In this document: positions 1-34,220 of the stretch, piece by piece
Position numbering within the stretch: the stretch's first letter is position 1
How the letters are laid out: the number at the start of each line of letters is the position of its first letter
Source of the DNA: Bacteriovoracaceae bacterium
GTDB taxonomy: Bacteria > Bdellovibrionota > Bacteriovoracia > Bacteriovoracales > Bacteriovoracaceae
Assembly: GCA_029865945.1 (NCBI GenBank)
Contig: JARXAH010000005.1
Span: forward strand, 1 to 34,220
Reading direction: 5' to 3'
DNA length: 34,220 bases
Position numbers and translations under genes: made by a program
The notes under the pieces: model-generated
Told to the model about the DNA's origin: nothing
The model's input: only the letters and a program-made list of their open reading frames with translations
Database searches by the model: none

Positions 1-14
1 CTTTCTTTTACCCA
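1..14 (+). repeat. Left terminal inverted repeat of the IS4-family element
   Basis: CTTTCTTTTACCCA is the exact reverse complement of 1633-1646. The match stops after 14 bases going inward. Whether it extends outward is unknown because the window starts here. Confidence 0.8.
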
Positions 15-178
15 TAAGTTACATGGTGTCTAAAATTTGGATACCCAAGTTTCTTTATCCTGACTCAATATTAATTTTTTTCTTGATTTTTCTATTTAGG
101 ACCAAAAAAATTTGGAGCTCTTGGAGCAATCACTCCAGTAAGTATGCGAGAACGAACGATTCAATATTGAAGCGATCT

Positions 179-1540
179 TCAAGTTAAGAATTTTTTCTTT
201 TTCTTAATCATGTCTAAGGCAAGTATGTACCCATCTACTTTGTCTTGAAGTTTGATGTAGCCACGCCACAACGAGATAATCCCAGGATCTCCATCTCCCT
301 TTCGCATGTTGAAGCCGCCCATCTTGGATACGAGTTTTAGCGCCAGTGATATAGTCAACGGGTGGGAATCAAACTTTGGATTTTTGTATCGAATAAGTTC
401 AATTTCGATAGGCGTAAAAGCAATCTCCGCCGGTGCCTCTGGATTTGTCGATTGAAGGTGTCTCGCCCAGTAAAGCCGCCAAGCAAGAATAGAAAAGACG
501 GCAACGTATTTTATGAGGCGATCATAACTTTTAAGTCCACAATGTTCGACTCGGCAGCAACCTTCTTTTAGTGCTTTAAAATATGTCTCAATGTGCCAGC
601 GTTGCTTATAAATTTCGATAACTTTCTTAACGGATTCCTCTGAGTCGAGGGGAAGACTCGTAAAGAGTACCCAGCGCATTGGATCTCTATTTTCGGGTTG
701 CCCAAGTTCACTCACTTCGATGACTTTTAATTTTAACTTGGGAATAACGCTTACAAGGTTATTCTTCTCGAAGCGAAGCTTTGGATTTTCAATTTCGACT
801 TCACCGTATTTAACTGAGGCTTCAACATATTGTCTCGACTTAGAGTGATAGATTTTAAATCCGTATTTTGGACTCATCTTCTTGAGATGCCAGGAGAGAT
901 AATGGTTACCCCCTTGCACAATTCGGTCGTGACTTGAGCGAACTACGTAGTCAAAACTTCGCTCTTCTAAGAACTTTAATAATTCAAATTGATCTGCTTC
1001 CCGGTCGCAAACGTGAATAAACTTTTGCCCTGGAAGGCGATTCTTTTCAACTTCTTCGATCCCTTCTTCCCATCTTTCGCTTTCCACATCCCAGGTTAAA
1101 TCTTTACCCCGACTCCAAGGCCGATAGTTCACGATCCCTTGAGGTTGTCCACCAGCTAATGCCTGGCAATAATGCCCAACAAATCCCCAAGTAGATTCGT
1201 CTCCAACCTTGCCACCAATCGTTCCGAGACCTTCAATGGATCTTTTAGTATTAAAACTAAAAAAAGTAGAGTCATGGTTCATTTGAATTAATGTTTCATT
1301 TTTTATACGTTCAAATGTTCTCTTCTTGTGGCAAGAAAAAATTTTCTCAGCGGTAACTTTATTATTTTGGAATAATCGGTAAGCGCCTTTCTTATCGTCC
1401 CAATCCTCAATCGCTCGATTAATCGTTTCATTGGAATTGCGCGCCAATAATGAACTTGTGAGAATAAATCTATCCTCCAATCTCTGGTCGCCAAAATCGA
1501 TATCTTTAAATTCTGTAATTAACCACGAATCCAAATTCAT
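179..1540 (-). CDS. IS4-family DDE transposase (IS50/Tn5-like group)
   Basis: This 453-aa protein catalyses cut-and-paste movement of its element. The N-terminal part has the Tn5-like segment DWDDKKGAYRLFQN (residues 46-59). The catalytic triad is visible: D90 in NHDST, D179 in CDREAD, and E318 inside the IS4 signature Y(2)R(3)E(6)K, here Y311, R314, E318 and K325 in YKQRWHIETYFKALK. The length matches IS4-family enzymes of 400-480 aa. The start is an ATG with only a weak GAAGA just upstream, which is usual for poorly expressed transposases. No frameshift or internal stop is seen. The subgroup is inferred from the DREAD motif and remains less certain than the family. Confidence 0.9.
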   Translation of the reverse strand: MNLDSWLITEFKDIDFGDQRLEDRFILTSSLLARNSNETINRAIEDWDDKKGAYRLFQNNKVTAEKIFSCHKKRTFERIKNETLIQMNHDSTFFSFNTKRSIEGLGTIGGKVGDESTWGFVGHYCQALAGGQPQGIVNYRPWSRGKDLTWDVESERWEEGIEEVEKNRLPGQKFIHVCDREADQFELLKFLEERSFDYVVRSSHDRIVQGGNHYLSWHLKKMSPKYGFKIYHSKSRQYVEASVKYGEVEIENPKLRFEKNNLVSVIPKLKLKVIEVSELGQPENRDPMRWVLFTSLPLDSEESVKKVIEIYKQRWHIETYFKALKEGCCRVEHCGLKSYDRLIKYVAVFSILAWRLYWARHLQSTNPEAPAEIAFTPIEIELIRYKNPKFDSHPLTISLALKLVSKMGGFNMRKGDGDPGIISLWRGYIKLQDKVDGYILALDMIKKKKKFLT

Positions 1541-1632
1541 TCTTCATTTTTAAAATAAAAATCAACGAAGGCCAACTAACAAGGCCTCACATTTTGTGAC
1601 AAAAAAATGTCAATGGGAAGAATTTTGAGATG

Positions 1633-1646
1633 TGGGTAAAAGAAAG
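1633..1646 (-). repeat. Right terminal inverted repeat of the IS4-family element
   Basis: TGGGTAAAAGAAAG pairs perfectly with bases 1-14. Small hairpins (TCAC/GTGA at 1587-1599 and TGACA/TGTCA at 1597-1612) lie just inside this end and might reduce read-through into the transposase. Confidence 0.8.
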
Positions 1647-1767
1647 AAGTGTCACTGAGAGGCATGTAAAAAGGGGATGAGGGTGTAAAATTTCTTCATC
1701 CTAAAAATAATAACAAACCCATCGCATCGATATCTCAGTAAGATGTTATTTATAATTTAGGAGTTAT

Positions 1768-2703
1768 ATGAAATTGAATTTTTGTTCTATTCGTAAGAGT
1801 CTCACCACACTGTTGCTTCTCTCTTTGCTGATCAACGTCGGCATCAGTGCCCATGCACAAAAAAATAAAATTAAAAATAAGGGAGGTGAAACTCATGGGC
1901 CAGAAATTGGTGGCGATTCTGCAGCACCCGGTAACACTATAAGCTACGCTCTCAATGGTTTCGATCATAAGTTAATGGAATGTGCCGTCGCCCAGGCAAA
2001 AAATATAGTTAGCTCCATTTTTAGAATTGATAACTTAATTATTTCTCCTTATGTTGACGAAGGAAATCGAACGATTATTACCTATAATGAACTTGAATAT
2101 CTAAGCCCTTATCTGGGAGATAATATTAATTTTAAGGTACCAACATATGGATCGTATGGATGGAATATTCCTCTTGGATTTAGTGGAGAAGGTTTAGACG
2201 GAAAAAGCAGCATTTCAATTAGTTTATCAGATCATAATAATTCTGGATTAAATCATTTGGCTCATTACTTTGATGAATTAAATAAACAAAGGCAGTACCC
2301 AAAAGAATTTTTGGCCTTAAACTGGTATTCTGAGATTGGTAAAGGAACTTATTTTCAACTTGTATTGCGTATAAGCGATTCTGATCTTTATTTCCTTCAG
2401 TCTAAAGGTACTGCGATTGGTGAAAATACGATTCAGTTGTTTGCATCCAATATTCCCAACTACCTTGCTACTTTGAAATATAGCAAGATTAAAGAAGACC
2501 CAGATTTACGAACAAAGATTTTTGATGGTCTGCAAATAACATCTTTTGTTGTTGTAGACTCTGCTAATAAAGTCGATGGAAAGACACCTCGACCAATTTA
2601 TTTAGGACAAAGTCTTATTGATGATGCCATCCCAGAAAAAAAATTGAGTCTTAAGTTTAACACCGAAGAGTACAGCACTTGCTTAAGTTCAATCAAGTTT
2701 TAA
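1768..2703 (+). CDS. Secreted protein of unknown function, 311 aa
   Basis: I do not recognise a family. The N-terminus is a clear Sec signal peptide: basic residues, a hydrophobic run TLLLLSLLINVGISA, and likely cleavage after AHA at about residue 30. A basic KNKIKNK stretch and a Gly/Ser-rich linker follow. The mature protein is soluble-looking with few cysteines (one near residue 71 and one near the C-terminus). The ATG has a strong AGGAG at 1759-1763 with 4-nt spacing. The gene lies directly beside the right end of the IS4-family element, so its promoter region may have been altered by that insertion. It is followed after 36 nt by another secreted protein on the same strand and may share its transcript. 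Confidence 0.75.
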   Translation: MKLNFCSIRKSLTTLLLLSLLINVGISAHAQKNKIKNKGGETHGPEIGGDSAAPGNTISYALNGFDHKLMECAVAQAKNIVSSIFRIDNLIISPYVDEGNRTIITYNELEYLSPYLGDNINFKVPTYGSYGWNIPLGFSGEGLDGKSSISISLSDHNNSGLNHLAHYFDELNKQRQYPKEFLALNWYSEIGKGTYFQLVLRISDSDLYFLQSKGTAIGENTIQLFASNIPNYLATLKYSKIKEDPDLRTKIFDGLQITSFVVVDSANKVDGKTPRPIYLGQSLIDDAIPEKKLSLKFNTEEYSTCLSSIKF

Positions 2704-2739
2704 ATTTTAGTTTAGATTTAAATAGGAATGGTAATTTTT

Positions 2740-3744
2740 ATGAGCACGGCAAAATTGATATCTCTATTTTTTCTGGCCGTGCTCACTTCTTCATTTCCAT
2801 TTAATGTCAGCGCTCAATCGAACCCATCCACTAAATTGATTGACGACATTAACCATTTCTCTGTGCCCAAAGGACTTTCGATTCCTGAACACCAAAGCTA
2901 CCTGGCAAAAAAACCTGAGATGATTAAAGCTCTCGCGAGAATGACGGTTAATTACTACGAAAAAAGCCAGTTAGATGTTGCGGCCTCACAAATTGAATTT
3001 AATAAATTATCAGAATATGATTATAACTTGCTCACTTCCAACTTTGCCACCATGTTTTATGACGATACCTGCGCAAAATTAAAAGCAACTGGCGGCCGCA
3101 AAGCGAAGCTTATTTCCTTTGCCAAGCAAGAACAATTTAAATTTATTATCCACAGCAAGCACTATCAAATCGATCACGAGGCCACAGACAAGGCCTTTTA
3201 TCATGATGGCCTGGGCACAGTATCGATGAATTATACATTGATTCCATCGCAAGAGTGGCCCATTATTTTTATTCACGAGGTGACCCATGCAATTGATGAA
3301 GAACTCGAAAGTGCTTCCACTTATTTATCTTCGGTCAAGCAATCCCAAGTCGTCTTTGACTTGATCAATAAACCATCATCTTACCGCCCGACAGTCGCTG
3401 AGGAAAAATTATTAGATGATTGGTTTTTTCAAGAGCTCAACCGAAAATTTTTTGCAGAAGTGCGTGCCTGGGCAGTAACATTTTCTTTATATACTGAGGG
3501 ACTTAGGGACCACTCGTTTCAACGATTGCGTTGGTTAGATACAATAATATCACAAAAGAAAGTGAAGGAATCTTGGATGGAATTTTCTTTGCGTTACTTT
3601 GATCCGCGTTTTACAGATCCGACCGAAGGGTCCTTTAGTACGCCCATTGCCTTAAAATTTATTGCAAGGGGAAGGGAAAAAGTGCGCAAAGACATTAAGC
3701 TCTTTCCTATCGGAAAGCGACTCACAGAACTTACTTCAAAATAA
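2740..3744 (+). CDS. Secreted protein with HExxH zinc-protease-like motif
   Basis: The 334-aa product starts with a signal peptide (STAKLISLFFLAVLTSSF, cleavage probably after VSA). The motif HEVTHAID begins at His179, giving H179-E180-x-x-H183, the zinc-binding and catalytic signature of gluzincin/metzincin-type metallopeptidases. No third metal ligand can be assigned with confidence; the glutamates at 187-189 (DEELE) are candidates. I chose the ATG at 2740 because AGGA at 2724-2727 is well spaced for it, whereas the upstream in-frame ATG at 2728 directly abuts that site. The gene follows another secreted-protein gene on the same strand. The HExxH motif is directly seen; protease activity in the periplasm or outside the cell is inferred. 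Confidence 0.75.
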   Translation: MSTAKLISLFFLAVLTSSFPFNVSAQSNPSTKLIDDINHFSVPKGLSIPEHQSYLAKKPEMIKALARMTVNYYEKSQLDVAASQIEFNKLSEYDYNLLTSNFATMFYDDTCAKLKATGGRKAKLISFAKQEQFKFIIHSKHYQIDHEATDKAFYHDGLGTVSMNYTLIPSQEWPIIFIHEVTHAIDEELESASTYLSSVKQSQVVFDLINKPSSYRPTVAEEKLLDDWFFQELNRKFFAEVRAWAVTFSLYTEGLRDHSFQRLRWLDTIISQKKVKESWMEFSLRYFDPRFTDPTEGSFSTPIALKFIARGREKVRKDIKLFPIGKRLTELTSK

Positions 3745-3932
3745 AAACTCATTTCAGCGAATAACATCTATGTTGGTCTTACTCAGAATATATTGAGGGC
3801 AATTAATTATAGGAATGAATACTGGCACTTGAGCTTGACATCACTATGTTATGTTACAGGGAAGTATTTATTTTACCTGAAATGCCCATTTTTGTGACAG
3901 CCTGTATTTAGTATCATCATGATTAACCTTTA

Positions 3933-3962
3933 TTGGATAAGTACTTCTTTAAGATTTATAGT
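3933..3962 (+). promoter_or_regulatory. Candidate sigma-70-type promoter for the 3982 gene
   Basis: TTGGAT (3933-3938) and TATAGT (3957-3962) are separated by 18 nt. Transcription would start near 3969, just before the AGGGGA ribosome site at 3971-3976. The -10 is a good match and the -35 only moderate. Confidence 0.4.
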
Positions 3963-3981
3963 TGCTTAGTAGGGGATAAAC

Positions 3982-4470
3982 ATGAAACGTTTTTTTTGGA
4001 TTTTTTTATTTTTTTCATTTCTTGCCAATGCTCAAGAATCTGGCATACCTCAAACAACTTATTACGCGGAATTATTTTTTGATTTTTCAGTTCCCATGCA
4101 GGAAGCTACAAAATATGAGGGAGCCATTGCAGGAAATAATCCCGTATATATAGAATTTAAAAATGATATGACTTTAGATAAAATCAAGTTTCAATTGTCC
4201 GACCTTCCTAAAAGTTGCTATTCAGAACCAGTAAAAGTAAGTCTAAACAAAGCTGAATCCTATTCAGACGAATTTAATGACATAAAGGAAGTCCCCGGAT
4301 TTTTGAATGGTAACCAAATCATGGCGATAAAGGTGAGTGAGTCTGAAATTTCTTGCATCATTCTTTGGAAAAATAATAATTATCTGTCTGGCGGAAGTAT
4401 TATTGACTACTTTGGTAATTGCGATAGTTTGAAAGAAATTTATGCTAAAAAATGTTCAAATAAATATTAA
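3982..4470 (+). CDS. Small secreted protein of unknown function, 162 aa
   Basis: No family is recognised. A short signal peptide (KRFFWIFLFFSFLANA) with a cleavage site after ANA is followed by a mature domain of about 145 aa with four cysteines (in PKSC, ISC, GNC and KKC), enough for two disulfides in the periplasm or outside. Start choice is supported by AGGGGA at 3971-3976, 5 nt before the ATG, and by a plausible promoter just upstream. It stands alone: the 237 bp before it hold only this promoter and no other gene, and the next gene is convergent. Confidence 0.7.
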   Translation: MKRFFWIFLFFSFLANAQESGIPQTTYYAELFFDFSVPMQEATKYEGAIAGNNPVYIEFKNDMTLDKIKFQLSDLPKSCYSEPVKVSLNKAESYSDEFNDIKEVPGFLNGNQIMAIKVSESEISCIILWKNNNYLSGGSIIDYFGNCDSLKEIYAKKCSNKY

Positions 4471-4581
4471 GGCTTAGAAATCTCAAGCCAGAGTCTTTTG
4501 AAATCAAAACATTTTTTTTAATTCACTGTAGCTCTAGATCTTACTGCCCAATTTTAATTTGTCAGTATTGTGTAGTATTGA

Positions 4582-4929
4582 TTAGGTTTTAATTTTTAAT
4601 AGAAGAATAGCAAATTCAGTTTCTTTAAATTCGTAAATTTCGGTCAAAATACTTTTAGCTTTAATGTAGTTTTCGTTATTCAAGCTAAGTTCTTTTGCAA
4701 TCGCCCCAGATTGGGAGACAATTGATTGAGATGGCGCCCAACTTCTTATGGCAAAATGAATATCATTATTTGAGAGTAATTTTTCAACATTAGTAAGCAT
4801 CTCTACATCAGCACAGCAAATTGATTTTAAAGATTTGTTCGTTTTGCTATACATCTTTGCCCGGGCCAAGTGGTACAAAATAATGACGGTAAATACAACG
4901 CCAATAATTATGAAATTTTCAACAGACAT
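4582..4929 (-). CDS. Membrane-anchored DUF2007-like small protein
   Basis: The product has an N-terminal membrane helix (FIIIGVVFTVIILYHLA) followed by a cytoplasmic domain of about 85 aa. That domain has the DUF2007-like pattern of a short beta-alpha unit, VEMLTNVEKLLSNNDIHF, and a later KAKSILTEIYE helix. DUF2007 proteins are described as putative signal-transducing proteins of unknown mechanism. A longer reading frame begins with GTG at 4977, but that start has no ribosome site, while the ATG at 4929 has a weak GAG upstream and places the helix at the N-terminus. The family call rests on pattern only and could be wrong. The gene is convergent with the 3982 gene. Confidence 0.5.
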   Translation of the reverse strand: MSVENFIIIGVVFTVIILYHLARAKMYSKTNKSLKSICCADVEMLTNVEKLLSNNDIHFAIRSWAPSQSIVSQSGAIAKELSLNNENYIKAKSILTEIYEFKETEFAILLLKIKT

Positions 4930-5196
4930 CAATAAATTCTCACATGTTTGGATAGTGAAAGCAAAAAAGCGTTTCACTAGAAACCAGATCTGAAATACGC
5001 TTAGATGATTCTATTTTTAGAAATTATAAATTTAAATCAATAACGAGCGTCCTTAAAAAAATTCATAGAGACAAAGAAAAATTGAGAACTGTCCGTGAAT
5101 GAATCAATCTCAAACGGAGCTTATGAATTGCTCGAAAGCTCTTCATTCATCATCGCTTAATATAAAAATAACTTAAACTTGACAAAAAACCAGAAA

Positions 5197-5202
5197 CAAT
5201 AA
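5197..5202. repeat. Target-site duplication CAATAA (left copy; right copy 7282-7287)
   Basis: Six identical bases flank the two inverted repeats, as expected for IS1634-family transposition. Joining the flanks restores a continuous intergenic sequence upstream of the 7356/7364 gene. Confidence 0.9.
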
Positions 5203-5221
5203 CCTACATTCCGCAGTTGAA
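5203..5221 (+). repeat. Left terminal inverted repeat of the IS1634-family element
   Basis: Perfect complement of 7263-7281 over 19 bp; pairing breaks at the bases immediately outside and inside. It is preceded by CAATAA at 5197-5202. Confidence 0.95.
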
Positions 5222-5261
5222 CTAGGTGTGACTCGTAGGCTAACTGCCTAATTTTAATGAT

Positions 5262-5570
5262 TTATTTTTTGTAAATCCCGCACCAAGGTGCTGAGTCAGC
5301 TCCTTCTTTTAGCAATTTATCAATTTTCTTTTGCAATCGCTGATATCTTTTAATTCTAATTTTACATTCCTTCGCTATTTCTTCTGTAATTGTTTTTGTA
5401 GTGAGTTTCCCATCAAGTCTTCCTGTCCATCGATAATATGGCCCATGCAAGAATTTCGGGTCCTTCCTGCATTTACAATTTTTTTGTCCACATTTTGCCA
5501 TTGCTGTTGAGATCGCCCCATGAAGCATCGGCCATTCCAACGTAATAATTTTATTTTTCTTTGTTGACAT
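5262..5570 (-). CDS. DUF6788-like accessory protein of the IS1634-family element
   Basis: The 102-aa protein has a cysteine cluster (CGQKNCKC at about residues 27-34) followed by HGPYYRWTGRLDGK, then a basic coiled-coil-like helix IRIKRYQRLQKKIDKLLKE. This C-x4-C-x-C plus HGPY arrangement is what I associate with DUF6788, a family found near transposases. The zinc-ribbon-like cluster and basic helix suggest nucleic-acid binding, but the function is unknown. It lies wholly within the inverted repeats and diverges from the transposase. There is no Shine-Dalgarno before the ATG, and a predicted start of transcription lies only a few bases upstream, so it may be translated as a leaderless message. 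Confidence 0.75.
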   Translation of the reverse strand: MSTKKNKIITLEWPMLHGAISTAMAKCGQKNCKCRKDPKFLHGPYYRWTGRLDGKLTTKTITEEIAKECKIRIKRYQRLQKKIDKLLKEGADSAPWCGIYKK

Positions 5571-5608
5571 CTTAATATCTATATATATTAAGATATCCGT
5601 ATATGCAA
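5564..5608. promoter_or_regulatory. Overlapping divergent promoters around a perfect palindrome inside the IS
   Basis: Only 32 bp separate the two divergent ATGs. A palindrome with 10-bp arms (5569-5578 and 5585-5594, 6-bp centre) fills most of it. Rightward, TTGACA at 5564-5569 lies in the opposing gene's first codons and TATTAA lies at 5586-5591 (16-nt spacer). Leftward, TTGCAT (complement of 5603-5608, the transposase's first two codons) is 17 nt from TATATA (5580-5585). Neither gene has a Shine-Dalgarno. Confidence 0.5.
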
Positions 5609-7228
5609 GAAAAAAATTTAAAACTTAAAGTTTCAAGAATTGGGCCAATGCCGATGATTCTCCAGATCCTCGATAAACTTGATCTCAGAAGTAAACTGCT
5701 GGTTGCATTAAAAAACGAAGATTATGTTGATGCTATTTTAATTTTGTTAAGTAATGTACTCATTGATCGAGAGGCACTTTATGCAGTAAAGGAGTGGGCG
5801 AGAACCTATGGATTGCGCCTTTCTTCTGGGACGGAAGTTAATGATGATCGAATCGGACGTGCATTGGATCGTCTTTTTGAAGCGGATCGCTCTACGCTTC
5901 AAACTCAAGTTACATTGTCGTTGATAAAAAAATTTAATTTAAAAATGGATCAAATTCACAGCGATACGACGAGTGTAAGTGTTTCAGGGAATTACGAAAA
6001 TCAAAATAAAAAAGCAATCCAACTTAAGCGAGGACATAGTAAAGATCATCGCCCAGATCTAAAACAGTTAATTTATAATTTATGTGTTACCAATGACGGT
6101 GCTGTTCCAGTCCATTTTAAATCTTATGATGGCAATCAGTCAGATGACTCAATTCAGCTAGAAACTTGGAATAATCTTCGGTCACTTTTGCAGAGGCCTG
6201 ATTTTATTTATGTAGGAGACAGCAAGCTTTGCGTAGAGAGGACTTTGCGAAAGATCGATGCTGAGCACGGACTTTTTGTAACAGTGGTTCCGCGTACACG
6301 TAGTGAAGTGAAGGAATTTTCAAAAGAACTCAGCAACGGAGATGTTCGCTGGCAAAGAATTTTACGAAAAAAATCGCGCACCAGTGGAGAATTTGATACT
6401 TTTGACGTTGCGCTTGGCCACCATCAATTGCGAGAGGGGTTTTCAGTTTTTTGGTATAGATCAAGTCAAAAGAAAAAGCGCGATGCATTTGAGCGAAAAG
6501 ATCGAATAGCGCGCGCGACGGAGCGGCTAGAGAACCTAAATTTAAAAAGACTTCGTGGCCCAAAAACAGAGGCGGCGATCAAGAAAAAAATTGATGCCAT
6601 CATATCTAGATTTGCTGTTCAGGCATGGATAACTGTAGATACTAAAATAGATATAACAGAAAAATTCAAAGCACTAACGCGCGGTAAACCCACGAAGGAA
6701 ACGAAATATCGTTGCATTAAAATAAAAACACCACGACTCCACATTAAAAAAAACGCCGAGGCGATTGCGCATTCACAAATGATGGATGGACTATTTCCTC
6801 TTGCAACAAACACAAAGAAAAATTCACTTGATGTGCTGCAAATTTACAAATATCAACCAAAGATAGAAAAGAGGCACGCATTTTTAAAATCAACTCTAAA
6901 TGTAGCACCTGTTTGGCTCAAAAAAAATACACGAGTTGAAGCTCTGATGTTTGTTGAGTATCTTGCACAAATGGTTGCGGCAATAATAGAGAGGAATCTG
7001 AGATTGGCGATGAAAACGGCAGGTATCAAAAATATCCATTCGCTACCAGAAGGGCGCTCTTCTGAGACACCAACGTTTGAACAACTGCATAGGATTTTTG
7101 AAAATCGTCAGCGACAGGAGCTTTATGAAAATAATGTTGCGATTAAATTATTTTCAGAGCCATTGTCTTTGGTACAGTCGCAAATTTTATATTTTTTGGA
7201 GGTCGCGGAATCGGAATATTTGGCATAA
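5603..7228 (+). CDS. IS1634-family DDE transposase
   Basis: This 541-aa protein moves the surrounding element. It opens with a DUF4277-like N-terminal segment (RIGPMPMILQILDKLDL) and then shows the IS1634 core: D121 in HSDTTS, followed by GHSKDHRPDLKQ near residues 144-155, D206 in YVGDSKL, and the likely catalytic E422 in KIEKRHAFLKS. Size and motif order fit the family (about 500-600 aa). No internal stop or frameshift is present, so it is probably functional. The start is ATG without a Shine-Dalgarno sequence; translation is probably leaderless or very weak, which would keep transposition low. Confidence 0.92.
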   Translation: MQEKNLKLKVSRIGPMPMILQILDKLDLRSKLLVALKNEDYVDAILILLSNVLIDREALYAVKEWARTYGLRLSSGTEVNDDRIGRALDRLFEADRSTLQTQVTLSLIKKFNLKMDQIHSDTTSVSVSGNYENQNKKAIQLKRGHSKDHRPDLKQLIYNLCVTNDGAVPVHFKSYDGNQSDDSIQLETWNNLRSLLQRPDFIYVGDSKLCVERTLRKIDAEHGLFVTVVPRTRSEVKEFSKELSNGDVRWQRILRKKSRTSGEFDTFDVALGHHQLREGFSVFWYRSSQKKKRDAFERKDRIARATERLENLNLKRLRGPKTEAAIKKKIDAIISRFAVQAWITVDTKIDITEKFKALTRGKPTKETKYRCIKIKTPRLHIKKNAEAIAHSQMMDGLFPLATNTKKNSLDVLQIYKYQPKIEKRHAFLKSTLNVAPVWLKKNTRVEALMFVEYLAQMVAAIIERNLRLAMKTAGIKNIHSLPEGRSSETPTFEQLHRIFENRQRQELYENNVAIKLFSEPLSLVQSQILYFLEVAESEYLA

Positions 7229-7262
7229 ATTCAATGCTATTTTGTTACTAATTCACGCCCAT

Positions 7263-7281
7263 TTCAACTGCGGAATGTAGG
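7263..7281 (-). repeat. Right terminal inverted repeat of the IS1634-family element
   Basis: TTCAACTGCGGAATGTAGG pairs exactly with 5203-5221. It is followed by CAATAA at 7282-7287, the second copy of the target duplication. Confidence 0.95.
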
Positions 7282-7363
7282 CAATAAGTATGCCTAGAAG
7301 TTTTTAATTTTTTCTAAATTGAGATTAGATTAATCCAATTTAACTTGGAGATTTTATGCATTT

Positions 7364-7738
7364 ATGCAAACTCACTTTTTTTTCCTTTTAATTTATATCG
7401 GGGAATCAGTTGCCCAAATAAGTATTCCTTTTTCCCGAAGACATGTTGGAGATGAATGGCCAATCCTTCAAAATATCAGTGATCTATATTTTATGGAAAA
7501 TAAAACTATTCTCGCGGGTGCTATTCAAGCGGTTGAGTTTGAGGGAATTAATCATTGCAGTAGAGAAAATCCTAAATTAGAGATGGTCGGCTTTGGTTTT
7601 GTCAATGAAGTTATCATTCTCAAATCTATAGTTCGGTGTGAACGATACAAAATTGTATTTAAATTAAAAACAAACAGAAATGATTTAATGTACCCAAAAC
7701 CTGTAAAACTAACCTCAGTTAGGATTAAAAAGAGCTAG
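7364..7738 (+). CDS. Small secreted protein, possibly frameshifted in its signal peptide
   Basis: The frame from the ATG at 7364 encodes 124 aa: a hydrophobic N-terminus (FFFLLIYIGESVAQ), then a mature part with two cysteines and no family I recognise. The good ribosome site GGAG (7347-7350) is 5 nt from a different ATG at 7356, in another frame that stops at 7389 after MHLCKLTFFSF. The two frames meet at a run of eight T residues (7376-7383). One extra T would join them into a more normal signal peptide with a lysine before the hydrophobic core. The gene may therefore be a slippage variant, or it may simply start at 7364, 13 nt from the ribosome site. The IS1634-family element ends about 75 bp upstream. 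Confidence 0.55.
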   Translation: MQTHFFFLLIYIGESVAQISIPFSRRHVGDEWPILQNISDLYFMENKTILAGAIQAVEFEGINHCSRENPKLEMVGFGFVNEVIILKSIVRCERYKIVFKLKTNRNDLMYPKPVKLTSVRIKKS

Positions 7739-7886
7739 TTTCAAAATTGAATCTTTCATGTTGCCATAAGCTAGTTGTGGCCGACGATCAGTAAGACGAT
7801 AATTAAAGCAAAAATGAGAGTCCTTATCCCAAGATCCATGAGAAATAAAATCGAAATTTTTTTCCAAGCATACAAGGAATTAAACT

Positions 7887-7916
7887 TTGACGTGGATGAT
7901 TACTTACAAGTAAAAT
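7887..7916 (+). promoter_or_regulatory. Likely sigma-70-type promoter for the 7936 gene
   Basis: TTGACG (7887-7892) and TAAAAT (7911-7916) are 18 nt apart, both near consensus. Transcription would begin near 7923, just ahead of the AGGAGA ribosome site at 7925-7930. Because an alternative ATG at 7915 lies within the -10, this promoter also decides the gene start. Confidence 0.55.
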
Positions 7917-7935
7917 GAATTTTAAGGAGATACCC

Positions 7936-8241
7936 ATGAAGAAATTAATCAATGTTATGGTTTTGGCATTTTTGTTTTCGTCTGCCCAGGCAGATGATTT
8001 CGTAACCCATGGAAAAAAAGTTCGTTGGATTGAAAGATCTGGAGTTGATCACCAGGACATTGATTTTAGCTATTTAAAACCACAGCTAAAAGAAATAAAT
8101 CGCGCCTCATGTTACGCGAGAGCTTTATTGAATAGCGTTGAAATAATAAAAATTACGGGCGAGCGCTGCAAGAGAAGATTTCATGGGCCAGGTGACAAAA
8201 GTATGTCATGTAAGGCCAGATGTATTGGACGAAAAATATAA
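7936..8241 (+). CDS. Small secreted cysteine-containing protein, 101 aa
   Basis: No family is recognised. The product begins MKKLINVMVLAFLFSSAQAD, a textbook signal peptide with cleavage after AQA. The mature part of about 80 aa is basic and has four cysteines (ASC, GERC, MSC, ARC), suggesting two disulfide bonds. The start at 7936 is set by AGGAGA at 7925-7930 (5-nt spacing) and by the promoter just upstream; the in-frame ATG at 7915 would lie upstream of transcription. Together with the 3982 and 9878 genes it forms a scattered group of small secreted cysteine-bearing orphans in this accessory zone. Confidence 0.65.
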   Translation: MKKLINVMVLAFLFSSAQADDFVTHGKKVRWIERSGVDHQDIDFSYLKPQLKEINRASCYARALLNSVEIIKITGERCKRRFHGPGDKSMSCKARCIGRKI

Positions 8242-8394
8242 CAAGACATTAATTTTCGTCTCGTGTAGCGCAAGCTTTCGGAGTAGGGATTACTCATCAG
8301 GAGAAGCGGTTCTTTCTTCTTTCGACACTGCAAAAAAGCAGAGTAACAGATTCAGATGACCCTAATCTTTAAATTGATGTTTTTTTGTTATTTA

Positions 8395-8542
8395 GTTTTC
8401 AAGAAGAAGAGCTAAGGCGGTGAGATAAGAAATTCGACAAATTTCCATTGCGTCAAACTTCGCTGAGACTTTGCGTTGGCACAGTCTCAGCATCGCCTGC
8501 GACGGGCAGTCGCACGTCTTGGCGCTTCGCCTTCTTGAAAAC
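8395..8542. repeat. Multi-hairpin intergenic repeat, copy 1
   Basis: A 323-bp gap between genes (8242-8564) holds this structure. The outer arms GTTTTCAAGAAG (8395-8406) and CTTCTTGAAAAC (8531-8542) pair perfectly over 12 bp. Inside are GCTGAGACT/AGTCTCAGC (8462-8470/8483-8491), TGCGAC/GTCGCA (8498-8503/8509-8514) and GGCG/CGCC near 8521. The stretch 8530-8555 recurs at 10285-10310 with one mismatch over 26 nt. The overall design resembles 32613-32787. Confidence 0.6.
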
Positions 8543-8564
8543 CAAATCCGCATCAGTATATGAG

Positions 8565-9365
8565 TTAATCACGGGGCCCAAAACTAAAGAGATCCATATT
8601 CATAGCGTAAATTTCTTCGTCAGCAGATGGGCCTAAGATAATGTCCACGTCTTCAATGGCCTTAAGTAATATATCTCTTATTCGCTTCGCATCACGCTTA
8701 GACATTGTTAAAACAGAAGAGTAGTGGAGATCTTCGGCCTGAACATTGCTTAAGGATTTCAACGCCTCAATTCGCCAATTTGCATGATGTGATAAAATCA
8801 TGGGAGATGATTTATTTAAGTGAATTCGTGTTGGGCCGGTTTTATAAAATCCATTTTCTTCGACAACGAGATTTTTTTTCGTGAGAAATTCAAGCACAGT
8901 TGTTACTTCTTTCAATGATAGCCCTAGCTTTTTGCTTACTTCGGATTTTGATTGATACTTGGTAATTGATAACAGCATGTGTATGGCGGTATAAGACCAT
9001 TGGCCATAATAAATAGCGTAATCTTTTTCATCCAAGATGCTCGAAGATTTTATTCTACTTTTTATTTCAGCTCTCTGATTAAGGATTTCCTCTAATTGAT
9101 TTTGATAATAATCTCGCAGCTTAACCGTCCCAGCTTTTTCTCGGTGAACGAGTAGAAGAAAGAAGTCTTTTTCCTGACCAGATAATTTAAGAAAATCAGT
9201 GACTGCAATGGCATGCTCGAGACTAAAATTTGAATCACCATTGAGAACCTGAGTTATGAACCCGACATTACACCTAAGTACTGCTGCCAACTCAGTTCGC
9301 ATCCCTCGAATGAGTGTTTTCTTAAGATAGGGCTTGTAGTTTGAAAAACTAAATATCGATGTCAA
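8565..9365 (-). CDS. TIGR02147-family transcriptional regulator
   Basis: The 266-aa protein has an N-terminal XRE-like helix-turn-helix (about residues 10-60, with RTELAAVLRCNVGFITQVLNG) followed by the alpha-helical TIGR02147 body, including FLTKKNLVVEENGFYK, a second winged-helix-like segment near residue 160. This family is known mainly from Fibrobacter and Bdellovibrio-type bacteria, which supports the taxonomic guess. Targets are unknown. The start is TTG at 9365, supported by AGGA spaced about 6 nt upstream. A perfect palindrome lies 17-32 nt before the start (9382-9397) and could be its own operator. The gene diverges from a small secreted-protein ORF at 9580. Confidence 0.85.
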   Translation of the reverse strand: MTSIFSFSNYKPYLKKTLIRGMRTELAAVLRCNVGFITQVLNGDSNFSLEHAIAVTDFLKLSGQEKDFFLLLVHREKAGTVKLRDYYQNQLEEILNQRAEIKSRIKSSSILDEKDYAIYYGQWSYTAIHMLLSITKYQSKSEVSKKLGLSLKEVTTVLEFLTKKNLVVEENGFYKTGPTRIHLNKSSPMILSHHANWRIEALKSLSNVQAEDLHYSSVLTMSKRDAKRIRDILLKAIEDVDIILGPSADEEIYAMNMDLFSFGPRD

Positions 9366-9381
9366 ATCTAATCCTTTCAGG

Positions 9382-9397
9382 GTATTAAGTTTAATAC
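9382..9397. promoter_or_regulatory. Palindrome upstream of the TIGR02147 regulator, candidate operator
   Basis: GTATTAA (9382-9388) and TTAATAC (9391-9397) are perfect inverted arms with a 2-bp centre. The position just upstream of the TTG start fits autoregulation, but no binding data are implied. Confidence 0.4.
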
Positions 9398-9531
9398 TTC
9401 AGTAACTAGTGAATAAAAATAGCATATTTTTAGATAATTTGTAAGTTACAAAGCATGAATTAATGCTAAAACTGCGTTCATGTGATAGCGATGCAAGTGA
9501 GGCATACAAAAGTCTGACTAAGTCCCATTAC

Positions 9532-9558
9532 TGCGACAACTTCACTAAAATTGTCGCA
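9532..9558. promoter_or_regulatory. Dyad TGCGACAA-N11-TTGTCGCA upstream of the 9580 ORF
   Basis: The 8-bp arms (9532-9539 and 9551-9558) are perfect. The dyad ends 10 nt before the GGAG ribosome site of the next ORF. It could be an operator, or an RNA hairpin in the leader. Confidence 0.35.
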
Positions 9559-9579
9559 TTCAATAACTGGAGATAGATA

Positions 9580-9741
9580 ATGAATGTAAAATTAAAGTTA
9601 AAAATTTTTCTCACTGCAATTTTTCTTTTTTTGAGCAGTCAACAACAAGGACTAGCAAAATCTTCTGGTCTACTGAATGAGGTTTTAACAGGCCCAATAA
9701 CTCTCGGATTTTCTATGAAATCTAGCAACTGCAGGGGATGA
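9580..9741 (+). CDS. Short secreted ORF, possibly a truncated gene
   Basis: The 53-aa frame has a convincing start: GGAG at 9569-9572 is 7 nt from the ATG, and residues 1-26 form a signal peptide (VKLKLKIFLTAIFLFLSS, probable cleavage after GLA). The remaining 27 residues end at TGA 9739-9741 after SSNCRG. A well-built start and signal peptide on so short a mature part suggests either a small secreted peptide or the front of a decayed gene. I see no convincing continuation in other frames of the following 130 bp. Confidence 0.4.
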   Translation: MNVKLKLKIFLTAIFLFLSSQQQGLAKSSGLLNEVLTGPITLGFSMKSSNCRG

Positions 9742-9877
9742 TGGGCAATTGGCGACTTGAATAAGTAAGTTTCAATAATGAAGCGGTGCCTAGAATTGTG
9801 AATCGTTAATGTTCAGTTATTTAGTATTTTTTTGTTTAGAGATAAGATATTAAATTTATTATTAAAGGGGAGTTCTT

Positions 9878-10120
9878 ATGAAGTATTTTTTTATCGGCGC
9901 AACTATTATGTTTTCCACTGCCGGACATACAAAATGCGACAAGACTATTACATGCCTCTTAGTAGTTGGAACAACTAAAATTTCAACTAATGAGTATACT
10001 TTGGGAGACTGTCGAAGGAGCGCTATTGAAACGATCGGATACGATGGTTATGACAAGGTTAAAATGAAATTTTGGGACGAAGTTAATGGTAAATGTATTG
10101 AGGAGACTTTTGAGCGTTGA
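9878..10120 (+). CDS. Small secreted cysteine-containing protein, 80 aa
   Basis: No family is recognised. The short N-terminus (KYFFIGATIMFSTAGHT) looks like a signal peptide, and the mature part carries four cysteines (TKC, ITC, GDC, GKC). The C-terminal half is polar (DKVKMKFWDEVNGKC). GGGGAG upstream of the ATG, about 6 nt away, supports the start. Length, composition and setting match the other secreted orphans of this region. Confidence 0.55.
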   Translation: MKYFFIGATIMFSTAGHTKCDKTITCLLVVGTTKISTNEYTLGDCRRSAIETIGYDGYDKVKMKFWDEVNGKCIEETFER

Positions 10121-10440
10121 AAAAAATTTGAAGTGTCTTGTATGGGCCTGTTTCAAAATTCGTTAAATCAAAAAAGTTTCCCGTACTTGATAATCAATGT
10201 CTCAGAATAGTTAGCTCAGAAAGTAAGGCAATTATTTAGAAGCCTCTTCGCCCTCACTTCCGATTCAAATCGTTGAATCGGAACCCTTCTTGAAAACCAA
10301 ATCTGCATCATTCTATATAAATTGACTATAACGCGCCCATAGAAAAACCCGGGTTAGTGTAATTCTTTTCTGTAATATAGTTAAAATTCATTAAGGCAAA
10401 TAATTTTAATAGCAAGTTTCATTCAATAAGCACTACGTTA
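10121..10440. other. Gene-free stretch of 320 bp containing a hairpin repeat
   Basis: No ORF with a credible start is seen. The recognisable structures are the hairpin and repeat at 10258-10310. The rest is AT-rich, without clear promoters. Confidence 0.5.
10258..10310. repeat. Hairpin intergenic repeat, copy 2
   Basis: TTCCGATTCAA (10258-10268) and TTGAATCGGAA (10273-10283) form a perfect 11-bp stem with loop ATCG. It is followed by 10285-10310, which matches 8530-8555 at 25 of 26 positions. The hairpin shares its CAA-ATCG-TTG core with the one at 32663-32684, while the outer stem differs with pairing kept. No partner for the outer arm is visible upstream, so this copy is probably partial. 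Confidence 0.6.
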
Positions 10441-10791
10441 TTATCGACCGCTGACCTTTTTTAATACGGCCCTCTCCACTAACCTAAGCCGCTCTTCTAG
10501 ATCATGAAGCTTACCTATCCTATCTTCACCTTGCGTATGATGAATTAATAATTGACGGGTGTATGGCTGGTAACCAATCCCCTCATTTTTGGCCATGGCC
10601 TTAAGCTTCGCGACAACAGTTGCAGGAAGTCGAATAGAAATCATTTGTAGTGCCATCGCATCATCTAATGCCTCTTCATCTTCTTGAGTTGCCACAGTAG
10701 AACGAGAACCACGCTTCCCGGTATCCCATTCATAGGACTCAGTCAAAAGCTCCTGCTCTCTATTTCTTTTTTTTTCGCTTGATTTTTTCAT
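10441..10791 (-). CDS. CopG/BrnA-type antitoxin
   Basis: The 116-aa protein has a charged N-terminus and a ribbon-helix-helix DNA-binding segment, ISIRLPATVVAKLKAMAKNE at about residues 52-71, followed by GIGYQPYTRQLLIHH. This is the pattern of CopG-type antitoxins such as BrnA. It would bind the toxin and repress the operon. The gene starts inside the toxin gene (32-bp overlap). It has a strong ribosome site, AGGTGA at 10798-10803, 6 nt before the ATG, much better than that of the toxin. The toxin-first order is typical of brnTA. A charged helix (LEERLRLVERAVLKK) ends the protein. Confidence 0.75.
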   Translation of the reverse strand: MKKSSEKKRNREQELLTESYEWDTGKRGSRSTVATQEDEEALDDAMALQMISIRLPATVVAKLKAMAKNEGIGYQPYTRQLLIHHTQGEDRIGKLHDLEERLRLVERAVLKKVSGR

Positions 10792-11062
10792 ATAAACTCA
10801 CCTCGTCATCATTTGGTTCGTATGCCGTGATAACAACCGGCGCTTTTTCTTCAGGATCAATAAAAAAAACTATTTTTAGTCTGCGTCCTTTGTTCGTCTT
10901 AGAAATAAACCAAAAACGAATTTCCATGCCTTGGTTATTCACCCTTACTTCTTTTGCTAAAGGACCTATGCGGTTAAGAAAAACTTGCTCAACTTCCAAA
11001 GACGTAACACCATGCTTTATTTTTAGTTTATCGAAAATGAGAGGGTAGATAATAATTCGCAC
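10760..11062 (-). CDS. BrnT-like toxin of a type II toxin-antitoxin pair
   Basis: The 100-aa protein shows the BrnT-like order: FDKLKIKHGVTSLEVEQVF at the N-terminus, a central RFWFISKTNKGRRLKIVFF strand pair, and VITAYEPNDDEVSLYEK near the C-terminus. BrnT toxins have a RelE-like fold and act as ribonucleases; that activity is inferred here. The typical BrnT arginine in the final motif is replaced by EPN, so a related family is possible. The start is GTG at 11062 with no clear Shine-Dalgarno. The best promoter (11074-11102) would start transcription only about 4 nt upstream, so translation may be leaderless. It overlaps the antitoxin gene. Confidence 0.65.
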   Translation of the reverse strand: MRIIIYPLIFDKLKIKHGVTSLEVEQVFLNRIGPLAKEVRVNNQGMEIRFWFISKTNKGRRLKIVFFIDPEEKAPVVITAYEPNDDEVSLYEKIKRKKKK

Positions 11063-11073
11063 TAAAAAATCTT

Positions 11074-11102
11074 ATCATACTGTATATATATAAGCAATAC
11101 AA
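11074..11102 (-). promoter_or_regulatory. Promoter of the toxin-antitoxin operon
   Basis: Read on the minus strand, TTGTAT (11097-11102) and TATGAT (11074-11079) are exactly 17 nt apart. The spacer holds an alternating TATATATATA tract. Transcription would begin near 11066. The AT-alternating spacer is self-complementary and could be where the antitoxin binds. Confidence 0.5.
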
Positions 11103-11241
11103 TTATCTCAAAACCTAATCACACGTTTGTATTTTCTACGAATTAATCACAAACCGTTATTATTCGATTTTCAATAGGAATAATTAACTTTATGAATGTA
11201 TTTTTTGAGTCTTATGCGGGCCCATCTAAGTCTGTAAACGC

Positions 11242-12411
11242 CTAGCAGTTCACAACTAAAATTTCCAATTTTTGTGAATCATCAAGTTTATTTATGCTAT
11301 TTTGAATTTCAAATTCCGTGGCATCGATGGAAATTTGAGTGATGGAGCTCTCAAAACTTCTAAAGAATTGAGTCATTAAAATCTCAGACACAACTTGGCC
11401 ACCAGTGGCGGCCGCTATTTTATTGGCAAAGATGACCAATTTAATGGGAATGTATTTTACGAGCGCTTCATTTAGGCCCAAAATTCCGGCCGCAAAAAAA
11501 GAAAAATCTCCCGTTACTGACCACGCTTTTTTCGCTCCCGCTAAATAGGCCCCCGCGGCCATGCCGGGCGATCCACCCATATAAGATGTGGCATCAATGC
11601 ATTGGAAGGGAGGGAAACCAAATAAAGTTGAAGTGCCAGCATCCCCTGAAACAAAATCTTTTTTTATGAGAGAGAATATTTTGAAGAAGGGTATATAGCG
11701 GTCGTAAGTTATTTTTAGTTTAGGGGGAAGAATACTTCCCACATCAGTGATGTTGGGTAGTGAAATATTTTCAGTGCCTTGGTGTTTCAATTTTGATTCT
11801 AAAACTTCGCGCTGAAATTTTGTTACAATGGGAGCGGCCAAGTGATGGAAGGGGAGTCTCTCAAGCTTCTCTGTGTGGGGCGCTAAGGTATTTAATGTGT
11901 AGGGAAAATGATTTTTGATTTGATCGCAATCCACGTAAATGATAACAGGGAGCTTCATTTTTTCAGAAAGTTGGACAGCGTTTTGGATTTCTTCAAAGGC
12001 ATTACTTGTGAGTTCTACGATCGGTGCTTCGAGTGCAGCAAGCACGGGCCTAATGTTTAAAATATTATCTGAACTCTTTCCGTAAACATCATCAAAAACA
12101 AAAATCAGATGCGCTGCTGTGGTGCCGATACTCAAAGTACTGGTCAACGCATTAGCACACTTTAATAATCCATGGGCCTTAATGAGCAGTGCAGACCTCG
12201 CGCCGTAAAGGGCAGCTCCCGTGGTCATGCTAAAGGCCGCTTCTTCATTGAAACAAACAAACTTATGTTCGATTAAATTTTTACTTTGATTGAGTTCTGC
12301 AAAAACTTCTGTCCCTCCCCAGCCTGGAACATTGAGCGCTACTTTGAAATCGCTACATTCGAGGGCGTCAGAAATTAATTCTGTAAGAGTCGCCGTTTTA
12401 GAAGTTTTCAT
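11242..12411 (-). CDS. Short IorA-like thiamine-diphosphate-dependent enzyme
   Basis: The 389-aa protein resembles the alpha subunit of indolepyruvate:ferredoxin oxidoreductase. The N-terminal pyrimidine-binding part has NVPGWGGTEVF, the conserved FNEEAAF glutamate and DDVYGKSSDN, matching the IorA DD...SSQN region. The C-terminal diphosphate-binding part has GD at 301-302 and the metal-site Asn at 330, ending in NKIAAATGGQ, close to IorA's NrtTAMTGHQ. IorA proteins are about 600 aa and end in a ferredoxin domain; this one lacks that domain entirely, and no IorB is nearby. It may therefore be a 2-oxoacid decarboxylase-type enzyme instead. It is the last gene of the cluster, 5 nt after gshA, without its own ribosome site, so it is probably co-translated. 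Confidence 0.7.
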   Translation of the reverse strand: MKTSKTATLTELISDALECSDFKVALNVPGWGGTEVFAELNQSKNLIEHKFVCFNEEAAFSMTTGAALYGARSALLIKAHGLLKCANALTSTLSIGTTAAHLIFVFDDVYGKSSDNILNIRPVLAALEAPIVELTSNAFEEIQNAVQLSEKMKLPVIIYVDCDQIKNHFPYTLNTLAPHTEKLERLPFHHLAAPIVTKFQREVLESKLKHQGTENISLPNITDVGSILPPKLKITYDRYIPFFKIFSLIKKDFVSGDAGTSTLFGFPPFQCIDATSYMGGSPGMAAGAYLAGAKKAWSVTGDFSFFAAGILGLNEALVKYIPIKLVIFANKIAAATGGQVVSEILMTQFFRSFESSITQISIDATEFEIQNSINKLDDSQKLEILVVNC

Positions 12412-12416
12412 AAAAT

Positions 12417-13661
12417 TTATTTTACACTCATGGTTTCAAGGGCGGTGGCAGCGCTAGAGAGTCTTGCCAGTAAACTATAGGTAGCAAGTTTAGCTTGTTT
12501 TTGATTGCCTTGTTGAATTTCACATACGCAAAATTTTTCGTAAGTCATTCCTTTAGAATTTAAATTGCTCATGGCATCTTTTTGAGAATTAGTACGCATA
12601 AAGCCGCCCGCTGTTTTTCCACCCACTAGGTAGAGCGTAATTTCGGCCGGACTTCCCTCGTGAGTGACGATGGTCTCCACTCCTTCTTGTAGAAGAACTT
12701 GATTGAATTTTAAATTATTTTTTCCCACGTCCATTTTATTTCTAATCTTGCGATTCATATTTAAAATTTCATCAGCAGAATCGATCACACTAATGCCCAT
12801 TCCATAAGTTCCTTGGCTCGCCTTCATAAAAATTTTGGCGTTGGGATGAGTAATTTCTTTTTGTAAGTCCTCAAACTGCTTCGCCAAATTTTCTAATCCT
12901 TCTTTGGCCAAAAAATCTACGTGATCAATTGCGCGAAATTTCGCTTGAATCAAATCGGGATCAAGGGAGAAGTGGTGGGCAAATTCATTGGCCACTTTCT
13001 GATAAAGTTGAAAGTGTTGGTTTTTTTGTCTTTGGTACCAACCCATTTTAGAGGTCGGAAAAATTTTTGATGTTATTTTATTCCAATCAACGGGAAGAGG
13101 TTTCGATTGATCATGATTGAGAATAACCGTGTGAAAGGAAGTGGCCGGGTTTTCACGCAAGCAAAAATATCCTTCGTTGTTGATGGCGCTCGAATAAATT
13201 TTAACCGGATGCCCACTAAAGGAAGTCAACTCGATAAAATCTTTTCCTCCTAAAAATTCTTGATCAGGAGAAATGATGGTCACTTCTTTCCCGGCCATAT
13301 TAAAAATTTTAATCAAGGCGGCCAAATGGTCGAGATAGTAGAGATTGCTGGTGTGAGACTCAGGGATGAGAGCAAGGGAATTTTCCTCAGACTTTTGATC
13401 TTCCAAAAATTTTTTCACGAGGTTAGATGCATGCTGACTATCTTTTTGGCACAGATTATTAAAGCCGGCCGGGTATTGATTGTTATCCACTGGCGCCAAT
13501 TTATGATTAGCTTCCCTAATATCAACGCTAGTATAGAAGGGAGTATTGGACAGAGTAAAATATTTATCGATAAAGGAATTACATTCATTCCAATTGTTGA
13601 TGACAAATTCAAAGAGCGATTCTTTGGTATGAATTTTCGGCGTCTCAGAATTGTTGGTCAT
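12417..13661 (-). CDS. gshA: Glutamate-cysteine ligase, T. ferrooxidans type (PF08886 / TIGR02049)
   Basis: The 414-aa protein catalyses ATP-dependent joining of glutamate and cysteine to gamma-glutamylcysteine, the first step of glutathione synthesis. Recognition rests on the family hallmark VDIREANHKLAPVDNNQYP (about residues 46-64) followed by AGFNNL, and on FMKASQGTYGMGI, an ATP-grasp-like nucleotide segment. The length is close to the family norm. The gene begins inside the end of the upstream ArsA-like gene (17-bp overlap), which implies translational coupling. No gshB is visible in the window, so whether the product goes on to glutathione or is used by its operon partners is unknown. 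Confidence 0.85.
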   Translation of the reverse strand: MTNNSETPKIHTKESLFEFVINNWNECNSFIDKYFTLSNTPFYTSVDIREANHKLAPVDNNQYPAGFNNLCQKDSQHASNLVKKFLEDQKSEENSLALIPESHTSNLYYLDHLAALIKIFNMAGKEVTIISPDQEFLGGKDFIELTSFSGHPVKIYSSAINNEGYFCLRENPATSFHTVILNHDQSKPLPVDWNKITSKIFPTSKMGWYQRQKNQHFQLYQKVANEFAHHFSLDPDLIQAKFRAIDHVDFLAKEGLENLAKQFEDLQKEITHPNAKIFMKASQGTYGMGISVIDSADEILNMNRKIRNKMDVGKNNLKFNQVLLQEGVETIVTHEGSPAEITLYLVGGKTAGGFMRTNSQKDAMSNLNSKGMTYEKFCVCEIQQGNQKQAKLATYSLLARLSSAATALETMSVK

Positions 13662-14724
13662 AGGTACCCCAGTATGGTTGGAAAGATTGTAAGTTGGGTG
13701 TGGATCCCGTAAATGGCAATAGCGGGAAAGGAAATATTTTCAAAAATTCTAATTTCATTTTCTCTAAAAGTTGATCTTCTCTTAAAATCATCGTCTCTAG
13801 GTAATTTTTCCATTCCTTATTTTTTTGCGAAAGAAGATCTTGATTCCAAAATGGATTGCTTAAATCTTTTTCAATCATTAACTTGAAAGATTGATTTAAT
13901 AAGAGGGTAGGTGTGATTCCTGAGCGATCGATTATTTCCTCTTTTAAACTAATCAAGTAAGTCTCGTTGGAGCGATCTGGAGTGGCGACTAAAAAATACT
14001 GGGTGATTTCAGGGTTTTTTAGTGACTCGATAAGTTGCAAGGAACTTTTAAAGGATTCCTTTAAGTCATAAACCGCCATGATGGATTCTATGAAATCTTG
14101 GACGAAATGACTTCCGGTTAATTTTTCTAGGTAGGTCATAAGCTTTTGAAACGAGAGGTCAATGAATTTAGTGAAAAGATTGGATTTGTACTTTTGTAAA
14201 ATAACGCGCTCGAAAATTTTGATTAATTTTTCTTCAAAGAAATTTTGAATCCTGGGAACACTCAAGAAAAAATCCAGAAAGTGTCCACCAGGAGCCGTAT
14301 CAATAATGATACGATCGTAAGTTTTTAAACTTAAAAAATGATGAACACACAAAAAACTTAAGATTTCATTGAGTCCCCCCAGACGGTGAGACAAGATATT
14401 TAAGAGACGCAACTTATCTAAATTAGGATTTTTTGAATTTTTCTTAAGCAGCATATTGATCGCCCAATGCCCATCCATGAGAAAGAGATCCATTTCTTTA
14501 TCACCGTAGCTTGCGTGAGTAATGCCATCATCCTTTTGAGGTTGTTGATCGGAGAGAGAAAAAAATTGCTTAAGACGAAGGGAAGGGTCGATGGACATGA
14601 TTAAGATTTTTTGATCATTCTCATTTATTTTGGTCAGAGTTTGATGGTAGGCATAAGAGGCCGCGAGGCTAGACTTTCCCACTCCACCTGGCCCGAAAAA
14701 AAAAGAGAGCTTGGTATTTTTCAT
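13645..14724 (-). CDS. ArsA/GET3-like ATPase, first of the pair by size (359 aa)
   Basis: This is a cytoplasmic deviant-Walker P-loop ATPase. The Walker A is GPGGVGKSS (residues 11-19), in which the signature lysine normally found after the first glycine (GKGGVGK) is proline. IDPSLRLKQFF corresponds to the ArsA DPA region. IIIDTAPGGHFLDF matches the family DTAPxGH switch. ArsA-family enzymes handle arsenite or tail-anchored membrane proteins, but no arsenic gene is adjacent. The partner gene 14748-15515 is a second ArsA-like protein. Such pairs are known in actinobacteria and myxobacteria and probably form heterodimers. The gene overlaps gshA by 17 bp. Its substrate is unknown. Confidence 0.8.
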   Translation of the reverse strand: MKNTKLSFFFGPGGVGKSSLAASYAYHQTLTKINENDQKILIMSIDPSLRLKQFFSLSDQQPQKDDGITHASYGDKEMDLFLMDGHWAINMLLKKNSKNPNLDKLRLLNILSHRLGGLNEILSFLCVHHFLSLKTYDRIIIDTAPGGHFLDFFLSVPRIQNFFEEKLIKIFERVILQKYKSNLFTKFIDLSFQKLMTYLEKLTGSHFVQDFIESIMAVYDLKESFKSSLQLIESLKNPEITQYFLVATPDRSNETYLISLKEEIIDRSGITPTLLLNQSFKLMIEKDLSNPFWNQDLLSQKNKEWKNYLETMILREDQLLEKMKLEFLKIFPFPLLPFTGSTPNLQSFQPYWGTYDQQF

Positions 14725-14747
14725 GATTTCTTTTACAAACTGTTTAA

Positions 14748-15515
14748 CTACAAAGAGAAAAGTGGTGCCAAAAAGGGGCCAACATCTCTTATTTTTTGAT
14801 TATAATCGCTACTCCTGGATAGCGGAATAGAAATGAAGTAAGAGCTAGGGCCTTTGGATAAATTAATTTGCGTTTCTTCTTGGAATTTAGCGTGAAAATA
14901 TTCTGAACTTTGTAGTATTTCCTCAGAAATTTGCGCCGCCATCAAGGATTGATTTAATATATTTACTATTTCCATTTCATTATAATTTTCTTTAATGATG
15001 AGATTGGTTTCTAGAGACTCTTGTTGGGATAAAAGAGTAGGCAATTGAACTTGAAGCATCGAAAATTTATTTTTATCCTCCATGGTTTCTTTCATCATCA
15101 TGAGATCTTGAAAAAGAGGCCCAGATAAAAACATTTTTGCAAAACTAGTCGGTGCTTGAATAATGGAGAGAAAATGTCCACTTGAGGGGCCATCAATAAT
15201 GACTGAAGTTTCCGGGTTTTTTTTATAGTCATAAATAATTTTGCCAAGCATCACGAGGTAGCTAAGCCCAGGCAGCATATTGATGAGGGATTTGAAAAAG
15301 GGCGTTTTATAAATCCACTGAGCAATCAAATTTGAGTGAAGCTTAAGGCCAATATATTCAATCGTCGATTTTTCATAATCAGGATGTGTTTCACTCGCAG
15401 GCCACAAGATTTTTTTAACTTTGAGATTTCTTGAGTGAAAGGCGAGTTCAAGAGCATCGGCCAAAAAACTTTTACCCACTCCACCCTTTCCGGAAATAAA
15501 ATAGATTTTTCCCAC
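14748..15515 (-). CDS. Short ArsA-like ATPase, partner of the 13645 gene (255 aa)
   Basis: The N-terminal Walker A, SGKGGVGKSF (residues 8-17), keeps the signature lysine K10, unlike its partner. IIDGPSSGHFLSI stands for the DTAPxGH switch. The protein lacks the ArsA DPA motif, having WPASETHPDYEK instead, and is shorter than ArsA. Both proteins have methionine- and phenylalanine-rich central segments (here FAKMFLSGPLFQDLMMMKE) that could form a hydrophobic groove, as in GET3, which binds membrane helices; that is inference. The start is GTG at 15515 with no good ribosome site, and it follows the outer-membrane protein gene by 13 bp. It is 23 bp upstream of the larger ATPase. Confidence 0.75.
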   Translation of the reverse strand: MGKIYFISGKGGVGKSFLADALELAFHSRNLKVKKILWPASETHPDYEKSTIEYIGLKLHSNLIAQWIYKTPFFKSLINMLPGLSYLVMLGKIIYDYKKNPETSVIIDGPSSGHFLSIIQAPTSFAKMFLSGPLFQDLMMMKETMEDKNKFSMLQVQLPTLLSQQESLETNLIIKENYNEMEIVNILNQSLMAAQISEEILQSSEYFHAKFQEETQINLSKGPSSYFISIPLSRSSDYNQKIRDVGPFLAPLFSL

Positions 15516-15528
15516 GAAGAATAGTTCG

Positions 15529-16242
15529 CTAAAAGTTATAGAACAAGGCCATCATGAGTTTGAAATAGGATCCAGCAAGACTTGGCTGAGAGTTTTGTTT
15601 CGACCTAAAGGGGTAGTGATAAATCCCTTGAAGACCAAAACTAAATTTTTTGTTCAAATTGAGCTCCATCCCCGCGCCAAGATGTACCCCTAAAACAATT
15701 TTATTTTCACTCTCAGTGAGCGCTCCATTAATGATACGAGTCGCCTTAGGACGATAGAAGCCCAATCCTCCTAGGAGGAAAGGAGAGAAATTATCAAAAT
15801 CAAAATATTTTGCTTTTATCCCTGTGGTAAGCGCCATCAACTCCATTTTCTCAAGATCTTCATTATCTTTTTGGGTTGAAGTGTGAAAGTTAGTGAGTAA
15901 GTCAAAAGAGTGAGAAGCTTTATAGCGATAAAATAAATCGGCCGTTAAATCGTCACTTCCGTGATGAGAGTAGTCGCCTAATAAAAATGTTTGTCCAATA
16001 CCAATTCCTATGCCGTGATTTGAGCTTAAACCTGAGCTAGACGACGAGTTGGATGAGGAATTATTTTTCTTAAAGACCTTCCCCACCTCTTCACCAGAAC
16101 TTTCATTTCCCGATTCTTCACTAGTATCAGGGGCCTTTGCGAAGTCATCACGGGAAAAAGCTGGGGGCGCCTTAAGAAGTAGGAGGGAAAGTGAACAACT
16201 AAAAAGTATCGAAAAAAAAGGAGATTGTGATTTTGTCTTCAT
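15529..16242 (-). CDS. Outer-membrane beta-barrel protein
   Basis: The 237-aa protein has a signal peptide (SPFFSILFSCSLSLLLLKAP, cleavage near AFS), a low-complexity Ser/Asn-rich linker (about residues 60-75), and then alternating amphipathic strands (IGIGIGQTFLLGDYSHH, ADLFYRYKASHSFDLLTNF, FSPFLLGGLGFYRP, VLGVHLGAGMELNL). It ends in an aromatic strand finishing with Phe (LMMALFYNF). This is typical of small 8-strand outer-membrane barrels of the OmpA/OmpW type. It is transcribed with the ArsA-like pair, gshA and the IorA-like gene, which may mean the cytoplasmic genes serve an envelope process. No ribosome site is obvious. Confidence 0.75.
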   Translation of the reverse strand: MKTKSQSPFFSILFSCSLSLLLLKAPPAFSRDDFAKAPDTSEESGNESSGEEVGKVFKKNNSSSNSSSSSGLSSNHGIGIGIGQTFLLGDYSHHGSDDLTADLFYRYKASHSFDLLTNFHTSTQKDNEDLEKMELMALTTGIKAKYFDFDNFSPFLLGGLGFYRPKATRIINGALTESENKIVLGVHLGAGMELNLNKKFSFGLQGIYHYPFRSKQNSQPSLAGSYFKLMMALFYNF

Positions 16243-16277
16243 GACAAAATCATAAGTGAAACGAAGGGTTCTTACAA

Positions 16278-16739
16278 TTATAAATTTGAAGGACTACTTT
16301 CCAATGGAGCATGGACACTGATGTTGTTATGAGGATTATTGTTGCTTAGCATGACATCCGATGGGGATTCTACCAATTGAGCTTCCTCAGCAGGTTTTAA
16401 TTTTGGAACGACAACCTCCGGCATTTTTTCTTCCATCTCGTGATGGCCAATACTGAGTGCTTTTTCCAAAGATTTCACATATCCAGTCACGCGACCAGTA
16501 GGGGAAACAATAATTCGTCTCAGTAATTCTGTATTTTCCGGGCCAACAAATTTTTTCTCTAAATCAAAAAGCATTTGCAGTTGCGTGTGATAGGTGATGT
16601 CGCGATTAGTATTATTTTCCAGAACCTTGACGTGATCACCTTGTCTAAACATTTCTGCAACGTCCTCTAACGTTACGTAGGTACTTTGAACCGTATCGTA
16701 GAGTTTTCGATTTAAATACCTTTTAATAATTCTTTTCAT
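16278..16739 (-). CDS. phaR: PhaR-type polyhydroxyalkanoate synthesis regulator
   Basis: The first 65 residues match the PhaR/PHB_acc N-terminal DNA-binding domain: IKRYLNRKLYDTVQSTYVTL followed by EDVAEMFRQGDHVKVLE and an RDITYHTQLQMLF stretch. The remainder is variable and rich in Pro, Glu and Asn. In proteobacteria PhaR represses phasin genes and binds PHA granules. Here no phaC or phasin gene is visible. The ATG at 16739 is preferred over the GTG at 16748 because GAGGAG lies 8 nt before it. The downstream gene is the outer-membrane protein after 35 bp, so the regulator may head the cluster or control it. It diverges from the TPR lipoprotein gene. Confidence 0.85.
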   Translation of the reverse strand: MKRIIKRYLNRKLYDTVQSTYVTLEDVAEMFRQGDHVKVLENNTNRDITYHTQLQMLFDLEKKFVGPENTELLRRIIVSPTGRVTGYVKSLEKALSIGHHEMEEKMPEVVVPKLKPAEEAQLVESPSDVMLSNNNPHNNISVHAPLESSPSNL

Positions 16740-16984
16740 CACACCCACTCCTCAACCAACGACAATAAATAAACTATAAATAAACTAAAAATAATCAATC
16801 CTTCTTCCGACGAGGCCGTTTTTAGCAGCGATTTGCGATCGGCGTCAACGGAATCCTAACGCGATGGAAAAAATTACCTAAAATGCTCACCTAATTTGAA
16901 AAAAATACAGCCATTCATTTATTTGCTCTCTCTTGCCGATAGAGCTGTGCTGAAACTTTTTAGAGAGTTCCAAGTAGGATTTAA

Positions 16985-19075
16985 ATGAAAAGAAGCTTGT
17001 CTGTTTTGCTCGGCCTTGTGCTCCAACTTCTACTCTTTGTCGGGTGTAGTTCATGGAAGAAAAAACCCCATTCCTCGACAGTGGAAATGCATGGGGAGGA
17101 TCAATCTTTAGTTTATAATGAATACGGTCTCATCCATGACATGAAAGAAGTGCCGCTCGATTCCTTCATGAAAAAATCTTTTCAGCTAGAACTTTATCAA
17201 CAATATCGAAATCAATGCTTGCAAGATAATTGCACACAAGATTCAGAGGCGAGGGCGAATCTTTCACGTTTCTTCTATGAAACGAAATTTTCTTCATCTG
17301 AGAAAAATTATATTATTCGCGATCTCTTCTATTTTGCCATTAAATATCAAGATGAAGTGGAATTAGTAGAAGCAACTGAAAAAGCTGACCACGCAGACTT
17401 AAAATTAGGTGATAAATCTAAGGAACTTCTAAGCATCATTTATGAATTCAAACCTGATGATGAAGAAATTCTCTATCAATACGCCTTTAGCACCATGAAG
17501 GCCGGAGATGGAAAAGAGGCCCTTCCCCTCATCCAAAAACTCTACACTCAAACAAAAGTTCAAAAGCAAAAAGTTAATTATGGCCTGATACTTGTCAATC
17601 TCTACGAGAGCGAAGAAATGTTCACCGAGGCAAAAAAAGTTTATGCCCAACTCAGAAAATCAGATACCAACAATCCAGAGCTATGTTATCGATGGGCGAA
17701 AAGTATTCAAAAAATTGAGGGTACGAACTCGGCCGTATCCAGTTTTCAGAGCTGCAAAAAATCTTATTCCGATAGCTTAGCGCAATACTACTTTACCCTC
17801 GGGCGCCTTCATTTAGAAGGAGATCAGGTGAGTAAAGCGAGAGATTCTTTTGATCAATCTTTTATTCATGATAAAAATTATGGGCCAGCCATTTTGGCGA
17901 AAGCGATCATTGCCGAGGAGCAAGGAAAAATTAAAGAGGCCATTAATTATAATGAAAAATATTTGCTTCTCAATCCTAGTGATTTTAAGACAGTCACCAA
18001 ACTTACCGATCTTTATGTTCTCAATAAAGAAAATGAAAAGGCGATCACGGTTTTGAGCAATGTGATGAGCAAAAATAAGTTAGATAGTAGCTTGGTTCGA
18101 AAATACGTTGTTCTATTGTTTGATCAAAAAAAATACAGAGAAGTCACCACATTTTTAAGTGACTATTTAGAGAAAAATAAAATAGTGGATTTAGATTTAA
18201 ATGATCAATATATGGCCATCATGTACTCTTCGTTTCAGTATTTAAACGAAAATAAGTTGGGAGTTAAGTATTTAAAAAAAATTAACCCGCAAGGAAACTT
18301 ATTTCAATTTTCGGTGCTCTCACAGCTCGAATATTACCGAGAGGCAGGGATAAAATTTAGATCAGAAAAAGATCAGAAAAATCTTGCTGATATCAGAGAA
18401 GACTTAGAGGTTTTGTATCAACAAACCAAGTTAAATAATAAAGAAGAGTATCAATTTTTTGGATCGCTTGCCCGATCTTTTAAGTTTGATTTTGAAAATA
18501 ATTTTGAACAGGCGATAAGTTTTCTCGCTCCTTGGCAAGACAATGAGCTTTTTGCTCCCCAATATATCTATTATGTTTCAGAACTTTATATGAAATTAAA
18601 AGATATCAAGGGAATGGAGAGTTATCTCAAAAAGCACTTGTCGAAAAATGAAAAAGATTATCAAGCATGGAATTTTTTGGGTTACACCCTCTTGGATCAA
18701 AACCGGCCAGATCTTGAAAATGCGGAAAAATATTTATCCAAGGCCTACTCTTTGGCGCCGCAAGATCCTTATGTCTTGGATTCCTATGCATGGCTTTTGT
18801 ACCATAAAAAAGATTACCTAAAGGCGATTAAATTTTTAAATATGGCCATCAAAAAGGCGCCCCATGAGTGGGAAATGGTCAAACATTTGGCCCATATTCA
18901 TCACGTCAATGGAGAAACTGAGTTGGCCAATAAAATTCTGTCTCAGTTTGCCCAAAGCGCAGCGGGACGGGCCATGAATAAAGAAGTTGAGGCGCTCATC
19001 AATAGTTGGGCAAGTATTCCACAAGACCAGCGATCACCAAGTAGTGATATTGATAGTGAGCGAGATTCAAGATAA
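16985..19075 (+). CDS. TPR-repeat lipoprotein
   Basis: The 696-aa protein has a lipoprotein signal peptide (KRSLSVLLGLVLQLLLFVGC, lipid-bearing Cys21), so it is anchored in a membrane facing the periplasm. The rest is almost wholly helical, with tetratricopeptide repeats. Clear ones are AQYYFTLGRLHLEGDQVSKA with the repeats after it (residues about 260-330), and WNFLGYTLLDQNRPD, VLDSYAWLLYHKKDYLKAI and EMVKHLAHIHHVNGETELA near the C-terminus. TPR lipoproteins act as scaffolds in envelope complexes; the partner is unknown. It is followed after 40 bp by another lipoprotein on the same strand, with which it may work. The start fits an upstream AGGAT. Confidence 0.85.
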   Translation: MKRSLSVLLGLVLQLLLFVGCSSWKKKPHSSTVEMHGEDQSLVYNEYGLIHDMKEVPLDSFMKKSFQLELYQQYRNQCLQDNCTQDSEARANLSRFFYETKFSSSEKNYIIRDLFYFAIKYQDEVELVEATEKADHADLKLGDKSKELLSIIYEFKPDDEEILYQYAFSTMKAGDGKEALPLIQKLYTQTKVQKQKVNYGLILVNLYESEEMFTEAKKVYAQLRKSDTNNPELCYRWAKSIQKIEGTNSAVSSFQSCKKSYSDSLAQYYFTLGRLHLEGDQVSKARDSFDQSFIHDKNYGPAILAKAIIAEEQGKIKEAINYNEKYLLLNPSDFKTVTKLTDLYVLNKENEKAITVLSNVMSKNKLDSSLVRKYVVLLFDQKKYREVTTFLSDYLEKNKIVDLDLNDQYMAIMYSSFQYLNENKLGVKYLKKINPQGNLFQFSVLSQLEYYREAGIKFRSEKDQKNLADIREDLEVLYQQTKLNNKEEYQFFGSLARSFKFDFENNFEQAISFLAPWQDNELFAPQYIYYVSELYMKLKDIKGMESYLKKHLSKNEKDYQAWNFLGYTLLDQNRPDLENAEKYLSKAYSLAPQDPYVLDSYAWLLYHKKDYLKAIKFLNMAIKKAPHEWEMVKHLAHIHHVNGETELANKILSQFAQSAAGRAMNKEVEALINSWASIPQDQRSPSSDIDSERDSR

Positions 19076-19091
19076 ATTTTGTGCAAGTCCA

Positions 19092-19111
19092 GCTCATCCT
19101 CTAGAATGAGC
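19092..19111 (+). promoter_or_regulatory. Hairpin immediately before the 19116 lipoprotein start
   Basis: GCTCAT (19092-19097) and ATGAGC (19106-19111) can pair, putting the only GAG ribosome-site candidate in the stem, 4 nt from the ATG. It may limit translation of the second gene of the pair. Confidence 0.3.
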
Positions 19112-19115
19112 AGTA

Positions 19116-19793
19116 ATGAAAAAAATATTCATCAATCTGCTATCAAAATTATTGATCATTTTTATTTTATCTAATTGTACTTCCAATAGACTTCAAAGAA
19201 ATGATCGCCCGATCAATTTAGAAAAATGGTTAGTGATGAATGCACCACCTCAGATATGTTTGGCGGGAGAAGGTAAGGGCCGCGCTGTTAGTCGTCAGGG
19301 TGAAAAAATCAAAAAACTTGCCTTCGATTATACCTCCCTTTGGAGATCTCCCGACATTTGGTTGCTGGCCATTGATATTTCCCTTCACGGGGAAGAAACT
19401 CTTTTTTTTACTAGAGATGAGAAGCAAATCAAGCTGAGTGGAACGCTAGAAAAATATTTTAATTCGAGTGAGAAGAATAGCAAAAATCCGTGGGGGAAAC
19501 TCCTTTTTGCTATTAAGGCATGGTCGGAAATTCCCCATTCGGAAAAGCAAAAAATTTATCCTTCACCCTGCAATGGAATGGTTGAATGCAAGTGGAAATG
19601 GCGCAGTTTAGATTTTGATTACTCTCAAAATTCCCTAACGATTGCTGCGAATGGGATCAGTTTGCTACTAAAAGATTGGTCTGACGAATTTAAAAAATTT
19701 GATTCTCAGTTTTGGGCCTCAAAGGATCAGAGTGCTACCGATTCTTCTTACTTGGAGTTGGAATTGCGCCCTGTAGAATGTTCAGAAAAGTAG
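19116..19793 (+). CDS. Lipoprotein of unknown function, 225 aa
   Basis: The signal peptide ends in the lipobox LSNC with lipid Cys21. The mature part begins polar (NRLQRND), then has KWLVMNAPPQICLAGEGKGR and several tryptophan-bearing strands (FDYTSLWRSPDIWLLAIDI, CKWKWRSLDFDYS). The strand-rich pattern and its place after a TPR lipoprotein recall LolB-like outer-membrane lipoproteins, but I cannot make that assignment firmly. It could equally be a Bdellovibrio-type orphan. Three cysteines lie in the mature part. Only a weak GAG precedes the ATG. Confidence 0.65.
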   Translation: MKKIFINLLSKLLIIFILSNCTSNRLQRNDRPINLEKWLVMNAPPQICLAGEGKGRAVSRQGEKIKKLAFDYTSLWRSPDIWLLAIDISLHGEETLFFTRDEKQIKLSGTLEKYFNSSEKNSKNPWGKLLFAIKAWSEIPHSEKQKIYPSPCNGMVECKWKWRSLDFDYSQNSLTIAANGISLLLKDWSDEFKKFDSQFWASKDQSATDSSYLELELRPVECSEK

Positions 19794-19911
19794 ATTTCTT
19801 ACAATTTTTAATATCTAATATTATTTGTTTCAATGCTTATTTAGGTAGCATATAAATGCAATGGGTTTTGACTTCAATCTGAATCTTTATGTTAAGTCTT
19901 AAGGAGATTTT

Positions 19912-21723
19912 ATGTCCCAAGTTAATGTTCTTTTTAATGCTCTTTCTCGAAAATCCGTATTGGCGTTGAGTTGGATTTGTGTACTTTCACTTTTTCTTTT
20001 TTCTTCTAGTTGCACGAAGAAAAATGAAGTGGGTGAGAATGTACTAAAAATTCGCGTTCCCATCGAATTTAAAGGTTTTGATCCTATCGAGGCGAATGAT
20101 CTCTATTCTTCTGATGAGATAGGAAGAGTTTATGAAGCTTTATTAGAGCAGCATTATCTTAAGCGACCTTTCGAGCTTAAGCCCAACCTGGCCGAAGCAA
20201 TGCCAGAAGTTTCTACTGATGGATTGACTTATACTTTTAAGTTAAAAAAAGGTGTGATGTTTCACGATGATAAATGTTTTCCGAATGGTGCCGGAAGAGA
20301 ATTAGTCGCAAAAGATGTAGAATATTCTTTGCGACGCTTAGCAGATCCTAAATTGCCGTCACTTGGTTTCTGGATCATTGATGGAAAAATTAAAGGTCTC
20401 AATGAATGGCGAGATAAATCAAAGTCCAAAGATAAGACAGATTATGACGAAGCGATTGAGGGTATTAAAGTCGTAGACTCTCATACGATTCAGTTTGTGC
20501 TCACGGGGCCTTTTCCTCAATTTCTTTATGCCCTCTCCATGCCATTTTCTGTTATCGTTGCGAGAGAAGCAGTTGAACATTATAAAGAAAATTTTATGAA
20601 TCATCCGGTTGGAACTGGGCCGTTCCTCACTGGTGAATACGTAAGGTCCAATAAACTCATCTACACTCGCAATCCTAAATACCGAGACGAATTTTATCCT
20701 TCAGAAGGCGAAGAGAGTGATAAGGCAAGTGGCCTACTTGCGGACGCAGGAAAAAAGCTGCCGATCGTTGATAAGATTGAAGTTTCCGTAATCGTGGAAG
20801 ATCAACCTGCTTGGTTAAATTTTCTTCGCGGAGAAATTGATTTTCTCCCCGTTCCCAAAGATGAATTCACTAATGTTGTCACCAGTGAGGGAGTCCTAAA
20901 TCCTAAATTAGCGGACAAAGGAATTCTTGGCCAAAAAGCTCAAGGCCTCGACGTCATTTATACGGCCTTCAATATGGAAGATCCTCTTTTTAAAAATAAT
21001 TTAAATCTAAGAATTGCCATGTCGATGGCGTACGACATTGCAAAAATGAATCATTTGTTTTGGAACAATTTATCGATTCCCGCACAATCGGTGGTTCCGC
21101 CAGGAGTTTCTGGTTATGATCCCAATTACAAAAATCCTTACCGTCAATATGACGTGGCCAAAGCAAAAGAATACTTAGCAAAAGCAGGTTATCCAGACGG
21201 AAAAGGTCTTCCTGAAATTGAATATTATATTTCTCACGGAACGAGTGGCCGACAAGAGGGAGAAGCGTTTCAAGGAATGATGAAAGCAATTAATGTTAAT
21301 ATAAAACTCAATGTCATTCCTTGGACTGAGCTACAAAATCTCGTTTCGAATAAGCGTGCCCAGATGTACACCATGTCTTGGGCGGCCGATTATCCTGAAG
21401 CAGAAAACTTCTTAAAGATTCTTTATGGGCCAAATAAAGCTCCGGGTTCTAATGGTGGAAACTTTGATGATCCCAATTTCAATAAGCAGTTCGAAATTGC
21501 TTCTGTTATGCAAGATACACCTGAACGTACCGCACTTTATGATAAAGCAAATAAATACGCGGGTGAACAATTGCCACTCATATTTCAATTTCACCGCGTG
21601 CGTTACATCGTACAACAGGGATGGATGAGAAATTATAAATTTTCGGAGTTCACGACTTTTAATTCCAAATATTACGGGATAGATGCGGCGAAGAAATCGG
21701 AATTATTACCAAAGTTAAAATAA
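19912..21723 (+). CDS. Peptide ABC importer, family 5 solute-binding lipoprotein
   Basis: This 603-aa protein captures a substrate, probably oligopeptides, outside the inner membrane and hands it to the permeases that follow. A lipoprotein-like signal peptide ends at SSSC (Cys34). The family-5 core begins LKIRVPIEFKGFDPIEANDL, continues with GLTYTFKLKKGVMFHDDK and NHPVGTGPFLTGEYV, and has MSMAYDIAKMNHLFW and YTMSWAADYPEAENFLKILY in the C-terminal lobe. The order and size match DppA/OppA-type proteins. AAGGAG just before the ATG gives a strong start. It heads a four-gene operon with all transporter parts. The exact ligand is unknown. Confidence 0.92.
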   Translation: MSQVNVLFNALSRKSVLALSWICVLSLFLFSSSCTKKNEVGENVLKIRVPIEFKGFDPIEANDLYSSDEIGRVYEALLEQHYLKRPFELKPNLAEAMPEVSTDGLTYTFKLKKGVMFHDDKCFPNGAGRELVAKDVEYSLRRLADPKLPSLGFWIIDGKIKGLNEWRDKSKSKDKTDYDEAIEGIKVVDSHTIQFVLTGPFPQFLYALSMPFSVIVAREAVEHYKENFMNHPVGTGPFLTGEYVRSNKLIYTRNPKYRDEFYPSEGEESDKASGLLADAGKKLPIVDKIEVSVIVEDQPAWLNFLRGEIDFLPVPKDEFTNVVTSEGVLNPKLADKGILGQKAQGLDVIYTAFNMEDPLFKNNLNLRIAMSMAYDIAKMNHLFWNNLSIPAQSVVPPGVSGYDPNYKNPYRQYDVAKAKEYLAKAGYPDGKGLPEIEYYISHGTSGRQEGEAFQGMMKAINVNIKLNVIPWTELQNLVSNKRAQMYTMSWAADYPEAENFLKILYGPNKAPGSNGGNFDDPNFNKQFEIASVMQDTPERTALYDKANKYAGEQLPLIFQFHRVRYIVQQGWMRNYKFSEFTTFNSKYYGIDAAKKSELLPKLK

Positions 21724-21766
21724 ACTTAATCACGAACTTTAGCGCAAAATTAAACAGGGTAGTGGC

Positions 21767-22702
21767 ATGATATTATATTCGTTTCGCAGACTTCTCTACC
21801 TCATCCCTTTGTTGTTGGGAGTTTGTTTGTTTATCTTTATCGTATTCAATGTCGTGGCCACTGACCCTGCGGTGATTATGCTTGGGAAAAATGCAACGGC
21901 GAAGCAGATCAACGAGGTGCGGGAACAAATGGGCCTTAATCGCCCGTGGATTGTGCAATATTTCGATGTCGTAAAATCTGCCTTCACTATGAACTTTGGA
22001 AGATCTTGGTACACGAAGCAAGATATTACCGAAATGATCATGCGAGGGGCCGGGCCTTCCCTAAGTGTTACTCTTCCTGCGTTTGTATTTTCCACCATTT
22101 TCTCATTGTTGGTTTCCCTAGTTGTCGCCTACTACCGAGGCGGAAAAATTGATTTGTTGGTGAGATCAATTTGCGTTGGACTCGTGAGTATCTCGAGTCT
22201 CGCTTATATCCTCTTGTTTCAATATTTACTCGCTTTTAAATGGGGACTTTTTGAAATTTCAGGTTATGAATTTGGGTTTCCGCATTTTCTTCCCTACATT
22301 ATTTTGCCTTGTATCATTTGGATTATTTTATCCTTGGGCCCCGACATTAGATATTTTAGAACGATTGTTCTCGATGAATTGTACCAAGATTATGTTCGAA
22401 CCGCGCGAGCAAAAGGTCTCTCCGAAATAAAGGTGATGATTAAACATGTCTTAAGAAATGCACTCATCCCAGTCATTACTTACGTGGTCATTCAAATTCC
22501 TTTTCTCATTTTAGGTGCACTTTTGTTGGAGAGTTTTTTTTCCATCCCTGGTTTGGGGGGAACAGTGTTAACGGCCGTTAATAATTCAGATTTTCCTGTG
22601 ATCAAAGCATTTACGATTTTGTCGGCGATTGCTTATATACTTTTTAATTTGATAACCGATCTACTTTATGCTGCCGTAGATCCACGTGTTAAGCTTGAGT
22701 AA
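21767..22702 (+). CDS. Peptide ABC transporter permease (DppB/OppB type)
   Basis: The 311-aa inner-membrane protein has the DppB architecture: an N-terminal helix (RRLLYLIPLLLGVCLFIFIVF), the periplasmic segment with EVREQMGLNRPWIVQY, then five more helices. The EAA loop that docks the ATPase is seen as YVRTARAKGLSEIKVMIKHV followed by LRNALIP, near residues 205-230. It forms the channel with the next gene. It lies 43 bp after the binding-protein gene. A modest AGGG lies upstream of the ATG. Confidence 0.92.
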   Translation: MILYSFRRLLYLIPLLLGVCLFIFIVFNVVATDPAVIMLGKNATAKQINEVREQMGLNRPWIVQYFDVVKSAFTMNFGRSWYTKQDITEMIMRGAGPSLSVTLPAFVFSTIFSLLVSLVVAYYRGGKIDLLVRSICVGLVSISSLAYILLFQYLLAFKWGLFEISGYEFGFPHFLPYIILPCIIWIILSLGPDIRYFRTIVLDELYQDYVRTARAKGLSEIKVMIKHVLRNALIPVITYVVIQIPFLILGALLLESFFSIPGLGGTVLTAVNNSDFPVIKAFTILSAIAYILFNLITDLLYAAVDPRVKLE

Positions 22703-22718
22703 GTTGAAGGAGTTATTC

Positions 22719-23660
22719 ATGTCGATTAATGCACCTGTGAATCCGCCGGCCAATCATCTCTCTAACCAGGCGCTCGCATCCTCAAATAAGGATGTTTCAA
22801 AAGTGGAGCGCAACCATTCGCTCTGGTCTCTTGCTTTTAAAAAATTAATTAAAGATAAAGTCGCACTCAGCTGTATTCTTGTGATATTTGGCTATGTTCT
22901 TGTTGCTATTCTATCAAAATTTGGAATTATTGGAGCTAATTGGGCCGAATCAGTGGCCGCTTCTTACGCACCACCTAGTGGAGATTTGTGGCTGGGTGCT
23001 GACATATTCGGTAGATCCGTTTTAGTTAAGACACTTATGGGAACGCGAGTCGCTGTTTCAGTGGGCCTCATCACGGTGATGGTTTCAGTTCCGCTGGGAA
23101 TTTTCTTTGGAGCGGTCTCAGGATATTTCGGTGGTTTCATTGATGAAATCATTACTTGGTTCTATACCACCCTCGCCTCAATCCCCAATATCATGTTGCT
23201 CATCTCTCTCACCTTCGTCTTAGGAAAAGGGATAACTTCGGTTTACATTGCTCTTGGTATTACTTCGTGGATTGGTTTGTGCCGTATGATACGCGGTGAA
23301 GTCATGAAACACAAAACGAGAGAGTATGTACAAGCAGCTACTGCGATTGGTGCCAGCAATTATCGAAAATTATTTATTCATATTCTTCCCAACGTTTTTC
23401 ATATTGTGATTATTGAATCCTCACTATTATTTCAAACGGCCGTAAAATCAGAAGTTATCTTATCTTTTTTAGGACTTGGTGTTCAGGATCTCCCTAGCTG
23501 GGGAAAAATGATCGATGAATCAAAAATGGAATTAGCAAGAGGGGTGTGGTGGCAATTGGCCGGCGCGACCATCGCGATGTTTTTTCTTTTGCTGTCGCTC
23601 AATTTATTGGGGGATGCTCTTCGTGATGCCCTCGATCCCAAATTAAAAGGTAAGGATTAA
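22719..23660 (+). CDS. Peptide ABC transporter permease (DppC/OppC type)
   Basis: This 313-aa permease pairs with the preceding one. A variable N-terminus is followed by the DppC pattern: helix VALSCILVIFGYVLVAILS, LGADIFGRSVLVKTLMGTRV, and the EAA loop YVQAATAIGASNYRKLFIHI with LPNVF after it; LSFLGLGVQDLPSWGKMI is typical of the family. I chose the ATG at 22719, with AAGGAG 6 nt upstream, over the GTG at 22686, which lies inside the previous gene. It ends 1 bp before the ATPase gene, indicating a tight operon. Confidence 0.92.
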   Translation: MSINAPVNPPANHLSNQALASSNKDVSKVERNHSLWSLAFKKLIKDKVALSCILVIFGYVLVAILSKFGIIGANWAESVAASYAPPSGDLWLGADIFGRSVLVKTLMGTRVAVSVGLITVMVSVPLGIFFGAVSGYFGGFIDEIITWFYTTLASIPNIMLLISLTFVLGKGITSVYIALGITSWIGLCRMIRGEVMKHKTREYVQAATAIGASNYRKLFIHILPNVFHIVIIESSLLFQTAVKSEVILSFLGLGVQDLPSWGKMIDESKMELARGVWWQLAGATIAMFFLLLSLNLLGDALRDALDPKLKGKD

Positions 23661-23661
23661 T

Positions 23662-25404
23662 ATGGTGAATGATTTAAAATCTGCTCCTGTGTTATCACCA
23701 TCTCCTTTGCTTGAAATAAAAAATCTCACGGTAGAATTTTCTACCATGGAAGGAAAATATACGGCGGTATCAAATTTATCTTTTCGTTTGCACAAAGGTC
23801 AAACGATGGGAATTGTGGGTGAGTCGGGATCTGGAAAATCAGTGACTAGTCTTGCCATCATGGGGCTAATCCCTTCGCCTCCTGGAACGATCAAGAGTGG
23901 AGAAATTTTATTTAACGGAAAAGATCTCTTAAAAGTTTCTAAAGAAGAGTGGCGAAGTTATCGTGGAAATAAAATGTCCATGATTTTTCAAGAACCTATG
24001 ACTAGTTTAAATCCCGTGCAATGTGTGGGAGATCAGATTTGTGAATCCTTAATTTTGCATAAAAAATTATCTAAGAAACAAGCTTGGGCCGAAGCTATCG
24101 ATTTAATGAATCAAGTGAAAATCCCCAACGCTGAATCTAAGGCCCATGCTTTTCCCCATGAATTATCAGGGGGGCAAAAGCAACGGGTGATGATCGCCAT
24201 GGCGTTAGCGTGTCGTCCGGATTTATTAATTTGTGATGAGCCAACAACGGCACTGGATGTCACCGTACAAAAAAATGTTTTAGATTTATTAAAAGAACTT
24301 CAAGAAAAACATCAGATGGCGATGATTTTTATTTCACATGATTTGGGAGTTGTATCGCAAGTAACAGATAATGTGATGGTGATGTATAGAAGCAATGTCG
24401 TGGAATCAGGGACGACGAAAGATATTTTTGTAAATGCAAAGCATCCTTATACCAAAGGACTTATTGCGTGTCGTCCGAGTTTGGTTTCAAATCCGAAACG
24501 ACTGCTTACTGTTAGTGATTTCATGAATGAAGATGGAACTAGCAAGAATAATCCTCCCGATATGTCTTTGATTTATTCGGCCGGTGAAACGAACGAAGAA
24601 GTAAAAAGAAAAAAAACCTTTGGTGATGATTTGCTGGTTGTGGAAAACCTCAAAACTTATTTTCCTGTGAAGAGTGGTTTTTTCAGATCTACAAAAAATT
24701 GGATTCACGCCGTAGATGATGTGAGCTTTAGCGTGAAGCGTGGAATGACCTACGGTCTTGTAGGAGAATCTGGGTGCGGTAAAACAACTCTCGGCCGAAC
24801 GATCCTTAAATTAGAGAAGCCAACTCAAGGCAAAATTATCTTTAAAGGACAAAATATTGCACCGTTAAATAGTGTGGAAATGTTGCCTTTGAGACCAAAG
24901 ATGCAAATTATTTTTCAAGATCCTTTTTCTTCATTGAATGCGAGGATGACCATTGGAGATGCGCTCCTGGAGCCTCTCGAAATAAATTGTCCAGAGATGA
25001 GTGCAAAAGAGAAGCGTGATTGGGTTACTTACCTGATTGGAAGAGTTGGTCTTCATCCTAAGTTTTTAAATCGCTACCCTCATGAATTTTCTGGAGGACA
25101 GCGGCAACGAATTGCGATTGCTAGGTCGCTTACGCTAAGGCCTGAATTACTTATTTGTGATGAGTGTGTTTCCGCATTAGATGTTTCTATCCAGGCGCAA
25201 GTGTTAAATTTGCTTATGGATTTACAAAAAGAACTCAGTCTCACTTATATTTTTATTTCTCATGATTTGTCGGTGGTAAAATTTATCGCTGATGAGATGG
25301 CCGTCATGTATAAAGGGAAAATTTTAGAGCGCGGAATTCCTGAGCACATTTATCAATCTCCCGCCACGGATTATACCAAGAAATTGATTAATTCCATCTT
25401 GTAA
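23662..25404 (+). CDS. Peptide ABC transporter, fused double ATPase (DppD-DppF type)
   Basis: Two ATP-binding domains lie in one 580-aa chain, as in YejF or GsiA. Domain 1 has Walker [10 protein letters not shown], signature [15 protein letters not shown] and Walker [14 protein letters not shown], then the oligopeptide-type tail [14 protein letters not shown]. Domain 2 has Walker [14 protein letters not shown], signature [15 protein letters not shown] and Walker [15 protein letters not shown], in which the usual DEP is DEC; the catalytic Asp and Glu are both kept. It powers the two permeases upstream and makes the operon complete. Stop and start of adjacent genes are 1 bp apart. Confidence 0.93.
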
Positions 25405-25453
25405 TTAAATTCGCTTTCATTCTTCCGATAAGCAAGGGAGGTGAAAGAACGAA

Positions 25454-26485
25454 ATGCCAACAACTGACAAAGGTAAACCTTTACCAACGATTCAGAACCT
25501 AGATCTAATTAATTTAGATTTTCTCAAACAGCATCGATTTCTGTTGGGCAATGTATTTATAAAATCTAAATTCAGTGACAAACGTTTTCATCTTTTACGA
25601 TACGGCGAGTATCTTTCAGATGAGCAAATTGAAGATTATCAAAAACGAAACATAAATGAATTTGAATATGGGCCAGTGGTCACCAAGGAATACTATTTAC
25701 CTTGGTTTAATTTACTTAATAAAATTAAAGTGAGAGAAAACAGTCCAGCAAAGACGAGTGAATGGATTAAGGAAATGCAAAGTTTTTATGTCTCTCAATA
25801 CTTAAAAAAAGATCTCAATGAAATAGAAATTCTAGGAATGATTGAAGGACATTTAAGAATCTTTGGTCAAGGTAGAGGAAAATCGGTAATTGAAAATTTT
25901 TTGAAAAGTAATCTCCTGCTTTTTAAGCGTCAGGCCTTTCTAGCGAGTAGCTGTATCATTCCTTTGTTTATTATGGGGCACGATGATTTTCTATTTTTAG
26001 AAGATGTATTTATTGCCATTTTACTTTGTGATAACTCGCTCTGGAATTTTTATACCCTGCAAAATGATCGATCGTTGAGTTATTATCACGACCATCCCCT
26101 GAGCATGGAAAAAAAGGAATTAATAAAACAAAATTATGATTCCGTAAATTTTGACATGCTACAAGTTTCAAAGAATTCTCTCTATCAGTTTGAGTACGAA
26201 TCGGTGGCAGAATTGATCGTTCGGCATCGCGAATGGTGTCTCAGTGAAAAAGGAACATTTAATCCCTCTTTAATTAATGACTGGATCGGTGTGATTTTCT
26301 TTTTTGACTTAGTTCTGCCTTACCACTATGAGGCCCAATTTCAGTTTATGGATAAAATAAAAAAATTAAATCATGAGCAACAATTCATTTTAAAAAGCTT
26401 ACATAAAGTTGTGTATTTTTTAAATGATCAGCTTGGAATAGATATATTCTCCCATTTTGAAACAAAAATGAGAGTGAGTGCATGA
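25454..26485 (+). CDS. Cytoplasmic protein of unknown function, 343 aa
   Basis: No family is recognised. The protein has no signal peptide, is largely helical, and carries a central hydrophobic segment (FLASSCIIPLFIMGHDDFLF followed by LEDVFIAILLCDNSLW, about residues 178-215) and later YYHDHPLSM. The arrangement of His-Asp pairs there faintly recalls a degenerate HD domain; I would not assign it. A perfect GGAGGTGA (25437-25444) sits 9 nt before the ATG, so it should be well translated. Its stop overlaps the start of the 1199-aa gene by 4 bp (ATGA), which implies co-translation and probably interaction with that coiled-coil protein. It lies 49 bp after the transporter operon. Confidence 0.75.
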   Translation: MPTTDKGKPLPTIQNLDLINLDFLKQHRFLLGNVFIKSKFSDKRFHLLRYGEYLSDEQIEDYQKRNINEFEYGPVVTKEYYLPWFNLLNKIKVRENSPAKTSEWIKEMQSFYVSQYLKKDLNEIEILGMIEGHLRIFGQGRGKSVIENFLKSNLLLFKRQAFLASSCIIPLFIMGHDDFLFLEDVFIAILLCDNSLWNFYTLQNDRSLSYYHDHPLSMEKKELIKQNYDSVNFDMLQVSKNSLYQFEYESVAELIVRHREWCLSEKGTFNPSLINDWIGVIFFFDLVLPYHYEAQFQFMDKIKKLNHEQQFILKSLHKVVYFLNDQLGIDIFSHFETKMRVSA

Positions 26486-29400
26486 GTAAGAAAAATCTTT
26501 TATGTTTGATACCAGGAGAGGAAGTTAAGGGTTTTGTCCTCGCGTTTTTTGTAAAATTAGAATTTGAAGTAGAATTTTTAGATAAAGATCTTTCGTCAGT
26601 TCCAGATGAAAAATTTCTAAAATATTATGGCCTTATCATTAATGAAAGTATTGATATATTATCTTTGCAGGGCACAATCGGGAAATACCCTCTCATTAAA
26701 TTAATAAGTTTTGGAAATTATTCTGATCTAGTTACTTTTGTATCTTTCAATGGAAGGTATATAGTTGATCCTTTGTGGTCGAAATATGAATGGAGCTTTC
26801 CTTACTGGAAAAAATTACTTCACTCTGAATCCTCTATTCATCTTCAAGAATATCTAGGGAACGGGGTAAAAAGCATAAAAAATAAGAAATTATTTAATTT
26901 CTTTAAAGTGGGCATTCAGGTTGATGAAATTATCGTTTCTTTGGCCAATTTAAAAATTAATTTTGTCGCGGTTAGATCTTTCATAGATCATCTCTTTCTT
27001 TTTGCAGAAATTGAAAAAAATAAAAACTTAGGCAATCTTCCCATCGAATTAGAATATAAAGCGACTGAGAATGGATTTTTTTTACTTGCCAATTTTTTTT
27101 CTAAACCCATTGATCAAGAACATTTTATACAATATTTCGAAGCGAAAAAATCGGTTTCTCCAGAAGATGGATTGCTGCTTCTTTGCGCTAAATTGTGTGA
27201 TTCTTTTAGTGTTACGCACGATCAAGAAAAGAAGTTAACTACTGTCACTGCACTTTGGGTGCAGAAATTAAAAAATCAAGTAATTGAAACGCCATCTTTA
27301 GTCTTTGAAATTTTTAAATCGCAAAAGACAGAAAAGCGGCCGATTGTTTTGTCTGGAGAGCAAAACTCTCAACAAGTGGATTGGGCAAAAAATCATTCTG
27401 TAGAGGAATTAGAGGGCCTCCAAGAAGAATTAAGTCATCGGACAATTCCTACAACTAAATCTTTGGAAGTTGGCCGAACTGACCTAGATGATACTAATTT
27501 AAAAGAAATATTTTTTAATGACCGTGAACAAATGAGGCAAATAACTGAGTTTGCTCTCATGAATTTTGATTTAGAAAAACCTGGCGTTTCAAAAACGCAA
27601 TTGGATTCAAATTTTTTATTAAAGGTAATTAAAAATTATCCTTACTTTGATGAAGTACCTAAAGACATGAATGAAATCGATTACGCTCGGCTAGCTCAGA
27701 TGATTATCAAAGAGGCGTGGACTGAAATTGGTGAGGAAGAAATCTTAAATGAAGTAGGCGATGAACAGATTGGAGATGTTCATGGAGAAGAAGATGTAGA
27801 GGCAGAAGATGTTGTGGATGATGAAGCTGTCGAACCACTTCAGGATGAAAAACTAGAGGATGAAGAAGGTATTGAAGCCAATCTTGATATCCCAGAAGAA
27901 CAAACGAGCGACGAAAGCAATGAAAAGTTGGATAAAGATTCTGAAGTCGCGAAAGTTGAAGGAAAAGCTGAGGACGAGACAGACGAGCATGTAGCTGGAA
28001 AATCTGAAAAAGATAAAGAAGCGGTAAAAAAAATCAAGGGTAAGGGAGACGAGTTAGGAGAAACTAAGACACAAATTGAGGGGGCTAAAGAGGAGCTTAC
28101 TAAAACCTTAAGTTTAAATAAATCTAAGAAATCAAATGATGAAGATAGTGGAATGGCCAAATTTCTTGCATCCATGACCGGTGATGTCGTGGATTCTCAA
28201 AATATGGTAACGATGCTTAAAACAGCTACGAAACAATCAGTCAGTAAGAGCGATTTAAGTAAATTTATTGCAACTCAAAAATTACCACAAGATGAAAATG
28301 ATGAGCTTCTCAGTGTTCTATTGACATTTAAAGTAACAGAAATTGATCAAAAAGAATTCGAAAATGCAACTAAGGATTTGAAGTTAAAAAATAACTTTAA
28401 AAATAATGTAAATGAATTTTTCAAATTAAATTCTACTCCGATCATTGATGTTGATAAAATGGCGAAGGGCCTTAAGCAAAATCAAGTTCCTCTAGAAAAA
28501 ATAAATTTAGTTAAAGAATACTTAGTAAAGAAAAATTCAGAGACAAAAGAAAGTTCAAATTTAAGTTTAAATTCCAGTTCAACTAGCGTTAAAAGTCAGC
28601 GTCAAGGGCAGGATGGTTCAAAAAATGATATTAAAAGGATAAAAGGAAAGGAAAGCGAGGAAGTAGATAATCTAAAGCAATTGGTTGAAAGTTTGAAAGA
28701 AGAAAATTTAGAAAAAGATGAAGTAAACTCAGAATTAATTGCCCAGAAGATTAATAAAGAATTAAATATTGATCAGATCAAAAATACCAAAATTGAATTA
28801 ACTAGAGATGAAGATGATGATCATTTCATTAATAAAATAAGTGATAAAATTTCGAATGGAGGAAGCTTAGAAAAAAGTGATGCTAAAGATATCATGAAAA
28901 TTTTTGCGAAGGAGCGAGAATTTCAAGATCGTGCAAGAGAGTTGGAGAAGCAGCATCGATTGGCATTGATGGCGTTTGATAAAAAAGATGCACTTTATAA
29001 AAACGAACTTGATGATTATAAAAGAAAAGTGAAGCAAAAAGATCTACTATTAAAGCAGGCCCATGAGGGTATACAAGCATCCCAAGCACAAAAAGAAAAA
29101 TCGGTAAATTTACTTGAAAGAACGATACGAGACCTAAAACAACAAACCTCCCAAAATTCAATAAGTAAGCTTGAAAGTAAGATTCAATTATTAGATCGAG
29201 ATAAAAAATCTATGCTCAAGACTATTGAGATGTATAAAGAAAAATTAGCGGAAATAAATAGGTTAAACTTGCAAAATAGTGATAAACAAAATTTAGATCA
29301 CGTTAACTATAAAGAAATAGCAACTAGATCTGAGGCAACTAAAAAACGATTAGAAGTTAAGTCAGAGCAACTTGAGGCAGAAAAGACGGAAATGAAGAAG

Positions 29401-30081
29401 GATTTATTCCATAAAGATGATCTCATTAGAAAATTAAACGCACAATCTGAGATCCTAAATAAACGCGTTCTCATGGCCGAACTTAAAATGAAGGAAGCTT
29501 TAGATACGGCAAAAGAGGCAAGTGCAATGGCCTTGAAAGATAAAGTGGTCGTAAAAGATGCAGGACTATCAAAATTACAAGAACAACTAACGAGAACGAG
29601 GGAAGAAGCCAGAAATGCAGAAACGGAATTAAGAAAAGAGATGGCGAGGAAAGAAGAGTCCATTAACTTGATTAAGAAAAATTTATTAAATGAAACGAAC
29701 AAGGTCAAAATTCTAGAGGATAAAATCAAAGAATTAGATGATAAAGCGGCGAATAGTTCCAAAAATGGAGTCGGAGCAGAGGGAAAAAATAGCACTGGGA
29801 AACCAGAATCTAGTGGAACCATGCTCAAAATGGCAGAAGAAGCAAAGAAAAAACTCATGAAAGATTTGCAAGATCAATCTTTGAAATTAGCTGAAAGTAA
29901 AAAAGAAGCAGACAAAATGAAACGTACCGCTGCGGAGCTCCAGGCCAAATTGTCAGCGGCAGAAGCGGAGCTTGGAAAATTAAAAAAAGCTAGCGGAGTT
30001 TCACCTGTAAAAGATAATAAAGAAGTTAAAGAGATTAAAGAAAATAAAGACATTCCGCCAGTCGCTAAAAAAGCAGGCTAG
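26482..30081 (+). CDS. Giant coiled-coil protein with a receiver-like N-terminus, 1199 aa
   Basis: Residues 1-110 show a beta-alpha rhythm (KNLLCLIPGEEVKGFVLAFF, VEFLD, YYGLIINESIDIL, IKLISFGN) that resembles a degenerate response-regulator receiver without the phosphorylated Asp. Residues about 413-510 are strongly acidic and low in complexity. About 800-1090 and 1113-1170 are long charged heptad-type coiled coils, ending in a Lys/Glu/Pro tail. A pseudo-receiver joined to a coiled coil recalls the myxobacterial motility/polarity proteins FrzS and AglZ, but that is only analogy of layout. No signal peptide is present, so it is cytoplasmic. It is translationally coupled to the 343-aa protein and followed after 7 bp by a secreted protease. 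Confidence 0.8.
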   Translation: MSKKNLLCLIPGEEVKGFVLAFFVKLEFEVEFLDKDLSSVPDEKFLKYYGLIINESIDILSLQGTIGKYPLIKLISFGNYSDLVTFVSFNGRYIVDPLWSKYEWSFPYWKKLLHSESSIHLQEYLGNGVKSIKNKKLFNFFKVGIQVDEIIVSLANLKINFVAVRSFIDHLFLFAEIEKNKNLGNLPIELEYKATENGFFLLANFFSKPIDQEHFIQYFEAKKSVSPEDGLLLLCAKLCDSFSVTHDQEKKLTTVTALWVQKLKNQVIETPSLVFEIFKSQKTEKRPIVLSGEQNSQQVDWAKNHSVEELEGLQEELSHRTIPTTKSLEVGRTDLDDTNLKEIFFNDREQMRQITEFALMNFDLEKPGVSKTQLDSNFLLKVIKNYPYFDEVPKDMNEIDYARLAQMIIKEAWTEIGEEEILNEVGDEQIGDVHGEEDVEAEDVVDDEAVEPLQDEKLEDEEGIEANLDIPEEQTSDESNEKLDKDSEVAKVEGKAEDETDEHVAGKSEKDKEAVKKIKGKGDELGETKTQIEGAKEELTKTLSLNKSKKSNDEDSGMAKFLASMTGDVVDSQNMVTMLKTATKQSVSKSDLSKFIATQKLPQDENDELLSVLLTFKVTEIDQKEFENATKDLKLKNNFKNNVNEFFKLNSTPIIDVDKMAKGLKQNQVPLEKINLVKEYLVKKNSETKESSNLSLNSSSTSVKSQRQGQDGSKNDIKRIKGKESEEVDNLKQLVESLKEENLEKDEVNSELIAQKINKELNIDQIKNTKIELTRDEDDDHFINKISDKISNGGSLEKSDAKDIMKIFAKEREFQDRARELEKQHRLALMAFDKKDALYKNELDDYKRKVKQKDLLLKQAHEGIQASQAQKEKSVNLLERTIRDLKQQTSQNSISKLESKIQLLDRDKKSMLKTIEMYKEKLAEINRLNLQNSDKQNLDHVNYKEIATRSEATKKRLEVKSEQLEAEKTEMKKDLFHKDDLIRKLNAQSEILNKRVLMAELKMKEALDTAKEASAMALKDKVVVKDAGLSKLQEQLTRTREEARNAETELRKEMARKEESINLIKKNLLNETNKVKILEDKIKELDDKAANSSKNGVGAEGKNSTGKPESSGTMLKMAEEAKKKLMKDLQDQSLKLAESKKEADKMKRTAAELQAKLSAAEAELGKLKKASGVSPVKDNKEVKEIKENKDIPPVAKKAG

Positions 30082-30088
30082 CAGATTC

Positions 30089-31894
30089 ATGACTAAGAAT
30101 TTTAGATTGAATTATTTTTTTTTAGAATTTTCCTTTTTCATTTTTATTTCTGGTTGTAATCATCAATTGGGCCCAATCATTGAAAAAAGAGAAATCGCAG
30201 GAAATTCTCAAAATCTACCTTCACCGGTTGCCACTTTAGTTCCAACCAATACCCCAAGTGTCCCCTCTGGGAGCGGTGATCACGGACAAACAGAAGATTA
30301 CCAGGGAGTGACGGCACCTTTTCAAGATTGCGCTTCAGCGAAGTTAGATTGGAATTTTGAGGGAGAATATTTTTGCAATCAGTGGCATATTTTTAATTTT
30401 GGTCAACAAGTCTCCCAAGTACCAAGTTCAACTCCCTTTGGTGATCCAGGTGATCCTACGATCGACTTAACTTTATATGAAACATGGAAAAATTATCACG
30501 GTGAGAATATGAAAGTGAGTATTGTCGATTCTGGAACTTTTTCTCATCCCGATCTGAATCCTAATTTTATAAGTGGTGTAGATGCATGCACAGGGTCTAA
30601 TAATATTATTCCGATACCTGCTCCTGGTAGTCTAGGACGTGACCATGGAATTCAAGTGGCAGGCCTCATTGTGGCAAATGGTAAAGTAAGTGGTGTTGCT
30701 AGATTAGCAAAATATTATATGAATAATTTAGTTTCTTGTGGAATTGATGATCGTAGGTCCGATCCTTCTGCCTCAATGAAAATTGCCCAATCTCTTTATC
30801 AACCAGTGGCCAATACGCATAACTCAAGTTGGGGAAATCCCAGCTGTGATACTGGTTTCGGTTTTGGAATCGCTGAGCAACAAATGGATCTTTTAAATGC
30901 CGCAGAGAATGGTGCCATGAACCAGGATATTTTTTATACGAAATCTGCGGGGAATGAAAATAATTGTTTGGCGATTGCCAATGCAGATCCGCTTAATTCC
31001 AGTCCTTATTTAAATATTATCGCGGCCCTTGATAATGAAGGAGCTGTAACGTCGTACTCCAGTCGCGGGCCGAATCTCTCTTTTGCTTCTTTGGCCGGAT
31101 ATGGTTATCCCAATCAACCTGAACCAGGTGTTGTTACTACCATTGTAAACTTAACAAACGAAGAACCTGGATATACGTCGAGAATGAATGGTACTTCGTC
31201 CGCTGCACCAGTTCACAATGGCGCTTCAATTTTGATACGTCAGGCACTACCCGGATTCAAGTGGTATGAAATCACAGCTTTGGAAATTATGAATGCAAGG
31301 TCTAGTAATCGGGGATCTGATCAAAATTTCACCACCAATTCCCCCATCAGTTCTTCTCCCTATATTAATAAAGTTAAGAATGCTAAGAATTATTTTCATA
31401 GTTGGCACACCGGTTTTGGATTAGTGAATGTGGATAAGTCAATCCATGTGGGGAAGACAACTTTTCAAAGGCTACCCGCTTTGAAAAAATTTTCTGCGTC
31501 CTACAATAATAATGCTTGGGCGACAAGTAGTAGCACGGCCGATCAAGCGATTGCAAGTGGACAATGCCAGGAAAAAATACTCACCATTAATAAAGAAAAT
31601 TTTCAAATTTTTACATTGATCATGTCCATGAAAGTAACGATAGCTTCCATTAAAAATATTATCGCCACGTTAAAATCACCTAGTGGAACCGAGGTTCAAG
31701 TTTTTAGACAAAACAATTTACCAGGAAGCAATTTAACTCTAGGCCAATATCATAAAGTGATGGGGTTTTTTGCGGAACAGTCTAAGGGTGATTGGCGGCT
31801 AAAAGTTTGTGCAACATCGTCAGCAGTATTTGGGCCCTTTAAAATGGATATTATTGGATTTGATGGATCTCCCATACCAGAAAATAATTTATGA
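30089..31894 (+). CDS. Subtilisin-like (S8) serine protease lipoprotein with P domain
   Basis: The 601-aa protein has a lipoprotein signal peptide ending in ISGC (Cys23), a Pro/Ser/Thr-rich linker, the kexin-type entry motif NQWHIFNFGQ, and a full S8 catalytic set: Asp147 in VDSG, His186 in DHGIQVAG, oxyanion Asn289 in AGNEN and Ser370 in GTSSAAP. Residues about 480-598 form a P/Homo B-like domain (LKSPSGTEVQVFRQNN, KGDWRLKVCATSS). No I9-type propeptide can be seen between the lipid anchor and the catalytic domain, unusual for this group. The next gene, overlapping by 4 bp, may supply it. It acts at the cell envelope or outside. The substrate is unknown. Confidence 0.88.
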   Translation: MTKNFRLNYFFLEFSFFIFISGCNHQLGPIIEKREIAGNSQNLPSPVATLVPTNTPSVPSGSGDHGQTEDYQGVTAPFQDCASAKLDWNFEGEYFCNQWHIFNFGQQVSQVPSSTPFGDPGDPTIDLTLYETWKNYHGENMKVSIVDSGTFSHPDLNPNFISGVDACTGSNNIIPIPAPGSLGRDHGIQVAGLIVANGKVSGVARLAKYYMNNLVSCGIDDRRSDPSASMKIAQSLYQPVANTHNSSWGNPSCDTGFGFGIAEQQMDLLNAAENGAMNQDIFYTKSAGNENNCLAIANADPLNSSPYLNIIAALDNEGAVTSYSSRGPNLSFASLAGYGYPNQPEPGVVTTIVNLTNEEPGYTSRMNGTSSAAPVHNGASILIRQALPGFKWYEITALEIMNARSSNRGSDQNFTTNSPISSSPYINKVKNAKNYFHSWHTGFGLVNVDKSIHVGKTTFQRLPALKKFSASYNNNAWATSSSTADQAIASGQCQEKILTINKENFQIFTLIMSMKVTIASIKNIIATLKSPSGTEVQVFRQNNLPGSNLTLGQYHKVMGFFAEQSKGDWRLKVCATSSAVFGPFKMDIIGFDGSPIPENNL

Positions 31895-32598
31895 AAAATC
31901 GCATCCCATTCATATTTACTATCTCTCTATTATTGATTGTCTTTTTGCTTTTGGCTTCAATTTTGAAACAAGATGATAAAGGAAATTCTTCGTATGCTAC
32001 ATTGCCCACCAATAAGATTATCGTGAATGTTAAAAAGGAAGATCGTGTCCCAAGTAACAAAAATCCTTTAAAACTAGCTTCAGCAGATATTTTGGAGGCA
32101 ACACCCTTTGAAGATTTACTTAAGAAATTTGACGCTAAGTTTTTATTAAAAGACTCCTATAATGATTACTACCTTTCTCAGAACTCACTTGCCATTAAAT
32201 GGCAAGATTATCGATCTTTCATGGGGAAAAAAATCCAGGAGCGGGAAGGAAAGTGGATTATTTATGCGCCAGCATCAAAGGGGCCCAAGTCTGATTCCCA
32301 AGAAGTTAAAAGTTATCCTGTCATTCTTGGATCCTCACAAGGAGGAATTTTAATTCCCCTTCGTACCTTGAAAATTTTCTTAAAAGATAAAAATTTCGAA
32401 GAAAGTGCTAAAAGTTTTATTGAACAATACGCTGATAAAATTGAAAAAACAGATTACCTATCTGAAATAAAGACTATCTATGTTCATGCCACAACGCCAG
32501 GCCATATGATGGAACTTTATCAATTATGCTTAAGTGAGAATAATTCCTCCGAATACGCATGCGCTCCGGAGTTTTATCAACACTTAAAATTCAATTAA
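31891..32598 (+). CDS. Membrane-anchored protein with S8-propeptide-like C-terminus
   Basis: The 235-aa protein has an N-terminal membrane helix (IPFIFTISLLLIVFLLLASI) without a clear cleavage site, then a periplasmic part. The last 95 residues contain YPVILGSSQGGILIPLRTLK, then KSFIEQYADKIEKTDYL, IYVHATTPGHMMELYQLCL and SSEYACAPEFYQHLKF. This order resembles the propeptide or inhibitor region of bacterial S8 proteases, which usually runs from a strand through a helix to a final V-E-x-A-x-P-x-(F/Y). It overlaps the protease gene by ATGA. I infer a chaperone or inhibitor acting in trans; the match is by eye, so it stays a hypothesis. Confidence 0.65.
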   Translation: MKNRIPFIFTISLLLIVFLLLASILKQDDKGNSSYATLPTNKIIVNVKKEDRVPSNKNPLKLASADILEATPFEDLLKKFDAKFLLKDSYNDYYLSQNSLAIKWQDYRSFMGKKIQEREGKWIIYAPASKGPKSDSQEVKSYPVILGSSQGGILIPLRTLKIFLKDKNFEESAKSFIEQYADKIEKTDYLSEIKTIYVHATTPGHMMELYQLCLSENNSSEYACAPEFYQHLKFN

Positions 32599-32612
32599 GT
32601 TTTTTTACAATT

Positions 32613-32787
32613 ATACCAAATCCGTTTAATCTTCATCTACGTTGTCGGCCATCGACTTCTTCGGAATCCAAATCGTTGGATTCCTCAACCCGAGACGTGC
32701 AGTAGCACGTCTCGTCGTTTCAGCCTCATGAAGAGTAAAGCCTTTTACTCTTCACCCTAGTACCTGAAAATTAAACGGAATTGGTAT
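32613..32787. repeat. Three-hairpin cloverleaf-like intergenic repeat, copy 3
   Basis: Outer arms at 32613-32630 and 32770-32787 (ATACCAAATCCGTTTAAT and its partner) pair at 17 of 18 positions. Inside lie three perfect hairpins: GGAATCCAA/TTGGATTCC (32663-32684, loop ATCG), CGAGACGTGC/GCACGTCTCG (32691-32714, loop AGTA) and TGAAGAGTAAA/TTTACTCTTCA (32729-32754). The element fills the gap between two convergent genes and ends on the stop codon of the phosphatase. It could be a mobile MITE-like repeat and could also act as a two-way terminator. Confidence 0.8.
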
Positions 32788-34220
32788 TATTTGATTATTT
32801 CATTTAAAATTCTTCCCTCTGAGAGAGCTGGGGGAAGAGTTCCAAATAAAAATGAAAGGGTTGGCGCAATATCGACGACTTTGGATGGAGTCCCATAGAG
32901 GCCAGGTTTTATTCTTTTGCCTGCTAAAATGAGTGGAACCGATCGGTCATAACTATATCCCGTCATGTGAGTCACCGTGTTTCCATCGACAAAATAAAAC
33001 GGTAGTGGAATCGCAATCACATCGCCGCTTCGATCTGCAATATAAGTATTTAATATTTGCTTAGTATGAATGCCTGGGGGAAGAATTCTTTTTGCGTAAT
33101 CACTTGACGTAAAAACAAAAGCAATTCCCTTGGTTTTTTGAATGATGCTTTTTGCTTCAGCTTCTGCATCTGCCAAGGAAGCGCCTTGTTCGCTCAAAAT
33201 TTTTCGGTCAAAATAAAAATTTAAGTCTATTTGATAAGCAAGGTAGCTTCCTTTTTTAGGAGTTCCAAATTTTTTATTCAAAGATGTTTCTATTTCTTCT
33301 TCTAACTTTTTCTCTGAAATTCTTCCCGCATTCATTTTATTTTCTTTAAGTAAATCAGGATTGGGAGGAATTCCGTGATCGGCCGTTAACACTATCAATA
33401 CGTTTTTTAATCCACCTTTTACATGAGTATTTAAAAAATTGAGATATTTAGAAATGACCGCATCATCAGCAATCGTCATCTCTTCCATTTCAACACTATT
33501 CGGCCCAAAACCGTGTCCCAAATAATCATGAGTAGAAAAACTTACTGCAAGTACATCAGCTTGTTTTCCACTTCCATTGCCAAGATTAAATTCTTTCGCT
33601 GCCATTTCCGCAAGAGATTCAGTCAACTCAGATCCGTAAGGAAGTAACAACGAAGCAGGTGATCCGGCCTTTGCTTCATGGGGAAAACTAGCTCCAATTT
33701 TTGAAACAAAACTATTTTTTTCATCAAGTTGACCATTCGGAATGGAGAGACCTGAAAGTTGAGAGGCTGGTGTCCAAATAAGTTTATCTTCTTTCTTCTT
33801 ATCCATTTCATCATTGAAACGCTTAATCCAGGCCGGTAATCCCACTTTACTATTGAGATAATAATCACTCGATACCCAACGTGAAGTTTCTTTATCGAGC
33901 CATATGGCGAGATCAGCACGGTGCCCCCCCATTAAAATGGCCGCGCGATCTTTAATGGCCAAAGATACCACTTTGGAATTCCAGCCTGCATTTTTTAATT
34001 CATCTCCAAATGTGGTTCCAACTAAGTTACGAGGTGAGGTGCCCACGTGAACATCTTTTGGATTGGCGCCAATAGTTTTTACGGATTGATCTTCGGTACA
34101 ATATACGCGGGATTTTAAATTTTGGTCATACCAATCGTTGGCAGGAATTCCATTTACGTATGGATAAGAACCAGTGAGAATGGTGGCATGACCCGGGCCA
34201 GTCATACTTTGCAAAATTTC
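32787..34220 (-). CDS. PafA-like alkaline phosphatase / phosphodiesterase, 5' end outside window
   Basis: The frame is open to the window edge, so the N-terminus is missing; a TTG at 34214 is not the true start. Family motifs run in order: SMTGPGHATILTGSYP with the likely nucleophilic Thr, then NDWYDQ, VYCTEDQSV, SPRNLVGTTFGDELK, SLAIKDRAAILMGGHRAD, the metal-site STHDYLGHGFGP, TADHGIPPNP, and a late YDRSVPLILAG. This is the pattern of PafA-type alkaline phosphatases, which remove phosphate from monoesters in the periplasm; the missing end should hold the first metal ligand and a signal peptide. It is convergent with the 31891 gene across the three-hairpin repeat. Confidence 0.88.
   Translation of the reverse strand, partial: EILQSMTGPGHATILTGSYPYVNGIPANDWYDQNLKSRVYCTEDQSVKTIGANPKDVHVGTSPRNLVGTTFGDELKNAGWNSKVVSLAIKDRAAILMGGHRADLAIWLDKETSRWVSSDYYLNSKVGLPAWIKRFNDEMDKKKEDKLIWTPASQLSGLSIPNGQLDEKNSFVSKIGASFPHEAKAGSPASLLLPYGSELTESLAEMAAKEFNLGNGSGKQADVLAVSFSTHDYLGHGFGPNSVEMEEMTIADDAVISKYLNFLNTHVKGGLKNVLIVLTADHGIPPNPDLLKENKMNAGRISEKKLEEEIETSLNKKFGTPKKGSYLAYQIDLNFYFDRKILSEQGASLADAEAEAKSIIQKTKGIAFVFTSSDYAKRILPPGIHTKQILNTYIADRSGDVIAIPLPFYFVDGNTVTHMTGYSYDRSVPLILAGKRIKPGLYGTPSKVVDIAPTLSFLFGTLPPALSEGRILNEIIK

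Follow-up and report, generated by a model that had tools for sequence, protein, structure and literature searches.

Do six genes packed closely on one strand of a Bacteriovoracaceae genome constitute a single pathway, or have separate units come to lie side by side? The genes occupy positions 11242 to 16748, all on the minus strand, of the 34,220-nucleotide stretch of DNA that was analyzed (the window). They encode a PhaR-like regulator, an outer-membrane barrel, two ATPases of the Get3/ArsA fold (ArsA1 and ArsA2), the glutamate-cysteine ligase GshA, and a thiamine-diphosphate (ThDP) enzyme. It would appear that the block is a composite; we consider it probable that a PhaR/barrel/BagAB-type ATPase unit stands here next to a GshA belonging to glutathione synthesis and a late-arrived ThDP gene.

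Layout of the block and gene order in relatives

Read from the PhaR-like gene to the ThDP gene, the intergenic spacings are 35, 13, 23, -17 and 5 bp, that is, gaps of 5-35 bp plus one 17-bp overlap (of GshA with ArsA2), so the ORF coordinates bear out the compact arrangement described in the initial annotation. This spacing makes a single transcript for all six genes plausible. Terminator-like sites in the block region show no excess over chance (3 found vs. 5.3 expected). Farther down, the window contains two transposases, which fits a rearranged end.

The PhaR-like gene (16278..16748), first in the block, has a GTG start at 16748, with an in-frame ATG alternative at 16739 that had been taken earlier as the start. 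Its product scores 76 bits to the PHB_acc_N domain (PF07879), above the cut-off, and misses the PhaR equivalog TIGR01848 (68.2 vs. 109.45 bits). A search with the PhaC_N profile found no PHA synthase in the genome itself, nor in 57 of 59 genomes searched; the regulator therefore does not control PHA here, and we rejected that role.

Gene order was compared in 59 relatives ("family" below means the Bacteriovoracaceae, going by record titles). The order barrel-ArsA1-ArsA2 is found in all 32 of the sampled family genomes having the ATPase pair, and with few exceptions the family loci have PhaR ahead of the barrel gene. In each of the 16 family genomes with both ArsA2 and GshA, GshA immediately follows ArsA2. 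With 32 of 32 and 16 of 16, the order is not a matter of chance. Because the PhaR-barrel-ArsA1-ArsA2 run is kept across genera, its parts are likely linked in function. ArsA1 is directly upstream of ArsA2 in 48 of 52 cases (with a 4-bp overlap in 24), and ArsA2 and GshA are 0-2 genes apart in 22 of 29 genomes with both, by a hand count spanning six families. Inheritance could account for part of the neighborhood conservation over those families.

The rest of the block is less constant. GshA fills the slot after ArsA2 in about half of the family genomes, and at two loci (L033 and L047) GshA is present without the ATPases. The ThDP gene is missing from the conserved block in all relatives. Scattering of homologs, which the initial annotation had named as grounds for abandoning its reading, thus holds for the ThDP enzyme and not for the other five genes.

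The paired ATPases and the barrel

ArsA2 (13645..14724) matches the Pfam ArsA_ATPase profile at 73 bits, and ArsA1 (14748..15515, GTG start) scores 23 bits, just below the cut-off of 24.3. ArsA1 begins with the P-loop GKGGVGKS, whose position 2 is the intersubunit, or signature, lysine in 48 of 48 readable relatives, and lacks the Asp-Pro (DP) motif of switch I (0 of 50 sequences). ArsA2 has the P-loop GPGGVGKS, in which position 2 is T, S, P, A or G across the phylum and never K (0 of 51), while switch I, DP[AS]xRL, and the motif DT[PA]P are each found in 51 of 51; both its switches are intact. This asymmetry is without exception among the readable phylum sequences, and mycobacterial BagA and BagB (Rv3679/Rv3680; PDB 6bs3-6bs5) are split likewise. 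The best PDB match of ArsA1 is Rv3679 itself (6bs3 chain A), and among Get3/ArsA chains ArsA2 matches chain B of the same entry, which carries the P-loop GAGGVGKTT and the switch I TIDPAKRL.

Both systems thus consist of two adjoining Get3/ArsA-fold genes whose A chain has the signature-lysine P-loop, and the pattern diagnostic for the BagA/BagB type (lysine only in A, a TIDP[AS]xRL-type switch I in B) is present. They differ in that sequence identity is low and in that the neighbors here are an outer-membrane barrel, PhaR, and thiol genes; the NCBIfam equivalog models for BagA (NF053622, 22.6 vs. 400 bits for ArsA1) and BagB (NF053621, 54.9 vs. 521 bits for ArsA2) are missed by a wide margin. 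Judged by sequence, ArsA1 and ArsA2 are predicted to work like the BagAB pair, though they fall outside the BagA/BagB equivalogs. Because ArsA1 keeps the lysine without switch I, and ArsA2 the reverse, we infer that ArsA1 and ArsA2 form an obligate heterodimer with a single, composite ATP site. ArsA2 would use its P-loop and switches to bind and hydrolyze ATP, while the lysine would be donated in trans by ArsA1. By analogy to Get3, ATP would make the pair close on a hydrophobic client, which hydrolysis would then free at the membrane. The pairing of the two genes and their frequent 4-bp overlap bear on such a heterodimer only indirectly.

One candidate client is the product of the adjoining barrel gene (15529..16242), an exported protein matching OMP_b-brl (PF13505, 29.7 bits). 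Its AlphaFold model, built with 30 sequences (mean pLDDT 82.6), has a helix at residues 9-23 and then 8 main strands at 76-236, and the protein carries a Ser-rich linker; the top Foldseek matches are OmpA, NspA, Ail/OmpX and OmpW.

Two better-known relatives of the pair fit less well. The arsenite pump ATPase ArsA shares the Pfam domain and the ATPase fold, whereas here there are two separate, unequal chains without the conserved cysteine triad. No column of the ArsA1 alignment of phylum relatives has at least 25% Cys; ArsA2 has two such columns, only one of them (32 of 52) in the majority. With the triad missing and no ars genes in the window, as the initial annotation had already observed for the surroundings, we rejected an arsenic role. 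The tail-anchor ATPase Get3/TRC40 resembles ArsA2 in its P-loop and switches I and II; in contrast, the signature lysine here is on the other chain than the catalytic one, and the CxxC of the Get3 zinc motif is not a family feature (3 of 50 ArsA1 and 1 of 52 ArsA2 sequences).

Thiol genes and the ThDP enzyme

GshA (12417..13661), the only gshA copy in the genome, is a full-length match to the Acidithiobacillus-type ligase family PF08886 (362.2 bits against a gathering score of 25), although it falls slightly below the cut-off of the corresponding equivalog, TIGR02049 (278.8 vs. 293.9 bits). A comparison of gene order around PF08886 homologs, suggested by the initial annotation and run here in Bdellovibrionota relatives, places GshA behind ArsA2 as described above and finds the next gene to be cystathionine beta-synthase (CBS) or cystathionine gamma-lyase/synthase (CGL), both for cysteine supply by transsulfuration, in 17 of 18 family loci; the exception is the present locus. 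At two loci in other families (L051 and L054) gshB follows instead. Because of these neighbors, GshA is assigned to cysteine/glutathione synthesis, its textbook partner pathway, where the initial annotation had seen no textbook pathway in common. The accompanying remark that no glutathione-synthesis partner is near is correct for this window and fails in the relatives. Nor is such a partner absent from the genome, since a divergent GshB-like (glutathione synthetase) gene, with both GSH-S domains above their Pfam cut-offs, is found at C40, and a CBS and CGL pair lies away from the block at C20. GshA would thus perform the first step of glutathione synthesis, with the transsulfuration genes and the synthetase sited elsewhere. 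In two families lacking GshA (f3 and f9) the ligase has been replaced, not lost, because GCS2 is present; in f9 it shares a contig with a GshB match, close by.

Could the BagAB-type ATPase, GshA and transsulfuration together make one redox or carbonyl-stress unit, for example one that during thiol stress protects membrane proteins or inserts them? The proximity of ArsA2 to GshA across six families would agree with this, as would the reported link of M. tuberculosis bagAB to protection against the toxicity of glycerol metabolism and of nitric oxide (PMC10597346). Against it, ArsA1 has no conserved Cys and ArsA2 its single majority column, and the linkage of ATPases to thiol genes must be called modular because about half of the family has the pair without a PF08886-type GshA, with CBS still retained in 11 of those 17 loci. 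We regard such a unit as unlikely.

The ThDP enzyme (11242..12411; 389 aa) has two domains, PYR and PP. It matches the profiles TPP_enzyme_C (33.6 bits) and IOR_alpha (92.6 bits), and its AlphaFold model (pLDDT 78) aligns with ThDP decarboxylases and acetohydroxyacid synthases (VIA-align Z 27-30), which exceed it in chain length by about 150 residues. Its invariant motifs are EE (E56/E57), GDAGTS, GDFSF and ATGGQ, with N330 invariant too. The domain pair, the conserved Glu and the GDx...N motif place it in the ThDP-dependent decarboxylase superfamily, and it is probably a non-oxidative 2-oxoacid decarboxylase. Indolepyruvate:ferredoxin oxidoreductase alpha (IorA) shares the C-terminal ThDP domain and presumably some motifs; however, IorA is 595 aa long, its equivalog cut-off is 650.9 bits, and no ferredoxin domain was found in the ThDP enzyme. 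With the Fe-S domain missing, we rejected a ferredoxin oxidoreductase.

Of 369 phylum genomes, 8 have this enzyme, and its distribution in other phyla is patchy. The 58 close relatives yielded no ortholog, only weak IorA-type and other ThDP matches. Only in the present genome does its gene occupy the CBS/transsulfuration slot after GshA. Across 30 loci of other genomes, from several phyla, no shared neighbor was found, so that function could not be assigned by neighbors; small local sets do exist (e.g. a cupin in Melioribacteraceae). No relatives were found in viral contigs or plasmids, the GC content (0.414) is inside the range of the window's genes and gives no compositional signal of foreign origin, and a look for downstream repeats marking an insertion border gave nothing convincing. 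The ThDP gene is a lineage-specific late arrival outside the conserved unit, a passenger. Since a mere 5 bp separate it from GshA, cotranscription is probable, and the gene could have been recruited.

If recruited to thiol metabolism, the enzyme might decarboxylate a sulfur-bearing 2-oxoacid (3-sulfopyruvate or 3-mercaptopyruvate). The slot is that of cysteine-forming enzymes, and the N-terminal domain resembles the alpha chains of sulfopyruvate and phosphonopyruvate decarboxylases, with which the enzyme shares the PYR-PP layout, an alpha-chain profile match and a match to the PDB 9iz3 alpha subunit. GshA also accompanies the enzyme in the 7 other phylum genomes having it (8 of 8 in all), a weak association from few lineages. 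However, the enzyme is a single chain and scores far under the sulfopyruvate decarboxylase alpha equivalog (29.8 vs. 147.95 bits), and elsewhere unrelated genes adjoin it. We give such a role a slim chance.

The block as a whole

The initial annotation had proposed, as one possibility, an envelope-modification or delivery pathway for all six genes, in which the group used would be gamma-glutamyl or derived from an oxoacid and the barrel would serve as partner in the outer membrane; tight spacing in this genome and the joint conservation of barrel and ATPase pair agree with it, but proximity is the sole support for delivery of such a group, the ThDP gene has no constant place or company, and GshA keeps to cysteine and glutathione genes, is missing from the block in about half of the family, and at two loci is there without the ATPases, so that we find it highly improbable. 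What stands of that proposal is the compact, probably co-transcribed block and the conserved PhaR-barrel-ArsA1-ArsA2 run.

As the passenger ThDP gene in this composite block shows, pathways are poorly predicted by the compactness of a gene run in a single genome. Relatives of Get3/ArsA are widespread in bacteria, yet few of their clients are known; the barrel partner that recurs within one family is a first candidate. An ATP site divided between two genes with no exceptions yields a biochemical prediction, of one site with its lysine supplied in trans, that spans Bdellovibrionota and mycobacteria. The recurring thiol-gene neighbors echo the reported bagAB stress phenotype. It is conceivable, if rather doubtful, that in these predatory bacteria a split-site BagAB-type pair coupled to low-molecular-weight thiol synthesis, with its dedicated barrel, may serve a thiol- or redox-linked delivery of a hydrophobic envelope client.

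The six-gene block and its conservation

ORF calls on the window, contig 69 of a 3.08-Mb draft genome, recovered the six compact minus-strand genes just as the initial annotation had described them: a PhaR-like gene (16278-16748), an exported outer-membrane barrel (15529-16242), the Get3/ArsA-fold ATPase subunits ArsA1 (14748-15515) and ArsA2 (13645-14724), the glutamate-cysteine ligase GshA (12417-13661) and a thiamine-diphosphate (ThDP) enzyme (11242-12411). Profile searches back all six names at the family level. Successive spacings are 35, 13, 23, -17 and 5 bp, and the block may be co-transcribed.

GshA, ArsA2 and the ThDP enzyme were sought in 59 genomes; we then retrieved the regions and called ORFs and protein clusters. 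The initial annotation, treating the genes as one cluster, had proposed comparing gene order around GshA homologues across Bdellovibrionota and Myxococcota; the cluster holds for barrel-ArsA1-ArsA2, found on one strand in 32 of 32 Bacteriovoracaceae genomes with ArsA2, and for GshA, which follows ArsA2 in 16 genomes of that family, but not for the ThDP enzyme, which stands behind GshA in the window alone. PhaR precedes the trio at every Bacteriovoracaceae locus with ArsA2 except L034, where a longer ORF in the opposing direction was called. GshA occurs in 18 of 37 Bacteriovoracaceae genomes; at two loci (L033, L047) it follows the barrel and the ATPases are missing. By a hand count uncorrected for the relatedness of the genomes, ArsA2 and GshA lie no more than two genes apart in 22 of the 29 genomes, from six families, that have both. 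Because the divergent TPR-lipoprotein-OppA genes upstream of the block are likewise conserved in the family, we take this part of the chromosome to be stable, its downstream end having undergone rearrangement in the window genome.

Structure prediction gives the barrel eight strands with high confidence, the size class of OmpA/NspA/OmpX/OmpW, and it would be too small for a secretion channel. A PHA synthase for the PhaR-like protein to regulate was not found in the window genome; the gene is probably a local regulator.

The ThDP enzyme and the downstream side

The downstream side of the block holds two transposase genes together with a BrnT/BrnA-like pair. The transposase-type genes, one Tn5-type (179-1540, minus) and one bearing DUF4277 (5603-7228, plus), suggest mobility or rearrangement of the window's left third. 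The small toxin-antitoxin-like pair (10441-11062, minus), directly downstream of the ThDP gene, falls short of the Pfam and NCBIfam cut-offs; at L142, in a relative's genome, two small ORFs resembling such a pair precede the ThDP gene. Elsewhere in the window, a 1199-aa ORF with no Pfam match (26482-30081, plus) is followed by a subtilase (30089-31894).

The structure model of the ThDP enzyme contains PYR and PP domains, with low-confidence stretches at 184-221 and 259-277, and aligns to acetohydroxyacid synthases and 2-oxoacid decarboxylases at Z 27-30. Those proteins exceed it by about 150 residues, owing to a middle domain that is missing here. Seven aligned homologues share EE, GDAGTS, GDFSF and ATGGQ motifs. 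The enzyme is probably a decarboxylase. The enzyme occurs in 8 of 369 Bdellovibrionota genomes and is scattered among Myxococcota, Ignavibacteriota, Bacteroidota, Thermodesulfobacteriota, Armatimonadota and Methanothrix genomes; in a tree, the window copy clusters with those of Bdellovibrionota and Myxococcota. No one neighbour is shared by the 30 loci compared in other genomes (L156-L185). Together with the window gene, these loci delineate a single-chain, two-domain ThDP family, with GDAGTS and ATGGQ, spanning several bacterial phyla and Methanothrix.

GshA and thiol synthesis

The gene after GshA, identified by NCBIfam and Pfam, is cystathionine beta-synthase (CBS) at 15 of 18 Bacteriovoracaceae loci and gamma-lyase/synthase (CGL) at two, the window being the sole exception. 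Beyond the family, too, the genes around GshA indicate thiols: gshB immediately follows it at L051 and L054, and CGL lies behind it in the genomes of family f12 (L049, L151-L153). Families f3 and f9 lack PF08886, the GshA family, and have GCS2. The window genome has its own CBS and CGL pair (contig 20) and, on contig 40, a divergent glutathione synthetase that contains both Pfam domains but has an NCBIfam score below cut-off. The ordinary explanation of GshA is therefore that it serves to make glutathione or gamma-glutamylcysteine.

The ArsA1-ArsA2 pair

Across 50 ArsA1 and 52 ArsA2 sequences, P-loop and switches divide cleanly between the subunits. All 48 readable ArsA1 sequences carry GKGGxGK[ST], and a DP switch I was found in none of the 50; in ArsA2, 51 readable sequences carry G[T/S/P/A/G]GGVGK[ST], DP[AS]xRL and DT[PA]P. 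Neither a conserved arsenic-type cysteine triad nor a conserved CXXC motif was found in either set. The mycobacterial chains of PDB 6bs3 are similarly divided, with GKGGTGKS in chain A (Rv3679) and GAGGVGKTT plus TIDPAKRL in chain B (Rv3680), making ArsA1-ArsA2 a known kind of pair.

Outside Bacteriovoracaceae (L053-L058, L106-L118), ArsA1-ArsA2 is often followed by an EI24/CysZ-like (c19) or a small (c17) membrane protein, or preceded by a lipase-like hydrolase (c22); these are other candidate partners of the pair.

The trans action of the first Walker A lysine of Get3 is well established. In Get3 and Get3d, this first lysine of the "deviant" Walker A works in the partner's ATP site, a property of the family (PMC10248533). 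We infer that ArsA1 and ArsA2 form a heterodimer using such trans-lysine catalysis; the parsimonious reading of the motifs would give it one composite ATP site, with ArsA2 as the catalytic chain. The mycobacterial bagAB genes have been linked to protection against the toxicity of glycerol metabolism and of nitric oxide (PMC10597346). In Bacteriovoracaceae, the pair may deliver clients, and the barrel may be one of them.
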